IMG/VR virus record: IMGVR_UViG_3300032182_000187
Coordinates: 1-64,000 of that record
Source of the DNA: a virus
Length of the DNA stretch: 64,000 nt
Strand: one strand, 5' to 3'
Below are positions 1 to 64,000 of the stretch, in pieces (the stretch's first letter is position 1; each line of letters begins with the position of its first letter). Made by a program: the position numbers and the translations under genes. The notes under the pieces are model-generated. The model had not been told where the DNA came from, did not search any database, and saw nothing but the letters and a program-made list of their open reading frames with translations.

Positions 1-103
1 CATGGGTCACATAAACTTTGGTTGCTAACTCGGCATTCTGACCTTGATCGTCAGCCTCTGTCATTGGGATCTGTGGTCCCAGAAGTTTGATTACTTGTGC
101 CAT
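1..103 (-). CDS. Partial gene following the unknown gene downstream of gp16 (N-terminus only)
   Basis: Only the first 34 codons are in the window; the protein begins MAQVIKLLGPQIPMTEADD and runs off the left edge. The ATG overlaps the TAA stop of the preceding gene by one base (TAATG), which points to coupled translation. I do not recognise the family. T4-like order would put the large terminase gp17 nearby, but this N-terminus does not identify it as gp17. Confidence 0.6.
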   Translation of the reverse strand, partial: MAQVIKLLGPQIPMTEADDQGQNAELATKVYVTH

Positions 104-543
104 TATCCTAGGATTGCTACAGGTGAGACATAGACATTACCAGCGCCAGGAGCGCCATCAACTTGGAATAACGAATAGACTTGTCCGTTGTTTTTTATTT
201 GATTGACTACATAATCTCCATTTTCGTCAACAGGAGTCATTCCAGGATTCTTTTCAAGATATACAGTTTCTCCAACTTCGATAACCATTGATGGATAGTT
301 ATCTGTTTCTACATTCTGGATAACTTCAAAATGAGTTGGTTCACCAGTGGTAGCATCAATAGCTTGAATCTTAGTTCTTCTTGCTACGATACGAGAATCG
401 GTGGCATTTGTAATCTTGACCCAGCGAGCACGATACAGTTCTTTTGTTTTCAAATGAACCGCAGTTGCAAGAGCAACCGAATGATCACCAGTAATTGTGG
501 TTCCATCAACTACCGTTACTTTACCTTGTGGTCTGATGATCAT
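103..543 (-). CDS. Conserved cyanophage structural-type protein, function unknown (146 aa)
   Basis: A 146-residue protein directly after the small terminase, overlapping its end by 4 nt and the next gene by 1 nt. It is rich in beta-branched residues and has no transmembrane segment or coiled coil. Its composition suggests a small beta-rich virion or head-tail protein. Position between the gp16 homologue and where gp17 is expected suggests late expression with the neck and packaging genes. I recognise no catalytic motif, so no function is assigned. Confidence 0.75.
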   Translation of the reverse strand: MIIRPQGKVTVVDGTTITGDHSVALATAVHLKTKELYRARWVKITNATDSRIVARRTKIQAIDATTGEPTHFEVIQNVETDNYPSMVIEVGETVYLEKNPGMTPVDENGDYVVNQIKNNGQVYSLFQVDGAPGAGNVYVSPVAILG

Positions 544-959
544 GACTCTCCCTTATCCTCTTTCTTATTTATTTGTTTGAGCATTTTTTGAAGGTCTGCT
601 GTACTACCTACAAACAGATTGTTAGTGGTGTTGTTGGTCTCACGCTTGGTAGGAGCATCCAGATCCTTCATTTTCTTCTGTAGATCCAACAGTTTGTCAG
701 TGGTGTCTGCTACCTGCTTCATGGCGTTCACAGCGACTTCATACGCTCTTGGGTGCCCCGACTCCTGAGCGACCTCTAACGCCCCGTCTAGCGCCTCCTG
801 ACCCTTGCTGATGAGGTTGTAGAGTTGCCCACGGGTATATTCGTAGTCATCTTTCTGATCGTCCTTCTCCTTCTTCTTAGGAGCAGCAGGTTTAATCTCC
901 TCGGTAGGACTCACCTCAATATCAAATACGTCTTCCATGTTTTCCTCAAAAGTGCTCAT
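540..959 (-). CDS. 16: Terminase small subunit, gp16-like
   Basis: A 139-residue acidic and helical protein placed after gp13, gp14 and gp15, the position of gene 16 in T4-like phages. The small terminase subunit recognises DNA and regulates the large packaging ATPase at the portal. The first ~40 residues are acidic then lysine-rich (PKKKEKDDQKDD), followed by a helical oligomerisation-like core with a 'LDGALEVAQESGHPRAYEVA' type segment and a basic tail. The call rests mainly on gene order and size. The ATG at 959 overlaps the gp15 stop by one base. Confidence 0.75.
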   Translation of the reverse strand: MSTFEENMEDVFDIEVSPTEEIKPAAPKKKEKDDQKDDYEYTRGQLYNLISKGQEALDGALEVAQESGHPRAYEVAVNAMKQVADTTDKLLDLQKKMKDLDAPTKRETNNTTNNLFVGSTADLQKMLKQINKKEDKGES

Positions 960-1762
960 TAGAATAACTCAATCCCCTCGTTAAATCCAAAATCGTCAGA
1001 TGCAATCAACAGTGCATCATCAAGTGTATCAATTACACCATCATTGTTCTTATCTTCCAGTGCCTTAGGTTGATAAGTGAGACCAACTGCTCTTCTGCTG
1101 ACATCTAGATCGCCAACAGATTCGTAGATGGTTGCCTTACGAATGATACCATTGTTGCTGTAAGGACCGTAGATGTAAGACTTGGCAGTGAAGTTCAGTG
1201 TCCAGGTAATGCTTCTACGTTGGGAGAAACTGTCCTCCCAATCATCTTCGTGACTAATATTATTTAAGATGATCGCTACGTCTCTCTTTTCATTCATGTC
1301 TGGAATGAAGTTTAAGGTGACGTTGAAATTTGGTTGAAAGTATGGTAGAATCTGTTCTAAAATTTGAAGACCATCATCTTGCGACTTAGCAATGATGCCA
1401 AGTTCAAACGAAAGATTATATGGTACAGGTACATACTGAACCTTTACCTCATTACCTTCATCTGAAATTACTGCTCTAAACTTTTGAATAGGAGATGTCT
1501 TGCGTTGAGCATCATACTCAACACCAGTCAACTCAAAGTAAAGACGTGGTAACGTGATAGCAACCTTTCTACCTACCTCTGGGTTTTGCTCTAGACGGGT
1601 CAAGAATTTTTGCTTGGGTCCGTAAGCAAGAGGAACCTTCTCAACTTCAAGGGTAGTTCCTACAGTAGGATCCACTTTTTGAATTTCAATATTGTTGAAA
1701 AGCGTACCAAAAGCAATAACGGTTTTCCTAATTGCTTCGTTGTAATAGTGCGGTCCTAACAT
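959..1762 (-). CDS. 15: gp15-like tail completion / sheath stabilisation protein
   Basis: A 267-residue protein beginning MLGPHYYNEAIRKTVIAFG, the usual start of cyanophage gp15. In T4, gp15 forms a hexamer that caps the tail tube and sheath and docks to the neck. Size matches the T4 protein (272 aa). It starts one base inside the gp14 stop (TAATG) and is followed by gp16 with the same overlap, so gp14-gp15-gp16 are translationally coupled. Confidence 0.88.
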   Translation of the reverse strand: MLGPHYYNEAIRKTVIAFGTLFNNIEIQKVDPTVGTTLEVEKVPLAYGPKQKFLTRLEQNPEVGRKVAITLPRLYFELTGVEYDAQRKTSPIQKFRAVISDEGNEVKVQYVPVPYNLSFELGIIAKSQDDGLQILEQILPYFQPNFNVTLNFIPDMNEKRDVAIILNNISHEDDWEDSFSQRRSITWTLNFTAKSYIYGPYSNNGIIRKATIYESVGDLDVSRRAVGLTYQPKALEDKNNDGVIDTLDDALLIASDDFGFNEGIELF

Positions 1763-2640
1763 TAGAAACTATCCGTAAAGTTGCCGTATTCGCCAAAGGG
1801 ATTTCTTTCTCCCCAATCGATGAGTTCATCTGCCTCATCTTCTATATAGGCATTTTGATCATATTCACTATTCGTATTCTCAATAGTGGAGTACGTAGCA
1901 ACAGTCCAGACAGCACCACTATCATCACCAGTGATGTTCTCACCTGTTGCGAAAGTACCTGTTCTATTGATGACCTGTAGGATTCTATTGACACTATCCC
2001 AAGACTTGACCTCACCAGTCTCATTAGAGACACTACCAGTAACTGTCTCACCGACAGTAAAGTCTGTAGTGCCACCAACTGCCATGGTGATACCAATAGC
2101 AGAACTGAAGAGAGTTTCAATCTCATCAATCTCATCAACTCCAGTATCGATCTTGTCGTTACCAACCTCGTAGATCTCTGCAGTCATTACATAGAACTGT
2201 AGTTTACCAAACTGGTAGAATGGAGACTCTCGCTCTACGAACTTGATCTCATATAAGTCTTCTGTTAGTGGGAAGTATAATAGATCTCCTTCATTGGGTC
2301 TACCAATTACAGTTAGATCATAACCATCTGAGGTTTGATCCCATCTTCTACTGGAGACAATGAACTTAACTTCATCGGTGATGCGTAGACCAAACTTGGA
2401 AATGAATTCTGACTGATCTCCAAAACCCTGTACGTTCACAAGCAGCATCTCTACTTGGAACTGATTCTCAAACTTAGAGTAAATGATATCGTCTAGAGTG
2501 GTATCTTTGAAGATAGTTCTAGGTAGATAATAGATATCAGATCCAAACAGTTTGATCTGTTCGTCTACAAGGTCTTGTGCAAGGTCTTGCTCTCCCGAGT
2601 AACCTTGATAATATGTTGGAAAATAAGGACTAGTAGGCAT
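1762..2640 (-). CDS. 14: gp14-like neck protein
   Basis: A 292-residue neck protein starting MPTSPYFPTYYQGYSGEQD. The family joins the portal vertex to the tail. Residues ~25-165 resemble the conserved gp14 core (LVDEQIKLFGSDIYYLPRTI), followed by a beta module at ~175-255 with two 'GE.(V/I)TG' segments (FTVGETVTG and FATGENITG), which looks like an inserted domain. The C-terminus (WGERNPFGEYGNFTDSF) returns to the usual ending. It lies 1 nt downstream of gp13. Confidence 0.88.
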   Translation of the reverse strand: MPTSPYFPTYYQGYSGEQDLAQDLVDEQIKLFGSDIYYLPRTIFKDTTLDDIIYSKFENQFQVEMLLVNVQGFGDQSEFISKFGLRITDEVKFIVSSRRWDQTSDGYDLTVIGRPNEGDLLYFPLTEDLYEIKFVERESPFYQFGKLQFYVMTAEIYEVGNDKIDTGVDEIDEIETLFSSAIGITMAVGGTTDFTVGETVTGSVSNETGEVKSWDSVNRILQVINRTGTFATGENITGDDSGAVWTVATYSTIENTNSEYDQNAYIEDEADELIDWGERNPFGEYGNFTDSF

Positions 2641-2641
2641 T

Positions 2642-3472
2642 TTATCCGATCATATCCATGGGTGGAAGGGTGTATTTGGATGGCATGTCCGCTTCTAATT
2701 CCATGACTTCTTTATTACCATCCTCCCAGATCTGGCGACCATTAAGTGTAATGCCACCAGGGAGTTGAACATTCTGATACTTGATTAAGTTCTGTCCCCA
2801 CTGTCTCTTCATTAGAGCAGTAGTGTATCTCTTGACAAAACTGTCATCATATACTTGAGTAAACTCATCTGGATCAAGTGCTCTGTGGCACTCAATCAAC
2901 AGATAGTTATCTTCTACAATTCTGCTAGGATCAATGTCAACAAACAAACGATCCTGTCGCTTGTTAAATCTAAACTGAACAAGTTGTCCAGTGTTAACTA
3001 CCATGTCGATAGTTTCAAAGTATTGCTTGATCATATAGAAGTTTGTAAGATCAAATCTACCAAAAGCAAATCCTGAAGAGAATGAGAACATATCCATCAG
3101 GAAGTATTGGTTGCTTAGACCAAATAGATCATTGCGAACCCAGTTGGAAGATACACCAAACACTTTAGAAACACCCAGAACATGGTCTGGAATTTCAATA
3201 AAGTTCTTTCTATTCTCCCATGTAGCAGTATCTGGATCAGGAGTTGAAGCAGTTTCGTTAGTCTCGGTAAAACGAGTAACATCCTCTGCTGTGATCTGAT
3301 GCTTCAGATACATTCTTTCTACCCCATCATAATGCCACTCTTGGTAAAATTGAAGAGCGGTGTCAACAATATCATCTACCTGTTCGTCTGCGATATTAAT
3401 CTGCAGCACAGGAGCACCTAACTGCCTCTTGCAATAATCAATTAGTTCTTGGCGTGATGATGGCTTTGCCAT
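2642..3472 (-). CDS. 13: gp13-like neck protein
   Basis: A 276-residue protein starting MAKPSSRQELIDYCKRQLG, characteristic of cyanophage gp13. With gp14 it forms the collar that completes the filled head and accepts the tail. Conserved family stretches include FYQEWHYDGVERMYLKH near residue 42. It is the first gene after a terminator hairpin that carries a late-promoter motif in its loop, so it probably heads the neck/packaging transcript gp13-14-15-16. Confidence 0.9.
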   Translation of the reverse strand: MAKPSSRQELIDYCKRQLGAPVLQINIADEQVDDIVDTALQFYQEWHYDGVERMYLKHQITAEDVTRFTETNETASTPDPDTATWENRKNFIEIPDHVLGVSKVFGVSSNWVRNDLFGLSNQYFLMDMFSFSSGFAFGRFDLTNFYMIKQYFETIDMVVNTGQLVQFRFNKRQDRLFVDIDPSRIVEDNYLLIECHRALDPDEFTQVYDDSFVKRYTTALMKRQWGQNLIKYQNVQLPGGITLNGRQIWEDGNKEVMELEADMPSKYTLPPMDMIG

Positions 3473-3485
3473 TGATTATCCATAC

Positions 3486-3517
3486 AAAAAATCCCTACCT
3501 GTATTTATCAGGTAGGG
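3486..3517 (-). terminator. Intrinsic terminator with a late-promoter motif in its loop
   Basis: A perfect 9-bp stem (3493-3501 with 3509-3517, CCCTACCTG/CAGGTAGGG) closes a 7-nt loop. On the minus strand it is followed by A and six T. It lies just past the stop of the 61-aa gene. The loop plus closing base reads GATAAATA on the minus strand (3509-3502), a match to T4-type late promoters, placed ~30 nt before gp13. Confidence 0.8.
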
Positions 3518-3525
3518 ACTTGTAG

Positions 3526-3711
3526 TTATTCTGCAGGTGCTTCTTCCGATTCCTCTGCTTGCTTTTCTAGGAGTTGAAGAGTCTCTAAACCCCCTTGTAG
3601 TTTGAGTTTATACTCTTTTGCTTTCTCCAAATTTGATTCTAGTTCTGCAATCTGTTGATCTGCTTTGCCTAGTTGCTCTTCAAAATTTGCCTTGAGTTGT
3701 TCAGTGTCCAT
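3526..3711 (-). CDS. Small coiled-coil protein (61 aa)
   Basis: A 61-residue charged helical protein: MDTEQLKANFEEQLGKADQQ and onward, with hydrophobic residues at heptad spacing over residues ~5-50 and an acidic tail (EESEEAPAE). There is no enzymatic motif. A TATAAATA late promoter lies ~29 nt upstream, overlapping the stop of the previous gene, and a terminator follows, so it may be its own short transcript. It resembles small coiled-coil proteins common in T4-like cyanophages; function unknown. Confidence 0.75.
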   Translation of the reverse strand: MDTEQLKANFEEQLGKADQQIAELESNLEKAKEYKLKLQGGLETLQLLEKQAEESEEAPAE

Positions 3712-3738
3712 GGTTTTAACGAGAAATGATGTACGAAA

Positions 3739-4020
3739 TTATTTATATTGAATGAGAGATTCCATCTTGAGGCAATGAACTCTAACGAGATCCAATGCTT
3801 CTAGTGCTGCTTCTAGTTTATGCTTAGCAATTTTTAATGAATTGAATTCTTGTAGATCAATACGATTACAAGCAGAAGTTTCTTCGTTAATTCTTCTCTC
3901 ACATTCGTTGTATTTGGCAGTGCAATCTTCTAGTTGCCCAGAAAATGTTTCCCAGAGATCATCAAATGTAACCTCTTGTTCTTCTGTAACAGTTTCTTCG
4001 GTGACGGTTTCAGATGTCAT
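3739..4020 (-). CDS. Small helical protein, function unknown (93 aa)
   Basis: A 93-residue protein with an acidic T/E/V-rich N-terminus (TVTEETVTEEQEV) followed by predicted helices with three cysteines and a heptad-like pattern. Its start overlaps the end of the upstream oxygenase gene by 11 nt. The last codons are TAT AAA TAA, so the stop is part of a perfect TATAAATA late-promoter match. No family recognised. Confidence 0.75.
   Translation of the reverse strand: MTSETVTEETVTEEQEVTFDDLWETFSGQLEDCTAKYNECERRINEETSACNRIDLQEFNSLKIAKHKLEAALEALDLVRVHCLKMESLIQYK
3740..3747 (-). promoter_or_regulatory. Late promoter TATAAATA
   Basis: Exact match to the T4 late -10 element on the minus strand, 29 nt before the ATG at 3711. 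It is formed by the last codons and stop (Tyr-Lys-TAA) of the preceding gene. Confidence 0.65.
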
Positions 4021-4642
4021 AATCTTCCTCAGGTGGTGTGTATACTTGACGGTTTAGTTCGTCTTTAATTGATTGATCTACTAATTCAAACGCAGATGCC
4101 AAGCATGGTCTTGTATCATACTTTAAGTAAGAACACTCACCATCTTGCTCAACATATTGTAAAAAGAATTGAACATGTTTTTGACCTTTATATCTATTCC
4201 TATAATGAACGATAGTAGATCCAGGGAATAGAACCATGTCTCCAGGTTCCATTTCAAAGGTTTTAATTTTACCTTCATGTTCAAAACTAATCGGCCAATC
4301 CGAGTCTTTACTCAGACAGCAACTGGCAGACCACTGTGAACTTTTGCGGTCCATATGTTTATTTAGATAACTGCCATGACCATATATTCTACCATAAGAA
4401 TACGTAGGATACAAGTTCTTTCCAATAGTCTTCTCAAACAAAGGTCTGAAGTATTCTAATGAGGTTTCAAAAGGAAGAGCTCCATACCACGAAAAATTAT
4501 TATCACCAACTGTAGAATCCACAAAAGTATCTACTCCTTGCGTAGTCTCCATACACTCATGCATCATAGTGAACTGCATGAGTAGAAATGATACTACCTC
4601 TTTAGACATAGCACCTTTCAAATAGTGTACCTTATCTAGCAT
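4010..4642 (-). CDS. 2OG-Fe(II) dioxygenase, prolyl-4-hydroxylase-like
   Basis: A 210-residue protein with the signature of 2-oxoglutarate/Fe(II) dioxygenases: an HxD motif in LNKHMDRKSSQWSASCCL (His96, Asp98) and a distal histidine in FPGSTIVHYRNRYKG (His146) followed by basic residues that could bind 2-oxoglutarate. EPGDMVLFPG before the distal His is typical. Such enzymes usually hydroxylate a protein side chain or small molecule. It is the last of three consecutive, divergent oxygenases after the halogenase; start overlaps the previous gene by 11 nt. Substrate unknown. Confidence 0.8.
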   Translation of the reverse strand: MLDKVHYLKGAMSKEVVSFLLMQFTMMHECMETTQGVDTFVDSTVGDNNFSWYGALPFETSLEYFRPLFEKTIGKNLYPTYSYGRIYGHGSYLNKHMDRKSSQWSASCCLSKDSDWPISFEHEGKIKTFEMEPGDMVLFPGSTIVHYRNRYKGQKHVQFFLQYVEQDGECSYLKYDTRPCLASAFELVDQSIKDELNRQVYTPPEEDYDI

Positions 4643-5243
4643 GGAAATTTACCGTGATCACAACTCTATTGTTTGCTTTGATGGGACTTGAACTTGCGTG
4701 ATACTGCTCTCCATCAAAGATAAGCAACTTATCTTTTCTTGGTGCAATCGCTTTGTGAATAATATAATCCTCTGCTTTTTCTCGCTCTTCAGTGTCCTCA
4801 AAAATATATGTAGCACCATCACTATCATTTACATAATACAGTGCTGTCCAATGTTTTTTAATCATACATTCTTCTGCATTACAATCTACATGAGGAAAAT
4901 TGTATGGAAGATTAAATTTTCTACTTTCATCAGTTAAAGGAATATTCAAACCTACTCTAACTCTGTTTAACATTAAATCATCATATTTGTAATCCGTTAA
5001 TTCTTCAATTTTTCTACCGATCAATCCTGGAAGAAAAGAAATAGAGTCAAAGAACTGTGATGAAGGTTTATAACGAACGAAAGGAGTATGCTGAAATCCT
5101 GGTTGAGAATATTCATCTTTGGATACATTTTCTCTAGTAATATCATTAAGATAATACCAAGGATAATTATCATGTAAGATACACCTACTCACATGTAAAC
5201 TCAATTCCTTTCCTAAAAAATCATTTTCTTCGTAACACAACAT
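4632..5243 (-). CDS. 2OG-Fe(II) oxygenase-like protein
   Basis: A 203-residue protein of the double-stranded beta-helix oxygenase fold. I see His118-Val-Asp120 (NFPHVDCNAEE), WTALYYVND-SDGATYIFED typical of the core, a distal His182 in DGEQYHASSSP, and Arg193 (NNRVVITVNFH) as the likely 2-oxoglutarate ligand. The ATG at 5243 was preferred over an upstream in-frame TTG because AAAGGT sits 7 nt before it and it clears the neighbouring stop at 5245. Middle gene of the oxygenase trio; substrate unknown. Confidence 0.8.
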   Translation of the reverse strand: MLCYEENDFLGKELSLHVSRCILHDNYPWYYLNDITRENVSKDEYSQPGFQHTPFVRYKPSSQFFDSISFLPGLIGRKIEELTDYKYDDLMLNRVRVGLNIPLTDESRKFNLPYNFPHVDCNAEECMIKKHWTALYYVNDSDGATYIFEDTEEREKAEDYIIHKAIAPRKDKLLIFDGEQYHASSSPIKANNRVVITVNFHAR

Positions 5244-5244
5244 G

Positions 5245-5850
5245 TCAAGTACCTTTATAATTAAATGAAATAGCAATGCGAGGTTCGTCAAATTTGTTTT
5301 TGTCTACTCTATGACTTAACCAAGAGGGCCATAGTAAAAGAGTGCCAGTCTCTGTTTCAAACGAAGTTGCTTTGGAATGAATCCCTATCATATTTTGCTT
5401 TGGTGTCAATCTATGTATGGTGTCTAATGGATCCACAAATTCAATATCAGATTCATTAATATTTTTATGGAGATAGTATGCACCAGAGATGTGAGACGAT
5501 CCCCAATGTCCATCATTGTGACAATGCTGCATAGTCCAGTTATCTTTTCTATGTACATTTGCCCATGAACTGATTATTGTTGGAGTTAATGCAGTGGTGT
5601 ATATTAACTCATTCCAATACGTTTGAACTCTTTCCTGAATTTGTAAAAACAGAGAAGCAAATTGGGGTCTACCATGCAAAGTTAAATCTCTGGAACCTGT
5701 AGATTGTCCATCTTCTCCAGGAAAAAAATACTTTGGTGGTTGTTCGCAAATATCATAGACCGTTTCGATACAAGTCAATCTTTGATCTTCTGGTAGAATA
5801 ATCTTGGATTTGTGAATTGAAATGGCAAATAGATCAATATTTGAGTGCAT
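5245..5850 (-). CDS. Putative 2OG-Fe(II) oxygenase (TIGR02466-like)
   Basis: A 201-residue protein resembling the putative 2OG-Fe(II) oxygenase family of marine phages. The metal region is MQHCHNDGHWGSSHISGAYY (His109, His111, Asp113), the distal histidine is in WPSWLSHRVDKN (His180), and Arg191 in PRIAISFN fits the 2-oxoglutarate ligand. The pattern W.N.H.....M..H.H....SG.YYL is also seen in the oxygenase at 54574-55164. It ends one base before the next oxygenase starts and overlaps the gene upstream by 17 nt. Confidence 0.8.
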   Translation of the reverse strand: MHSNIDLFAISIHKSKIILPEDQRLTCIETVYDICEQPPKYFFPGEDGQSTGSRDLTLHGRPQFASLFLQIQERVQTYWNELIYTTALTPTIISSWANVHRKDNWTMQHCHNDGHWGSSHISGAYYLHKNINESDIEFVDPLDTIHRLTPKQNMIGIHSKATSFETETGTLLLWPSWLSHRVDKNKFDEPRIAISFNYKGT

Positions 5851-6646
5851 GGTATTTTTGAAGAATTTTAAATAAACGTTTTACTCTTGACGTTAATGTA
5901 TCTAGTTCTACAAATTTATGATTACCTGCATATCTCATTTCAGATTCCATTCTTAAATCAATTTCATCTGCATCTTCTACAAGAATTTCAACATCTGGAC
6001 CTAATAATTTTCTAGAAATTGGTAGATACATTGCTAATGGTGTTCCCGCCTCTATAGTGGTAATACCATCATCAGTCGAATGCCACCACAATTGTGGATT
6101 AATTTCATATGCATGGCGAGGATCTAGTATACCAGTAATTGCAGTAAACCTTTCTTCTTGAAGAAAAGGAACTTTTAATTGCAAGAATATGATATCTGGA
6201 TCACTAGAAGTAACTCTCCAAGGAGTATTTACTTTAATGACTTCATCCATACATGCATCTTTAGTGGAATCTTTTAACCACTTACCATGATCTGAGTCAT
6301 GAAATCCTACGTACTCATAACCAGGCATAATTTGTCCACATTGTATTTGCATTTGCCCATTTACAATATGAACTTTAAAGTCTGCTGGAGCGGTTACAAC
6401 ATAACCAGAAGCCAATAGACTATTAACAGATGGACACTTACCTACAGATCTATGGGGGATCTGTTCTCCAGTATCAAGAATAAAAGCAAAAGGACATTTT
6501 GAAACCTTTTCTTTATACTCTTGCTGTTCAGGTTCTTGCCAAGACCTCTTCAATTTAGAAGAAGGTATGATTGGATACAGAGTTTTAACAGCATGAACTA
6601 AAGAGTGGAAACGAACTTTAGGTTTTGTTTTTCCTCTCGTAAACAT
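5834..6646 (-). CDS. Unknown protein between halogenase and oxygenases (270 aa)
   Basis: A 270-residue soluble protein with no motif I can assign. Notable segments are SKCPFAFILDTG, VVTAPADFKVHI, PQLWWHSTDDGITTIEAGTPLAMYLPI and a basic C-terminus. The WW....DG...I.AGTPLA.Y.P pattern suggests a cupin-like or jelly-roll beta fold, but metal ligands are not obvious. The only longer start is an in-frame TTG at 6664; the ATG at 6646 was chosen. It overlaps the halogenase end by 29 nt, so it is tightly tied to that enzyme and may share its pathway. Confidence 0.75.
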   Translation of the reverse strand: MFTRGKTKPKVRFHSLVHAVKTLYPIIPSSKLKRSWQEPEQQEYKEKVSKCPFAFILDTGEQIPHRSVGKCPSVNSLLASGYVVTAPADFKVHIVNGQMQIQCGQIMPGYEYVGFHDSDHGKWLKDSTKDACMDEVIKVNTPWRVTSSDPDIIFLQLKVPFLQEERFTAITGILDPRHAYEINPQLWWHSTDDGITTIEAGTPLAMYLPISRKLLGPDVEILVEDADEIDLRMESEMRYAGNHKFVELDTLTSRVKRLFKILQKYHALKY

Positions 6647-8219
6647 AATCTCTAGTGAATTCAAATGTGGTAGGACAGTTTTCTAGTTTTTCATAAACTT
6701 GATTTCTGTATCGAAGAAGTTTTTCGCCAATCCCTTTAACGTAATCAGGATCGGATAATCTCTTCTGATAAGATCGGTAGTTTACCTCCGTACGTCCAAT
6801 AGGATTATACCCCATCCCCGAGGCAATGTAAAGGGTTCCCTCCAGATCACTTTGAGCATGTGCCACATTTACATTATGTAAAAACTCTTTGTAGAGTCTT
6901 GGGGAAACTACAATATTATCTACAATTTTTTCATATGGAATCATCTCTATGTTTTCTGTACAGTGTCTCCAGTACGCAGTATCACGTCTCTGTGACAATA
7001 CGTAATGCATAGCAACAAAAGAACGCATAGATTCTAGCGTAAAATTACATGCATAGTTGTATCCATCTCGATCGACTTTTGTAATGTAACCATCTCTTCT
7101 CTCTAGAGTGTCAATCAAATTAAGAATATTTTCATGTGTGGTGTAGAGACCTGTAGATTCTAGTGGTTCTAAGAATCCATACGATAGTCCGATACCAACA
7201 CAATTACCTACCCATGCTTTCTCTCGCTTACCATGCTTCATGTCAATGACACGAAACTCAAGTTCTTCTGCTTTTTCTTTACCAATCTTAGTTGCTAGGT
7301 GATTTCTAAATTCTTCCTTGGCACCATCTAAGGAGATAAATTTAGAGGAGTGTACATAACCTGTTCCTCTAACATTCCACAAAGGAGTCTCCCAAACCCA
7401 TCCAGAAGATAGAGCATGACAGTCAGTATAGTTGACCATCTCTTTCTCTCTATCGATGTAAGGCAATCTACATGCGATTGCACGATCATTTAGAAGGTCA
7501 TTTTCAAAACTAATGAACTTAGATCCACATGCCTGCTCTAGAAGAAGAGATTTGAAACCAGTACAGTCAATAAACAGATCTGCTTCCACTCTCATCGTGG
7601 GACAGTTCTTAGTGATCAAACAATCAATACCTCCACCATTCTCTTTAGGAATAACTTCAATGACATCATCTTTGATGTGGATGACCCCATTTGGAATAGC
7701 AACTTTATCTCTTAGATAATTTCCAAATTTAATTGCATCAAAATGATATGCTGTATCCCACATAAAATCAAAATTTCTGATAATATTTCTATTACCAACC
7801 ATTCTGTTTTTATTTGTAAGATATGTGATTGGGTTATGGAATTCTGAATAATCTAACGGATAATCTGGGACTAATTGTTTAAGGTGATAATAATTATCAA
7901 TAGTACCTACTTCAGTAGCATCGACCTCACCGAAAGGATACTGGAATGAATGTCCTTTCTCTTTAAAATTAGTAAACTGAATTGATATTTTATAAGTAGC
8001 ATCACACTCTGGCATCCACTCATAATCTCTTTCCAACATACCAACAGAATAAAGATATCTGTTAATATGTCCAAGAGTAGATTCGCCAACTCCAAGTGTA
8101 GGAACATTTGGAGACTCGATCAATAAGATCCTGAGGTCTGGCATATTTTTCGCCAGAGCAGCAGCAGTCATCCAGCCAGAGGATCCACCCCCGACAATAC
8201 ATACTGTTTTTACTTTCAT
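6618..8219 (-). CDS. Flavin-dependent tryptophan halogenase family protein (PrnA-like)
   Basis: A 533-residue enzyme, about the length of PrnA (538). The FAD-binding GGGSSGWMTAAAL is at residues 10-22. Lys77 in ATYKISIQFTNF sits where PrnA has its catalytic Lys79. The halogenase signature W.W.IP appears as GWVWETPL (274-280) with Thr in place of Ile, and GFLEPLESTG (349-357) matches the conserved region carrying the catalytic Glu. Family members chlorinate or brominate tryptophan or other aromatics using FADH2, O2 and halide. No flavin reductase is visible nearby. It is the first enzyme of the accessory block; substrate is not known. Confidence 0.9.
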   Translation of the reverse strand: MKVKTVCIVGGGSSGWMTAAALAKNMPDLRILLIESPNVPTLGVGESTLGHINRYLYSVGMLERDYEWMPECDATYKISIQFTNFKEKGHSFQYPFGEVDATEVGTIDNYYHLKQLVPDYPLDYSEFHNPITYLTNKNRMVGNRNIIRNFDFMWDTAYHFDAIKFGNYLRDKVAIPNGVIHIKDDVIEVIPKENGGGIDCLITKNCPTMRVEADLFIDCTGFKSLLLEQACGSKFISFENDLLNDRAIACRLPYIDREKEMVNYTDCHALSSGWVWETPLWNVRGTGYVHSSKFISLDGAKEEFRNHLATKIGKEKAEELEFRVIDMKHGKREKAWVGNCVGIGLSYGFLEPLESTGLYTTHENILNLIDTLERRDGYITKVDRDGYNYACNFTLESMRSFVAMHYVLSQRRDTAYWRHCTENIEMIPYEKIVDNIVVSPRLYKEFLHNVNVAHAQSDLEGTLYIASGMGYNPIGRTEVNYRSYQKRLSDPDYVKGIGEKLLRYRNQVYEKLENCPTTFEFTRDYVYERKNKT

Positions 8220-8234
8220 AACGATTAATTAATA

Positions 8235-8684
8235 TCAGTTAAAATTTGGAGGTGTTAATGCACTTGCTGGTAGATGATTCCAAGCAGGATCATCTTGATG
8301 GTGAAAGTGAACTTTTTTCAGTTTCTTGTATTCTTCACTTTCTTCCCACTCGGATTGCTTAGTGATAGTGGATTTTACTTGCTCAATACGCTGAACCCAA
8401 CTACCATTTTCGAGGGTGCCTGCTTTAATATCCTTGTATAGAAGATCTAATTGATCGCCAATATCGCCATATGCAACACGTCTTTGGAGGTCATGATCAT
8501 CATTCAACTTCTCGTCAGGAGAAATCCAGTCACCTTTACTAAGATGCCAATGAGTCGTGACATCTGCATGAGGACAAGTGACCCATTTAATAGTTGTATC
8601 TGGACCATCATATACTTCAAATTCCTGTCCAGGATCTACAACCTCGTTGATGATACCTCTAAAGTCAAGTAAAACTCTTTTCAT
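8235..8684 (-). CDS. Small protein with tail-assembly (XkdW-like) motif (149 aa)
   Basis: A 149-residue protein. The central segment RRVAYGDIGDQLDLLYKDIK followed by GTLENGSWVQRIEQVKS resembles the 'YPSIGDQLDALYHD....G..~W...I..VK' motif common at the C-terminus of phage tail-fibre assembly and XkdW-like proteins. The N-terminal half holds CPHADVTTHWHLSKGDW. It lies directly after the three glycine-rich adhesin paralogues and behind its own GATAAATA promoter, so a fibre chaperone or fibre-associated role is plausible but inferred. Confidence 0.7.
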   Translation of the reverse strand: MKRVLLDFRGIINEVVDPGQEFEVYDGPDTTIKWVTCPHADVTTHWHLSKGDWISPDEKLNDDHDLQRRVAYGDIGDQLDLLYKDIKAGTLENGSWVQRIEQVKSTITKQSEWEESEEYKKLKKVHFHHQDDPAWNHLPASALTPPNFN

Positions 8685-8707
8685 GATAGTAAACGTTATT
8701 CCTGTAT

Positions 8708-8715
8708 TATTTATC
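8708..8715 (-). promoter_or_regulatory. Late promoter GATAAATA
   Basis: Minus-strand GATAAATA 24 nt before the ATG at 8684. It overlaps the TGA stop of the adhesin gene ending at 8714. This is a one-mismatch version of the T4 late element TATAAATA and may drive the halogenase/oxygenase block. Confidence 0.55.
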
Positions 8716-9475
8716 AGATGTATTCATAGATGACCACGATGCCATCTTTACCAGTTGATCCATGCCCATTTCTTCTATAACCACCAGCACCTCCTGCGCC
8801 AGGAGCAGCATTATCTTTGTAGTTATACGCAAAGTTACCGCCATTTGGATGACCACAAGGACCACCACCGCCGAAGAAACTTGCTCCAGCATTACCCACA
8901 CCATAATAGATGTGTCCTGATCCCCCGCCACCAATAATATTTAGGTCTCCGCCAGAACCAGAACCTCCAATACCGCCACAATGTCTATCGGTTTGATTTC
9001 CGCCATTTCCTCCTGTAGCAGACAAAAGACTACCAAATGAAGTAGTTCCTCCTGCACCTGCAGCAGCAGAATATGTAGCATAATCAACGCTACCAAGTCC
9101 AATAGTAACGCTAACAGAAGATCCAACTTGTGCTGGTGTCAATAGTCTTTCCGCATATCCACCAGCACCACCAGATTCTGAATATCCAGATCCAGCACCA
9201 CCACCACCAGTGAGCATGACAAAGATCCTTGTTACATCTGATGGAATATTATATGTTCCACTTTCGTTAAAAACAACAATATTGTCTGGACCTGCAACGT
9301 TATATGAAACAGCACTGCCATCTGTATACAATGCCTTACTAGGATTTAATGCAGGGTCTGGTGGCATAGTGTCTTCATTAATAGTCATACCAGCCACTGA
9401 TAGACTATAACCATCTGGAATATGAATTACCCCAGTTTGAGACGATACAATTTCGTTTACTTTAATTGTTGACAT
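8714..9475 (-). CDS. Glycine-rich tail-fibre adhesin, paralogue 3
   Basis: A 253-residue protein: an N-terminal attachment region (MSTIKVNEIVSSQTGVIHIP) and a glycine-rich domain from ~90 onward (GGGGAGSGYSESGGAGGYAE, then GGSGSGGDLNIIGGGGSGH and FFGGGGPCGHPNGG), ending with a hydrophobic strand GIVVIYEYI. The Gly-rich pattern resembles the polyglycine-helix receptor-binding domains of some T4-like gp38 adhesins, which recognise host outer-membrane receptors. It is the third of three tandem copies. Confidence 0.8.
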   Translation of the reverse strand: MSTIKVNEIVSSQTGVIHIPDGYSLSVAGMTINEDTMPPDPALNPSKALYTDGSAVSYNVAGPDNIVVFNESGTYNIPSDVTRIFVMLTGGGGAGSGYSESGGAGGYAERLLTPAQVGSSVSVTIGLGSVDYATYSAAAGAGGTTSFGSLLSATGGNGGNQTDRHCGGIGGSGSGGDLNIIGGGGSGHIYYGVGNAGASFFGGGGPCGHPNGGNFAYNYKDNAAPGAGGAGGYRRNGHGSTGKDGIVVIYEYI

Positions 9476-9476
9476 T

Positions 9477-10235
9477 TTATTTAAATTCGTATACTACAAC
9501 GAGACCACCTTTACCATATCCACCCTGGATTGAAGTGTGATAACCAGGAGATCCACCAGCACCAAATGCAGCACTAGCAGTATTATCTAGGGCATAATCA
9601 CCTGCGTTTGGATATCCAGTAGGACCAGATCCTCCAAAAAAAGAATTGCCGCCTGTAGGACCAGCATAATACTGGTGACCTGCCCCACCACCACCATATA
9701 GATTCATATCACCACCAGAACCTACACCACCTACACCACCACAGTGTCTATGATCTTGATTGCCTCCTTGACCACCAGTAGCAGAAAGATAACTTCCGAA
9801 AGAAGTAGTTCCTCCGTTAGATGCAGCATCCGAGTATTGTGTAGAATCTGTATTCCCGTTTCCGATTGTTACGGTTACTGAAGATATTCCAGTAATATCA
9901 ATAAGTCTTTCTGCATATCCACCAGCACCTCCGCCCTCACCAACTCCAGACGCAGATCCTCCGCCACCAACAAGACGAACTAAAATTTTATTTACGCCTG
10001 AATCTGGGGTGTATGTGCCACTACTAGTAAAAGTTACCATTCTGTGTGGACCTACTGCGGTCCACGAAGCAACTCCACCAACACATTTCAAAAATTTTCC
10101 TGCCTGTCCAGAAGTCGATGGGGGCATTGCTGTGCCATCTAAAATCTTTCCATCCAGACTCAAGTTATGACTAGATGGAATTTCGATTGTGGTTCCAGAA
10201 GAAGATTTAATTTCGTTAATTCTTAAAATTGACAT
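9477..10235 (-). CDS. Glycine-rich tail-fibre adhesin, paralogue 2
   Basis: A 252-residue paralogue of its two neighbours, aligned end to end: N-terminus MSILRINEIKSSSGTTIEIP, the shared GGAGGYAERL.....V.VTIG..N core, TTSFGSYLSATGGQGGNQ, a GVGSGGDMNLYGGGGAGH segment and terminal GKGGLVVVYEF. Variation is concentrated in the loops between glycine runs and in the last 40 residues, as expected for host-range variation. Gaps to the neighbouring genes are one base or none. Confidence 0.8.
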   Translation of the reverse strand: MSILRINEIKSSSGTTIEIPSSHNLSLDGKILDGTAMPPSTSGQAGKFLKCVGGVASWTAVGPHRMVTFTSSGTYTPDSGVNKILVRLVGGGGSASGVGEGGGAGGYAERLIDITGISSVTVTIGNGNTDSTQYSDAASNGGTTSFGSYLSATGGQGGNQDHRHCGGVGGVGSGGDMNLYGGGGAGHQYYAGPTGGNSFFGGSGPTGYPNAGDYALDNTASAAFGAGGSPGYHTSIQGGYGKGGLVVVYEFK

Positions 10236-10994
10236 TTACATATACTCCATGATTACAACAATACCATTTGATCCTTTTGCTCCACCGTGGGATCTTGCCC
10301 ATCCACTAGCACCACCGCATCCAGGAGCAGCATTTTCTTCATTATTAATAGGATATCTTCCTCCATTTGGGTGTCCACCTGGACCACCACCTCCGAAATA
10401 ACTTCCACCCCCTTTACTATTATATCGACCGTGACCTGCACCGCCGCCTCCATAGATAGAAAGCATTCCACCAGATCCTACTCCACCTGGACCTCCAGAG
10501 TGTCTAGCAGCTTGATTAGCACCACTTCCTCCACCAGCAGTCATAAAAGAACCGAAAGAAGTGGTTCCTCCAGTTCCAGCTGCTCCTGCATAAGTAGTAC
10601 CACTACCTCCAGTACCTACAGTAACTGCGACTGTATTAATATTATTATCTTCTAGGTTAATAAAACCTTCACAGTATCCAGCAGCACCACCAGTTTCTGA
10701 ATAACTAGTTCCACCACCGCCACCACCAACAAGTCTAACATAAACAATTTTGGTTCCTGCACTAGGAACGTATTGTCCACTTTGAGTAAAAACAATAATA
10801 TTACCAGCACCATAATCAGAATAAACGAAACCAGTTCCATCTGAATAAACTAGTTTACCATCTTGACCAGAAGTTGACGGCAAAACTTTATTTTTATCCA
10901 GAGCTCTTGAACCAATTTGCAACGAATGTCCTGCAGGAATCAGGACAGTCGTGCCAGTGGATGCTTGGATTTTGTTTACGAATAGTGTACTCAT
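10236..10994 (-). CDS. Glycine-rich tail-fibre adhesin, paralogue 1
   Basis: A 252-residue protein, first of the tandem trio after the giant fibre gene. N-terminus MSTLFVNKIQASTGTTVLIP, then GGGGGGTSYSETGGAAGYCE, TTSFGSFMTAGGGSGANQ, GVGSGGMLSIYGGGGAGH and FGGGGPGGHPNGG, ending GIVVIMEYM. A perfect TATAAATA late promoter lies ~57 nt upstream inside the end of the fibre gene, so the adhesins may be made in greater amount than the giant fibre. Confidence 0.8.
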   Translation of the reverse strand: MSTLFVNKIQASTGTTVLIPAGHSLQIGSRALDKNKVLPSTSGQDGKLVYSDGTGFVYSDYGAGNIIVFTQSGQYVPSAGTKIVYVRLVGGGGGGTSYSETGGAAGYCEGFINLEDNNINTVAVTVGTGGSGTTYAGAAGTGGTTSFGSFMTAGGGSGANQAARHSGGPGGVGSGGMLSIYGGGGAGHGRYNSKGGGSYFGGGGPGGHPNGGRYPINNEENAAPGCGGASGWARSHGGAKGSNGIVVIMEYM

Positions 10995-11000
10995 AGTTCT

Positions 11001-14000
11001 TTACACAACAGACCAGGCAGAACCTGCCGAGATAGTAATTGTTACGTTATTATTTATAGTCAATGGTCCTGCACTTACAGCATTGGTGTTTGATGGAATA
11101 GTGACATCTTCTGAGATAATAGTTCTGTTAGTTTTAAAGATGCCATAACTATCAATATACTGACGATCTCCATTAACATAGAAGACTTCAGTATTTGCAC
11201 CACTGGTAAAGGAAGCACCATTGATACCGAAACTTCCAGAAACCTGTAAACCGTAGTCTGGGTTGCCAGTAAATCCATTTGCAGTAGGATCTGCATTGAT
11301 CCAAACTTTAGATGCTCTAAAGATATCAAGTTCATTTTGTGCTTCAGTCCAACGTGAAGTAACGAACTCAGCGTTGTTCTGGAATAGTTGACCATTGAAG
11401 TTAACATCACCTTGAATGTTCAGTTGATAATTTCTTAGTGTGTTATCTTCAGGATCTGTTCCACTGAATGCAGTTGTATTGATTGCAACTCTTCTAGTGT
11501 TACCCTTGATTGCGATAGCAGGAGTTGTGCCCCAGTCAACGCCACCATTGGAATCAGAAGGTGTGATATCAAAGACATCATCTGCAAGTAACTGATTACC
11601 AATTCTGAAGTTTCTGAATCCAGTGGATCCTTTAAATTCGATTGGAGCACCATTGTTGTTAGATGCATCATTAATAAGAAGTTTAGTGGAGGTATAAATA
11701 TTGCCTGCCACATGTAGTTTATAATCCGTTGCGGTAGTTCCAGTCGTTCCTAAGAACAGGGTGCCAGTGCTATTGAGTTGCATTCTAACTGCACCCGCAT
11801 TGGAACCAGATCCAGCAGAAGAGTTAACTGTAGGAACAGATGTTCCATCAAACGAAACTGTGAAATAACCAACATTACTATCGTCTGCACCAATTGCCCA
11901 GAACTGATCGTCGGTTCTGTCGCTAAATCCAATCTGTGGAGATCCAGCAGTATAACCCAACTGAATTCTTCCATGGTTTGAAGTCTGCTCTTCAAAGATT
12001 GCCCAGACATCGTTACCTTCAATAGATCCATCATTAGGAGTGATAATGTGCAAGAGAGACTGTGGATTGTTATGTCCAATACCAACACGTCTGTCCGTAG
12101 AATCAACATACAGAACGTCAGTTGCAACAGAAAGATCGGTAGCGATTGTGACATTGCTTAGGAAGTCTGCTCTACCAGAAATGCTCAGTGCCTGGGTAGT
12201 TGCTAATACACCAGTAATGGTCAAAGGACCAGACATAGTATCACCAGACTTCAGTACGTTCAGCGAAGCAGAACCTACCAGTTCAGCACCAGCATCTAGA
12301 GTGATAGTGCCAGCACCGAATCCACCGTTAGCATCACGAATAACACCTGTGTTTGCTACGCTTCCAGTATTGAAAGTAATGTTACCAGTGTTCCAGACTG
12401 TGTTGCCGTTGATGGAGAAACCATCAGCGTTGACAACCTGTACGTCTAACGTACCGCTGGAGTCTGTGCTATTACCACCAGTTGCGATAATTGCAGTGTT
12501 ATAGTTTGCTGCTGCTTGTTCAGAAGATCTGAAGTAGATACCTGGGGAAGAAGGAATGCCATCCTTTCTACCAAGTCTGAGGTTTGCAGTACCACCATCA
12601 CTCTCAAGTCTTGCAACTTGGAAAGTGCCTGTGGAGTCAAGGGTGAAATCTTGGAAAGCAACACGGTTGTTTGCTTCACCAATAGTCTCAGCACCATCGA
12701 AAGTACCAGACTGTAGTACACCGTAGATGATTGTGAAATCGTTGAAGTTATCAGTTTCGTCGTTAGTTACGATCTGAGTAATCTGAATTTCACCAACACT
12801 CTGTGCAAGGTTATTGTAGAGGTTAATTGGGTTGCCAGGTAAGAATGGCGAAGAAGTTAGAATTGCACCAGAGATGTAGATTCTATATCTTGCGTTACCA
12901 GAGATCGAAAGGATATCTAAACTGTCCTGAATCGACTTAGGAGTGAAGAAGTCTGGCAGTCTATTGTCGGACAACTCACCGAAGTTCATGTTGTATGCGT
13001 TCTGATACCAGATACCTTGACGGTTGTCCAGTTTGTCAGCATCAAGGTCAGTACCAGGACCATCGTTGAGTGAGGTCCAGACCTTACCCCAAGAACCCCA
13101 GTCATCCAGAGTGGTTCCAGAACCACGGAGCCACATGTTGTCATTATCAGTAAATGCTAACTGTCTAGCACCACCACCAGTAGCATCAAATCCAGAACCG
13201 AAGTTTCTGATAGTCATTACTAGGTGTCTTTGACCACCGTCGAGGAGACCATCAGCAGTGTTGTTTCTAGTATCAGCAATAATACCAGAAGAGAACAGGT
13301 TAGGAGATGGAGAAGACGTTGGGTTAGTTACACCAGTAACGAGTCTGAGAGTGTTACCAGACTGACCCGAGATGCTGATGTTGTATGTACCAGACATACG
13401 ATCTGTTGGTACAGTACCTGCGTTTAAGTTAGAAGCATCTAGGTAGTAAGCACCCTGCACACCGTCTAGAAGGTCAGCATCAAGACCACTATCAGCACCA
13501 GTCTTCAGTGTGATAGAACCGTTTCCAGATTCTCCAATCTCGAACTGAGACTTTCTAAATCTCGAAACACCGATTGTGCCATATTCATCAGCAGAAATTG
13601 TCTGGTTAGTAGCACGAAGAACGTCAACCGAAACGTTAGCAAACTGCTTATTAACTGTACTAATCTTCGCCTGGAGAACGAGACCAACACCAGATCCAAT
13701 CTCTGCAGGCAGAGAGGTGATGTTAAAGTCTGCATTGTAGTTAAGACCACCATCAGTTACGGTGAGTTCAGTAACCTCTCCACCAGAAACAATGACGTTT
13801 GCTTTGAGTCCTGTACCAGTACCACCACTTAGAGTCTGGTCAAAGTATTGACCATCAGTGAAACTAGAACCACCCTCAGCAACAACAATGTTGTCTACGA
13901 ATGTACCTTGAGTGTAAGAAGACTCAAATGTAATTGGAGAAGCGCCACGCTCAAATTCAATAATAGTTCCTGCGGGAATTGTTGCAATCAGTGGGTTGGA

Positions 14001-17000
14001 GATAGATACAGTTGTCAAACCGCCAGAGGTAAGAACACCATCAATGTTAGTGTTTTCCTGAATACCAACGACATTTGCTACTACTTCGTGACCAAGTAGA
14101 GTGTCGGAATTGGTAGTAAAGATTAACTGCTGACCACCAATACTTGCATCACTGTATAGTCTAGCAAAGTATCTTGTCTCAGCACCCTTAATAGACTGAA
14201 CTGCCAGAGCATAAGACTGGTCACCACGTAAGAATGTGAAGGAGTTTGCAGCGTTGGAGTTAAGTGCCAAACGAGCAGTCTCAATAACACCCGAAGTAAT
14301 GTCAGATGCTGCAATCTGGTTAGAGGATAGAGATACCCAGTTATTGCTATTGAAAGAAGAGGTGTTAACAACTCTTGTGACATTAACTACTGTTGGTGGA
14401 AGATCACTAGAGTTGATGGTGTCTGCCTCAGTTAACTTGAGTCTGTTTACAATGTCACCATAAAGTCTGTTTTCAATTAGAGCACTACCAGTTGCTTGTG
14501 TACCAGAACCAGATGGTGCAGAGAAGGTAACTGTTGGTTGTACAGTGTATCCCTTACCACCAATAAGACCATTAAACTCTTGGATTTCAACAACAACGAC
14601 CTGACCGTTAGCAATTTCTGCTGTAGCAGATGCTTGGATGTTGCCAGCAGTTGGTTGACCACCAGTAATTGTAATAACAGGTGGGGAAGTGTATCCAGAA
14701 CCAGGATCTGTGATGATGATCTGGAATACAACACCAGTTCTGTATTCAGTTGCTTGAATCTGACCGTTAGACTGACTACCAGTAAAGATATCACCTAGGG
14801 TGAATGATAGGGTAGGATCAACGGGGAAGGATACAAACAGACTATCTAAGTCATTGTTAAGAATGAACGATGTCGATGTATCCTGTTGGATTGCGATGTC
14901 ACCTGCAAGTGCGCCTTCAATGGAGGTTCTTGCTGTAGCATCGGGAACAGTGAATACACTGAAAGGACGTAGAGCAGGGATCTGGTCAACAGAAATCTTA
15001 CCAGAGTCGGTAAGTTCGACCAGTGCTCTAGGAACAGCGTTTGTAGAATATGGTTTGTTGATGTAAGGACCAAGGTTATTTGTAATGTAGTCCTTAACTG
15101 CTTTCTGAGTAGGTAGTTTGGAGTCAGTGGAGTTAGCGCCACCCAGTGTGTTGGATGCGTCGAAACCAGTAACAACAACGTCGCCACCCTTCAGTTTCAA
15201 GAATTCAACTTCCGAGATCGTAACCGTACCAGTGAAGGTGATGTTACCAGTTCTGTTCTCGATTCTTGCGAAAACACCAACCTTGAAGTCACCAAGTTCG
15301 TCAGTACCAGAGACGTATACACGACCATAGCGTTCAGAAACTTGCTCGTTTGCTTCAACTTTAACACCACCGTTTTCAGGCAAGGAGTTGTAGTTAGTAC
15401 CAGAACCTGCGAATTCCCAAGTGTGGGAGGAGGAGTTAACGATAGAAGGTCTGTGTAGTCTGATTGTCTCACCATTCAGACTGGTTGTGGATACTGCTTG
15501 CTGGGTAGCAATATTCTTAAATTCAGCACCGCCACCAGAACCAGAGTCAATTGTAAGTTGAGCAGAGAAAGGAGGACCAACTGTTACAGCATCAACTGCA
15601 TCAATGAAGTATTCAATCTCAGCACTTACGTTTTCAAAACCATCAATCTTGACGATATAGTGCTCAAGAGGTTCTCTTCCAAGACCATCAACGGTAAAGA
15701 TTGTTCTACCAGTTGGAGTAGCAGATACGTTCGTGATAGTACCAACGTCAAAGATGTATGCCTCTTCTCTAAATCCAATAGCACGTAGAGCGAAGATACC
15801 GAAGTTGGTAGCAGAGTTAGTGATAGATGCATAACCACCAGACTCAGAAAGAACACCATCAGCACAGAAGATAACGAAGACCGAAACCAACTGAGTGTAA
15901 CCATCGTTGATAACCTTATAACCAATACCACCGAAGGAAACAATCGTGAATGCCGCAGCAACCATCGACTTACCCTGGTTGGGGAAAGTTGCGGAACCGT
16001 CAAGTTCTAGACCTGCGAAAGGACAGTTAGGTTGTTTGACTCTAGAACCGTCAATTAGAGCACCGCCACCACCTAGGAAGGAGATGATTGAAGAGTTCTG
16101 GGTATATGGAGATGCTTCAATGATTGGGAAATCATCGAAATCAGAACGTGGTGTAAGAACAGTTCCGTTAGCATCGTAGATAGTTACGTCTGGATATGTG
16201 TAAAGATCAACCGTATCTAGAAGTGTGCCATAGTTCTTAACTGTACCACCAGGAGCAATATCTCCACGAAGAATATCGTTGAGCAGTGTGAAGGAGGTTG
16301 TAATGGCAGACTCAATACCTGCACAGTATGGAGTTCCTAGTTGATCAACTAGAATGCTGCTATCTGTGAACAGAGGAATTGGTGAATGAACTGGAGTATA
16401 TACTGCACCCGCACCACCTAAGGTCGCCCAGTTCCTCATAGCGAGGATACAAAGATCTCTTACCTGCTCGAAAGCATAGATGGTTTCATCTCTCTGTGCT
16501 TCGGGAATACCAGTTAGAATAGTTCCAGAATAATATTCCTCAGCGTTCGTAACAATAGCGGCATTACCACCGAGAATAATATCTCTAATCAATGCAGTGA
16601 TAATATAGTTAATATCTCTTCTGCATTTTCTTTGATTAATATCATTCAGAAGAAGGGATGGATACTGCGCTTCAGTCTTGCCTAGTGCTTCATCCGCAAT
16701 GAAGTCTCTGTTTCTAGCAATCAGGTAACCTGCATCCAACTTAGTACCAGATGCGTCATTAGTTAGAACATCGACAAACAGATAGGACAGAACATTGATT
16801 GCTGACTTAACGTTTGCACAATGCTCGACTCCAGGTTGAGTTAGATCTTCTAGAATCGTTGGGTCGATGTACTTGGGTAGAGAAGTATACTGTGCGGTAT
16901 AAACGGGATCCGTTGGAAGACCTGTGCCAGTTCTCCACTTACGCATTGCAAAGATTGCTAGTTCTCTAGCATACTCAATTGCACGTACAGTTTGAATAAT

Positions 17001-20000
17001 TTCGTTATCGATGTAGGTAGCAATTTGAGTGCCTTGAATGTACTTCTTAGCAGCGTCAATAACATTGTAGTTGCTTCCATACTCAAGGTCACGGATGACA
17101 GCATTAAGGAAGTGTCTAATGTCTCTACGACACTTGTTGTCACTAACTGGAATATTGAAACTTGGATATGTCTTCTGTGTAACTACGTTATCAACAGTAC
17201 ACTCAAGAAGAATGTCAGCAAGTTGTACGATACTATCATTTGCTAGTCCTGGGATAGCACTATCAGTTGTGATAGTAGCAGCACCAGTTACAGTATTGTC
17301 ATAAACAAAGCTGGTGATATTATAAGTAGATCCACCAAATGTTACTGTTCCGCCACTTACGTAGTCATGAACAAATCTCGATGGTCCGAGGAATAGTTTG
17401 AATTCGTCGCCACCAACAGACAAAGCATTAGTTGCTGCTCTTACAAATGTGTGAGCAGACTGTGGTAAATGTTTGACTGCTTCTGCAGTAGCACTCACAA
17501 ATGTGTGAGTAGATTGTGGTTCAAACTTAATTGCTCCAGGTTGAGCACTTACGAAGGTGTGCGTAGAACCCGATGCAGTGCCTGCGTCACCGACGTTGAT
17601 AGTAAATGTGCCAGTTTGCCTTCTAATAGCGTCTGTAGCGATGCTGACGAGGGTGTGAGCGCCTGTGTAATCAGAACCACCAATGTTGATTCTAAATCCA
17701 TCCTGAGTTACATTGTCAATCTCAAAGTAACGGTTGCTAGCATAGTCGTAGTTAGTTCTTGGGTAAGACTTGTTAACCGTATTGCCATCTAGAACACAGG
17801 AATAGGTGAGGGCATTATCCTCGACCATAATGTAATCACCATCAGCAAATCCATGACTTGCTAAGGTGAACTGGATAGTTCCTGCAGCAGCGTCATAAAC
17901 TGCATCTGTAGGAGTGTGAGATGTGAAACCAACGTTAGTGATTTCAATGGACTTACCAGAGTAAGGATCTTGTCCTGCACGAGGATATGTGTGGACTTGG
18001 GTATTGCCGTCTTGATCGCAAGTGAATGCGAAAGAATTGTCCTCAAGAACAACATGCTTACCAACTTGTAAACCATGCTGCCCTACAGTGACAGTCATGT
18101 CACCAGTTGAGGCATTGTATGCAACGTCTGTTGGTTGGAAATATTTGTTAGCGGGAGAAGCACCAACATTAACTGTGATGGTGTTCTCGGAAATCGCTGT
18201 GATGGGGATAGAACGCTGTGAGAAGAGATCGTGTCCAGGTCTTGGATAGGTCTTGGCAGCGTCATTGCCATCCATGGTGCAGGTAAAGGTCAACGAGTTG
18301 TCATCGATGACAATACCTTCTCCTACATCTAGTTGGTGAGTTCCAATGGTAAGAACTAAGTTACCTGTTGCAGGATCATAAGTTGCATTAGTTGGAGTGT
18401 ACAGTTGGTTAGGACCAGAAGCACCAACATTAAGTGTAAACGTATTAGTGGTTACTGATTCAATAGGAATTGCTTTGCCAGTAGCATAGTGATGAGATTG
18501 TGGTGCAGTGTGCTCGGTATTGTTACCGTCCATTGCACAAGTGAAGACAATGCTGTCCTCTTCAATCTTTACACCATCACCAACAGATAACCCGTGGTTT
18601 GCAACAGTGAATGTAGAAAGACCAGTCGCAGGATCATAAGTTACATCAGTAGGAGTGAACTGCTGTGTTGGTGTACCATCTACATCATATACAGCAAAGT
18701 ATTCTTTCTTAAATTCATCATTGACTCTACCAACAACTTCATCTGCAATAAAGTCGATATTGTTTCTAATTTGTAGAGAAGCATCTTGGAATCTTCTTGC
18801 TACAGGTGTCGCCATATCAAATTTGTTTGGCGAGTTCAGCAAGGAAAGAGTTACGCCCTTAGATGCCGAAGAAACCTTCGCTAGGTTGCCAGGTTCAAAA
18901 TTGGAGTCTGTGATGACCGAAGTCTTTTTGGGAATAACAAAACGTCTCGAACGACCGTCAGCATCTTCGAGAACTTTGTAAATTCTCTGCTTACCATTCA
19001 AGAATGATAAGTCAGGACCAGAAGTAGGCAGACCTTCAATTAGAATTTCTTGACCTTCTTTTAGTTCGTGGACGTTCTGTCTACCAATCAGTGCGTTGGT
19101 GTAGAAGACGATACCACCAAGATCCTCTGGACCAGCGCCGTCCCATCCATATTGGAATCCACCAGTAGCAACTTCGTCTGTGCCCTGTAGAGAGAAGTCA
19201 ATTCTGGAAATAGGATACTCTACTTCTCCTGGTTCATTGGTGAATACAACTTCACCCTCTGCTCTAATGGACTGAATGTCAGTAGAAACGAACTCATATT
19301 CTGCATCCAGATAATCCAGTGCGTTTGCTCTTGCAGATACAAATGTATGTGGATAGTTGCCACCAGAGATAACAGCGTTTGCTAGAGCACTATCAAATGC
19401 ATGTTCATACTGATCGTCAGGTCCAGATGCACCTACGTTAATTGTAATTGTTGTAGAAGTTACTTCTAGAATTTCTACCGCAGTGTCGTATGCTGGGTCA
19501 GTTGTTCTTGGATAGAAGTGGACACTGGAATAACCATCTTGAGAGCAGGTAAAACCAAGAGACTCTGTTCTTAACTTAATAGAAGTTCCTACAGTTAGCG
19601 TATGAGTGCCAATTGTTAGAACAGCAACACCAGATGCAGGGTCATAGGTAGCATAAGATACCTGATGATTGACAAGTTGAGAGTCGCCAACATCAAGTTC
19701 AAATGTATTAGTTGTTGCTGCAGAAATAGTTAGGAACTGGTTTGCAATTGGGTCGGAAGATCTTGGATAGTATTTGACATTGGTGTTTCCATCCATGTCA
19801 CATGTGAATCCAAGAGATTCGATGTTAATACGAATTTTATCACCATTAGCAAATCCATGGTTGGGAACCGTAAACTCGGAGATACCAGTTTGTGGATCGT
19901 AGGTTACGTTTGTTGGTGTATATGGAGTGGTAATGAAGTATTCAAATGTTTCACCAGAGATGAATGAACCACTGAGAATTTCAATGTTAGCAGTACCTGA

Positions 20001-21470
20001 GATGTAAGCTTGTACACCTGTAACTGTGTCAAATACTACTTCATTGACTAATGCAGTTGCACCAGTGTTAACACCTCTTAGAGATAGACCAGCGGTAAGC
20101 TGGTTTAAACCAGTGTTTGTCTGGAAGGTAACTCTCTCACGATTTGGACCAAAGATCTGGTGACCAACTGGGAAACTTAATCCAAAGTCTCCATTAGCAG
20201 ATGCATCAACTTCAATTCTTTGCTTGTCATCGAAGACCATAGCAAAGTCCCACGTTGCAACAGAGTCGCCGTTGGAATCAATTTGGTCACGATAGGTAAC
20301 ACCGATGACATAGTTCTTGTCACCAAATTTGAAAATATGCTTTCTTGGGTTTGCTGGGCGGATGATAACCAGACGCAGGTTGTCACCAACAACCGATGCA
20401 TCGGGAGGAATGGAAATTGGGTTATCTTCTAGATAATCACCGCCAGCAACGATAATTGTTTCTTTGACGCCAGGTGTTTTCCATGCTTCCTGACATGCTT
20501 TTTTAATTGTTCTTACAGGAGCAACAGCAGAACGACCATCGTTGTCGTCACTACCAATAGTCTGCGAAACGTAGATACGACCACCAACGTCGTTCTGTGC
20601 TAGGTTCAGAACATATTCTGTAGTTGCAATCTTGTCAGACTTATCACCCAGGAGAGGTGTGATAGATCTTGGATAGAGACCTGAGTCACCAGTCTCTTCG
20701 TAGTAAGGTTGAGTATCGTCAACAATACGGAAACCAATATGCTTCAGTTGTGCGGTTCCGTTCGCCTCAATACCATCAATGTGTGTAGGAGCAGAGGTTC
20801 CAGTAGTACCAGTTTCAATAACCTGATATACATTACCACCAAAATATCTAAAAGTATTCTTCTGAACAATAACGTTAGGTGCCCAGAGAGTACCACTGTT
20901 GTTAATATAAGTTTTTAAGTTTGGTGCTCTAAAGTTTGCGTCTGGAGTAACGAAGTTATCGATATCCAGGTTTAGAATTCTCGCCGTGTCTGAAATGATC
21001 GACGTAGATGTTCTAATAGCACCGTTAATGTCAAGTTCAAAGTCAACAGTATCTAGGAATGCGATACCAACAGCACCAGTACCATTACCACCACTAATTT
21101 GTACGACTGGAGCAGTTTCGTATCCATCACCAGGATCATCAACAATAATCGCACTAACTTGACCATTGAAAATTGCCGCCGATGCCAATGCTTGACGACC
21201 ACCCTCCAAAGTTGGAGCACTAAGTTCAACTGTAGGGACTAAGGTGTACCCACTACCACCCTGTCCATCGGGAATATCAATTCTTTCAACTCTTTTACCA
21301 GTTCTATTAATACCTACCCTAGGTAGACCTGTCTCAGCGTCTAACTGTGCTCTAAAGATCTCCCTCTCTGTTGCCCCAGTTCCAGCACGAATTACATAAG
21401 TTTGGTCTGCGATAACCGATGGGTTGACCGCCCTTAAAATTTCCTTATCAGAATTAAACTGAAAACTCAT
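11001..21470 (-). CDS. Giant tail-fibre / virion structural protein (3489 aa)
   Basis: A 3489-residue fibre protein. In order I see: an N-terminal GSGYTLVPTVEL/GDGYETAPVVQISGG module (~75-130); a beta-helix-like segment from ~290 (GRIYVSQTIGSDDNDGRSAV ... VVGDNLRLVII); at ~560-1430 an array of units with one cysteine each, core FTC.xDGNxxxKxYPR; two similar helical modules beginning KCRRDI (~1450, ~1615); further GSGYTSPPVITITGG modules (~2250); ADLLDG..G.YY tail-fibre modules (~2660 and ~2830); and a C-terminal beta region. It probably forms a long fibre or a large baseplate-attached fibre; exact T4 equivalent unclear. Confidence 0.85.
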   Translation of the reverse strand: MSFQFNSDKEILRAVNPSVIADQTYVIRAGTGATEREIFRAQLDAETGLPRVGINRTGKRVERIDIPDGQGGSGYTLVPTVELSAPTLEGGRQALASAAIFNGQVSAIIVDDPGDGYETAPVVQISGGNGTGAVGIAFLDTVDFELDINGAIRTSTSIISDTARILNLDIDNFVTPDANFRAPNLKTYINNSGTLWAPNVIVQKNTFRYFGGNVYQVIETGTTGTSAPTHIDGIEANGTAQLKHIGFRIVDDTQPYYEETGDSGLYPRSITPLLGDKSDKIATTEYVLNLAQNDVGGRIYVSQTIGSDDNDGRSAVAPVRTIKKACQEAWKTPGVKETIIVAGGDYLEDNPISIPPDASVVGDNLRLVIIRPANPRKHIFKFGDKNYVIGVTYRDQIDSNGDSVATWDFAMVFDDKQRIEVDASANGDFGLSFPVGHQIFGPNRERVTFQTNTGLNQLTAGLSLRGVNTGATALVNEVVFDTVTGVQAYISGTANIEILSGSFISGETFEYFITTPYTPTNVTYDPQTGISEFTVPNHGFANGDKIRINIESLGFTCDMDGNTNVKYYPRSSDPIANQFLTISAATTNTFELDVGDSQLVNHQVSYATYDPASGVAVLTIGTHTLTVGTSIKLRTESLGFTCSQDGYSSVHFYPRTTDPAYDTAVEILEVTSTTITINVGASGPDDQYEHAFDSALANAVISGGNYPHTFVSARANALDYLDAEYEFVSTDIQSIRAEGEVVFTNEPGEVEYPISRIDFSLQGTDEVATGGFQYGWDGAGPEDLGGIVFYTNALIGRQNVHELKEGQEILIEGLPTSGPDLSFLNGKQRIYKVLEDADGRSRRFVIPKKTSVITDSNFEPGNLAKVSSASKGVTLSLLNSPNKFDMATPVARRFQDASLQIRNNIDFIADEVVGRVNDEFKKEYFAVYDVDGTPTQQFTPTDVTYDPATGLSTFTVANHGLSVGDGVKIEEDSIVFTCAMDGNNTEHTAPQSHHYATGKAIPIESVTTNTFTLNVGASGPNQLYTPTNATYDPATGNLVLTIGTHQLDVGEGIVIDDNSLTFTCTMDGNDAAKTYPRPGHDLFSQRSIPITAISENTITVNVGASPANKYFQPTDVAYNASTGDMTVTVGQHGLQVGKHVVLEDNSFAFTCDQDGNTQVHTYPRAGQDPYSGKSIEITNVGFTSHTPTDAVYDAAAGTIQFTLASHGFADGDYIMVEDNALTYSCVLDGNTVNKSYPRTNYDYASNRYFEIDNVTQDGFRINIGGSDYTGAHTLVSIATDAIRRQTGTFTINVGDAGTASGSTHTFVSAQPGAIKFEPQSTHTFVSATAEAVKHLPQSAHTFVRAATNALSVGGDEFKLFLGPSRFVHDYVSGGTVTFGGSTYNITSFVYDNTVTGAATITTDSAIPGLANDSIVQLADILLECTVDNVVTQKTYPSFNIPVSDNKCRRDIRHFLNAVIRDLEYGSNYNVIDAAKKYIQGTQIATYIDNEIIQTVRAIEYARELAIFAMRKWRTGTGLPTDPVYTAQYTSLPKYIDPTILEDLTQPGVEHCANVKSAINVLSYLFVDVLTNDASGTKLDAGYLIARNRDFIADEALGKTEAQYPSLLLNDINQRKCRRDINYIITALIRDIILGGNAAIVTNAEEYYSGTILTGIPEAQRDETIYAFEQVRDLCILAMRNWATLGGAGAVYTPVHSPIPLFTDSSILVDQLGTPYCAGIESAITTSFTLLNDILRGDIAPGGTVKNYGTLLDTVDLYTYPDVTIYDANGTVLTPRSDFDDFPIIEASPYTQNSSIISFLGGGGALIDGSRVKQPNCPFAGLELDGSATFPNQGKSMVAAAFTIVSFGGIGYKVINDGYTQLVSVFVIFCADGVLSESGGYASITNSATNFGIFALRAIGFREEAYIFDVGTITNVSATPTGRTIFTVDGLGREPLEHYIVKIDGFENVSAEIEYFIDAVDAVTVGPPFSAQLTIDSGSGGGAEFKNIATQQAVSTTSLNGETIRLHRPSIVNSSSHTWEFAGSGTNYNSLPENGGVKVEANEQVSERYGRVYVSGTDELGDFKVGVFARIENRTGNITFTGTVTISEVEFLKLKGGDVVVTGFDASNTLGGANSTDSKLPTQKAVKDYITNNLGPYINKPYSTNAVPRALVELTDSGKISVDQIPALRPFSVFTVPDATARTSIEGALAGDIAIQQDTSTSFILNNDLDSLFVSFPVDPTLSFTLGDIFTGSQSNGQIQATEYRTGVVFQIIITDPGSGYTSPPVITITGGQPTAGNIQASATAEIANGQVVVVEIQEFNGLIGGKGYTVQPTVTFSAPSGSGTQATGSALIENRLYGDIVNRLKLTEADTINSSDLPPTVVNVTRVVNTSSFNSNNWVSLSSNQIAASDITSGVIETARLALNSNAANSFTFLRGDQSYALAVQSIKGAETRYFARLYSDASIGGQQLIFTTNSDTLLGHEVVANVVGIQENTNIDGVLTSGGLTTVSISNPLIATIPAGTIIEFERGASPITFESSYTQGTFVDNIVVAEGGSSFTDGQYFDQTLSGGTGTGLKANVIVSGGEVTELTVTDGGLNYNADFNITSLPAEIGSGVGLVLQAKISTVNKQFANVSVDVLRATNQTISADEYGTIGVSRFRKSQFEIGESGNGSITLKTGADSGLDADLLDGVQGAYYLDASNLNAGTVPTDRMSGTYNISISGQSGNTLRLVTGVTNPTSSPSPNLFSSGIIADTRNNTADGLLDGGQRHLVMTIRNFGSGFDATGGGARQLAFTDNDNMWLRGSGTTLDDWGSWGKVWTSLNDGPGTDLDADKLDNRQGIWYQNAYNMNFGELSDNRLPDFFTPKSIQDSLDILSISGNARYRIYISGAILTSSPFLPGNPINLYNNLAQSVGEIQITQIVTNDETDNFNDFTIIYGVLQSGTFDGAETIGEANNRVAFQDFTLDSTGTFQVARLESDGGTANLRLGRKDGIPSSPGIYFRSSEQAAANYNTAIIATGGNSTDSSGTLDVQVVNADGFSINGNTVWNTGNITFNTGSVANTGVIRDANGGFGAGTITLDAGAELVGSASLNVLKSGDTMSGPLTITGVLATTQALSISGRADFLSNVTIATDLSVATDVLYVDSTDRRVGIGHNNPQSLLHIITPNDGSIEGNDVWAIFEEQTSNHGRIQLGYTAGSPQIGFSDRTDDQFWAIGADDSNVGYFTVSFDGTSVPTVNSSAGSGSNAGAVRMQLNSTGTLFLGTTGTTATDYKLHVAGNIYTSTKLLINDASNNNGAPIEFKGSTGFRNFRIGNQLLADDVFDITPSDSNGGVDWGTTPAIAIKGNTRRVAINTTAFSGTDPEDNTLRNYQLNIQGDVNFNGQLFQNNAEFVTSRWTEAQNELDIFRASKVWINADPTANGFTGNPDYGLQVSGSFGINGASFTSGANTEVFYVNGDRQYIDSYGIFKTNRTIISEDVTIPSNTNAVSAGPLTINNNVTITISAGSAWSVV
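11051..11058 (-). promoter_or_regulatory. Late promoter TATAAATA inside the fibre gene 3' end
   Basis: Exact TATAAATA on the minus strand within the last codons of the 3489-aa gene, ~57 nt before the first glycine-rich adhesin. Confidence 0.55.
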
Positions 21471-21505
21471 TTCTCTCTCGCTGATGGTGGGATAATCCTA
21501 TAGTA

Positions 21506-21513
21506 TATTTAGC
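21506..21513 (-). promoter_or_regulatory. Possible late promoter GCTAAATA
   Basis: The minus strand reads GCTAAATATAC in the 44-nt gap upstream of the giant fibre start at 21470, ~36 nt before the ATG. Weaker match to the late element. Confidence 0.4.
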
Positions 21514-21514
21514 A

Positions 21515-22024
21515 TCAAGTCCAATCAATACTAATGACTTGTGCCACTGCTACCCACTTAATTTCGTTGGTAGTACCCGCTCTAACTGTTGAATAACTAA
21601 ACTTATTTGCACTACCACTATCGAAAGGAACGCATGTCCATTCTTGACCTGATGGAATACTATCTTTGATAATAGTTTCCATTGTGGAAAGTGTTTGTAC
21701 CTGACCCGCAGCATCATTAGTTACAACAGACTCAAATTTCTTTGAGATGTTTCCACCACCGCTATCATTGACGCCAATAATATGCGCTGTAATAAAATTA
21801 ATTGTATTATTAGGTAAGGTGATTTGAGAACCAACATTATCCAAGGAGAGAACAGCGGTGTTCAATCCTCTAAGAATAAACGTGGTTGCCGAACTATCGG
21901 TAAATGTTTGATTCTTTAATTCTAGACTATTTAGATTCTGGGCATCGTTGAGTTCGTTAACAATAGTAGTATTGCTAACTGAAAAACCATGTACAGAATC
22001 AAAAGTTGAAATGTTTGTTGCCAT
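21515..22024 (-). CDS. Small virion-associated protein (169 aa), function unknown
   Basis: A 169-residue beta-rich protein (MATNISTFDSVHGFSVSNTT; core FILRGLNTAVLSLDN and NFITAHIIGVNDSGGGNISK). The middle has the look of a fibre or capsid-decorating beta domain: a short hydrophobic strand, then 'AHIIGVNDSG....' and a C-terminal TNEIKWVAVAQVISIDWT. It sits between two fibre genes and starts 1 nt after the end of the upstream gene. No family recognised. Confidence 0.75.
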   Translation of the reverse strand: MATNISTFDSVHGFSVSNTTIVNELNDAQNLNSLELKNQTFTDSSATTFILRGLNTAVLSLDNVGSQITLPNNTINFITAHIIGVNDSGGGNISKKFESVVTNDAAGQVQTLSTMETIIKDSIPSGQEWTCVPFDSGSANKFSYSTVRAGTTNEIKWVAVAQVISIDWT

Positions 22025-22025
22025 C

Positions 22026-25000
22026 TTACTTATTTACATAACTGGTGATTGTTACATTACAAGAGTTTCCAAGATTTAGATCTGGATGTAGAGATACGTT
22101 AACTCTAACATTGTTTAATGCATTATAATCAAAAGTTGCAGTGAACAAATCAATTCCAGTCTTGATGTTACCGTAATCAGTATATACAATATCTGTACCA
22201 TTATCTATAACAGAAAGTTCAAGTTGTTCTTTCTGGTTTAGAGTAGTATTTTCGACTGTAATTAAAATTCTTGCTCCTTTATCTGTAGTTTTATAAACTT
22301 CAGTACCAAAAGTATCATTTGTTCCTTTTACCAAAGTAGAAACAGCAGATTTGATTCTAACATCAGCAAACTCAACTGTTCTCAAATCTCCACTAACCAT
22401 GGTCAAGAAATCTGGAACTCCACCACCATTTGGGAAGTTAACATTGTATTTAATATCACCTGTATCAGATAGTCTCAAGAACTTGTCAATGGTAAGACCT
22501 TGCGACATACCAATGTCAAAGTGCTCTCTGGTGGTATAGAGATAAGTCTGAGTAGTATCACTATGCTCTAGAACCAGAGCACCATTCTCGAATGTCAGAC
22601 TTTCAATATTAACATTCAGATTATCTGTTGTGGAGGAGAATACATCTTCAATACCATCAAAGATAAATTCATTCTCAGTAACTCTAACAGTGTTTACACC
22701 GTTGTTGTAGAAAAACAAAGTGTTCTCGTTTTCGCCAGGAGCAGTTTCTGGGATGATGTACGTGTTACCATCAACGTCACGAACACCACCAAGAGAAGAC
22801 CAGTTGTTTCCATCATAACCTTCATATTGAAGGATGTCTGTGTTAAATCTAATCGAACCAGTTACTGCAGCACCTCTTTGGTTGTTATCTCCAACAGGAA
22901 TTTTTAAAGAACTTGCTGCATCAATAGAAACTTTCTTACCAGAGTTTGGTCTAATAATTAAGTCATTGATGTCTGTAGAAATTACATTTCCAAGGAAACG
23001 AAGTTCTCCACTAACAACGAGTGGAGTATCTCCAAATGGGTCAATACGAACTTCAGAAATTTCTTGGAATGTTAGAGCATCTACAGCAGTAGCAATCCAC
23101 TGTAGAGTTGCAGTACCATTGATAAATGGATCTCCGCTAGTATCGGTTGGTTCGTTACCAGATGTTGCGGTAACACCAGCACCGACAACCTCATAGATGT
23201 TGTTTCTGTACTTGAGTTTTGTGGTGGGTGTAGTAACCGTTACAGGAATATTTGCAAACCACTCTGTATATGTTGGTGCGGTGGTGTTTGCAGATCTAAT
23301 CTTCTTAGTGTTTCTAAAGTCTAAGAAGTTTCTTGTTACCTGTAATGTATTAACGTTATCGTTGTAGAAGTACAAAGTATTGTCATTTGCACCTGGGAAT
23401 GCTTCTGCATCGATGTATGTGTTGCCGTCAAGGTCTCTAACACCGCCCAGAGAGGACCAGGAAGACGTTGTTTCGCTGTATCCTTCATATTGGTTCGTTT
23501 CGGTGTTAAAGCGGATTGCACCGTCTTGTACCTGCCCCACAAGAGGTCTTGCAGACGTATCACCTTTGGGGATAACCAGTGCTGTCGCAGAATCAATTTT
23601 AGTAATCTTTCCAGCAGCAGGAGCAATAAAGATACTATGGTTTGTAGTAGCAGAAATAGTATCATTAACAATGCTCAGAACATCATTGACATTAATTTTG
23701 TTGGTAGTCTTGATAATACCATTAGTATTGAGAGTACCAGTGTCTCCATTGACTGTAAAATTATCACCAAGCGATAATGATGTGCCAGTAAAGATAATCT
23801 CTCCACCCAAAGCAGTAATGGAGGTCAGGGTTGTTTTGTCTGCGTTCAATTCTAACGCAACTTCTGGTGTTACGGTTCTTGTGAATTCTCCCTCGTCTCC
23901 AGTGATATCTGTTGTTGTGATAGTTTCTACGTTTACATCAGTACCTGTGATAGAAGAAACATTGAAAGAACCATCAGCAACAGCACCTGTAATAATATCA
24001 AGTTCTTGTACTTCAAATGCTAAAATTTCAAATCCCGAACCAAAAGTCTTGGGGTTATTGAAATCAATAGTAATTGAACTAGTACCAGACATACCTGGAT
24101 GGACGCCACAATAATAATACATAGTGGCTGGAGTAGTATCTGAAGGAGTGAATACTACATAATCGTCTGCATAAGTAACTTCAGCGCCATCATATTGAAC
24201 ACCAGCAAATACAGCAACAGCAGCACCAGGACTAGATGGAAATTCTGTTAACGTAATTGTATTGCCGTTAATTGCTTCAACAAAAGTATTCTCTGCAAAT
24301 TCTCCAGGTTCAGTCTCATTATTTGTAGTAACAGCCATGCCAACTTGAATCGAGGAGGCATCAGTTACCGTAATATCTTTAGAATCAGTAGCAACAGTTA
24401 CAGTCTCGGAATATTGATTGTGGATACCATCTTGGAAAATACTAAATCTGAATGGGTGACTACCAACATTCTGGACATCAAATCTATACCTATTGTTTAC
24501 AAATAAAGTTAAACTTGGGAAATTTTGAACATTGCTACCATCTTCAGAATCATCTAAAGTGTATCTATTGACATCTTCTACTGATGCTACACTATGAGTT
24601 GAATTACCAGTAACATTATACCCAACATCTGCACTACCATCTGCCCAAGCAACTACAATACTTGCAATACTGCTGCCACTAAGATTAACTTCTAATACTT
24701 CACCAGTCGAAGTAAGACCTTCACTATCAGACGGGTCAACCGTAGTAACAGTTTGTCCTGGTGAATATGCACTATTGGGAACAGTGCCAGTGAATGTAAT
24801 TAATTGACCCGAAACCGTACCTACAATATAGTCAATAGGTTGTGTTAAATCAAAAGGATTTACTGTTAATACGTCTCCATCGGCGTAACCATTACCAGGG
24901 TTATTAACTGCAATTGCAGTAACAACACCAACTTTATCAATAGTATAAGCGTAACCACTGCCAGCATCTCCCCAAGGAACTGTTAAAGTTAATACTATTG

Positions 25001-25853
25001 TTCCAGTAGTAGAAGCACTAGTGTTTAGTGTAATTGAATTATTTTCAGAATCGACTCCACTAACAACAATATCCAGAGGATTATTCTCAGGATCTAAAGG
25101 TGTAGTAAGAGCTCCAGTGCCGCCAGTTTGGGTGACGATCATACCTTCAATAATACCAGCAACACTAGAAATTCCAGTTACGGTATTTTGGTCCTGAGTT
25201 ACAGAACCACTAACATTAGATACTGATGTTGGTAGAGTTAAGACATCTCCTACTTGGTAACCTTCTCCATAAACCTCGATATTTGTAGTACCAAATCCAC
25301 CGTTAATAAACAGAATACTAACAAGGTTACCTGTACCATTACCACCTTGTAGGGGAATATTACTATATTCTGTACCACCCTCTGGACCAACATAGACATA
25401 GTTTTGTCCAGGGGTAGTAGTACCACTATACTCAGAAACTGTGATATTATACGATCCACTTTCACCAGTACCACCAAAGACAGAAATATCTTCGTAACCA
25501 CCTACATCATAATTTTGACCCGATGCCTGAATTTCACTACCTTCAGTAAACAGAGTTGCTTTTCTAATAATAAAGTCTCTATAGTATACAGAACCAGAAT
25601 TACTGTATTCAAAAATTCTTTTAGTTGCACTAACAAATGTTGCAGTATTCTGCTCAGATTTATATAAACCTAATTGTAAATCTGAAGTAAATGCTAGAGA
25701 AGGTTCATTCTTTGTACCATCACCTAACTTCAGATTTCCTGTGGCGAGATCACTACCACCAGCAGCAAATGCGAAGACGTTCTCTGCTATCGTATTGATT
25801 TTTTGCCTTTGAATTTCAAAGGTATCTGTTTTTGCTACATTAATTGCTGGCAT
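22026..25853 (-). CDS. Tail-fibre-like structural protein with cupredoxin-like domain (1275 aa)
   Basis: A 1275-residue structural protein. The N-terminus (MPAINVAKTDTFEIQRQKIN) is of the fibre/baseplate attachment type, followed by GxGY modules to ~400. Residues ~440-597 look like a cupredoxin: NNRYRFDVQNVGSHPFRFSI with His466, then MYYYCGVHPGMSG with Cys582, His585 and Met588, the ligand set of a type-1 copper site. A ~70-residue VTVATDSKDITVTDA insert interrupts it. The rest has two similar repeats containing 'SLGGVRD(L/V)DGNTYI' (~800 and ~1030). Copper binding is inference. Confidence 0.82.
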   Translation of the reverse strand: MPAINVAKTDTFEIQRQKINTIAENVFAFAAGGSDLATGNLKLGDGTKNEPSLAFTSDLQLGLYKSEQNTATFVSATKRIFEYSNSGSVYYRDFIIRKATLFTEGSEIQASGQNYDVGGYEDISVFGGTGESGSYNITVSEYSGTTTPGQNYVYVGPEGGTEYSNIPLQGGNGTGNLVSILFINGGFGTTNIEVYGEGYQVGDVLTLPTSVSNVSGSVTQDQNTVTGISSVAGIIEGMIVTQTGGTGALTTPLDPENNPLDIVVSGVDSENNSITLNTSASTTGTIVLTLTVPWGDAGSGYAYTIDKVGVVTAIAVNNPGNGYADGDVLTVNPFDLTQPIDYIVGTVSGQLITFTGTVPNSAYSPGQTVTTVDPSDSEGLTSTGEVLEVNLSGSSIASIVVAWADGSADVGYNVTGNSTHSVASVEDVNRYTLDDSEDGSNVQNFPSLTLFVNNRYRFDVQNVGSHPFRFSIFQDGIHNQYSETVTVATDSKDITVTDASSIQVGMAVTTNNETEPGEFAENTFVEAINGNTITLTEFPSSPGAAVAVFAGVQYDGAEVTYADDYVVFTPSDTTPATMYYYCGVHPGMSGTSSITIDFNNPKTFGSGFEILAFEVQELDIITGAVADGSFNVSSITGTDVNVETITTTDITGDEGEFTRTVTPEVALELNADKTTLTSITALGGEIIFTGTSLSLGDNFTVNGDTGTLNTNGIIKTTNKINVNDVLSIVNDTISATTNHSIFIAPAAGKITKIDSATALVIPKGDTSARPLVGQVQDGAIRFNTETNQYEGYSETTSSWSSLGGVRDLDGNTYIDAEAFPGANDNTLYFYNDNVNTLQVTRNFLDFRNTKKIRSANTTAPTYTEWFANIPVTVTTPTTKLKYRNNIYEVVGAGVTATSGNEPTDTSGDPFINGTATLQWIATAVDALTFQEISEVRIDPFGDTPLVVSGELRFLGNVISTDINDLIIRPNSGKKVSIDAASSLKIPVGDNNQRGAAVTGSIRFNTDILQYEGYDGNNWSSLGGVRDVDGNTYIIPETAPGENENTLFFYNNGVNTVRVTENEFIFDGIEDVFSSTTDNLNVNIESLTFENGALVLEHSDTTQTYLYTTREHFDIGMSQGLTIDKFLRLSDTGDIKYNVNFPNGGGVPDFLTMVSGDLRTVEFADVRIKSAVSTLVKGTNDTFGTEVYKTTDKGARILITVENTTLNQKEQLELSVIDNGTDIVYTDYGNIKTGIDLFTATFDYNALNNVRVNVSLHPDLNLGNSCNVTITSYVNK

Positions 25854-26037
25854 CTCTTACGATCTCTCTAAGAAGTTGTTTGATTTCAGATAGTTCTTCC
25901 TTCAATGTATTTATGTCATGTTTCATACTATGAAACTCAGATGAGACTCTCCTACTAGAGATTTTATCTTTGTTGATAATTGCTCCAGTAGAAGAGTCTC
26001 TAACTAGGTTTGGATGACCTTCAACTTGTATGTACAT
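25840..26037 (-). CDS. Small coiled-coil protein near baseplate genes (65 aa)
   Basis: A 65-residue protein: MYIQVEGHPNLVRDSSTGAI, then SRRVSSEFHSMKHDINTLKE and a helical heptad tail (ELSEIKQLLREIV). A short beta N-terminus followed by a C-terminal helix suggests a trimeric or dimeric adaptor. Its start touches the stop of the 2694-aa gene and its end overlaps the next start by 14 nt. A CATAAATA at 25907-25914 inside it may be a weak late promoter for the gene that follows. Confidence 0.75.
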   Translation of the reverse strand: MYIQVEGHPNLVRDSSTGAIINKDKISSRRVSSEFHSMKHDINTLKEELSEIKQLLREIVRDASN

Positions 26038-29000
26038 CAGTAGGAAGCGACTACACGCAGATCTTGAATTTTAGGTGCGTACGCTGGGTCGGAAGATTTC
26101 ATAACTACTTTAATAGCAAATGAAGTGAACTCGGAAACATCCTGAACACTAAATTCATATTCCTGATAAGAAGACTGATCTTCAGCAACTGCGGAGATAG
26201 AATTTTCTGCAGTTGCTAGATCATCATTGTCAGACAATCCATTACCATTGAAGTATGTCCAATTAATGTCTTCAAAGTTGAGTTGAGCAGAAGACTCCTT
26301 AGTCTTAAACAAGACTTGGATATTTTCTCTTTCTTTAACATTTACAGTCATCTTGACATTAATAGAAGTTCCTGGTTCATTGATTGAAACTTCTTTTGTT
26401 ACATACTTAGCAAGAGAAGAACTATTTCTAGAGTCTGTTTCTGAAGTAAAGTCAACACCATTTTCAAATGACATTCCATTTACAGTTACATAATAATCAT
26501 CTTGAGACTTAATAATGTCACCAACTCTAAAGATATCAGACGCTTGGTTTTCTTGCGTTCTTACAAAAGGACTATCTTTAAGAATAGCTCCTTCGTAATT
26601 ATTGTTGATAGGAGCATATGGATTTTCAACAATCAACTCCTTATCATCAGCATCCCAAGAAATTACTGTGCCATCAATAATATTGGCATAGTTAAAATTA
26701 AAGTTGGATGGGAAGTATCCAAATACATTAGTTCCTTCTGTGAAATTAAATTTCTGTTCGGAGATAGTATTAGCAGATAGAGCAATTCCAGATAACGCAA
26801 TGCCATCTGCACTCTTAGTAACTAGACTTTCGCCAACCTTGAATACTACAGAAGAAGACAATGCAACTAAACAAATGTTGCTGTCATATGATAGCAATGT
26901 TCCAGTTGCTTTTGAAGTGACTCCTTCAATCTGTACTCCAGGAACTAGAACACTAGTATCAGCATTTGATGGAATAATACTTACACCCAAATTGTATAGA
27001 GGACTGAATGACAGTTTCTGATACTTCTTGCCAAATCTCTTCTCCTGACCTGTAGAGTTGTCAATTCTATTAGTAGAAGTTTTAACTGAAGCAATATTCA
27101 GATCAATTACTGGAGACAGGTAAGAAACATTAGAAGTCATGTTAACTTTATAAGTCAACGATCTGTCAATAGCATTCAAAGTAGAATTAATTCTAGATGC
27201 AATAATTTTTTGATTAGTAAAATAATGCTCTTGGTTTAAGAAAGTCCTCTCATATGCAGATTGTGTATACGAAGGGAAGTTAACAGAATTAGAATCTAAA
27301 GCAGTGATATTGGTAGTTTCTACCTCGGTATCAATAGTAGTTCCTTCTAATTGTAAGTAAGAAATTTGGGCATAAAGTTTTTCATATTTTCTGTTATATG
27401 TTGCAAATACAGAATCGCCACCACCAAACAAACTAGATCCTGCTCTAGTTGGCATTTCAATAACATAAGAATCAAGACCAGAGTTTTTGACATCAAATAG
27501 TTTTGCATTCAATACAGTAGAAGAGATACCGCCAACGTCTTCAGATCCTCTAAAGTATACAGAAGACATACCAGCATCTTCAAAACCATGATCTCTGTGG
27601 TAAACTTTTACTAATGTATTATTGTTCTTGAACAAATCAGAAGTTGCATTGGAACTAGATCTTACACTAGTTTCAAATGGAGCCGAAGCAAGTTTTTCAT
27701 AACCAAGATCTTCAGTAGTGAGGAGAAGATTTGCTTTAACACTAGTATCAAATTCTGCTCTGTAAAGAGTAAACTTGATATCTTCAAACAGATCTTCTGT
27801 CCAATTGTCAATATTCTGAGACTTGTAAACAGAACCAAGTAATGGTTGGGAGTTGACAGTGGTGCTTGTGGCAACCTCGGTTTCACCGAGTCTAGATACC
27901 CAGAGATCATATTCGATAGAATCAGTCTCTACAACTAGAGCATACTCAGTGTCATTCTGTAGATATACAGGATGCTCGAAATCAAAGTGGGTTGGAATCG
28001 TAGATGGGGTATCTGCGTTTGCATCAGTTGCAACACCCATTCTTACTGCAGGGGTGTCGATCTCGATTTTAGACGTAATGACAGCATCACCAGCACCCAG
28101 ACCTACACCTTTAATAACAACTGAAGGTGCCTCGGTATAACCACGTCCAGAAAGGACTAATTCGGAAGCATAGATCTTGCCTTCCGAAACGAACACGTTA
28201 CCAGTTGCAGTAGATCCACCTGGAAGTTGTGGACTTTCAATAGTGACAGCAGCAGTTTCATAATTAGAACCAACCTGCTCTACTTTGAGGTCTACCAATT
28301 TACCAGAGTCTTTGGCAATATTAATAATAACTTCTTTATTTCTGGTGTTATTAAATTCAGTTACTGAAGGAATAATAAGTTGCTCGTTAGGAACAAATGA
28401 GATGCCATTATGGTTTTCTAGAACAAGAGTGTAAACTTGCTCTTTGTTTAGTTGCAACTGAATTGAGTTTTCATCACCAACTTGGATGTTGTTTTTATCA
28501 AATACCCTTAGGATAGGACCAGATGCATTAGTAGAAGATCCTTTTACAAACTCTCCCTTCTTAACAGAAATGGTATCATTATCACCAGTAACAAAGATCT
28601 TTAGATATGTCTCAGGATACTTAATGGAAGTAGAACCTGGGATTACATGCTTGCCTGGTTTTCCAGTGTCAATATTTGTTAGGTAGGTTTTGATGGGAAT
28701 AGAAGTATCTTTATTCTGGAAGAATAAATCAACGCCCGTTACAAAACAACCACCACTAAAGTTCTCAACCTTAAAGGTTTGTGCAAGTGGATTTGGTTTA
28801 ACTTCTTGATCTGTATTGCTATTTACAGACTGAACACCTTCATTTGCTTTGAAATAAGCAGCAGATGTAGAAATAATTGAAGAAGGATTCTCTGGAAGGA
28901 TACCAGTAGAATAGAAAATCACGTCTGCATAAGAATTTGATGTAGACTTGTTAGAGTAATCTACTGCATCTGTGAACGTAATAGTCTTTTCACCAGAAGC

Positions 29001-32000
29001 GATATAGATTTCTTCGGAAGCACCATTGTATGTTACACTATCTGCAGATCCTGTCCACCTAGAGTTTGAAACTGGTTCATAACCTGCAGGAATTAGTAAC
29101 AAACCACTGAGATCTCCATTGGAATTAGTTCTTAATTCAGAACCAAATGTTGTTAAAGAGTTGCCAGCGATACCACTGAAGTTACTATCTGGAATTGCCC
29201 ATGCGTTTACATTTCTACCATCAATAAACACATTCAACTTGGTGTCCGCTTTCAATCTTTGAACTTTAAAGAAGACTGGAATAGAACGAGCAAAGAATTC
29301 TAGAGAAGAAGATACTTTAGTGCCGTTGATAGTCTTTGTAGATACACCTTTGGCAATTTCATTATTCTGTGGGTTTACATTGGAAGAACTTGCAATATTT
29401 GCTTTCTGGACAAAAGAGTCAACTTTGTCAGAAGTTACGGTTGCAAAAGAGTTGATGGACATCAACGAAGAATCAGATCCAGTCCAATTAACAATGAAAG
29501 AGTTAAAGATCGATCCAATGGATTCTTTTACATCAGATTTTGCTTGGAAAATGGAATAGTGATTAGTGTTTGTGTTTAGAGCGAGAGGTGCAATCTCAGT
29601 ATTATACCACTGATCAATGGTTGGAGAAATGCGACAATCACCAACATATTGAATGACTACAAAAGGATTTGGATTGATAGTCTTAGTTGCAAATTCATTA
29701 CCAAGTAACCTGAGAGAAGTATATGGCAGTGTTACAACGCCATTGTTGTTAACATAACCAGAAATCAATCTTTGGTCGTTTCTAGTATTTACTTCTTCTA
29801 AATTGAAACTATTTTCTCTAACAGAAGGACGTAATACAGACTGCTGAGTATCAATAGAACATCTGTAGTCTGGAGAAATTAGATTACCAATTCCATGACC
29901 TTCAAAGTTGTCTACAATAAATCCAGACTTAAATCTATCAAAACCTACATTGTCTTTAATCTGCATGTTTAGAGTCTGTTGCTCTAGAATGCTTAACGTA
30001 GTGTAATACTCAAGACGCTCAATGCGCTTCTCTAGTTTACCAATGTCACGCATTGTATAGCGACGATTGTCTACAGGAACAATACGTACGTCTTTATTAC
30101 TCTTAGTAAACGCTGGAATATGTAAGTATGCAATAGTAATTGCATCATCCACATTATCTGGTTTTGCTGGGTTGAGAGAAGCATTTCCTTTCTTGACAAC
30201 AAATTCTCCTTTTTTATTCAAGAAGATACCATCAATACGATCTAAGAACTGCGTCTCACTGAAGGACATAGTATATTCTAAAGCAGGATCAGATGCTGGA
30301 GCAAGTGCAGTAACACCAGAATCTCCAACAAAATTAATATAACTAGCACCAGAAGGATTGGATAGAATAGAAACGTCTTGGAAACCTGTAACAGTAGTGG
30401 TAGAATCTACCTTAGGTCTGAAATCAAGAACATCTTTCAACGAAACAATACCATGTACAGACGAGTTGAATGAAGGTACTTCACTGCCCTCTACACCTGC
30501 TTCATGAATGTAAGAATCTACGGTACAGAAATCACCAGAAGAATGCTCGAAGTAATCGAATGCTACAACTAATTGACCTTGGGTAGGTTCAAATCCTGGT
30601 TTGAGAACCAACCTAGAGACATCATATAGGGTATCTCTTTGTCCATCATCAAAGGAGAACTTATAAGTTACATCAGTACCACTAATTAGAGAACCAGAAG
30701 AATCAACATCAGGAGGTGTAGTTGAAGAACCTTCATATACATATCTCAGTTTAAATGCATCTGCATAAGATACGATAGAGGTTGCAACACCATCGTAGTC
30801 AGAACCACGCAAAGGAATAACACGGTCCCCACCAGAAATAATTACAATTCGTTGATTTCTAATCGCTGTTTTTAATCTTGGTTTTGCTTTGTCAATTTCA
30901 ACTGTGGCAGACAACTTCAGTTTAGGATATGTGGTCAAACCTGTACCAAAGAAATCTGCTGGCATTTGAATAACAAGAGATCCAGCAGTAACACCAGTGT
31001 TGTCTGAAGTAGAAGAATTGATAGTTACATACTTTGGATCGATATAAACGATATCGCCGTTATTTACTACAGAGGAATCACCCTTAGACAGAACTGTTAA
31101 GACATAAGAATTTTCATTATAAGTGATAAATCTCTGGAATCCTACAGGTAGTTGTGCTGTAAATGTTACAGCACCACCAGCAGCGTTCAGGTCTGCAGTA
31201 AAATCCTTTCTGACATAATATCTGATCTTAGTATCAGAAGTATCATTGATCAAAGAAGAAATTTGCTTACTTCCTGTTGGGAAGACCAACGAAGAATTTA
31301 CATTAGATACGAGAGGTCTAACTCTAACAACAGATACATTAGTTACAGTATCTTTTAGTGTGTATGTTAGGTAAATTCTAGATTTGATAGTTCCTTCTGC
31401 ATCACTAGTCCATTGAACGATATTTCTAACGATATTATCATTATCGTCAGTATATTGAATTACATCACCTTGCACAAGATCTTTAGCAAGGTTTGCACCA
31501 AAACCACTACACTCTACAAAATTAGATCCCTGCTTACCAGAGAAACTAAAATTAGTAATTGGTTTGTATTCAGAATAATTTGTCTTAGAGAAATCTACAT
31601 CAGCAGTAAATTTATAATTGTTGTACGTAGATTGAAGTGATTTAATATTTTGTGGTGTATATGTTAAGACAGTATTCTTGAATAGTACAGGAATGATCGT
31701 TGGACTATTTGCTTCATTATCTTGTAAAGGATATGCTACTACTTCTGGAGGTGCAATAAAAGTTTCTCTTAGAGAAGATCGATCTAGAATATCAATTTTA
31801 TAGATACCCTGTCCAGCAACTCTTGGAGCAACCTTTGCATTATTAAGTTCATTACCATTTACATAAATCGAAGTAGATGCATCATCACCATATCCAGTTC
31901 CACGCTTGGTGCAAATGAAATGTGAAATGGTATTGTCTTTTGCGATCTTAGTTGAGTATCCTTGTTCGTCAAAAATGGTCTCTCCAGAAACAAATTGACC

Positions 32001-34121
32001 AGCAACAGAAGTTACGAAAAGAGTTGTACCACTACTATAGTTTCCAGAGAGATCATTTTCAATAACACCAACAGCATTACTCTGCTTACCATAGATATAC
32101 TTACCAGAATTAAATCCTTCGGATGGAGCAGATTCTAATGTAATTTTAGTAAAGAATGTTGGATTAAAGTATCCAAAATTAAAGATACCACTATATGGTT
32201 GGGAGTTAACTCCAGACTTACCTCTAGAAATAATTTTGTCAGTATCTTGATTAAATCCAGATGGTCTATCAGAAAGAGTGAAGTCTTTTGGTTTTACTAC
32301 ACCAACGGTTGGAGTAATTGTATTCGTGTAATTAACAAGTCTACCAAAAGTCAGATCTGGAGTATATCCATCTGGTGGCAAAATGTCAGATTCTGACATA
32401 TACAGCATTCTATACTTAGATGGATCTCCATCATCATATTCTACAAAATACTCATCAAGTACAGATCTCTCTCCAAATAATGTTGCCTCTACAAAGAAAC
32501 TAGATGTTCCTGCTACATTAATATCATTTGCCGTGGAGAATGCAATAACTTCTACACTACCAGCAGAGGTTGGTGTGTTTCCACTTCTCGACTTCACGTA
32601 CCATAGAGTAGTTGGGAATTGATCTTTGGTTACTGGAAGAGGTCTGCCATCAGTAACAGAGATCATTACTGTCTTGACGCCCTTGTCCAATCCAAATTCT
32701 TTAGAGCGTCTGTCTAACGTGAATTTGTAAGAAGTCTCTCCTTCAAGTCCATTAAGTCCAATACTACCATCATTGAATGTGGTATTTAAAAATACATCTG
32801 GGAATGCGGTGAGTTCTCCAGCAACTGTATTGAGAGGTACGCTACCGTAAACATTACTAATTTTAAAAGAAGATGATCCTCTAGACTTGATAGTTACATT
32901 ATCTCTAGTCAAAGTATCTCTTGCTTTATCGATATTAAGATACTTGACTTCTTTGTTTACAATCTCAAATCCACGAACATATGCCTTACCAGGACTTACG
33001 CTTGCGACTAGTTTTGCTTCTGCATCCGTAGCAGACATACCTTTAACTAGACCGTCATCTCCTTGCTTATATAAACCGTTGTTATTATTGCGTTGGAAAA
33101 ATTCTCTTACGTCAATAGTAAAATCTTTAATAACATAATCTCCAGACTCATCATAAGTTCTTCTAGCAAGAGTTTCTTCTAACAGACTATAGTCTGCAGG
33201 TTTAACCTGTTTTTCAACTACACCATTCTTAATTTGAATAATTTGGATGAAGTTTTTGTCAGTTAGTGCGTTATAATCAAATTTTTTGAGTTCTAGACTA
33301 ATTTTTAGTCTATGAGCGCCAGGAGCAGAAGAATTAGAGAATCCTCTAGCATTGTCATATAGAGAAGCATCCTCCTCTGGAGTGATGATATCTTCTACGA
33401 TAGTAAAACCTACCTTTACAGAAGCTCTATCATAGTAATCATTAAGAACAATCAATTGCTCGTCATTGCGGACAAAAAATCCGTTAACGAAGTAAATACC
33501 TTCTTCTACTTTCAGTGCAGTCGCATATCCCATTGCAGGACTGCTGAGACTTGTAATATCTCCAGTATCTGGATCCTCTACTTCAATGGTTGTTGGGAGA
33601 ACACTACCATCAGTACCAACAACTAGTAATGGGGTATTAACACCACCAACAACTTCTAGAGTTTCACCTTGTCTGAATGTAGACTCGTTGCCATCATCTC
33701 CACTGTTGACGTAATTTACAAAAATGAGATCTGCAGAATCTGTTGTAGCATACTTGACTTCTACTACTACAGCAGTAACACCAGAGTTAATACCTCTTAA
33801 AGTAGAACCAATTAGTTGCTTGATATCATATTTTTTATAGACGATGCCACCATTCTCATTTACAGCAACTTCGGAAACAGAAGACAGTTTAACAAAATTG
33901 AGTCTGTTGTTCAGACCCACCTCACCAGGAATTACCAGTTGTCCTTGTTTAAATCTATATTTGCCGTAACTTTCTATCTGATTTTGTAAGATAGACTGAA
34001 GGGATGTTAATTCCCTAGTCTGCACAGAATATCCAGGTCTGAAAAGAACCTTATAAAAATTCTTATCAGCATCAAAATCATCAAAATATGGAGATACGTT
34101 TAGGTTAGTCTTCTGTGGCAT
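26037..34121 (-). CDS. Giant DUF4815-like virion structural protein (2694 aa)
   Basis: A 2694-residue baseplate or fibre protein. Residues 1-~500 (MPQKTNLNVSPYFDDFDADK; PGYSVQTRELTSLQSILQNQ; AYVRGFEI.NKEVKYL) match what I know as DUF4815, common to large cyanophage structural proteins. The middle (~1350-1450) has a helical stretch with RRYTMRDIGKLEKRIERLEY and TTLSILEQQTLNMQ, similar to a conserved region of these proteins. ~1980-2080 carries two GxGY-type modules. The start lies behind a terminator and a CTAAATAA promoter. Confidence 0.82.
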   Translation of the reverse strand: MPQKTNLNVSPYFDDFDADKNFYKVLFRPGYSVQTRELTSLQSILQNQIESYGKYRFKQGQLVIPGEVGLNNRLNFVKLSSVSEVAVNENGGIVYKKYDIKQLIGSTLRGINSGVTAVVVEVKYATTDSADLIFVNYVNSGDDGNESTFRQGETLEVVGGVNTPLLVVGTDGSVLPTTIEVEDPDTGDITSLSSPAMGYATALKVEEGIYFVNGFFVRNDEQLIVLNDYYDRASVKVGFTIVEDIITPEEDASLYDNARGFSNSSAPGAHRLKISLELKKFDYNALTDKNFIQIIQIKNGVVEKQVKPADYSLLEETLARRTYDESGDYVIKDFTIDVREFFQRNNNNGLYKQGDDGLVKGMSATDAEAKLVASVSPGKAYVRGFEIVNKEVKYLNIDKARDTLTRDNVTIKSRGSSSFKISNVYGSVPLNTVAGELTAFPDVFLNTTFNDGSIGLNGLEGETSYKFTLDRRSKEFGLDKGVKTVMISVTDGRPLPVTKDQFPTTLWYVKSRSGNTPTSAGSVEVIAFSTANDINVAGTSSFFVEATLFGERSVLDEYFVEYDDGDPSKYRMLYMSESDILPPDGYTPDLTFGRLVNYTNTITPTVGVVKPKDFTLSDRPSGFNQDTDKIISRGKSGVNSQPYSGIFNFGYFNPTFFTKITLESAPSEGFNSGKYIYGKQSNAVGVIENDLSGNYSSGTTLFVTSVAGQFVSGETIFDEQGYSTKIAKDNTISHFICTKRGTGYGDDASTSIYVNGNELNNAKVAPRVAGQGIYKIDILDRSSLRETFIAPPEVVAYPLQDNEANSPTIIPVLFKNTVLTYTPQNIKSLQSTYNNYKFTADVDFSKTNYSEYKPITNFSFSGKQGSNFVECSGFGANLAKDLVQGDVIQYTDDNDNIVRNIVQWTSDAEGTIKSRIYLTYTLKDTVTNVSVVRVRPLVSNVNSSLVFPTGSKQISSLINDTSDTKIRYYVRKDFTADLNAAGGAVTFTAQLPVGFQRFITYNENSYVLTVLSKGDSSVVNNGDIVYIDPKYVTINSSTSDNTGVTAGSLVIQMPADFFGTGLTTYPKLKLSATVEIDKAKPRLKTAIRNQRIVIISGGDRVIPLRGSDYDGVATSIVSYADAFKLRYVYEGSSTTPPDVDSSGSLISGTDVTYKFSFDDGQRDTLYDVSRLVLKPGFEPTQGQLVVAFDYFEHSSGDFCTVDSYIHEAGVEGSEVPSFNSSVHGIVSLKDVLDFRPKVDSTTTVTGFQDVSILSNPSGASYINFVGDSGVTALAPASDPALEYTMSFSETQFLDRIDGIFLNKKGEFVVKKGNASLNPAKPDNVDDAITIAYLHIPAFTKSNKDVRIVPVDNRRYTMRDIGKLEKRIERLEYYTTLSILEQQTLNMQIKDNVGFDRFKSGFIVDNFEGHGIGNLISPDYRCSIDTQQSVLRPSVRENSFNLEEVNTRNDQRLISGYVNNNGVVTLPYTSLRLLGNEFATKTINPNPFVVIQYVGDCRISPTIDQWYNTEIAPLALNTNTNHYSIFQAKSDVKESIGSIFNSFIVNWTGSDSSLMSINSFATVTSDKVDSFVQKANIASSSNVNPQNNEIAKGVSTKTINGTKVSSSLEFFARSIPVFFKVQRLKADTKLNVFIDGRNVNAWAIPDSNFSGIAGNSLTTFGSELRTNSNGDLSGLLLIPAGYEPVSNSRWTGSADSVTYNGASEEIYIASGEKTITFTDAVDYSNKSTSNSYADVIFYSTGILPENPSSIISTSAAYFKANEGVQSVNSNTDQEVKPNPLAQTFKVENFSGGCFVTGVDLFFQNKDTSIPIKTYLTNIDTGKPGKHVIPGSTSIKYPETYLKIFVTGDNDTISVKKGEFVKGSSTNASGPILRVFDKNNIQVGDENSIQLQLNKEQVYTLVLENHNGISFVPNEQLIIPSVTEFNNTRNKEVIINIAKDSGKLVDLKVEQVGSNYETAAVTIESPQLPGGSTATGNVFVSEGKIYASELVLSGRGYTEAPSVVIKGVGLGAGDAVITSKIEIDTPAVRMGVATDANADTPSTIPTHFDFEHPVYLQNDTEYALVVETDSIEYDLWVSRLGETEVATSTTVNSQPLLGSVYKSQNIDNWTEDLFEDIKFTLYRAEFDTSVKANLLLTTEDLGYEKLASAPFETSVRSSSNATSDLFKNNNTLVKVYHRDHGFEDAGMSSVYFRGSEDVGGISSTVLNAKLFDVKNSGLDSYVIEMPTRAGSSLFGGGDSVFATYNRKYEKLYAQISYLQLEGTTIDTEVETTNITALDSNSVNFPSYTQSAYERTFLNQEHYFTNQKIIASRINSTLNAIDRSLTYKVNMTSNVSYLSPVIDLNIASVKTSTNRIDNSTGQEKRFGKKYQKLSFSPLYNLGVSIIPSNADTSVLVPGVQIEGVTSKATGTLLSYDSNICLVALSSSVVFKVGESLVTKSADGIALSGIALSANTISEQKFNFTEGTNVFGYFPSNFNFNYANIIDGTVISWDADDKELIVENPYAPINNNYEGAILKDSPFVRTQENQASDIFRVGDIIKSQDDYYVTVNGMSFENGVDFTSETDSRNSSSLAKYVTKEVSINEPGTSINVKMTVNVKERENIQVLFKTKESSAQLNFEDINWTYFNGNGLSDNDDLATAENSISAVAEDQSSYQEYEFSVQDVSEFTSFAIKVVMKSSDPAYAPKIQDLRVVASY

Positions 34122-34159
34122 CGTAAATGAGTCTCTCTAGTTGATCCTGTTTCCCTCTA

Positions 34160-34167
34160 TTATTTAG
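34160..34167 (-). promoter_or_regulatory. Late promoter CTAAATAA
   Basis: The minus strand reads GCTAAATAATAG immediately after the gp8 terminator and ~40 nt before the ATG of the 2694-aa gene, so that gene probably has its own start. Confidence 0.5.
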
Positions 34168-34174
34168 CAGGGAT

Positions 34175-34203
34175 AAAAAAAATCCCCCGATTTCTCGGGG
34201 GAT
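34175..34203 (-). terminator. Intrinsic terminator after gp8
   Basis: A 9-bp stem (34082+100 region: 34182-34190 with 34195-34203, ATCCCCCGA/TCGGGGGAT) with a GAAA tetraloop on the minus strand, followed by eight T. It lies 23 nt past the gp8 stop. Confidence 0.9.
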
Positions 34204-34225
34204 CTGAAAGATATGTTTGAGGAGA

Positions 34226-36055
34226 TCAGAACTCGATGACGAGTTTGATGTCTTCAATCTGGTCAGGAGCACGGGTGATTAGACGACGGTTCTCAACGTA
34301 AATCATCTCACCAGAGTTAGCAGCGATCTCAGGGTTTGCAAGACCACTTGCGAACTGAACGCCAAGGACGTTGCTGTTATCGCCAGTGTCAACGTTTGCA
34401 GAGGTTAGCGAGGTAGTGCCAGTGATTGCATTACCTGCATTGCTCTCGAACGCACGGACAACACCCGAATCGGAGTGGAGGTCAGGAGACTGGATGTACT
34501 TGAGAACACCTTCGGTGGTCGAACCACTGTCGAGAGTCCAAGAAACAACGGTGCCTCTTGCAGTACCACCAGTTACGCTCTGCTCGATAGTTTCGTCAGG
34601 CTGGAAGTCAGAAGAAGCATTGTTCAACTTGACTGCGTACAGACCGTTAACGGTATCGACGGTTGCGAAGGTGGTGCTACCGAAGACATATGGATCCTTA
34701 AGGATACCAATACGACGGAAGTCGTTGTCAACGGGGAAGTCGCCAGAACCTTCAGCGTAGGTTAGACGGATGTTGGTCATGATACGCTTAGCATTCAATT
34801 CCAACTCCATGTCAGCACCGTGACCGCCTTGTGGAGGAAGAACAACTTCAACAGCACCAACAGCAGCAGCACCAACAGTTACAGAAGCGGTTAGACCAGC
34901 ATCGCTAAACAGACCATATGCAGTAGCACCGCTACCAGTACCAGTCTTAAGTGCAACAGATGCATAGGTGTAACCAGAACCAGCATCGGTAACAGTTACC
35001 GAGGAGATTGCTTGAGCGGTTACAGTGATCTGAACCTTACCACCAGTACCATCACCGAGGATAGGAGCATAGTGGGTGCCGTTAGGGAGGTTAGCGCCAG
35101 CGTTCTCAATTAGAGCAACGTTAATGCCACCATCAACTGCTGCTGCTTCAGTTGCCTGACGAGTTGCATCGGATGCAGCAACGATAGGCATGAAGTCAGT
35201 AGAGAGGAAGCGGAGAACATCATTCGTAGGAATGGTGTACATGTACTTCCAAATGTAACCAGCGTTGCCAGGCTCTTCGGTGAAGATGTCACCAGCATAC
35301 GAACCTTGACCAGCAGAAGGAGTAGTCTTAGGCTCATCGGTTGCGTTCTGACCAGAGGGGTTGGCAGGAGTTTCACCGTTGTAGAGGCACTTGAATACTT
35401 CGTACTGGGAGTTGATTACATAGAACTTCGCTTCACCAATAGTGGTAGCGCCAGTTGCTGCGGTCTTACCAACTTGACCACCGCCACCAGGGGTAGCAGA
35501 GTAGTCTGGCTTCCACATGTCGAATTTGGGATTAGCAACTAGATCCCAGTTGTAGCGACGGATAACTGCACGAGCGAACTCATCAGTAATACGCTTAGCA
35601 GCGATGATGTCGTCATACAGATCGAATTTTTCTTTTTGGTTGTCGAGAGGTACGGGGGGTACGTCCTCAGTAGCGTAGCGATAAACGCCAGATACTGCTT
35701 CAGCACCAGTGTCTGCAGTGCCGTTCCATGCCTTGAGGGTAGAACCTGCTGCGGGTACGCTGGAGGTAGAAGGACCGATGTTATAGAGTAGGAGGGAATC
35801 CTCGTATACTGCTCTAACGACACCTTTAAATGTAGCGCCAGCATAGTTGGCACCAACATAAACTTCGTTGCCTTCTACAAACGCTGTAGCGTTCTGGTTA
35901 TAAATCTCTACGTAAGCATCCCAGCGTTGAGGACGACCAACAAAGAAGTACATTCTTGTACGCTCGTTGCCCGTATCGGAGGAGCCTTCAGATAGAGATT
36001 CTAGGAATTGTTTCGCATTAAAAATGCGAAATTTATCTGAAATAATTGCGGCCAT
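34226..36055 (-). CDS. 8: gp8-like baseplate wedge protein (609 aa)
   Basis: A 609-residue protein starting MAAIISDKFRIFNAKQFLES with FFVGRPQRWDAYVEIYNQNA, as in cyanophage gp8. T4 gp8 (334 aa) is a dimer in the baseplate wedge; this one is extended by beta modules (a GSGYTYASVALKTG module near ~345-370 and ETIEQSVTGGTARGTVVSW near ~500). Conserved 'AGYIWKYMYTIPTNDVLRFL' and 'STDFMPIV' are at ~260-290. It is preceded by two overlapping TATAAATA motifs and followed by a strong terminator, so it is its own late transcript. Confidence 0.82.
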   Translation of the reverse strand: MAAIISDKFRIFNAKQFLESLSEGSSDTGNERTRMYFFVGRPQRWDAYVEIYNQNATAFVEGNEVYVGANYAGATFKGVVRAVYEDSLLLYNIGPSTSSVPAAGSTLKAWNGTADTGAEAVSGVYRYATEDVPPVPLDNQKEKFDLYDDIIAAKRITDEFARAVIRRYNWDLVANPKFDMWKPDYSATPGGGGQVGKTAATGATTIGEAKFYVINSQYEVFKCLYNGETPANPSGQNATDEPKTTPSAGQGSYAGDIFTEEPGNAGYIWKYMYTIPTNDVLRFLSTDFMPIVAASDATRQATEAAAVDGGINVALIENAGANLPNGTHYAPILGDGTGGKVQITVTAQAISSVTVTDAGSGYTYASVALKTGTGSGATAYGLFSDAGLTASVTVGAAAVGAVEVVLPPQGGHGADMELELNAKRIMTNIRLTYAEGSGDFPVDNDFRRIGILKDPYVFGSTTFATVDTVNGLYAVKLNNASSDFQPDETIEQSVTGGTARGTVVSWTLDSGSTTEGVLKYIQSPDLHSDSGVVRAFESNAGNAITGTTSLTSANVDTGDNSNVLGVQFASGLANPEIAANSGEMIYVENRRLITRAPDQIEDIKLVIEF

Positions 36056-36090
36056 TGAAAATCTCTCTTAGAAACGTTGTTGTCTTTGGT

Positions 36091-36104
36091 TATTTATATT
36101 TATA
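36091..36104 (-). promoter_or_regulatory. Two overlapping late promoters upstream of gp8
   Basis: The minus strand reads TATAAATATAAATA: two exact TATAAATA elements sharing two bases, 36-49 nt before the gp8 ATG and inside the short gap after the 3634-aa gene. Confidence 0.65.
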
Positions 36105-36109
36105 ATGAA

Positions 36110-39100
36110 TTAACTAGAAGATCCAAATGTTCTCACATAGTCTCCTGCGGAGTGAGCCGTAGGAGTGGTTCCCTCATATCCTCTTGTTAGATCTTGTAAA
36201 GTATTGCCAGACTTGCTGGTATACCTAATCAATTCAGTTCCGATGAGAATCACGCCAGAATCTGGGAAGGGACCCGCATTATTTATATCCAAACTTGTCT
36301 CGTTTGTAATAGATGCGGAGAGAACAGATCCAACTTCATTGATAGTTGGAATACCCATGTTGAAGCGTTCGCCTGTCATGGTTACGGAAGAACTATGCCT
36401 TTCGGTAAAGTCTTCGATAGTCATGTCGGGGAACATTCTAGTAATAGTATCAATATCACCCGATACTCCAAGAGCACCAGTATCAATCAGTAGGTTATTT
36501 TCAAATCCAGTCATAGTGAATCCTGCATTACCAACCGTGTATCCATCATAGAATGCATCACGCTCTCTGTTAGCGTTAAGAACGAGTATAGTTCCTTGCT
36601 CTCTAGTGAAGACCTCGTTAATAGGATCGTTGAGGTCAAATTCGCCTTGGTCTCTCGTCTTGATCTTCGGAGGTAGAACATATAGTTCAGTGAAGAAGTC
36701 GAGAATACCGATTTCATAATCGATCTCTCTGGATGCACCTTGCTGATCCTGCTCATCAGCAAGACCAGAAGTAATACTAATGGTATGCTGAATCTCATCT
36801 GGTCTTGTGGTTGCAACAATATTAGTTGATGTTGCAGTAAGTCTAGAAGAGATTGTAGGTTCAATCGTGAAGAATGCAGGAATCTCAGCAGTCTTAGAAA
36901 CTGTTACCAGTGAAGATGTAGTCTCTAAGGTGTCTACCTTGTCGGTGATTGAAGTAGAGAATGCTGTGATTGTCGTATCAACGTCATAGGTAACAGTGTT
37001 CGCAACGGAATGATTTGTTTCATGCGTTGAAGTGACAATATTGCTAGAAATAGCACTTAGATCATTAGTAACTACACTAATCTGAGAAGACAGAATAGTT
37101 TCAGCACTTTCTTCTACAATCGTACCGACTGCGATTTGTCTGTCAACATTAGCAATCGTTACTTGCTCAATAGTAGCAAGTTCTAGTGGAGGTGCATTGA
37201 AGTAGAAGACACGGGTGATTCCGTATTCAGTATCCACTTGAGCAACAGAAGCAGCAGGTTGGATGGTTACCTGCTTGTTGATGCTTTGGATTGTTGTAGT
37301 AAGTAGACTATCGGATACAACATCAACTTGAGGTTTGATGATGTGCTGACTGCTTACTGTCTTAACAGAAGGATCAGTGTAGATGTTTACACCGCCCTGT
37401 ACAACAGTTGCCTCGTATTCAACTCTAAAGAAGTTGGATGTGACTGTCTGCTGATAGTCAGTCTCAAATGGATCTCTAACAACCTCTGTAGAAATCACCA
37501 GTTCATGGTTAATATCGAGTCTCAGAACTTTGAGAGACTCTCTAATGGCGTTAGTATCAATTCTAGCGGAAGAGACAATTCCTTCTACACCAACGCCAGT
37601 AACCTCTACGCCAACTACGGAAGCAGAAGTTAGTGCCTCAAGTACCTCTTCCCTTTCAGAAAGAGTTACACGAGTGTGAGTAATCTTCTGAATTTCGGTG
37701 AGGGTCTCAATCTGAAGAACCTCAACATTGAGAGTTGGGACATCAGATGTTACGTTGATTAGGGATACATTATCCTCAATCGCACCACGTTGAGTCAGTT
37801 GTACAGTTTCTTTCCACTCCGTGGTGAATGCCTTAACATTAGACTCACTTGTGGCGTAAGTAGAAACGATGAATGGATTTAGTTTCTCGACTCCAGGTAG
37901 AATTGAAGTAATCGAATCAATGTCATTGACCTTAGAATCAATGACAACCGAGTGATTAACTTCAGTAAAGTCAAGTTCACGTTGTACTACATTAATAAAC
38001 TGATCCTGAGAGTTGACTGTCTTAGTAACAGTGGTCTTCAGGGAAGTTACAGAAGAGAAGTCGTAATCAGTCTCAGAAACGATCTGCTTAGATACGATAA
38101 TGTCGTAGTTGATACCAAGATCAAACGTATTGACAATTCTGAGAGTAGTATCTTCTAAAGTAACTAGACCAGAAGATACCGCACCTTCAACACCTGCTGG
38201 AGGAATGATCGACTTGACCTCACTCTTACTATTGTGGATAGTAGTAATAGTAGGAGTGACAAATTCGGGAGGAATGATGATGACTTCTTCAGATACAAAG
38301 AATCCTTCAATCTTGTGTTCAACTTGAGTATCACGCTCAACTTGAGTCGTAACCTCTAGTTCACTTACGGACTTAACATCCGAGAAACTTGTAGCGGTAA
38401 CTGTTGTTGCTTGAGTCTGAGTTTCCTGAACACGAACGGAAGTCTCGATGCTGAAGACCTCGATGTTGCCGATAGGTACAACACTGATGAGTTCTGGTAA
38501 GTGTCTGAGGTAGTCACCTGCATTGTGAGTCTGTGGTTCGGTGCCGAAAGTACCTCTTTCGACATACATGAACCTGTCTTGCTTGGTCTTGGTATAGGTA
38601 ACAATCTCCTTACCAATAAGCAGTCTACTTGCTTTGGGGAATCTCCTTGTATCTGGTACAAAGATGATATTATCATCCAGATCAACTGGAGCATCCAAGA
38701 ATGCGCCAACATCATTAATAGATGCAGTATCGAGTTGATGTACTGCTTCACTAATGACAGTAGGAGGAAGAATCGTGGTAATTTGCGTTGTAGTATCACT
38801 GACACTAGCAGTGCTTTCAATCTGCTGAATACCTGTGAATGGAATTGGATCCCTGATGATATCAATCTCAGCAGGTTGTACAACCTTAACACTGCTGCTG
38901 ACAGACTTCTCAATACCAGTGAATGCAACCTCACTTTCTTTGATACTAGCAGGAGGCATTGAAGCGATGCTTGCTGCCGCTGCTGGAATAATAGTAACCT
39001 GCTGAGTAGTATCTAAGTTACCAACTGCTGCACTCAGGTCAACGAAGATGAATAGAGATTCACCTGCCTCACCTGTTTGAGTAATAATAATTTCAGTAGC

Positions 39101-42100
39101 AAAGGTTTGTTTCAGACCTTCAGATATCTGGATTGGTGGGGAAATATCAAGAATAGATGTACTCTTAATAGTTCTAGTATTACCCTTGATTCTGTCGAAT
39201 CCTCTTGCAACACGAACTCTGGGTGGTTCTTCGTAACCATAACCACCCTCAAGTAGAACCAGATCAATTACATTACCACCAGTGGCAATAACCTGCGCCT
39301 TAGCACCACCACCAGCATTTGTGGATGGAATAAACTCAACAATAGGTGGAGTAAAATACTGATACGCAGAAGATTGAATGAGGATGTCATTTTCAAAATA
39401 TAGAGTTAGATCCCTACGGTTCCAGTTTAACTTGGTGACAGAACCATTAGCATCAATTTCTGCAGTAATAGCAAGACCTTCACCTCTTACAATATCATTG
39501 TAATTAGTAGTTTTAATATTTGCGTAGATGTCCTGAGATAGGAACTCATTCTTATTAAACTGCTTAGATTTGACCTTTTCAGGAAGATCTAGGATTTCTC
39601 TATAATCTTTCTCACCATCAATACGAATTAAATCACCAGGGCTGAGGTTAGCATAGATAGAGGACTTGTTTAGATATGCTTGGTATCCTAGTTCAGTTCC
39701 TTTGATCCATGATGGAATATCTAGACCAAGCAGTGGATTTCCATCAGAATCGGTATCGAACTCAACCGATCTTATCTGTACAGGAATATTTCCAGGTCCA
39801 GGTAGGAATCCATTTTCAATCTGAAGTTCAGTTACAGCACCTGTTTTTGGATCACTGAAGATAAAATCTAGATCATCGGATCCATATTTAAGATCGAAGA
39901 AATATGGAGTATTGATTATGAGAGTTAATGTTCTATATGCTGTACCATCAATAACTTCGTCGTCAAATTCGACACGCTTGATTTTGCCAAGAGTATCATC
40001 TTTTTGATTTAATTTTACATCATTACCTTTTCTATTGATAAACCAGTTTTCTAGATCATTAAGATCGGAAGCAGCAGTAGCGTCTGAAAGAGCATTAGAG
40101 ATCTTAACCGTTGCTTCAGCAAGGAAGGTGTCTGGTTCGTAATCAAAGAAAGTTAGGGATTTTTCTTTATCTCTGCCATATAAGAGGAGAACATCAACTT
40201 TTTGTGGATAAAATGTTCCATCCTCTTCTTCATGATAGTTTAGAGGAGCACTGAATGTAATAGTTGGTCCTACGATATTATAAGACTTACCAGGAATTTG
40301 TAGAACCCCGTCTACAAAGACGACAGCATATTCTGGGGAATCAACTTTAACAACATCATTAGTAACTTCATCTCTAAGGAGGAATGGACCACCACCCTTA
40401 TACTTGATAGTTTGTTCATCAATTACAAGACGAGTATATGAACCTACGCTGTAGATAAAACACTTCTCAGCGATCTTGATGTCATCATCGCTTTCATACA
40501 ATTCACCATGACTAATAGGTGGTTCGGTAAATTGAATTTGGTCAGTTCTATTTGGATCTACAGATCTAATAATTGCATAAGAATTACCGAAAGGCACTTC
40601 CTCGTCCTTTCTTGCTCTCTGCAAAACGCCATTCAAGGTAACAATTAACTTTTCATTGGGAAGAGTTTTGACAATGCTACCATCTTCATTGTATAGATCA
40701 AACAAGAATTTAGTTCCATCAAATTGATCACTAATGTCTGCAATCTTTCTGATGTATTGTTCATTAAGATCGTCATCTTTAAATTTAATAGACAGGCAGT
40801 AGAACTTCTGTGCTACAACTTCTTGCCCTTCTGCTATCCTGATTCCAAGAGGAGGTTCTGTAAAGACAATTTTATTACCTTGAACAGTGAAAGATTCTCC
40901 AGGTTCTTGTAATACACCATCTATAGTGACAATCAAACCATTTTCACTATATGGAGCGTATGCAGTGCCAGCTCTTGGATCTATTAAGGTATAAATTGTA
41001 TCTCCATAGAGAACCCCACTATCTTCATTATAGTCGCCATTGAATGGTCTATCTAAGACCAATTCTTTAGCAACTGTCTCTCCTGTATCAAATGTATCAA
41101 CAGAAACAGAACCAATACCACGCTGGACATTAAGACCAGTAGAAAGTAGGATGCTCTGCTTAACAAATTTCTTAGTATCTACAACAGAGATGTTTTTGGG
41201 TTCTAGGTTAATAAAAGAATGTGTTTCAATAACTCTAGACTCTTGAGGCATTCTGGTCTGTGCCTCAGATTCAACCATCATCTCACCAAACAGTTGGAAT
41301 CCTGCTGGGTGAGTAGTTTCTCTAATTAAGTCTCTCCAAACTTCAATAGAAGTTTTAGATTTGACAACATAGGAATAATCCTGATAGAAGTAAGAATCTG
41401 CTAATTTCTGTGAGTTCTTACTGAGTTGACCTCTTTCAGAATTGAATCTACCAAGATTATCTGAATATGTTCTGAGATCTGGTGTGAAATCAGTTACAAT
41501 TTGTCTTACAATATTGGCGGTCTTGCCATCAAAATATCCCTGTATGGGTACATCATTTCTAAAGACGCCGACAACGTTTTCTAGTTTGAGAATATTGCTT
41601 CCACTTCTCCAACCATTCTTAGATACTCTACCTTTGGCAACAACTACACCATTGACAAACTGTTTAATCTCTTCTCCACTGTAAAATTCTGTAGATCCAA
41701 AATCTTTAAGTGCTAGTGCTAATGTAGAAGTAAATTCTGGTAAAGTAGTGTAGTCTGAAGTATATCCATAACCAGATCTGATGATCTTAGCATTCTTTGG
41801 AGTACCGATATTGTTACTAGTAAAGAACGCCGTTACGTCAGACTCAAATACCTTAATTTCTGCAAAGGTATAATCTTTACCACCATTACGTGTAATGATA
41901 GACTTGATCTTTCCATTTTCTAGAACACACTCAAATCTTGCTCCAACACCATCACCATTTGTTACAAATGCAACTGGTTTAGAATAGTTTGATCCTTGAT
42001 TAATGACACGAACTGATCCAATGCTACCATTACTAGTATCAACAACTGCCTCCAACTCCGCAAGATAATCGTTTGTTGGTAGAATTCCTCTGCAAATAGG

Positions 42101-45100
42101 AAGATCTGTATAGTTAGATCCAGTATCGATGATATTGAGTTTAGTAATACTACCAATGGCAAAAGCACCAGATGTGGTGTAAGAAATTGATCCAGAACCA
42201 TCATATTGTGGAACCGAGTTCAGTTCATATGCAAATCTATTGGCAGTAGAATAGATTACTCTATGCTCTCCTGCAAGTGGATCTTGAATTACTTTTAGGG
42301 AAGCACCCTCTGTATTAACATCTTCTGATGCTTTAATAAAGTAATAGTAATTGTTGAAATTTACAGGAACTTCATTTTCATATGTATTTGTACTGATGTT
42401 GGGACCAAATCCCAATTTTAGAGAAACAAAAGATCCAGGTGTTCCAGGTAAATTGGTACTTACAGATTTTTCAGAAGTCAATAAATTATAATTGACACTA
42501 GCAGAGAAATCCAAGAACGTATTGTTCATGGAAGAATGACTGGTATCAAAAATGTACTTGTAGTATTTCTGTACTTCAATCTCAGGATTTACCGTAAAAT
42601 TAATATTATCTGTACTGAACTCAAGTTTATATTGAGCAGGTTCAATTGATTTAATACGTACAAATTTGGAAGGAGCATTTTGATCAAAGAAAATGCTACT
42701 TTGCAAGAAAGTAATTGGAGATGCAGTTGTATATGAGAATGCTGTAATTAGAGTCTTAGTTTCTCTATCGTATGATACAACATATGGTTTATTGATGTCT
42801 GCACCTAATGGTTGATAGTTGACATCTAATTTATAGAAAGACTCTTCAATTTCAAGTGGTTGATTATTAAAATGATCGACTGCCTGAGTATTATTCTGAC
42901 CTCTTAAAACAGTTACAGTATTATTTTGGCGATCAACGCCAGTTACGGTTACAATTTCTGTGCCAATACGAAGTTTATCATCATTGGAGATATCTGTTGC
43001 AGATGATACATTAATAAGAGTTTCATCTGCTGCAAATCCGACATGATCAACAGAAACTGTTAATCTTGCCGAAGAAGTGGTGTCTACATTTCTGTTTAAG
43101 AAATTGTCCGCAACTGTTAGTACATCCCCTCTTCTGTAACCAGATCCTTTCTCAGTTAATTCAATAAAACTTACACGACCAAATCCGCCGCCAACATTAT
43201 ATACGGTAATATTTGCTCTAGCGTTGTTAGGATCTCCAGGTCTTCCAATATTAGTTCTTACTTTAGTCTGATCTTGGAAATATAATTCAACTCCAGTGTA
43301 CGTACCTTCTTGATAACCAGCACCACTATTCATGATCACAAATCTACCAACCCCAGTATCATTGATTCTGGAATTAATAACAATATCCTCAATTTGCACA
43401 GTTTGATACAAACGTTTTCTCACATAGTAAGTAGTTGTTGTTAAATTATCATCGGGGAAAATGTTGACGTTAATTTTATCACCAGATCCTAAATTATGAT
43501 TTTCGCTAGTTTGAATTAAACCAATATTATCTTTTATACTTACAATATCAATGTTCTCACTCAAGGAGTTTACAGAAATAACTTGTGATTTAGAAGTATC
43601 CTCAAGAACACTACTCTTTAAGGTATATCCACTATCATTAAAAAAGTCTCCAGAGGTAACTCTTACTTTAACAGAATTTTGCTTAAATGTACCATCTAAT
43701 ACAACACCAGAACCAAATGTCAAACCAGATTCATCATTTACCAAAGAGAGGATAGCACCTTCCGAATATGTGGCGTCACTAGAAAGTAGTAAATTAACAA
43801 CTCTAATTGTAGCAAAGATAGGTAGTGTAGGATCAAATTCTCCTTCAACTCTTCTAAGCACAACTCTATTGTTATTAACAACATCACCAATTACTTCACC
43901 TTGAATGATATCTCCTTCGACAGCTTGAATAACACGGTACTCGCCGTTAGGTGGTTCGAGAATAAGATCATTAACAACTTTTACGTCAGGAGAATTTGAC
44001 AACTCAAATGCACTAACAGTACGAGTATCTGTGATTAGTTCACTTTGAGTAATACCTTCACCTTGATATACAGTATCTCCAGCAAAGAAATACGCCGAAG
44101 TTACTGTGTCAATTACTACAGCATTAGTGCTTTCGGATTCTAAAGCAATTACTTCTTTGCCAGTAACTTCTGAAACTAGTGCTTTAGCGCCAGATCCACC
44201 CGTATTGGTGTTGTCTACAAAAACCTCTCCGCCAACAGAGAAATTTTCTACGGATTGATCTGTATAAATGGAATTTACATTACCCTTAATAACATCAGCA
44301 ATAGTTGCTAAGGTGTCAATACCATTAACATCTAGAGCATCGGATCTTAATCTTCGGACGTTCTTTGGAAGATCATCCTGAGTCATTTGGGAATTGTAGT
44401 TAGAATCTACTGGCAGAGAGTAGAAATTCTTACCGAGGATATATGGAAACTTAGGATCTCCACTAGAATCAATAGTTACGAAGTATGCATAAGTTCCTTG
44501 TGGATATTCTGGAGTGACACAGAATCTACCGTTGTTTTCATCAAGTTCAGTTTTTCCACTGTTAATGGTAGGAGTCCATTTCCAGTCATCAATAAAAGTA
44601 CCCACTTCATATCGATTAATATCTGGACCATCTGTGCGATTGTTTTGTAGCACATATCCGCTATTCATCCTAGTAATAGTCGATGTAGGATCTCCTGGTT
44701 CGGAATATCCGTAAGGACCATAAATGGGATTGCCATCATACGCCCAACCAATAATAGGTGAGTGTGTATATGGAGCAGAATTTTCCGCAAGAACATTATT
44801 ATTGTTATCACCAAGTCTGTATCTGAGGTTTCCTGGGTTGGCGACTACCGCATAATGCTTACCTCTTCCGCTATACTCATCAAAAGTTAAACCATGATTA
44901 TCATCTAGATCCGCTTGACGTAGTTTGTAGCGATCTTTTATCCATCTTTTGATCTTTGCTTCCGCAACTGCACCACTACCAACAGGGATAACATCTACAA
45001 TTAGACTATTTCTATCGTATAAACGTCCGCCATTGATCTTCTGACAGGAAGCAAGACGACCATCTGTAGTCAATACCGCCTCAAATTCCGCAAACGAACC

Positions 45101-47014
45101 TTTCCCAAGCGCATCAAAAATTCTGATCTGCGGAGGAGATGAGTAATATTCTCCAGGTTCCGTAACAATAATACTCGTAATCTCACCAGAAGTTACAATT
45201 GGTTTTACTTTTGCTCCTCTACCAGAGGTAATTGTGACATCGGGGTCGCTAGAGTATACATCTTCAATATCAACTCTAACACTTTGAACGACCTCTCCCG
45301 CCATAATAGCGGTTGCTTTATATGGTTCGTTATTAATTAGTACGAAAGGTGGGGATTGATAACCAACACCCTTGTTCTGTATAGTGAGGGTTTCAATCTT
45401 TCCGCTAGAAATTTCTTCTTCATCTCTGTAACCAACAGCAACAGAACCATCTAAGAAAATAGCAATGTCTCTTCTGCTAGTTTCGTAAATTTCTGTGGTG
45501 TTAGAAGGATATTTTCTTACTAACTTTAAAAATTTGCCATCTATTAAGTTGGTCGGAGAAGACTCTTTTAATAATGAATGATGTGGATAACCACTAGAAC
45601 AAATATAGAAATACTGGTCATCTTCATAGATTGCCGAAACATCGCTATTTAACTGACTGATTGCAGCGGATGCGGCAGCATTTAAAGGAGAAGATGCCTT
45701 TCTATAGTTCTCATTAACAAACCAATCAGAAGAGTCAATGGCAGGATGAATAGATTCAAATCCAGGTTTAGAAATCTGAACCTTGTCGCCACTATTAGAG
45801 TAAGGATTTGGGGAACTTGGGTTAATGTTGTAGACAAGACCCAGTGCTAACAGAGTAATAATACCATTTTCTGTTTCTGCAGTAATCCTATCTCCACTGT
45901 AAACTGGAGTACCTGCAATATGAGTAGTGTTTGGGTTTGATCTATCGGCAAGAATAAACTGAGTTACATTCTTGTCTTTGTACGTAAAAGTCTCGGTATT
46001 GATAACAAATGTTCCAGGAATTCCTTCCCATCCCGCAGTAGAACCAACATCTACTCTGTCATCAGTACCTGAAGCAACTGTAATGTTAGTTTTTAGTGTG
46101 GTTTGAGCAGCAATTTGAAATCTGCCGTTTACAGAACTGGGGGATAAGATAATTTCAAATACATCATTAGAACCACCATATCTAACTGCATCAACAACAG
46201 CAGATGCATAGTTATCTCCACTACGCTGTACAATTTTTCTACCAACTAAATTATCTGCCTGTCCAAAGAGGATCTTTGCTTTTAAACTGTAATTACTGAT
46301 CCAATCAGAAGTAGATGTTTTTAAAGTAAAGTCCTTTGGATTATATACCTCTGGAACATCCTCTTCATCTTTTGCTACAATAGCGTTGAAGATAAACTTA
46401 ATTGACTTATCAGTACCCTTAGACTTGTAGAAACTACTGATATTCTTAATCAGGGTTCTCTTGTCTACTTCACCCTTGAGATATTTCTCTGGGAAACCAC
46501 CTAGATACTGGGATTCAAAGTTCTTGACTAGAGCATATAAGAACAGGTTACTAATGTTGTAAACTTCATTGTTTACATAATGTGGTTCTGCTTGTGTCGT
46601 AACAAAGTTAGATTCTCCATAAAGATCACCTAATGTGGTGTTTCCACTAACACCTCTACTAACTTCTAAAAATTCTGTATCAGTTCTAGTTTTATAAAAA
46701 CAAATCTCGTTTCCAATTTTAATATATCCATTCTCTTCTGGAAATGAAGTTGCATCCTCGACGACGATGGTAGTCGCTGCATCTTGAACAAATTCTGCAA
46801 CTCTAGTATACTGTTTTAGTAAATTCTTTTCGTAAAAATTAATGTCACTGTATTTGGTGACATTCGCAATGATGTCTAGAGGTCCGCCTCTGTTTTCTAA
46901 ATGCTCGTAATATTTTTCTACAAATTTAGAGAAGTCCTGATATTCACTTGCGATGAAAGCAGGTAACTGACTCTCAATAAGAGTAGAAATATTCCTAGTC
47001 GTAACGGATGCCAT
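36110..47014 (-). CDS. Giant baseplate-associated structural protein with YHYH domain (3634 aa)
   Basis: A 3634-residue protein in the T4 gp7 position, after gp6. Start MASVTTRNISTLIESQLPAF and EYQDFSKFVEKYYEHLE are typical of the large cyanophage protein found there. A YHYH-type domain spans ~715-865: HYAVVANPG, IIGWAYDGNPIYGPYGY, NGRFCVTPEYPQGTYAYFVT and FPYILG. Several modules of the form IGxE...Y....RG..GT....H..GD recur, including both ends. GxGY modules are frequent. Residues ~2650-3400 are a long V/I/T/S-rich region with little sequence complexity. Likely wedge or fibre-connecting protein; T4 gp7 homology is not established. Confidence 0.82.
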   Translation of the reverse strand: MASVTTRNISTLIESQLPAFIASEYQDFSKFVEKYYEHLENRGGPLDIIANVTKYSDINFYEKNLLKQYTRVAEFVQDAATTIVVEDATSFPEENGYIKIGNEICFYKTRTDTEFLEVSRGVSGNTTLGDLYGESNFVTTQAEPHYVNNEVYNISNLFLYALVKNFESQYLGGFPEKYLKGEVDKRTLIKNISSFYKSKGTDKSIKFIFNAIVAKDEEDVPEVYNPKDFTLKTSTSDWISNYSLKAKILFGQADNLVGRKIVQRSGDNYASAVVDAVRYGGSNDVFEIILSPSSVNGRFQIAAQTTLKTNITVASGTDDRVDVGSTAGWEGIPGTFVINTETFTYKDKNVTQFILADRSNPNTTHIAGTPVYSGDRITAETENGIITLLALGLVYNINPSSPNPYSNSGDKVQISKPGFESIHPAIDSSDWFVNENYRKASSPLNAAASAAISQLNSDVSAIYEDDQYFYICSSGYPHHSLLKESSPTNLIDGKFLKLVRKYPSNTTEIYETSRRDIAIFLDGSVAVGYRDEEEISSGKIETLTIQNKGVGYQSPPFVLINNEPYKATAIMAGEVVQSVRVDIEDVYSSDPDVTITSGRGAKVKPIVTSGEITSIIVTEPGEYYSSPPQIRIFDALGKGSFAEFEAVLTTDGRLASCQKINGGRLYDRNSLIVDVIPVGSGAVAEAKIKRWIKDRYKLRQADLDDNHGLTFDEYSGRGKHYAVVANPGNLRYRLGDNNNNVLAENSAPYTHSPIIGWAYDGNPIYGPYGYSEPGDPTSTITRMNSGYVLQNNRTDGPDINRYEVGTFIDDWKWTPTINSGKTELDENNGRFCVTPEYPQGTYAYFVTIDSSGDPKFPYILGKNFYSLPVDSNYNSQMTQDDLPKNVRRLRSDALDVNGIDTLATIADVIKGNVNSIYTDQSVENFSVGGEVFVDNTNTGGSGAKALVSEVTGKEVIALESESTNAVVIDTVTSAYFFAGDTVYQGEGITQSELITDTRTVSAFELSNSPDVKVVNDLILEPPNGEYRVIQAVEGDIIQGEVIGDVVNNNRVVLRRVEGEFDPTLPIFATIRVVNLLLSSDATYSEGAILSLVNDESGLTFGSGVVLDGTFKQNSVKVRVTSGDFFNDSGYTLKSSVLEDTSKSQVISVNSLSENIDIVSIKDNIGLIQTSENHNLGSGDKINVNIFPDDNLTTTTYYVRKRLYQTVQIEDIVINSRINDTGVGRFVIMNSGAGYQEGTYTGVELYFQDQTKVRTNIGRPGDPNNARANITVYNVGGGFGRVSFIELTEKGSGYRRGDVLTVADNFLNRNVDTTSSARLTVSVDHVGFAADETLINVSSATDISNDDKLRIGTEIVTVTGVDRQNNTVTVLRGQNNTQAVDHFNNQPLEIEESFYKLDVNYQPLGADINKPYVVSYDRETKTLITAFSYTTASPITFLQSSIFFDQNAPSKFVRIKSIEPAQYKLEFSTDNINFTVNPEIEVQKYYKYIFDTSHSSMNNTFLDFSASVNYNLLTSEKSVSTNLPGTPGSFVSLKLGFGPNISTNTYENEVPVNFNNYYYFIKASEDVNTEGASLKVIQDPLAGEHRVIYSTANRFAYELNSVPQYDGSGSISYTTSGAFAIGSITKLNIIDTGSNYTDLPICRGILPTNDYLAELEAVVDTSNGSIGSVRVINQGSNYSKPVAFVTNGDGVGARFECVLENGKIKSIITRNGGKDYTFAEIKVFESDVTAFFTSNNIGTPKNAKIIRSGYGYTSDYTTLPEFTSTLALALKDFGSTEFYSGEEIKQFVNGVVVAKGRVSKNGWRSGSNILKLENVVGVFRNDVPIQGYFDGKTANIVRQIVTDFTPDLRTYSDNLGRFNSERGQLSKNSQKLADSYFYQDYSYVVKSKTSIEVWRDLIRETTHPAGFQLFGEMMVESEAQTRMPQESRVIETHSFINLEPKNISVVDTKKFVKQSILLSTGLNVQRGIGSVSVDTFDTGETVAKELVLDRPFNGDYNEDSGVLYGDTIYTLIDPRAGTAYAPYSENGLIVTIDGVLQEPGESFTVQGNKIVFTEPPLGIRIAEGQEVVAQKFYCLSIKFKDDDLNEQYIRKIADISDQFDGTKFLFDLYNEDGSIVKTLPNEKLIVTLNGVLQRARKDEEVPFGNSYAIIRSVDPNRTDQIQFTEPPISHGELYESDDDIKIAEKCFIYSVGSYTRLVIDEQTIKYKGGGPFLLRDEVTNDVVKVDSPEYAVVFVDGVLQIPGKSYNIVGPTITFSAPLNYHEEEDGTFYPQKVDVLLLYGRDKEKSLTFFDYEPDTFLAEATVKISNALSDATAASDLNDLENWFINRKGNDVKLNQKDDTLGKIKRVEFDDEVIDGTAYRTLTLIINTPYFFDLKYGSDDLDFIFSDPKTGAVTELQIENGFLPGPGNIPVQIRSVEFDTDSDGNPLLGLDIPSWIKGTELGYQAYLNKSSIYANLSPGDLIRIDGEKDYREILDLPEKVKSKQFNKNEFLSQDIYANIKTTNYNDIVRGEGLAITAEIDANGSVTKLNWNRRDLTLYFENDILIQSSAYQYFTPPIVEFIPSTNAGGGAKAQVIATGGNVIDLVLLEGGYGYEEPPRVRVARGFDRIKGNTRTIKSTSILDISPPIQISEGLKQTFATEIIITQTGEAGESLFIFVDLSAAVGNLDTTQQVTIIPAAAASIASMPPASIKESEVAFTGIEKSVSSSVKVVQPAEIDIIRDPIPFTGIQQIESTASVSDTTTQITTILPPTVISEAVHQLDTASINDVGAFLDAPVDLDDNIIFVPDTRRFPKASRLLIGKEIVTYTKTKQDRFMYVERGTFGTEPQTHNAGDYLRHLPELISVVPIGNIEVFSIETSVRVQETQTQATTVTATSFSDVKSVSELEVTTQVERDTQVEHKIEGFFVSEEVIIIPPEFVTPTITTIHNSKSEVKSIIPPAGVEGAVSSGLVTLEDTTLRIVNTFDLGINYDIIVSKQIVSETDYDFSSVTSLKTTVTKTVNSQDQFINVVQRELDFTEVNHSVVIDSKVNDIDSITSILPGVEKLNPFIVSTYATSESNVKAFTTEWKETVQLTQRGAIEDNVSLINVTSDVPTLNVEVLQIETLTEIQKITHTRVTLSEREEVLEALTSASVVGVEVTGVGVEGIVSSARIDTNAIRESLKVLRLDINHELVISTEVVRDPFETDYQQTVTSNFFRVEYEATVVQGGVNIYTDPSVKTVSSQHIIKPQVDVVSDSLLTTTIQSINKQVTIQPAASVAQVDTEYGITRVFYFNAPPLELATIEQVTIANVDRQIAVGTIVEESAETILSSQISVVTNDLSAISSNIVTSTHETNHSVANTVTYDVDTTITAFSTSITDKVDTLETTSSLVTVSKTAEIPAFFTIEPTISSRLTATSTNIVATTRPDEIQHTISITSGLADEQDQQGASREIDYEIGILDFFTELYVLPPKIKTRDQGEFDLNDPINEVFTREQGTILVLNANRERDAFYDGYTVGNAGFTMTGFENNLLIDTGALGVSGDIDTITRMFPDMTIEDFTERHSSSVTMTGERFNMGIPTINEVGSVLSASITNETSLDINNAGPFPDSGVILIGTELIRYTSKSGNTLQDLTRGYEGTTPTAHSAGDYVRTFGSSS

Positions 47015-47019
47015 TTAGA

Positions 47020-48813
47020 TTACTCTTTGTATGCAGTGAACTTACTTTGGGACATATCAACGTCCAGATAAACCTCTCTTAAGGCATTGATGTCATTACT
47101 TAAAGGACGTACTCTAATAGAAATCTTATTATCTTCAGACGATCCTTTAATAATAGTCAAGTCAGTTAGGACAACTTCACCCTCATCATACTTCACATAA
47201 CCAGCGTTGTCATTCAACACTAGTTTTAATCCATTAAATTCATCTATTCTATATAGGACGATTCTGCCATCCCTATCTTCAAAATACACGGTGTAGTCTG
47301 GGTACTCGGAGATTCTGAACCCCGTAGATTGGACTGTAGGTCCTTCACATGCCTCATAGAAAGCATTTTGAAAACAAACTTCATAATACGTATTAGAATT
47401 GATGAAAGGATAGAAATCCTTTCTCATCATCACTGTAGTCTGGTTTGAGTTGATTGCTCTGTCTGCATCATCAATTACACCAACAAATTTACTGTATCTA
47501 AATTTACCATTAAATTTTTCAGTATCAGAAATCTCAATATACTCCTCAATAGAATTTCTAACTTTGCTAATAATTTCTTCTGATAGTAGAGTAGTTCTCT
47601 GCCCATCAAAGAAAACTTTAGAAGTTAACTCAACATACAAGATAGATGGGTCTACGATGTCTGCAATAACAGATCCGACCATGTATTTCTTCAGTTCTTC
47701 CTTGATTTCGCTTTTAACGAAAGAAGAAAGTAAATCACTGTTAGATGGTTTGACAACAATCTTTACTTTACCATATTCAGGTGGTTGCTCTTGCTCACCA
47801 CCATATGTGATGATGTCTGCAACCGCAGGGTAGATATTTCTAACGATAGCAGCATAGTCCTGAGCGGTCACTGCACGGTTCTGTGTGCCGTAAAAGCGTG
47901 GAGCGTTGTACTTGATCTTATCAATGCTTTCAACCGCCTCTCCGCCCGTTGCAGGGGTCACTGAGGTGATTGTGGTGCTCAACTGGTAAGCGTTACCGTC
48001 TTTATCGTCAATTACACCATTGAAGACAAAAGTTTTTGCTCCGTTTGTCGCAGGACCATTAGAAACAAGATACTGGACCTCAACAAACTGTCCGTTTTCT
48101 AGTTTCTTACCTAGAACACCGTCACCAAAGAAAAGTTCATAATTCTCATCTTCAATTTCATTGATGAAGTATGCATTACTCTGGGAGTTGATATCTAAGA
48201 TATTCGCTGCTGGTTTAAAATACTCGAATGCAGTCGATCCTTGCTGTGGATATACCTTGACTCTCATTCTAGCAGTATCTACACCCTGGTTCTGGATTAG
48301 GTAACGTGTAGATTTGAGTGCTGTGTTGATAACGTAAGAATTTGTAATAAGAGATCCTTCATAGACCTCAACGTTCTGGAAAGTCGCAACACCGTTCGAT
48401 ACAGGTGCAGATACGTCATCAATCAGGGTATACTGGTACAATGTGCCGTCAAAGACCGTTGTGAAGGCGCTACCTGCCCTTAGAAGAGCGACGGAAGGTG
48501 CCGAGGCACTGAATGTAGCATTGAAGGTTACAAACGCCTTAGGGGCGCTTACAGACTTAGGTGTGTATCCTAGTTGCTTAGCGATTGAAACTACATTGTC
48601 TCTTAGACTTGCAGAGTCCAAGAACAACTCGTTAACAACTAGATTAGTGTTAAATGCTGTATAATAGGTGTTATAAGCAAGAACGTCCAGCAGGACACTC
48701 CAGGTAGATCCTTCAAAATCATAATCAGTGAAATCAGTCTGTGCCCTCAAGTAATCCTTGAGTGCTAACTTGATATCATTGAAATCTAAGTTTGAGACTT
48801 GTGCGTACGGCAT
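47020..48813 (-). CDS. 6: gp6-like baseplate wedge protein (baseplate J family)
   Basis: A 597-residue protein with the gp6/baseplate-J pattern: MPYAQVSNLDFNDIKLALKD, FEGSTWSVLLDVLAYNTYYT, ELFLDSASLRDNVVSIAKQL, then YELFFGDGVLGKKLENG (~200-230), AVTAQDYAAIVRNIYP (~305-325) and a C-terminal gp6 domain. gp6 dimers form the ring of the T4 inner baseplate. Length is close to T4 gp6 (660). It starts right after gp25 ends, as in T4-like order, and is followed 5 nt later by the giant gene. Confidence 0.92.
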   Translation of the reverse strand: MPYAQVSNLDFNDIKLALKDYLRAQTDFTDYDFEGSTWSVLLDVLAYNTYYTAFNTNLVVNELFLDSASLRDNVVSIAKQLGYTPKSVSAPKAFVTFNATFSASAPSVALLRAGSAFTTVFDGTLYQYTLIDDVSAPVSNGVATFQNVEVYEGSLITNSYVINTALKSTRYLIQNQGVDTARMRVKVYPQQGSTAFEYFKPAANILDINSQSNAYFINEIEDENYELFFGDGVLGKKLENGQFVEVQYLVSNGPATNGAKTFVFNGVIDDKDGNAYQLSTTITSVTPATGGEAVESIDKIKYNAPRFYGTQNRAVTAQDYAAIVRNIYPAVADIITYGGEQEQPPEYGKVKIVVKPSNSDLLSSFVKSEIKEELKKYMVGSVIADIVDPSILYVELTSKVFFDGQRTTLLSEEIISKVRNSIEEYIEISDTEKFNGKFRYSKFVGVIDDADRAINSNQTTVMMRKDFYPFINSNTYYEVCFQNAFYEACEGPTVQSTGFRISEYPDYTVYFEDRDGRIVLYRIDEFNGLKLVLNDNAGYVKYDEGEVVLTDLTIIKGSSEDNKISIRVRPLSNDINALREVYLDVDMSQSKFTAYKE

Positions 48814-49206
48814 TTATCGTGATCTCTCCAAGAAGAATTCTACGTTTAGTGGTAAATCATCACGACCAATAACTTCAAATTCAAGACTTACTTCAAAACC
48901 ATTGTCATCATAGTTGGGGACTACTCTTAGAGACTCGATACGAATTCTTGGTTCGTACTCCTCTAATGTTCTAGTAATCTCAGCTTTGACTAACGCAGCA
49001 GTACCATAATCTAAGGGTTCAAACAGTAAATTGGTGATTCCAGACCCAATTTCAGAATTAAAAAGTCTCTCTCCACGATTGGTCAATAATAAGTTGACAA
49101 CCGCCTGCTTAATAGCAGCATCCCCCTTTACCACGACTAGATCGTCGGTAACGGGATGTGCCTTGAAAGTAATTGAGAGATCTTTAAAAGTCTGAAATTG
49201 TGGCAC
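48814..49206 (-). CDS. 25: gp25-like baseplate wedge protein
   Basis: About 130 residues of the GPW/gp25 family: QFQTFKDLSITFKAHPVTDD, the conserved AIKQAVVNLLLTNRGERLFN with its glycine-arginine turn, and SGITNLLFEPLD. gp25 joins wedges to the sheath initiator in T4-like baseplates. I took the GTG at 49206 (Met-Pro-Gln-Phe) since the longer in-frame start is a TTG at 49215. The downstream gp6 start abuts the stop. A CTAAATA at 49228-49234 lies just upstream. Confidence 0.88.
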   Translation of the reverse strand: MPQFQTFKDLSITFKAHPVTDDLVVVKGDAAIKQAVVNLLLTNRGERLFNSEIGSGITNLLFEPLDYGTAALVKAEITRTLEEYEPRIRIESLRVVPNYDDNGFEVSLEFEVIGRDDLPLNVEFFLERSR

Positions 49207-49227
49207 TGGACACAAAACGTTTCTTAT

Positions 49228-49235
49228 TATTTAGT
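49228..49235 (-). promoter_or_regulatory. Possible late promoter ACTAAATA before gp25
   Basis: The minus strand reads GGACTAAATAATAAG about 22 nt before the GTG of gp25, in the short gap after the 57-aa gene. Confidence 0.4.
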
Positions 49236-49237
49236 CC

Positions 49238-49411
49238 TCATTTTCCAACGTATCCGTCGTCCCATTCTGCTTGACTAAGAAACTCATTTAACTTTTTGTT
49301 TTTTTGGCGTTCACTATGCAACCTCAACCAGCGGTCGCTCGCTGGTTGTGATATCAGAGTCATCCCCGCCTCGACGAAAGACTTACTTACATCCGTTGGA
49401 CTATTCGCCAT
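49238..49411 (-). CDS. Small conserved protein upstream of gp25 (57 aa)
   Basis: A 57-residue protein, MANSPTDVSKSFVEAGMTLI and so on, ending AEWDDGYVGK. The ATG at 49411 follows AGGAGG by 9 nt; the longer in-frame start is a TTG. The charged middle (RLHSERQKNKKLNEFL) looks helical. It overlaps the gene before it by 11 nt. Unknown function. Confidence 0.75.
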   Translation of the reverse strand: MANSPTDVSKSFVEAGMTLISQPASDRWLRLHSERQKNKKLNEFLSQAEWDDGYVGK

Positions 49412-49865
49412 CTTTAACAATCCTCCTATGCATTTCGGTTGACCAATACTCGTAATACTCTGTTTTAGACAAAGTATTTCTTGCTCTTAACAGACCTTTA
49501 CGTTCTTGACAGAGCATCAAATTTCCCTCGTTGAAATTCGTCTGAATTCCACTAATAAACGTTGGATCGTCTTTGTGATCCTCAAGAAAGATATAATCCT
49601 TATATCTCCTATTTAATGCATTCCTCCAATCAACCAACTCCTCAAACGTTATATTGTTAGTAATCACAAAAATAGCGACATCAACCCCATCAACTGGAGC
49701 GACATCGCTAATCTCCGATTCTATTACCGTATACTTGGCAGTCTCCGCAAATGGACAGATGCTAAGTCCGCCCATCTTACGTTGTGGTTTGGTTAGTCTG
49801 CGAATCCACTCATCGACCTTGACCTCGATACGGCTTCCTCGCTTTGTTACGAGAAGTCGCTGCAT
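49401..49865 (-). CDS. Conserved protein with GLSICPFAE motif (start uncertain)
   Basis: A globular protein whose clear part begins near WIRRLTKPQRKMGGLSICPF and continues through VAIFVITNNITFEELVDWRN and GNLMLCQERKGLLRARNTLS. The reading frame stays open to 49928, but this overlaps a separate basic gene (49810-49956). ATG at 49865 is a compromise: no ATG, GTG or TTG with a good ribosome site lies near 49812, where the other gene stops. The true start may be 49928, 49865 or 49775, or translation may involve a frameshift. Function unknown. Confidence 0.65.
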   Translation of the reverse strand: MQRLLVTKRGSRIEVKVDEWIRRLTKPQRKMGGLSICPFAETAKYTVIESEISDVAPVDGVDVAIFVITNNITFEELVDWRNALNRRYKDYIFLEDHKDDPTFISGIQTNFNEGNLMLCQERKGLLRARNTLSKTEYYEYWSTEMHRRIVKDGE

Positions 49866-49956
49866 ACTTGGTATGCTTCCCAGCACCCTGCCTAGTATTC
49901 TTTGGAGTAGATTCGATGTTAACACCATTTCCTGTGAGCGACGGTCGCTTTGCCAT
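49810..49956 (-). CDS. Small basic protein (48 aa)
   Basis: A 48-residue Arg/Lys-rich protein (MAKRPSLTGNGVNIESTPKN; then YAATSRNKARKPYRGQGR). It is positively charged along its length and could bind nucleic acid or act as a structural peptide. AGGAAG precedes the ATG by 2 nt, with an AATAAATA immediately before. I have a memory of similar proteins next to gp25 in other cyanophages, which is not verified. It overlaps the N-terminal part of the following reading frame by at least 50 nt. Confidence 0.7.
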   Translation of the reverse strand: MAKRPSLTGNGVNIESTPKNTRQGAGKHTKYAATSRNKARKPYRGQGR

Positions 49957-50007
49957 AACTTCCTATTTATTGGGACTCCACCAGTATACCACGCTCAGAA
50001 CGCTCTG

Positions 50008-50370
50008 TCAACCGATATGTAAGTTAGTATGCTGAAATGGTCCTACAATAGGTCTCGGAGTTCCACCAGATATTCTCTTCGCCTCGTCTCCCTGCACTGC
50101 GGGTAGTTTGCCATTGATGAAAACTGTGGTATTCACCGCAGGAGTTACGACCCTAACGCCAGGTATACAAGGTACTGGAATTAATGGGTTAATTTTTTGT
50201 CCCTCCACCTGATCAGGGACCGATGTGGCATCATAAGTCTCCAAGAGATCTCCATTCACATAAACATTCGGAGACACGGTGGGGGAACCTCCAAGTGCCT
50301 TCGCAGGATATAAACAGTTTCCATCCGTGTCAGCAGTGTCAACTGCGTCCTTGCCTACTAGAAAGGGCAT
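50008..50370 (-). CDS. PAAR-like spike-tip protein
   Basis: A 120-residue protein with a PAAR-type repeat pattern: KALGGSPTVSPNVYVNGDLL, PCIPGVRVVTPAVNTTVFIN and NGKLPAVQGDEAK, ending GPFQHTNLHIG. PAAR proteins form a sharp cone on the central spike of contractile tails and hold a metal ion with conserved His/Cys; the histidines near the C-terminus and Cys in PCIPG are candidates. It lies beside baseplate genes, consistent with a tip on the gp5 spike. It overlaps the previous gene by 32 nt. Confidence 0.82.
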   Translation of the reverse strand: MPFLVGKDAVDTADTDGNCLYPAKALGGSPTVSPNVYVNGDLLETYDATSVPDQVEGQKINPLIPVPCIPGVRVVTPAVNTTVFINGKLPAVQGDEAKRISGGTPRPIVGPFQHTNLHIG

Positions 50371-50515
50371 TTAATCTTTCCTCCACCGTATCTAAGTATT
50401 CTGTGATATTTTGATGTTCCCCGCCAGGGGGTTTGTACATTAACTTCAGATTGTATAGCACGTTTTCAAGTGCTTCGATCCTCTCAATCAAGGAACTCTC
50501 GTTCGGGTTGCTCAT
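50339..50515 (-). CDS. Small coiled-coil protein (58 aa)
   Basis: A 58-residue helical protein: MSNPNESSLIERIEALENVL with leucine/isoleucine heptads, a PPGG hinge and YLDTVEERLNALSSRQGR. The ATG is preceded by AGAAGGTGACAAATA, a good ribosome site. It overlaps both neighbours by 32 nt. Possibly a chaperone or connector for the adjoining baseplate proteins; that is inference. Confidence 0.75.
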   Translation of the reverse strand: MSNPNESSLIERIEALENVLYNLKLMYKPPGGEHQNITEYLDTVEERLNALSSRQGRS

Positions 50516-50702
50516 TATTTGTCACCTTCTCTTGTTTTGTCATATTATCATATTGTGTCAGTACGCTCATTTCGGGAACCATGCCAGAGGCATAGTAATC
50601 GACTGCTGCGTCCTGTACAAGGTCTGCGAATTCATTGAAGTCATCGAATACTTGCTCTTTCAATGAACCATCTTTAGTTTTGTAAGTTACTCGGTTTTTC
50701 AT
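50484..50702 (-). CDS. Small acidic protein heading the baseplate operon (72 aa)
   Basis: A 72-residue acidic protein (MKNRVTYKTKDGSLKEQVFD; FNEFADLVQDAAVDYYAS). The N-terminus looks like two short strands followed by helices. It is the first gene after a long non-coding stretch that carries a terminator and a GATAAATA late promoter, so it probably opens the transcript that includes PAAR, gp25, gp6 and the giant gene. No family recognised. Confidence 0.75.
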   Translation of the reverse strand: MKNRVTYKTKDGSLKEQVFDDFNEFADLVQDAAVDYYASGMVPEMSVLTQYDNMTKQEKVTNNEQPEREFLD

Positions 50703-50764
50703 TGCTCGACTTCTGGGGCGATTTTTTTCTGGGCGGATTTTTTTGAAATGGGGGACCCTATCGA

Positions 50765-50772
50765 TATTTATC
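50765..50772 (-). promoter_or_regulatory. Late promoter GATAAATA of the baseplate operon
   Basis: GATAAATA on the minus strand, 63 nt upstream of the 72-aa gene, inside the 289-nt spacer 50703-50991. It lies within the near-palindrome CTCGATAAATATCGAT. Confidence 0.6.
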
Positions 50773-50878
50773 GAGCGTCTGGAAACGTTTATAGCTTAGA
50801 AAGACGGTACTTTTTTGGCATCGCTCGGGCTTAATAACAATTACAAATAAATTACGATTAACTGTGTTAATAATTAAT

Positions 50879-50916
50879 CAGTGCTGTTTAATTATAATTA
50901 CACAGTGCTGTTTAAT
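50879..50916. repeat. Two 14-nt direct repeats 24 nt apart
   Basis: CAGTGCTGTTTAAT occurs at 50879-50892 and 50903-50916, with AT-rich DNA between and around. A looser third copy (CTGTGTTAATAATTAAT) lies just left. They fall in the 50703-50991 spacer between the terminator and the baseplate promoter. Confidence 0.75.
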
Positions 50917-50932
50917 ACTTATCACTGACAAT

Positions 50933-50960
50933 AAAAAAAGCGAGGTAAAGAATACCTCGC
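50933..50960 (-). terminator. Intrinsic terminator
   Basis: An 8-bp stem (50940-50947 with 50953-50960, GCGAGGTA/TACCTCGC), 5-nt loop, then seven T on the minus strand. It follows the 90-aa gene ending at 50992. Confidence 0.88.
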
Positions 50961-50991
50961 CACTGTGTATTATTAATAATTAGACGATTGT

Positions 50992-51264
50992 CTATAATTC
51001 AATAATAGTGAGATCTCCAGATTTACGTGCCTTTGCTATCACTGAACCGATGCTAATTTCCTCGGAATTCCAGTTAGTTAAGAGGGCACGAATGTGGGCG
51101 ATAAACCTATCGCTACCCCTGAAAATATACTGCTTTTCAGTGTTGCTTTGGTAGGCAATAGTTACGTTGTTATGTAACACTGAGATGCAGTAGATTGCAG
51201 AGGATTCATCAACACTGAATTCACGGAAAAGCATGGAATCAGTGATATCGAAGGAGACAGACAT
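50992..51264 (-). CDS. Small protein, function unknown (90 aa)
   Basis: A 90-residue alpha/beta protein (MSVSFDITDSMLFREFSVDE; AIYCISVLHNNVTIAYQSNT; KQYIFRGSDRFIAHIRALLT). The alternating pattern 'I.V..N.VTI.Y.S...Y.F' is reminiscent of small KTSC-type beta proteins, but key residues are not convincing. It has its own 3' terminator and a GC-rich hairpin in its 5' leader, so it seems monocistronic. Confidence 0.75.
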   Translation of the reverse strand: MSVSFDITDSMLFREFSVDESSAIYCISVLHNNVTIAYQSNTEKQYIFRGSDRFIAHIRALLTNWNSEEISIGSVIAKARKSGDLTIIEL

Positions 51265-51290
51265 TTGTTGAGAAAAGTGTGAACAATAGG

Positions 51291-51308
51291 AGGGGGATTG
51301 CTCCCCCT
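51291..51308 (-). other. GC-rich hairpin in the leader of the 90-aa gene
   Basis: A 7-bp stem (51291-51297 with 51302-51308) with a GCAA tetraloop on the minus strand, no T-tract after it. More likely an mRNA stability or processing element than a terminator. Confidence 0.5.
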
Positions 51309-51323
51309 ATGTGATGCTAACCC

Positions 51324-51626
51324 TCAGACAGGGGTGTTAACGTTTTGTGCCCAATTCTGCAGGCGAGCGTTACTCGCTTTGTTGAAAACACGGTCGGTGT
51401 GCATCACTTCGCCTCGGAAGATTACACGGTGACGGTTTGCTGCTTTCGCTGCAGATTTGAGTGCATCACGTCCTAACTTACGCTCTGCTTTAGTGTTACC
51501 ATTGAAGGCAAGATCGAAGAGCATAGCAGCACGACGGCGACCAACGATTTTGGGGTTGTTGATAACAGCGTGAGCGAGAGATTCAGCGTTGTTAGTGAGA
51601 ACGAAGAATCGAGTGGAAGTGAACAT
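51324..51626 (-). CDS. Basic protein, function unknown (100 aa)
   Basis: A 100-residue protein starting MFTSTRFFVLTNNAESLAHA with a basic helical middle (GRRRAAMLFDLAFNGNTKAE, KLGRDALKSAAKAANRHRVI). High charge suggests nucleic-acid binding. The frame stays open upstream, but that part is glycine/proline-rich and overlaps GC-rich non-coding DNA, so I placed the start at the ATG at 51626. No family recognised. Confidence 0.7.
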   Translation of the reverse strand: MFTSTRFFVLTNNAESLAHAVINNPKIVGRRRAAMLFDLAFNGNTKAERKLGRDALKSAAKAANRHRVIFRGEVMHTDRVFNKASNARLQNWAQNVNTPV

Positions 51627-51667
51627 GAAACAAATGTAAAGGGTTTGGGCGGTTGGGGTCGTTGCCT

Positions 51668-51730
51668 CCCCCCCTCGCTTGAACATAGTATGCCCCACCT
51701 GCCCCTCCCGTGCGGTATCGGTTGATACCG
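51668..51730 (-). other. G-rich segment and 7-bp hairpin in a non-coding gap
   Basis: In the 147-nt gap 51627-51773 the minus strand carries runs of three to six G (51668-51708), and next to it an inverted repeat CGGTATC/GATACCG with a 5-nt loop (51712-51730). No gene is supported here. Confidence 0.5.
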
Positions 51731-51773
51731 TTTTGGATATTAGTTTGGATGAATTTATTTGCCCTCCTATGTA

Positions 51774-51950
51774 TCACTTACGGCACCAACGGTAAGCATC
51801 ACCCTGGTGGGGAATTCTCCAGATGATGCACTCCTCCGCCCACGCAGTTGCTAACCGATAGGCGTGATTAATGTCTGTTGCCCATGTACAACCAACGGGG
51901 TCAAATTGACCCCATGATGATGGTTGAACTGCCCAAGTTGCTGTGCTCAT
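51774..51950 (-). CDS. Tryptophan-rich small protein (58 aa)
   Basis: A 58-residue protein with six tryptophans: MSTATWAVQPSSWGQFDPVG, CTWATDINHAYRLATAWAEE, then WRIPHQGDAYRWCRK. It has no membrane segment. It lies between the GP88-like gene and a non-coding gap. The open frame is short, but composition is protein-like and the gene packs cleanly against its neighbour. Function unknown. Confidence 0.65.
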   Translation of the reverse strand: MSTATWAVQPSSWGQFDPVGCTWATDINHAYRLATAWAEECIIWRIPHQGDAYRWCRK

Positions 51951-51954
51951 TGTC

Positions 51955-52683
51955 TCAAACTGCTGCGGTTTGCTTTACCTTTGCCCGCTGAATCTTGCGG
52001 TTGTTTCGTGATGCTTTGCCCCACTCAGATCCCTTCGGTTGAGTACCATGAACTAGCAGGGCGAAAGGACCATCCTCGAAGCAAGATTTATCCTGAGAGT
52101 CTACTTTAAGACCCGCACGGTTTGCATCATCTTCGGACATGAAAACCTTAGCGTAACGTGTGAACAACCCCTCATCGATCATATGATCAAACTTGCCGCC
52201 ATATGATGCGGTAAAGTAGAAATTAGAGGGCAACTGCAAACCAACAAATAGTGGCAGATTCTTCGAGTAGCAGTAGAACTTAAGATCAGGATTGTGCTGG
52301 GCAACTAACACCCATGCCATCAAATACTCACGATTGAAGAAATCGCCAGACTCGTGAATTCTGACCTTAGTTGTTGTTTTCTTGCGAGCATTTTGCAGAC
52401 CCTCGTTGATAAGGTCAGCAGCATTTCCGTCTCGCAATGCTTTAACAATCGTCTTAAAGTTTTCTTGACGGTTGTTGTAGACTGCATCATATTGCACCTC
52501 AGATGATGCAGCGAAGCAACGAAATTGTGTGAATTCGCCATCACGAATCGTACGCTTGCCGTTATCACCTAAGACTGCCATTGAGAGGCAATTTAATGCA
52601 CCTGGGCAAGTAAATCCTGCGGGTAAGTTAAAAATAACCGTGTCACGGTTAAGTTTAGCGTTGCCGTGAGAAAAGCGAAGCAT
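51955..52683 (-). CDS. GP88-like protein (242 aa)
   Basis: A 242-residue protein starting MLRFSHGNAKLNRDTVIFNL, then PAGFTCPGALNCLSMA (Cys26, Cys32) and RFCFAA-type cysteines, KVRIHESGDFFNREYLMAWV and KFYCYSKNLPLFVGLQLPSN. This arrangement is what I recall of the phage family 'gene product 88', of unknown function. Four to five conserved Cys may bind metal. The C-terminus is basic (KASRNNRKIQRAKVKQ). Frame extends upstream to 52734 but those residues are not family-like. Confidence 0.75.
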   Translation of the reverse strand: MLRFSHGNAKLNRDTVIFNLPAGFTCPGALNCLSMAVLGDNGKRTIRDGEFTQFRCFAASSEVQYDAVYNNRQENFKTIVKALRDGNAADLINEGLQNARKKTTTKVRIHESGDFFNREYLMAWVLVAQHNPDLKFYCYSKNLPLFVGLQLPSNFYFTASYGGKFDHMIDEGLFTRYAKVFMSEDDANRAGLKVDSQDKSCFEDGPFALLVHGTQPKGSEWGKASRNNRKIQRAKVKQTAAV

Positions 52684-52746
52684 TTGTGAAAAGAATTGCT
52701 TAACTGTTAATACAATACAGGATTTTAGGCACAATGGTAAATGTTA

Positions 52747-52768
52747 GTGCCACTTGTATTAGTGGCAC
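52747..52768. other. Hairpin between two small genes
   Basis: A perfect 8-bp inverted repeat (GTGCCACT at 52747-52754 and AGTGGCAC at 52761-52768) with a 6-nt loop. No T-tract on the minus strand. Confidence 0.6.
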
Positions 52769-52775
52769 ACACTGA

Positions 52776-52961
52776 CTAGAATTCGATGGGATCTAGTGTA
52801 CCGTTGTTGATGCTAACTCCCTGAGAGATAGTATCACCAACTGCCTGTACGGTTTGCATCACCTCGGTCTGACAATCGCTGGTGATAGCATCAAGAATCT
52901 GCAGGATTTGTGCTCCATTGCTACCCTTACGGAGCAGAGAAATCATCACGTTGGTGTTCAT
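52776..52961 (-). CDS. Small protein next to the 24-nt repeats (61 aa)
   Basis: A 61-residue protein: MNTNVMISLLRKGSNGAQIL, QILDAITSDCQTEVMQTVQA, ending NNGTLDPIEF. A helical first half and polar second half. The open frame reads on upstream through the repeat array without an ATG, giving an eight-residue periodic peptide that I regard as accidental. Its leader is only ~20 nt from the repeats, so they may regulate it. Unknown family. Confidence 0.7.
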   Translation of the reverse strand: MNTNVMISLLRKGSNGAQILQILDAITSDCQTEVMQTVQAVGDTISQGVSINNGTLDPIEF

Positions 52962-52980
52962 AATACAAATGCAATTTGAT

Positions 52981-53124
52981 TGGGTTTGTATTAGTAATAC
53001 ACTGTGTGTTAGTATTACTAATAGATAGTGAGTTTGTATTAGTATTACATAGTGAGTTTGTATTACTAATACATTGTTAGTTTGTATTAGTATTAGATAG
53101 TGAGTTTCTAATACTAATACAAAC
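52981..53124. repeat. Six tandem 24-nt iteron-like repeats
   Basis: Six consecutive 24-nt units (boundaries at 53005, 53029, 53053, 53077 and 53101). The plus-strand consensus is TGAGTTTGTATTAGTATTA followed by variable bases ending TAG or TTG. Units 1 and 4 contain the 13-nt dyad GTATTA-(G/C)-TAATAC. The array is AT-rich and non-coding by my reading, flanked by a 12-bp inverted repeat. Confidence 0.9.
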
Positions 53125-53126
53125 AA

Positions 53127-53165
53127 ACAGTTATTAAAGGTTAATGCTTATCTTTTAATAACTGT
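53127..53165. repeat. 12-bp inverted repeat beside the tandem repeats
   Basis: ACAGTTATTAAA at 53127-53138 and its exact complement TTTAATAACTGT at 53154-53165, with a 15-nt spacer. It touches the end of the 24-nt array. Confidence 0.8.
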
Positions 53166-53187
53166 TCACTGTGTTTAAAGTTTAAAA

Positions 53188-53231
53188 ATAAAAAAAGTGA
53201 GAAATTTAACTTTCTTAAAAATCTCACTTTT
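53188..53231 (-). terminator. AT-rich hairpin terminator, possibly bidirectional
   Basis: A 10-bp stem (AAAAGTGAGA 53193-53202 with TCTCACTTTT 53222-53231), 19-nt loop, T-tract on the minus strand. Follows the 73-aa gene ending at 53248. Confidence 0.7.
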
Positions 53232-53247
53232 TCATTTTTATGAATTA

Positions 53248-53469
53248 TCAATAATGATGATAACTCATAACACTGTTAGGATCAGTGTACCAATCATTGT
53301 CATCATCTTCCATTTCTGGAGGATTCATCCACTCGTTAACTTTGAGCATGTCCTCAACATCATCCTGAGACATGTATTTGAGGCAGCAGAGTAACATCTC
53401 CTTGTATGCACATTGCTCTTCAGCAATGCCCATTGCTTCGTCACGAAAGTTGATGATGGTGTTGTTCAT
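53248..53469 (-). CDS. Acidic small protein (73 aa)
   Basis: A 73-residue acidic protein: MNNTIINFRDEAMGIAEEQC, LLCCLKYMSQDDVEDMLKVN, then a very acidic PPEMEDDDNDWYTDP tail. The start at 53469 was preferred over 53541 because the longer form reads through a different-looking N-terminus overlapping another gene. Helical N-terminal half with three Cys. Unknown family. Confidence 0.7.
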   Translation of the reverse strand: MNNTIINFRDEAMGIAEEQCAYKEMLLCCLKYMSQDDVEDMLKVNEWMNPPEMEDDDNDWYTDPNSVMSYHHY

Positions 53470-53507
53470 GGTGTTGTGTGAACTGATGTCAGTATAGGGC
53501 AGATGGG

Positions 53508-53681
53508 TCAGTCTCGGTCGGAAATGTTCCAGATCCCCCACTGTCCACCTGTGCCCTCGGTCAGACTCCCATGGGATGCCTGACGTGCCTGACGTTGCAT
53601 CATCTCCCTCTCAATGCACTGGCGGGCGATGTCTGCCAACCAGTCGTTTGAAGCGTAGATGCCGTTGCCGTAGTCTTTCAT
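53508..53681 (-). CDS. Small protein, function unknown (57 aa)
   Basis: A 57-residue protein: MKDYGNGIYASNDWLADIAR, then QCIEREMMQRQARQASHGSL and a Trp-rich ending (TGGQWGIWNISDRD). The helical middle has an arginine/glutamine-rich face. Base composition is more GC-rich than the neighbours. No family recognised. Confidence 0.6.
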   Translation of the reverse strand: MKDYGNGIYASNDWLADIARQCIEREMMQRQARQASHGSLTEGTGGQWGIWNISDRD

Positions 53682-53794
53682 GGTTGTGTCGTGTTGACCT
53701 CTAAAGAATAAACCCCACCAGACCCCTCTGGAAGCGCCTGTGTGCCACCTCTAGAACTGGTTGGGTGGGGTAGAGTATTCAATTCATTATGATA

Positions 53795-53956
53795 TCATTC
53801 CCAGTCAGAATACTCATCATAGTCCTTAAATTTGGATTGTTGTTTCTTCCGAGAAGAATAACGCTTCTGATTTTGGACTTGATAACCGAAATCTTCGTAG
53901 TCATCCTGGAATGACTCTTTAGTGGATTCGGTGTACTTTTGACTCGATTTTGCCAT
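53795..53956 (-). CDS. Charged, tyrosine-rich small protein (53 aa)
   Basis: A 53-residue polar, disordered-looking protein: MAKSSQKYTESTKESFQDDY, FGYQVQNQKRYSSRKKQQSK, DYDEYSDWE. A TCTAAATA lies ~15 nt upstream. It looks like a small charged phage peptide such as those produced to bind host proteins, but no specific function is visible. Between it and the next gene (53682-53794) are only short GC-rich inverted repeats. Confidence 0.65.
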   Translation of the reverse strand: MAKSSQKYTESTKESFQDDYEDFGYQVQNQKRYSSRKKQQSKFKDYDEYSDWE

Positions 53957-53985
53957 TTTTTGGTGAAATTGTGTACTATTTAGAG

Positions 53986-54222
53986 TCAGACTGCAACAAT
54001 CTGAAGAGTTTTGTCCTCTTTGATCGATTTGTTGACGAATTTGCCAACAGAACGACCATTTTGAACAATATCAGTCATAGTATTGACAAAATCAACACTA
54101 TTAATACCATTTAGAGCATATTTGTACTCATTACCACTAGTAGTATAGGTGATCATAACATCACTGTCATTTACCTCTACTTTACTAATAGCAGAAGAGT
54201 TCAAATTGTTAAAGGAAGTCAT
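53986..54222 (-). CDS. KTSC-like domain protein (78 aa)
   Basis: A 78-residue protein resembling the KTSC domain: SSAISKVEVNDSDVMITYTT then GNEYKYALN, and the helix-turn NGRSVGKFVNKSIKED matching the 'S.G.F.N..I' ending of that family. KTSC domains are small, often phage- or RNA-related beta domains of poorly known role. It has a terminator-like hairpin between it and the DnaA-box region upstream, leaving ~28 nt of leader. Confidence 0.7.
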   Translation of the reverse strand: MTSFNNLNSSAISKVEVNDSDVMITYTTSGNEYKYALNGINSVDFVNTMTDIVQNGRSVGKFVNKSIKEDKTLQIVAV

Positions 54223-54250
54223 AGTTAGTTAATGGTTAACTTTTAAAATT

Positions 54251-54293
54251 AAAAAATCTCATTTATTAAACTTTTTAAGTTTTTGAGATTTTT
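54251..54293. terminator. AT-rich nested hairpin terminator
   Basis: Outer stem AAAATCTCA/TGAGATTTT (54253-54261 with 54284-54292) encloses AAACTT/AAGTTT. T or A tracts lie on both sides, so it could stop transcription in either direction. Confidence 0.65.
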
Positions 54294-54492
54294 GATTTAT
54301 CGAAGTTTTAGGAAAGTTGCCAATCCCTCAACCTCGATACATCTAATATACTCGGAATGCTTGGATATGTCAAGGTCTGTGTGCCACTTCGAGGTCTGTC
54401 CATTAGTCCTTGACTTTCGATAGCAGGTGTGCTAAGGCAACAAGACCTCCGTACATTACAGAACATTACCTATGTTTTTTAAACCATTTCTT

Positions 54493-54525
54493 TTTTCCAC
54501 AGGTTTTTCCACAATGTTTTCCACA
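54493..54525 (+). other. Three DnaA-box-like sequences at 12-nt spacing
   Basis: TTTTCCACA occurs at 54493-54501, 54505-54513 and 54517-54525, all in the same direction with exactly 12 nt from start to start. TTTTCCACA is the DnaA box used in cyanobacteria. They lie in the 54294-54573 non-coding spacer, beside a T-rich run. The rest of the spacer holds short repeats (GGTCTGT twice, GTCAAGG/CCTTGAC) and no gene. Confidence 0.85.
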
Positions 54526-54573
54526 GGCACTATATCAAGTGTCCATAAACCCTGACACACACTAGAGAGTGGT

Positions 54574-55164
54574 CTAAGAGTAATAACTAATATTCAGTGG
54601 AGAATTACCATATGATGTACACAGTTCTGCTGGTGTACAATCAAATGCCAATGTAATCCTTCTATGGTCAGTATAGTTAGGTGTTACATCATGTTGGAGT
54701 ACAGAAGGGAACAATGCAATAGTATTTGCTTTTGGTTCATAGATGAATTCTTCTGTATTATATGGTGTTGGATATGTAGTATCCAGTTTAGTCACCATAC
54801 AGAAATCTTTCGTGAAAGCATGTGGTTTACGAATACAAAAGTTCCCACTGTTAGGCGGTACATCAATGAATACAACACCAGAGATGATGGAGTTACCATG
54901 ATAATGTGTTTGAGCAAAATCCATGTGACCATGGAAGTTTAACCAAGATGATGTAATGTTTACCTTTGTCTTATGTCCTGTTAGTTCTATGTACTTGTCT
55001 ATGTGTTGTTTTACTTGTTCTAACAGGAGAGGAAAAACATTTAAAATATCTCTATTGTATGATGTACGACCATTCCCACATGACTCCATGCGTATGTTAT
55101 CCCAATGTGTTTCTTCAATTGTAATTGGTTCAATGTAGAGTGGTGTGGGAAATAGGTCAATCAT
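54574..55164 (-). CDS. Putative 2OG-Fe(II) oxygenase (TIGR02466-like)
   Basis: A 196-residue protein of the same kind as the oxygenase at 5245-5850: SSWLNFHGHMDFAQTHYHGN (His87 and His89), ISGVVFIDVP, and the distal FPSVLQHDVTPNYTDHRRIT (His157, Arg167). The 'W.N.....QTHYHGN..SGV.Y(I/L)' framework is typical. Probable hydroxylase; substrate unknown. It ends before a long non-coding spacer and starts 4 nt inside the upstream gene (ATGA). Confidence 0.8.
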   Translation of the reverse strand: MIDLFPTPLYIEPITIEETHWDNIRMESCGNGRTSYNRDILNVFPLLLEQVKQHIDKYIELTGHKTKVNITSSWLNFHGHMDFAQTHYHGNSIISGVVFIDVPPNSGNFCIRKPHAFTKDFCMVTKLDTTYPTPYNTEEFIYEPKANTIALFPSVLQHDVTPNYTDHRRITLAFDCTPAELCTSYGNSPLNISYYS

Positions 55165-55358
55165 TGATGTAATTCATTTTCATTGTAATAGAGATAGACT
55201 GTATCATCATCTCCTTTAATCCATTCCAGATACTCATCACCAATAGCAATGGCATCTTCCATACGATCATCTCTAATTAATTCATTGAAACGATCTTGGA
55301 AATATAGGAGGATTTGGTCAGACTGTCTTGAGACAGATTCTTGTTCATTGTGGTTCAT
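55161..55358 (-). CDS. Small acidic helical protein (65 aa)
   Basis: A 65-residue protein: MNHNEQESVSRQSDQILLYF, QDRFNELIRDDRMEDAIAIG, DEYLEWIKGDDDTVYLYYN. Helix-rich with an acidic C-terminus. ATG at 55358 follows GAGGA at a 12-nt distance; the ATG at 55370 has the same GAGGA too close. It overlaps the upstream gene by 14 nt. No family recognised. Confidence 0.7.
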   Translation of the reverse strand: MNHNEQESVSRQSDQILLYFQDRFNELIRDDRMEDAIAIGDEYLEWIKGDDDTVYLYYNENELHQ

Positions 55359-55569
55359 AGGTAAGAACATTCCTCAAATGATCATAGGAGATAAACTTAT
55401 GTGGTTTAATGAGTTCAGCAATTGCTCTGGCAAACTCATTAGGGAAATATGCATGATATCTCCAGTAGAGAGTTGTCTCTCTTTCAGACAATGTAGTCTT
55501 GGGTTGTGGTTTATCGTTAATAATGACCATGAGTTCTTTCACATGATCTGCGACGATGGATGGTCTCAT
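55345..55569 (-). CDS. Small protein, function unknown (74 aa)
   Basis: A 74-residue protein: MRPSIVADHVKELMVIINDK, TTLYWRYHAYFPNEFARAIA, ELIKPHKFISYDHLRNVL. Mixed helix with a conserved-looking Tyr/Trp cluster. It overlaps the upstream gene's end by 4 nt (ATGA) and is part of the tightly coupled run of small genes. Confidence 0.75.
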   Translation of the reverse strand: MRPSIVADHVKELMVIINDKPQPKTTLSERETTLYWRYHAYFPNEFARAIAELIKPHKFISYDHLRNVLTYEPQ

Positions 55570-55802
55570 TTAGTGAATACCTCAGGTTGATTGGCGAATT
55601 GGTGCAAGAAATCGATGCAAGATTTGTAGCATTGATATTGCATTGGTTGGAGATCAATCCAATCAATAGGATCAGCACTATCCCAGTCAACGTATTCTAC
55701 ATCATCATCTTGAATGATGTCTGCAGAAATTGCTGTGCCATTATAGTCAATAGCGAGTGCTTTATTTCCAACAACAATGTACATGCAGTCATCGTAGATC
55801 AT
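55566..55802 (-). CDS. Small acidic protein (78 aa)
   Basis: A 78-residue protein: MIYDDCMYIVVGNKALAIDY then an acidic segment (IIQDDDVEYVDWDSADPIDW) and IDLQPMQYQCYKSCIDFLHQ. Two short beta strands followed by a helix rich in Cys and Gln. Overlaps the next gene by 4 nt. Unknown. Confidence 0.75.
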   Translation of the reverse strand: MIYDDCMYIVVGNKALAIDYNGTAISADIIQDDDVEYVDWDSADPIDWIDLQPMQYQCYKSCIDFLHQFANQPEVFTK

Positions 55803-55841
55803 GGTGTTCCTCCTAGTGTGTGTCTTTAGATCTTAGCAGAG

Positions 55842-55982
55842 TTAGTCAAACTTGTCAAGCAAATCATGGGGCAGGTCCTCTTCAGGTGCAAAGGTAATCA
55901 TTTCCTCTGCTTCATGTAGGATCTTGAGACGAAGTGTCTCATCATTGAAATAATCTTGGGTGAGATCTTCCTGGTAGGTCAT
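55842..55982 (-). CDS. Small acidic protein (46 aa)
   Basis: A 46-residue acidic protein: MTYQEDLTQDYFNDETLRLK, ILHEAEEMITFAPEEDL. Too small for a recognised family; helical and strongly acidic. Start and stop codon overlap with the upstream gene (ATGA) supports it. A 39-nt gap follows. Confidence 0.7.
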   Translation of the reverse strand: MTYQEDLTQDYFNDETLRLKILHEAEEMITFAPEEDLPHDLLDKFD

Positions 55983-56179
55983 GCTGGTTCAATAATGTTG
56001 TTGAGTCCTGGTGTGTGAATGAGACAGACGTTTTTGCTGCGATCAGCAAATTCTTTGATGCAAATAGACATATAATGCCTATCAGGATCAGAATAGACTA
56101 CTCTACCGAGAAATCCATTAATCCTGACTTGTGCTCCAACTGGATACATATCGTCGCTCGGTGATCGGTTGTTCTTCAT
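55979..56179 (-). CDS. Small beta-rich protein (66 aa)
   Basis: A 66-residue protein: MKNNRSPSDDMYPVGAQVRI, NGFLGRVVYSDPDRHYMSIC, then KNVCLIHTPGLNNI. The pattern G..V.I.G..G.V......R.....I......R.....V.L suggests a small SH3-like beta barrel. A second in-frame ATG at 56149 could be used, which would shorten the 62-nt overlap with the upstream gene. Unknown. Confidence 0.7.
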   Translation of the reverse strand: MKNNRSPSDDMYPVGAQVRINGFLGRVVYSDPDRHYMSICIKEFADRSKNVCLIHTPGLNNIIEPA

Positions 56180-56375
56180 GGCATATGCTTAAAGAATCGG
56201 GATAGAGTGTCGCAGCAATGTAGTGTGCTTGCTCAGGTGACGATGCAATAACATATGTACGGACAAAGTAGAAAGTTTCTTCTTCTCCGTCGCCCATGGG
56301 CATTTCAATTTCAAGTTCGTAGACATGTCCTGAACGGAGATGACTAGCGAATCCGTGGACTACATCAGCAATCAT
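56118..56375 (-). CDS. Small protein, function unknown (85 aa)
   Basis: An 85-residue protein: MIADVVHGFASHLRSGHVYE, LEIEMPMGDGEEETFYFVRT, ASSPEQAHYIAATLYPDS. Looks like a small ferredoxin-like alpha/beta fold with 'YVIASSPEQAHYIA' as the helix; similar to small T4-like phage proteins of unknown function. It overlaps the gene before it by 11 nt. Confidence 0.72.
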   Translation of the reverse strand: MIADVVHGFASHLRSGHVYELEIEMPMGDGEEETFYFVRTYVIASSPEQAHYIAATLYPDSLSICHEEQPITERRYVSSWSTSQD

Positions 56376-56517
56376 ATTCTAATGTCGCTGGTAGGTCCGC
56401 TTGTTCTTTTAGGATCTCGTTCTCCTTACGTAGTTTGTTGTTTTCCTCTTGGAGGAACTTTACTAAGTCAGACATCTCTTGGACTAGAGCATCTGCTTGT
56501 TGAGTGGATACGACCAT
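56365..56517 (-). CDS. Coiled-coil microprotein (50 aa)
   Basis: A 50-residue leucine-zipper-like protein: MVVSTQQADALVQEMSDLVK then FLQEENNKLRKENEILKEQA. Heptad spacing and Glu/Lys/Asn content over residues 10-40 indicate a dimeric coiled coil. It is not large enough for a domain and has no enzyme motif. A TCTAAATA lies ~27 nt upstream. Overlaps the next gene by 11 nt. Confidence 0.72.
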   Translation of the reverse strand: MVVSTQQADALVQEMSDLVKFLQEENNKLRKENEILKEQADLPATLEYDC

Positions 56518-56546
56518 GTTTAATACCGTGTCGGAATCAGATGTAT

Positions 56547-56681
56547 TTAGAGGAACTCATACATGAAGTAATCAACTGTTACTTCAAGACGTGCTGCTTC
56601 CTCTTCAATTGCTTTAGTGAACAGCAAATCAATGTCACCATCCTCATATTGTTGGAGGATATCAAGTTGGTCATTAGTCAT
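56547..56681 (-). CDS. Acidic helical microprotein (44 aa)
   Basis: A 44-residue protein: MTNDQLDILQQYEDGDIDLL then FTKAIEEEAARLEVTVDYFM. Helix-forming and acidic. Overlaps the previous gene by 8 nt, which supports translation, but function is unknown. Confidence 0.65.
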   Translation of the reverse strand: MTNDQLDILQQYEDGDIDLLFTKAIEEEAARLEVTVDYFMYEFL

Positions 56682-56835
56682 CAAGGTCTTGCTCCATGAA
56701 ATCAAGTAGTTTTTGATACAGATTGCTTGAATCTACATCGCATTGTTGTTGAAAGAATGCCTCATCTCGTGTTGATAACTGTTGCATGGCGGAGATGAGA
56801 AATTCTGATTCGTTGTACGTAAGTGTGCATTCCAT
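56674..56835 (-). CDS. Small acidic protein (53 aa)
   Basis: A 53-residue protein: MECTLTYNESEFLISAMQQL, STRDEAFFQQQCDVDSSNLY, QKLLDFMEQDLDD. ATG at 56835 was chosen because AGGAGT lies at a good distance and overlaps the end of the upstream membrane microprotein gene. The longer open frame adds ten residues without such a site. No family recognised. Confidence 0.7.
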   Translation of the reverse strand: MECTLTYNESEFLISAMQQLSTRDEAFFQQQCDVDSSNLYQKLLDFMEQDLDD

Positions 56836-56842
56836 TGCCTGA

Positions 56843-56932
56843 TTACTCCTGCAATAATAAAACAATTAGTAATGAGATAAGAAAGGAGTATAACAGTACG
56901 TAAGAGAGCAATATTGTCTGCCTCTCTGTCAT
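56843..56932 (-). CDS. Single-span membrane microprotein (29 aa)
   Basis: A 29-residue peptide, MTERQTILLSYVLLYSFLIS then LLIVLLLQE. After a short polar N-terminus it is almost wholly hydrophobic, so one transmembrane helix is likely. AGGAGGGACGTA precedes the ATG, a strong ribosome site. It could insert into the host cytoplasmic or thylakoid membrane; a role in lysis or host takeover is only a guess. Confidence 0.65.
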   Translation of the reverse strand: MTERQTILLSYVLLYSFLISLLIVLLLQE

Positions 56933-56977
56933 TACGTCCCTCCTTTCTTCCTAATGCTAAACTCCATAGTCTCCACA

Positions 56978-57118
56978 TTACAGTTTAGCAGTGACACCTA
57001 TGATAGTGGCATTAGGATTACGTGCCAGAGCAGTTTCTCTGGCATCCTGATAGTCAGTGGCATGTACAGTCTCGACAAATACTTTGCCTGCCTTGTACAT
57101 TTTTACTTCACAAATCAT
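56978..57118 (-). CDS. Small alpha/beta protein (46 aa)
   Basis: A 46-residue protein: MICEVKMYKAGKVFVETVHA, TDYQDARETALARNPNATII, GVTAKL. Two strands, a helix (YQDARETALAR) and a terminal strand fit a small beta-alpha-beta fold seen in other short phage proteins. Its start overlaps the upstream gene by 4 nt. Confidence 0.7.
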   Translation of the reverse strand: MICEVKMYKAGKVFVETVHATDYQDARETALARNPNATIIGVTAKL

Positions 57119-57303
57119 GCGTCGTAACCTTCACGACGGAGCATGATACGACGTACATCAATAGCGTCATTCTCATTGGCATAGATGCCAATACGTACCC
57201 GAGACTCACGATGCACCAGTTCCCAACGATGAGAACCAATGATGCCACGAACAATGTAAGGATTGCCAGTGCCTTGAGGATAGGGTTTCTTTTGGAATTG
57301 CAT
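57115..57303 (-). CDS. Small basic protein (62 aa)
   Basis: A 62-residue protein: MQFQKKPYPQGTGNPYIVRG, IIGSHRWELVHRESRVRIGI, YANENDAIDVRRIMLRREGY. Ends with a basic helix; strands earlier. It couples to the next gene through an ATGA overlap. No family recognised. Confidence 0.72.
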   Translation of the reverse strand: MQFQKKPYPQGTGNPYIVRGIIGSHRWELVHRESRVRIGIYANENDAIDVRRIMLRREGYDA

Positions 57304-57309
57304 GATGAA

Positions 57310-57447
57310 TCAGTTGAAGTTGTGCAAATTGTGCCACACGGCACCGATGTTCATGTGACCGTGGAAGTACCCTGCAATGATAACACAGAGGGTGAAGAAT
57401 ATCACCCCCAGGAACATGAGGATAGGTGTGATGGGTTTATCTTGCAT
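57310..57447 (-). CDS. Single-span membrane microprotein (45 aa)
   Basis: A 45-residue peptide: MQDKPITPILMFLGVIFFTL, CVIIAGYFHGHMNIGAVWHN. Residues ~8-27 form one hydrophobic helix and the tail is His/Asn-rich. It lies within a small-gene operon, overlapping the end of the gene before it by 11 nt. Ribosome site is weak, so confidence is moderate. Confidence 0.55.
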   Translation of the reverse strand: MQDKPITPILMFLGVIFFTLCVIIAGYFHGHMNIGAVWHNLHNFN

Positions 57448-57844
57448 AGAGATAACCACCAGACCAGTCGGCGTGAGTGTAGAGATACTCACGATCGCCT
57501 TCCTTGAGGATATTATAGCGTATCCCCTTCGCTGGTGCATTGATGCTGGCGGGTTTGTACACATCACCAGTGTTACGATCCACGAAGGCATGGACAGACC
57601 TGCTGTTGCCACTGTCCTTCATCATCACCTTCAGGTAACGACGACCACGAGTGATGTAGAACTCCATGGAAGCACCATGCTCAACGATCTCATCGATCTT
57701 GGACTGGTGATAGTCCATGTTGATGTCGTTAGCAATGCTCCGCTTGTGGTGGCGGATCTGGTAGTCCTTGAAGTTCATGTAGAGTGCATCACACAGCATC
57801 ACAGTGTAGTCCTCGACACGTTCCGCAGTCAGTGTGGTGTTCAT
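57437..57844 (-). CDS. Conserved phage protein, function unknown (135 aa)
   Basis: A 135-residue protein: MNTTLTAERVEDYTVMLCDA, YQIRHHKRSIANDINMDYHQ, then MEFYITRGRRYLKVMMKDSG, SVHAFVDRNTGDVYKPASIN and APAKGIRYNIL. The second half 'GRRYLK(V/I)....S.HAF(V)D...GDV(Y/F)KPA....PAKG.R(Y/F)N' is a pattern common in cyanophage small proteins of unknown function. No catalytic residues stand out. Central in the small-gene operon. Confidence 0.8.
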   Translation of the reverse strand: MNTTLTAERVEDYTVMLCDALYMNFKDYQIRHHKRSIANDINMDYHQSKIDEIVEHGASMEFYITRGRRYLKVMMKDSGNSRSVHAFVDRNTGDVYKPASINAPAKGIRYNILKEGDREYLYTHADWSGGYLYAR

Positions 57845-57870
57845 GGGTGGTTCCCTTGATTACTCCGTAA

Positions 57871-58077
57871 TCATAGAGCGTCAAACAGGTCCCTGAGGTC
57901 CATCAGTGCCACTTTGCTCTCTGTCATAGCGGTGATGGTGTCCGACAGTTTGTCGATTATACTCTGGTGCTTCACGCCAGGACTAATAATCTGCTCTGTT
58001 TTTGCGATGTTGTAACTAGAAGTACGTTGCAGACACATAATAATGTGCTGCAACTCTTCTTTAGTGAACTTATTCAT
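57871..58077 (-). CDS. Small helical protein (68 aa)
   Basis: A 68-residue helical protein: MNKFTKEELQHIIMCLQRTS, IISPGVKHQSIIDKLSDTIT, ALMDLRDLFDAL. The N-terminus (FTKEELQHI...L......) is a helix-cap pattern shared by other short phage proteins. It starts with an ATGA overlap to the gene before it. A 26-nt gap follows. Confidence 0.72.
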   Translation of the reverse strand: MNKFTKEELQHIIMCLQRTSSYNIAKTEQIISPGVKHQSIIDKLSDTITAMTESKVALMDLRDLFDAL

Positions 58078-58253
58078 TTTGGTCTGTTGACATGACGATC
58101 AAACAATCTCATTTGATAACCTTCCCTAAACGCTTGAAGGATGATGTTATCATAGCTATGTGAGTGTAGCGGAATATGTCTGTGCAGAAGATAGTCTTCA
58201 CAGTCTTCTGCCAGTTGTTCTTTAAACTCGTGGTCCAATGCATCTAAATTCAT
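58074..58253 (-). CDS. Histidine-rich small protein (59 aa)
   Basis: A 59-residue protein: MNLDALDHEFKEQLAEDCED, YLLHRHIPLHSHSYDNIILQ, AFREGYQMRLFDRHVNRPK. It has seven histidines, three of them in HRHIPLHSH, which could bind metal. It follows the stop of the previous gene directly (TGAATG) and overlaps the next by 4 nt. Unknown. Confidence 0.65.
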   Translation of the reverse strand: MNLDALDHEFKEQLAEDCEDYLLHRHIPLHSHSYDNIILQAFREGYQMRLFDRHVNRPK

Positions 58254-58508
58254 TCAATATCCTGTATAACGGAATACCGCATGTTCCTTGTAATCATTCA
58301 TCTGTTGTTCCAATTGTGTGTTGTTACCAATCTCTTTCATGATGGCATGTTGTTGGATTTCGGTTGGTCTTAAATATTCACCAGTGTCGGGATGCTTGAT
58401 TTCAATATCCTCAGTAGTGAGGAAAAAAGCGACAATAGGTGTTTCACCCGAGCGAATTGATGAATACTCATCAAGCCAGGACTTTAGTTGATCTAGAGTG
58501 TAGTACAT
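58254..58508 (-). CDS. Small protein, function unknown (84 aa)
   Basis: An 84-residue protein: MYYTLDQLKSWLDEYSSIRS, TPIVAFFLTTEDIEIKHPDT, GEYLRPTEIQQHAIMKEIGN. Mixed alpha/beta with no signature I know. Overlaps the previous gene by 38 nt and is followed immediately by the His-rich gene. Confidence 0.72.
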   Translation of the reverse strand: MYYTLDQLKSWLDEYSSIRSGETPIVAFFLTTEDIEIKHPDTGEYLRPTEIQQHAIMKEIGNNTQLEQQMNDYKEHAVFRYTGY

Positions 58509-58686
58509 GAGAGAGAATTTCTTTGGTGGTGGTCATACAGGAACGAGCATAACCAGTGGCATATGCATAACCACAATCAGGGTCAGCATTAGGTGCATCA
58601 TAACATTTTTGAATGGCACTGTCAAGATCCTCAATAAGTTTTGAGAGGATCTCATCATCAATTGTCGAGAGTTGCACGGATGTCAT
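58471..58686 (-). CDS. Small protein, function unknown (71 aa)
   Basis: A 71-residue protein: MTSVQLSTIDDEILSKLIED, LDSAIQKCYDAPNADPDCGY, YARSCMTTTKEILSHVL. A two-helix protein with a Cys-containing loop. I chose ATG 58686 over the longer frame to 58791 because the upstream part overlaps another gene in an unlikely way. Unknown. Confidence 0.68.
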   Translation of the reverse strand: MTSVQLSTIDDEILSKLIEDLDSAIQKCYDAPNADPDCGYAYATGYARSCMTTTKEILSHVLHSRSTKVLA

Positions 58687-58861
58687 CGAATGAGATGTCA
58701 GGGAAATGGAGACGGGTTTGCTCGTCTGATTGGTCCCACAGTTTACTATGGATAACCAGAGAGTCAACTTGAAAGAACTGCTCACACTCATCTACGTCAG
58801 TAGCGAGAGCACGTTGAAGGAGTTCGATCAGAAAATCACATTCATCAGCATTGAGTTCCAT
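58658..58861 (-). CDS. Small acidic protein (67 aa)
   Basis: A 67-residue acidic protein: MELNADECDFLIELLQRALA, TDVDECEQFFQVDSLVIHSK, LHFPDISFDDIRATLDN. First gene after a terminator. The longer open frame to 58960 would run through that terminator, so the ATG at 58861 is preferred. Just upstream, TTGTGT and TATATA separated by 17 nt could be a sigma-70-like promoter, which would give an almost leaderless message. Confidence 0.68.
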   Translation of the reverse strand: MELNADECDFLIELLQRALATDVDECEQFFQVDSLVIHSKLWDQSDEQTRLHFPDISFDDIRATLDN

Positions 58862-58892
58862 AATGTATATAGCGAACATGATCAATATACAC

Positions 58893-58917
58893 AAAAAAAG
58901 CAGGGCGTCTGCCCTGC
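58893..58917 (-). terminator. Intrinsic terminator
   Basis: A 7-bp stem GCAGGGC/GCCCTGC (58900-58906 with 58911-58917), 4-nt loop, then seven T on the minus strand. It ends the transcript of the Cys/His-rich microprotein gene. Confidence 0.9.
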
Positions 58918-58941
58918 CTGTGTCAGCGTATAAACTGTCTA

Positions 58942-59073
58942 CTATGGGTGGACATGACACTCAGTGCCATGACAGTGGTGATTGCCACCATCCCAGTGAA
59001 ATGCTCCGTGAGCGATCTCCCAGGTGCTAACAGAAATCACACTAGTTGCGAGAATAGTAAAGAATGTATTCAT
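58942..59073 (-). CDS. Cys/His-rich microprotein with hydrophobic N-terminus (43 aa)
   Basis: A 43-residue peptide: hydrophobic MNTFFTILATSVISVSTWEI then HGAFHWDGGNHHCHGTECHVHP. The C-terminal half has six His and two Cys in 22 residues, a plausible metal-binding cluster; the N-terminus looks like a membrane anchor or signal sequence. A perfect TATAAATA promoter lies 30 nt upstream and a terminator follows, so it seems to be expressed alone, late in infection. Copper, zinc or iron binding is inference. Confidence 0.7.
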   Translation of the reverse strand: MNTFFTILATSVISVSTWEIAHGAFHWDGGNHHCHGTECHVHP

Positions 59074-59101
59074 CTGAAAATAAAATTGAACGCTTACAAA
59101 G

Positions 59102-59242
59102 TTATTTATATTCTTTTTCTAGTCTTTCTAATCTATTCTCCAACTCATAGAGGAGATTGGTTGTACCAATGTTTTCCTCTTCTAACCGATCAATCCTGTC
59201 CTCTAATGTTGTGATATACTCTTGTAAGTCATCGTATTGCAT
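59102..59242 (-). CDS. Coiled-coil microprotein (46 aa)
   Basis: A 46-residue protein: MQYDDLQEYITTLEDRIDRL, EEENIGTTNLLYELENRLER, LEKEYK. Strong heptad pattern along almost the whole length. Its last codons TAT AAA TAA form a TATAAATA late promoter for the next gene. Function unknown. Confidence 0.72.
   Translation of the reverse strand: MQYDDLQEYITTLEDRIDRLEEENIGTTNLLYELENRLERLEKEYK
59103..59110 (-). promoter_or_regulatory. Late promoter TATAAATA
   Basis: Exact TATAAATA on the minus strand made by the final Tyr-Lys-stop codons of the coiled-coil gene, ~30 nt before the Cys/His-rich microprotein ATG at 59073. Confidence 0.65.
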
Positions 59243-59247
59243 TTTTT

Positions 59248-59652
59248 CTACAGCACAGGTTCTTTTATATATGCTCCTGTGTATTTGTAGAGTTTATATT
59301 TGCAATTGTACCTGTTAATATACTTAACAGCGTGCTCCTCACATGTAAACCAACACTTCTTTTTCTCAGACATGTCATCAAGATAGTATGGAAACATCTG
59401 CACCCATGGGAACAGTTCTTTCTTCCTACTATTCATCACCTTAATCTCTGGTTTCTTTGCCCTCGCTTTCCGAGTTGTAGTAGTTCCACGTACCGTTTTC
59501 TTCTGGCGAGTAGAAGTAGGGACTGACGAAGGTTTCTTCGTTGATTGCTTTGATGTACTCTTGGTATTTGTCGGTTTCTTCTTGCTCGGTGCTCTTTTCT
59601 TTTTGCTGGGTGTCGATACGGTGCTTGATTTGGTCTTGCTGGTCCTGGGCAT
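59248..59652 (-). CDS. Lysine/serine/threonine-rich protein with folded C-terminus (134 aa)
   Basis: A 134-residue protein. Residues 1-~70 are a basic disordered tail (MPRTSKTKSSTVSTPSKKKR with SKKKPTNTKS), rather like a histone or DNA-binding tail. Residues ~72-134 look folded: MNSRKKELFPWVQMFPYYLD, KKCWFTCEEHAVKYINRYNC. AACAGGAGAAATGT before the ATG at 59652 is a strong ribosome site. The first 212 nt overlap the previous gene in a different frame. Possible nucleic-acid binding; inference. Confidence 0.68.
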   Translation of the reverse strand: MPRTSKTKSSTVSTPSKKKRAPSKKKPTNTKSTSKQSTKKPSSVPTSTRQKKTVRGTTTTRKARAKKPEIKVMNSRKKELFPWVQMFPYYLDDMSEKKKCWFTCEEHAVKYINRYNCKYKLYKYTGAYIKEPVL

Positions 59653-59812
59653 ACATTTCTCCTGTTGATTCATCATAATACCATGTCCACTCACTATCAT
59701 CGAGACATGTCCACTCATCCTCTAGATCTTCACCAACCCATCGTTTGAGTGCATCGTAGCGATCACGCCACATCTTAACTTCTTCTTCAAGTTGTTTGAT
59801 TCTGTCTTCCAT
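59441..59812 (-). CDS. Acidic coiled-coil protein (123 aa), overlaps the next gene
   Basis: A 123-residue protein. Residues 1-~28 are a coiled coil (MEDRIKQLEEEVKMWRDRYD), the rest acidic, aromatic and disordered-looking (DLEDEWTCLDDSEWTWYYDE, later FVSPYFYSPEENGTWNYYNS). TCAGGAGATGAC before the ATG at 59812 is a good ribosome site inside the end of the carbamoyltransferase gene. Its last 212 nt also encode the start of the lysine-rich protein in another frame. Confidence 0.7.
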   Translation of the reverse strand: MEDRIKQLEEEVKMWRDRYDALKRWVGEDLEDEWTCLDDSEWTWYYDESTGEMYAQDQQDQIKHRIDTQQKEKSTEQEETDKYQEYIKAINEETFVSPYFYSPEENGTWNYYNSESEGKETRD

Positions 59813-59813
59813 G

Positions 59814-61316
59814 TCATCTCCTGATAATATCATTGCCAGCAACAACACAATCGAGATCAGATTGATGCAACAGATCTACAGCGTCTTGAATGTGTCCTGC
59901 GATAGGTTTACCATTATTATTTAATGATGTGTTCAATACCATAGGAATTCCAGTAATAGTGTTAAATTTATCAATTAATTGATAATAATATGTGTGTGAT
60001 TGATCAACAGTTTGTATTCTAGATGTGCCATCTACATGTGAGATAGCAGGGAATCGATCTGGTTCACGTACATCGGCAACATATAACATATGTGGTGTAG
60101 GATCAGTCCATTTAAAATATACATCAACATGTTCCTCAAGGACCGATGCACCAAATGGTCTAAACCACTCACGATGTTTGACTCTCTGGTTTATAATATC
60201 CTTACCATTTGGTAGGGTTGGGTTCATCAATATACTACGATTACCAAGTGCTCTCGATCCTATCTCACCCTGTCCTTGATACCATCCAACAATAGCACCA
60301 TTTGCCAACATTTCAGCAACCTCAGTAATAGTTTCCTCTGTTGGTACACTATCAGGTGCCTCATCATCCTGCCAGAATGGGAAACCAGTTCTATCAAACT
60401 CTTCCTCTTGTTGATAATGTTGTCTAAGATATTCTACAATACCAAGACTGAGACCCTCATCACTACAATGTGGTGGAATAACTAATCTCTTATTTCTAAG
60501 AGCACATGTATTTCTGATTGCAGTGTTGAGTACACTATTCTGTGCAACACCACCACTGAATGATATTGTGAGTGCATCTTGTGAAGCAAAGTATTTACCA
60601 AAGATACGCTCAGTTGCTTCATGCCATAGACCAATGTAATCACATCTACGCTCCCAATCCATCATCTCAAATCCATATACACCCCATACATGGTTAATAT
60701 GCTCAATTGAGAAGCATTCTAATTGTCCTAACAAATGCTGATCGTCTAGCATTCTAGAGAATCCTTTCAATGCCATCAGTTTACCAGCAAAATCATAGGG
60801 ATTGCCTTCAATACCCATGTAATGACCAGCATAGTGTGGCATGATCTGACCAAGACTCATACAATCATCATTGCTATATGCTCGCTGCCTTTCTGTATTC
60901 CAAAACACAGAGTGTGATAAGTTATCATCACCCCACCCATCAAATACTAATGCTGTGTGTGATCCTTCATCAAGTGGCCATACACTCAACGCATGTGCCA
61001 AATGATGGTCTATTCTATGAATGGGACACTTAAATCCCATCTTCTCAAACACAGGTATGTCGAGATATTCATGAATAATAGTGTCATTTATCTGAAGATA
61101 TTCATGTTTATCTGCATCAATGACAATACCAACAGCATCTATCTCAGATGGTGTAACATTCCATCGTTTGAGTACATACTCCCATGATGATAAGTTATCA
61201 AATCCATGGTGCTTACGCTGTAGATCACGTTCTGACTTATAATACTTTACCTTAACACCGTCTGTATAGGTAATATTAGAGTCATGTTCACACAATCTAA
61301 GACCAAGGAATTTCAT
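59814..61316 (-). CDS. Carbamoyltransferase, NodU/CmcH family
   Basis: A 500-residue enzyme. The N-terminal YgjD/Kae1-like domain shows HHLAHA (104-109), FDGWGDDN (125-132) and SFSGGVAQNSVLN (252-264); the C-terminal domain has GQGEIGSRALGNRSILMNPT (348-367) and PMVLNTSLNNNGKPI. Family members make carbamoyl-adenylate from carbamoyl phosphate and ATP and pass the carbamoyl group to a hydroxyl, for example on antibiotics or Nod factors. Homologues occur in cyanophages. Here it follows a 2OG oxygenase and an unknown gene, which could supply or act with its substrate. Acceptor unknown. Confidence 0.93.
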   Translation of the reverse strand: MKFLGLRLCEHDSNITYTDGVKVKYYKSERDLQRKHHGFDNLSSWEYVLKRWNVTPSEIDAVGIVIDADKHEYLQINDTIIHEYLDIPVFEKMGFKCPIHRIDHHLAHALSVWPLDEGSHTALVFDGWGDDNLSHSVFWNTERQRAYSNDDCMSLGQIMPHYAGHYMGIEGNPYDFAGKLMALKGFSRMLDDQHLLGQLECFSIEHINHVWGVYGFEMMDWERRCDYIGLWHEATERIFGKYFASQDALTISFSGGVAQNSVLNTAIRNTCALRNKRLVIPPHCSDEGLSLGIVEYLRQHYQQEEEFDRTGFPFWQDDEAPDSVPTEETITEVAEMLANGAIVGWYQGQGEIGSRALGNRSILMNPTLPNGKDIINQRVKHREWFRPFGASVLEEHVDVYFKWTDPTPHMLYVADVREPDRFPAISHVDGTSRIQTVDQSHTYYYQLIDKFNTITGIPMVLNTSLNNNGKPIAGHIQDAVDLLHQSDLDCVVAGNDIIRR

Positions 61317-61674
61317 AATAGTGTTTGGGATCTAAACTAAAGGATTTAATAACTCCATCTACGAAATGGATTCTACAACGAGGATGTCTATCTGGACCAC
61401 TGTATCTCTCTGGATATATCTCAACATAATCAGTAATTAATAATGGTCTGACTTTACCATGAGTACCATTTGGTTTATATGTGAACCACATGGGTGATGT
61501 GTCATCAGGAACAAAGTCTTGTGTGCCAGATGTATCAATGTGCCATATTCTACCAGATGGATCAATCCAGTAATCATGCATCAAACCACCATCATTAATA
61601 TCTTTGGTTTGATTTACACCTTCAAACTCTTTACCAAGTTTGTAAGATGAGCGTACGTGGTCAAACATTCCCAT
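61297..61674 (-). CDS. Unknown protein upstream of the carbamoyltransferase (125 aa)
   Basis: A 125-residue protein: MGMFDHVRSSYKLGKEFEGV, GLMHDYWIDPSGRIWHIDTS, MWFTYKPNGTHGKVRPLLIT, CRIHFVDGVIKSFSLD. Beta-rich with a W-rich middle. The MGMFD(H/Y)(V/I) start is common in phage proteins of unknown role. The ATG at 61674 lies 3 nt past the oxygenase stop; the gene overlaps the carbamoyltransferase start by 20 nt, so these three genes are coupled. Confidence 0.75.
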   Translation of the reverse strand: MGMFDHVRSSYKLGKEFEGVNQTKDINDGGLMHDYWIDPSGRIWHIDTSGTQDFVPDDTSPMWFTYKPNGTHGKVRPLLITDYVEIYPERYSGPDRHPRCRIHFVDGVIKSFSLDPKHYYEIPWS

Positions 61675-61676
61675 TG

Positions 61677-62291
61677 TTAATCCTCCCCAACAGCGTTTTG
61701 ACAATCAGTATATTCAGAATACATCCAACCAGTCACAAGATATTTAACTTCAGATTTTGGTGGATATCCTCTATGTTCATATTGCCAGGTTGCAGGAAAT
61801 ACTATTAATTTACCTGTCTCTGGTTGAACTTTAGTTCCATCGATAAATTCGGTGTAACCATCTTCTACAACATCATTGAGATACCAAATAAATGTTGCTA
61901 TACGAACATCTAATTTGTTTTCTTTTTCTCTATATCTTGGCATACCATCATGATGCCAGACATAAAATCCTCCTGGTTCAGTTCTCTGTATTTGATAACC
62001 AGAGTCTTCAACTGGTCGTTTGAATTCATGATAAATTTTGTCCCCTGGCAATTGGTTGACATATTCATCGAATGAAGTGTTTAATGATTTAAAGAACACT
62101 TCATCCTCTTCACCCCAATCTTCATATGCACTAATCAATAAATCTGTTGATTGTTTTACTTCTGGTACATAACCTGAACCAGTCTTACCTGGAATCGTAC
62201 GTTCATCGGCATTAAATTTTTCAATAACGTGGGCACAAAATTCAGGTGTCAATGCATTGTTTTTAATCCAAATGTAATCACTTAGTTTCAT
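61677..62291 (-). CDS. 2OG-Fe(II) dioxygenase, prolyl-hydroxylase-like
   Basis: A 204-residue oxygenase: GGFYVWHHDGMPRYREKENK gives the HxD pair His113-Asp115, VFPATWQYEHRGYPPKSEVK gives distal His173 and Lys183 as candidate 2-oxoglutarate ligand. This is the pattern of P4H-type dioxygenases (Fe2OG_Oxy). A DVRIATFIWYLND strand between them fits the fold. It is 2 nt from the next gene and upstream of the carbamoyltransferase, so it may hydroxylate a substrate that is then carbamoylated; that is inference. Confidence 0.88.
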   Translation of the reverse strand: MKLSDYIWIKNNALTPEFCAHVIEKFNADERTIPGKTGSGYVPEVKQSTDLLISAYEDWGEEDEVFFKSLNTSFDEYVNQLPGDKIYHEFKRPVEDSGYQIQRTEPGGFYVWHHDGMPRYREKENKLDVRIATFIWYLNDVVEDGYTEFIDGTKVQPETGKLIVFPATWQYEHRGYPPKSEVKYLVTGWMYSEYTDCQNAVGED

Positions 62292-62520
62292 GTTCCTTTT
62301 CTACAGATTTAATCAATTTGTCCATACGTCTCTCGAAAAACCAACGAGAGATCTTGTTGCTAGGGTGAAATTGAATAATATACCAGTATCGCCTGATATT
62401 AATCCACACTAGTTTCATTCGCAATACTATGTAGTCAGCGACATTTCTGTCAATTGTGACAACATATAACAAGAGTGCAAAGGTTGAGAACCACAACCAA
62501 AACCATGTGTCATAGACCAT
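62278..62520 (-). CDS. Small membrane protein (80 aa)
   Basis: An 80-residue protein with a hydrophobic N-terminal helix (MVYDTWFWLWFSTFALLLYV) followed by a Trp/Tyr/Arg-rich amphipathic region (LVWINIRRYWYIIQFHP) and basic C-terminus. Three ATG codons in a row start the frame (62526, 62523, 62520); GAGG is best spaced for the last. It overlaps the oxygenase by 14 nt. A peripheral or single-span membrane protein; function unknown. Confidence 0.7.
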   Translation of the reverse strand: MVYDTWFWLWFSTFALLLYVVTIDRNVADYIVLRMKLVWINIRRYWYIIQFHPSNKISRWFFERRMDKLIKSVEKEHETK

Positions 62521-62728
62521 CATCATCCTCGAAACTTAGGTATTCTATTGCCTTTTTCTGTTTATTGAAATATTTACGACACTTCTTAACTTCTTTCAGT
62601 TCATCTTTGATCATCTGATATGCATCCTCGGCAGTGATTCTCTTTGCCATCTCCATAGCAGTGATCATCTCTACCCTGGTGCCGAAGTGTTTAAGTGCCT
62701 CCTCAAAACAATTTAGTGACTCGTACAT
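62510..62728 (-). CDS. Small helical protein (72 aa)
   Basis: A 72-residue protein: MYESLNCFEEALKHFGTRVE, MITAMEMAKRITAEDAYQMI, KDELKEVKKCRKYFNKQKKA. Helical, charged, with an acidic ending (LSFEDDDGL). It follows the helicase by 18 nt. No family recognised. Confidence 0.72.
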   Translation of the reverse strand: MYESLNCFEEALKHFGTRVEMITAMEMAKRITAEDAYQMIKDELKEVKKCRKYFNKQKKAIEYLSFEDDDGL

Positions 62729-62746
62729 GTGAATCCTTCAACTATA

Positions 62747-63964
62747 CTATTTAATATCGATAGCGGGTTCACCCTTATCGAAGATAGTTGATACAACCTC
62801 GTTCAAACGTTGACGAGTGTTCTTACCGTAGTTCTTGAACACAGGCACAGTAACAAAACCAGTGCTCTTGCGATACATGGAGAAGTTACCAGCAGGGATT
62901 TTGCCAGACTGAATGTCAGCACTGTCCTCTTTGTTGAGACGAATCACACGACCAATAGTCTGTGCCATCTCAATGACAGGGAGATTACGGAGAAGAATAG
63001 TATGTGTCAGACCACTCACATTGATGCCTTCAGAAAGAATGCTGTAGTGGAAAATGATGAACTTACGATCACGCTGCATACCCCAACGATTAAGAGTCTG
63101 GAAGAACTCATCACGGGTCACTTTTTGTTGATTGACATAGGCACCATGCTTGCTGGTGATGTGCATGACATCATAACCACGCTGAGAGAGGTCTGTAAGG
63201 ACCTGTGTGGTCGATAGCATGTTCCACAGTACCTTTGTGCTAGGAGCAGCGACAAGGACCTTCTGGGCGTTGCTAGCGTCCAGTCTGTCAATCATGTCGA
63301 TGAGAGTCTGTGCATCATTCTCAGCAGCATTTGATTTGCATCGCTCGATGTCAACCTCATGGATATCAATCGTAGGACGCAGAATGCTGCCCTGTTGTAC
63401 AAGTTCAGGTGCAGGCACGTTAGCAATAATATCACCGAAGATGATACGATTGTTCATGCCATTGCCATTCCTTCTATGCTTAGGAGTAGCAGTGAAGTAA
63501 TAATAGTTGTCAGCATCACAAACACTGACATAATCAAAGAAATCTTTGCGTACTCCATTGTGTGCTTCATCGAAGTAAGCAACACTGATGTCAATCTCAG
63601 ACTCATTAACACGACGCAGTGAGTTGTAGGTAGTGAAGATGATCTTGTGATTGTCAACGATCTCATCCCACTCTTGAATGACAGATGCTTTGGTGGTGCT
63701 CTTGTAGCGTGTCTCTCCACTGTGGACATGGAGAACGTTGGCACAGTCAATAAACTCCATGAACTCACTGCAGAGTTGCTCTGCAAGCAAGATACGTGGA
63801 GCACAGACAACGATGGTCTGGGGTGTGGTAGCGTTCTCGATGCGACGGAGAGCATCAAAGATCATGATCAAGGTCTTGCCAGCACCTGTGGGAGCAATGA
63901 CCTGACCATGTGTGTGCGTGGACAGAGCGTTGAGTGCTCGCTGCTGGTGGGGGCGAAGTTCCAT
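62747..63964 (-). CDS. SF2 DEAH-box helicase (UvsW-like)
   Basis: A 405-residue superfamily 2 ATPase. LRPHQQRAL is followed by the Walker A sequence APTGAGKT (24-31), CAPRILLAEQL (motif Ia), DEAH (132-135), FTATP (motif III, 157-161), a second RecA domain with AAPSTKVLWNML, IIFHYSILSEGINV and MAQTIGRVIRLNK (motif VI, ~345). UvsW of T4-like phages remodels recombination and replication intermediates and unwinds R-loops at origins. This protein is shorter than T4 UvsW (503 aa) and starts directly at the helicase core, so a substrate-binding N-domain seems absent. Confidence 0.88.
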   Translation of the reverse strand: MELRPHQQRALNALSTHTHGQVIAPTGAGKTLIMIFDALRRIENATTPQTIVVCAPRILLAEQLCSEFMEFIDCANVLHVHSGETRYKSTTKASVIQEWDEIVDNHKIIFTTYNSLRRVNESEIDISVAYFDEAHNGVRKDFFDYVSVCDADNYYYFTATPKHRRNGNGMNNRIIFGDIIANVPAPELVQQGSILRPTIDIHEVDIERCKSNAAENDAQTLIDMIDRLDASNAQKVLVAAPSTKVLWNMLSTTQVLTDLSQRGYDVMHITSKHGAYVNQQKVTRDEFFQTLNRWGMQRDRKFIIFHYSILSEGINVSGLTHTILLRNLPVIEMAQTIGRVIRLNKEDSADIQSGKIPAGNFSMYRKSTGFVTVPVFKNYGKNTRQRLNEVVSTIFDKGEPAIDIK

Positions 63965-64000
63965 GGTGTGGGGTGATTACATAGATAGTATCCCACGAAA

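Follow-up and report, generated by a model that had tools for sequence, protein, structure and literature searches.

Why would a T4-like cyanophage carry what look like binding sites for the replication initiator of its host? The question was raised by a 64,000-nt stretch of DNA (here called the window), positions 1 to 64,000 of IMG/VR virus record IMGVR_UViG_3300032182_000187. The source is a 72.5-kb viral record; among named phages, Synechococcus phage Sf-FR1 is the closest to it (94% over the locus). An earlier note, made from the letters of the window, had pointed to three tandem DnaA boxes at exact 12-nt spacing in a non-coding spacer. Use of host DnaA by T4-like cyanophages was not previously known, and our literature searches, confined to open-licence papers, brought up no description of DnaA boxes in a cyanomyovirus. 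We also found no mapping of the replication start of the abundant ocean T4-like cyanophages in accessible papers, in which one theta origin is predicted, that of Syn9.

Anatomy of the spacer

Three exact copies of TTTTCCACA were located on the plus strand, at 54493-54501, 54505-54513 and 54517-54525, with start-to-start distances of 12 and 12 nt. No other exact copy occurs in the 64-kb window. Because about 1.1 copies are expected there singly, the 9-mer is not enriched overall. Under a first-order Markov model of the window, 9e-6 pairs and about 9e-11 triples would be expected by chance at 12-nt pitch, and TTTTCCACA is the only 9-mer in the window to form a period-12 triple. Taking a cluster to be at least two exact copies close together, we find three in 33 bp. 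They lie inside a 351-bp non-coding spacer flanked by two leftward genes, a small gene on the left (53986-54222, minus strand; PHROG 4357, a KTSC-domain protein in the Sf-FR1 annotation) and a 2OG-Fe(II) oxygenase gene on the right (54574-55164, minus strand). The positions, spacing and non-coding setting given in the earlier note were thus all verified. The Sf-FR1 annotation has the same two flanking genes and nothing between them.

The note saw the boxes only. The element is larger than this, at about 350 bp. Beyond its left promoter lies a block of 85% AT (54221-54300) that is the least stable 60 to 80 bp of the window and a candidate unwinding element. P_left, a promoter-like TTGACA-N17-TATATT with 11/12 consensus matches, occupies 54345-54373 on the minus strand and diverges from P_right, a promoter-like TTGACT-N17-TAAGGC with TGC before the -10 (54410-54438, plus strand). 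P_right faces the boxes and runs against the annotated genes. Between the two promoters is an imperfect palindrome, TGCCACTTCGAGGTCTGTCCA (54381-54402; TGACACTTTGCAGGGTGTCA in S-RIM32), which is conserved in the alignment of relatives. The boxes are adjoined by a conserved AT-rich block, TTACCTATGTTTTTTAAACCATTT (54465-54492, plus strand; 79% AT), a possible unwinding stretch downstream of P_right. A right-hand block, AAACCCTGA...CACTAGAGAGTG (54547-54571), is conserved in the alignment as well. Boxes 1 and 2 align with boxes in relatives; at the place of box 3, some relatives have an inverted box or none. In both arms a promoter is followed by AT-rich DNA, P_left by 54221-54300 and P_right by 54465-54492. 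The T-rich DNA that the earlier note had mentioned nearby is present, and no 80-bp segment of the window is less stable than the left block. The idea that the AT block serves as an unwinding element in all these phages was rejected, the element not being among the least stable 80-bp segments in Syn9, S-RIM8 and S-CREM1. A 24/48-nt tandem repeat (GTTTGTATTAGTA...) at 52984-53130, overlapping a small ORF (52776-53126), also belongs to the least stable DNA of the window.

Both promoters look sigma70-like. Across 25 lineages, P_right retains TTGAC in 24 and TA at -12/-11 in 24, with a 17-nt spacer in all of them but ACG-2014a (18 nt); its -10, TAAGGC, is a poor sigma70 match. Conservation extends to parts of the spacer between -35 and -10, which may mean that an additional protein binds there. 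The two -35 hexamers are 37 bp apart in the window and 37 to 41 bp apart in most isolates, the outliers being ACG-2014a, S-RIM2 and S-RIM8 (76 or 110), P-SSM7 (27) and S-H38 (59). A scan found no good P_left at the expected place in S-RIM44, S-RIM32, Sf-CH11 and DSL-LC03. In S-RSM4, S-WAM2 and the ACG-2014 e, h and j isolates, P_left has a TATAAT -10 but a CTCAGA-like or CTCCCA-like -35.

Conservation across the Kyanoviridae

The earlier note had proposed searching related cyanophages for box clusters at the syntenic site. When blastn was run with the spacer and then with diverged copies of it, 35, 129 and 215 phage records were returned, nearly all of them cyanophages (the 215 records are matches to one query). 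Among these are the classical isolates S-PM2, Syn1, Syn9, Syn19, P-SSM7, S-SSM4 and S-RIM8. A comparison of 26 isolates indicates that the spacer is non-coding DNA conserved as a control element, which most of the ocean T4-like cyanophages examined have in the same genomic place. Genes annotated around it in the 26 isolates are almost all on the strand opposite P_right. In S-PM2, a tRNA-Leu and a tRNA-Asn are annotated over the element (NC_006820.1, 19177-19333); ARAGORN finds no tRNA there, and the annotation looks misplaced. Further S-PM2 tRNAs annotated inside genes are without ARAGORN support and look misplaced too.

At least one box is present in the element of 19/26 isolates. Three tandem boxes, as in the window, were found in six (Sf-FR1, S-RIM44, Sf-CH11, Syn1, Sf-CH3 and S-H38), two tandem boxes plus one inverted in four (S-CAM3, S-RIM32, S-PM2 and S-CREM1) and an inverted pair in seven (S-RIM8, S-RIM2, Syn9, P-SSM7, Syn19, ACG-2014a and DSL-LC03). 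S-CAM1 has two boxes, and S-SSM4 has one box plus an inverted TTATCCACA. The remaining 7/26 (ACG-2014 e, h and j, S-CAM4, S-RSM4, S-WAM2 and Sf-CH1b) have no boxes in the element but keep the rest of it. Exact TTTTCCACA sites in the 26 genomes number 133, of which 50 are no more than 300 bp from the element, so that 0.3% of the DNA holds about 38% of the sites. The 9-mer remains unaltered although the boxes are arranged differently, and this speaks for protein sites and not for a hairpin or common ancestry alone. The earlier note's identification of the repeat as the known cyanobacterial DnaA box stands up well: the match to the consensus is exact, the clusters recur at one site in several arrangements, and the 12-nt pitch is found in some cyanobacterial oriCs.

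Several relatives have second box pairs or single boxes about 0.4 to 1 kb left of the element. The extra pairs are at L055 2421/2444, L045 2034/2047 and L123 2482/2503, and the extra single boxes are in L041, L048, L049 and L052 (all locus labels). In DSL-LC03 (locus L057, 2613-2685), five more boxes lie left of the element. At the DnaA-box place of the box-less phages S-RSM4 and S-WAM2, palindromes such as TATTGATTATCAATA and TATTGATTCTCAATT were observed (two copies each, locus positions ~3060-3420), and palindromes like them also lie near the boxes in DSL-LC03 and Sf-CH3; we take such palindromes to resemble cyanobacterial Fur boxes.

The same element is seen in 16 of 37 IMG/VR stretches that have the triple. 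Tandem TTTTCCACA arrays at 12-nt pitch also occur without the element on other IMG/VR phage contigs, one of them with five boxes; such arrays may thus have evolved in further phage groups.

Possible roles of the boxes

Phage T4 provides a precedent for a short origin built on a promoter. T4 oriF and oriG, of about 100 bp, consist of a promoter and an AT-rich unwinding element; the transcript primes synthesis from an R-loop, which is eventually unwound by UvsW (PMC3016281). oriF has uvsW on one side and gene 25 on the other. In the window, the element is flanked at a distance by an SF2 helicase gene on the right (62747-63964, minus strand), which shares PHROG 16 with T4 UvsW, and by the gp25 baseplate wedge gene on the left (48814-49215, minus strand). 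In Syn9, as in the window, the element is between the helicase gene and gp25/gp6; in Syn19, gp25 and gp6 are on the same side. Flanked by these landmarks, the element occupies the interval that corresponds to T4 oriF, with the gene order rearranged.

We consider it somewhat more probable than not that the spacer is a T4-like, promoter-primed replication origin fitted with host DnaA boxes, through which host DnaA would be recruited. This reading is favored because the interval corresponds to oriF, because P_right has the direction of the oriF transcript and because nowhere in the window is the DNA less stable than in the AT block beyond P_left. It also appears to be the most economical role for an element that combines conserved divergent promoters, AT-rich DNA and this position. 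In the predicted order of events, host RNA polymerase would start early at P_left and P_right, if these are active as promoters, and run outwards into AT-rich DNA. There the transcript could remain hybridized to the template strand and act as the primer of DNA synthesis, in the manner of T4 oriF and oriG, giving the element its putative origin activity. Host DnaA, if it binds the box array of the right arm, may help to open the DNA, hold it open or time the first firing, after which the phage replisome and recombination would take over. DnaA is not universally needed, since seven relatives keep the element without boxes. This counts against the origin reading, as do the poor -10 of P_right, the lack of DnaA-trios beside the boxes and the unexceptional stability of the element in Syn9, S-RIM8 and S-CREM1. 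The GC-skew mapping of origins proposed in the earlier note was carried out on Syn9, Sf-FR1, S-RIM8 and S-CREM1 and proved uninformative: the skew does not switch at the element and rises nearly monotonically, as expected if most genes are on one strand.

A more specific version of the origin reading is put forward tentatively, at less than even odds. The element would be a single dedicated hybrid origin, of the divergent-promoter R-loop type, in the place of T4 oriF and with captured host DnaA boxes. The level of the host initiator, which may follow the cell cycle and light, would then gate phage replication, and the phage origin would out-compete a host oriC with few perfect boxes.

The earlier note had left it between an origin, a copy-control site and a decoy whether DnaA is recruited or titrated. 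The boxes and the conserved site stand, and the origin is the most economical of these roles; recruitment, decoy and transcription control are inseparable by sequence. As a decoy, the array would titrate host DnaA as phage genomes multiply, and the host would stop initiating its chromosome without the phage itself using DnaA. The boxes are perfect consensus sites, two or three per genome and seven in and near the element in DSL-LC03, and they can vanish while the rest of the element stays. In 1.6- to 2.3-Mb genomes, probably Prochlorococcus and marine Synechococcus, only 0 to 3 perfect boxes lie near dnaN, no more than in the phage element, so phage copies could compete well for DnaA. A sponge, however, could work anywhere, in any orientation and with no promoter pair, whereas the boxes are concentrated at one conserved site, and two or three per genome are few for titration. 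We regard the decoy as unlikely.

Ranking after the decoy, and likewise improbable, is an early control region in which DnaA regulates the divergent promoters or blocks the path of the P_right transcript. The divergent promoter signals are strong, and in most lineages the boxes begin downstream of P_right, about 35 to 85 nt from its predicted start. In one subset, the distances (72, 82, 83, 94, 102 and 112) suggest a phasing of about 10 bp, but this helical relation of the boxes to P_right is lost when all lineages are included (p = 0.23). Moreover, P_right leads into no known gene, and the genes annotated there run in the opposite direction.

That the repeats are sites of some other protein, form a hairpin in RNA or DNA or arose by chance is very improbable: inverted pairs in some relatives (S-RIM8, AGTTTTCCACA...TGTGGAAAACT) could form a hairpin and a different palindrome (TATTGATTATCAATA) can occupy the site in box-less relatives, but tandem-only arrays, as in the window, cannot form that hairpin, the flanks outside the 9-mers often do not pair (Syn9, ACG-2014a and S-CAM3) although the 9-mer itself is unchanged, the boxes overlap with no terminator and the element has no Rfam match. 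The hairpin or terminator reading is accordingly rejected, and chance is excluded by the expected number of triples and by the 50/133 sites near the element.

Returning to the origin with host DnaA, the element provides a 350-bp candidate that is testable box by box across the Kyanoviridae and that would connect a lytic T4-like phage directly, at the molecular level, with the host initiator. Relatives with 3, 2 or 0 boxes amount to a ready-made natural experiment. The novelty would fall if the published Syn9 prediction, reportedly that of Weigele et al. 2007, has its origin located at 52.6 kb and refers to DnaA boxes.

Comparison with known origins and titration loci

The cyanobacterial DnaA box is TTTTCCACA, and cyanobacterial DnaA binds such boxes in vitro (PMC4674748). 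A 12-nt tandem pair is present in 72/291 Cyanobacteriia genomes. In four small cyanobacterial genomes the pair is near dnaN (~180-390 bp upstream of the match), in clusters of 7 to 10 boxes. The phage element resembles these oriCs next to dnaN in having TTTTCCACA at 12-nt pitch; indeed, one host pair, TTTTCCACAATGTTTTCCACA, has exactly the sequence of phage boxes 2 and 3. In the host oriCs the double box is followed by CTACTACTA, which we read as DnaA-trios of the kind described in PMC8287927. A double box like this one (TTTTCCACAATTTCCGCA), but with no trios, is present in the S-RIM8 phage group, and in the window no DnaA-trio (CTA/TAG triple repeat) was found in the 1 kb around the boxes, against the three or more expected after the boxes of a bacterial oriC with a basal unwinding system. 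Unlike the host oriCs, the phage element has no dnaN or dnaA beside it, its neighbors being phage genes; it has two or three boxes against up to 10, and phage promoters flank it. What are probably the origins of marine picocyanobacteria, beside dnaN, retain CTACTACTA-like trios but have few perfect DnaA boxes.

Escherichia coli datA is a DnaA titration locus. Such loci share with the phage element a cluster of DnaA boxes in non-coding DNA; the phage cluster differs in that it is not on the host chromosome and sits on a conserved divergent promoter pair.

A closer comparison is with Syn9, a member of the same phage group, for which a single theta origin has been predicted, as cited in PMC2984593. 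Syn9 carries the element at ~52.6 kb with an inverted box pair; in S-RIM8 its position is ~41.7 kb. With respect to T4 oriF (ori(uvsY)) and oriG, the putative cyanophage origin differs in having two divergent sigma70-like promoters and DnaA boxes and in lacking uvsY; its landmark genes are several kb off, and gene order and orientations are not identical. It has in common with them a promoter followed by AT-rich DNA, and with oriF a location that has a UvsW-family helicase gene on one side and gene 25 on the other, and a P_right that points from the gp25 side to the helicase side, as the oriF transcript does.
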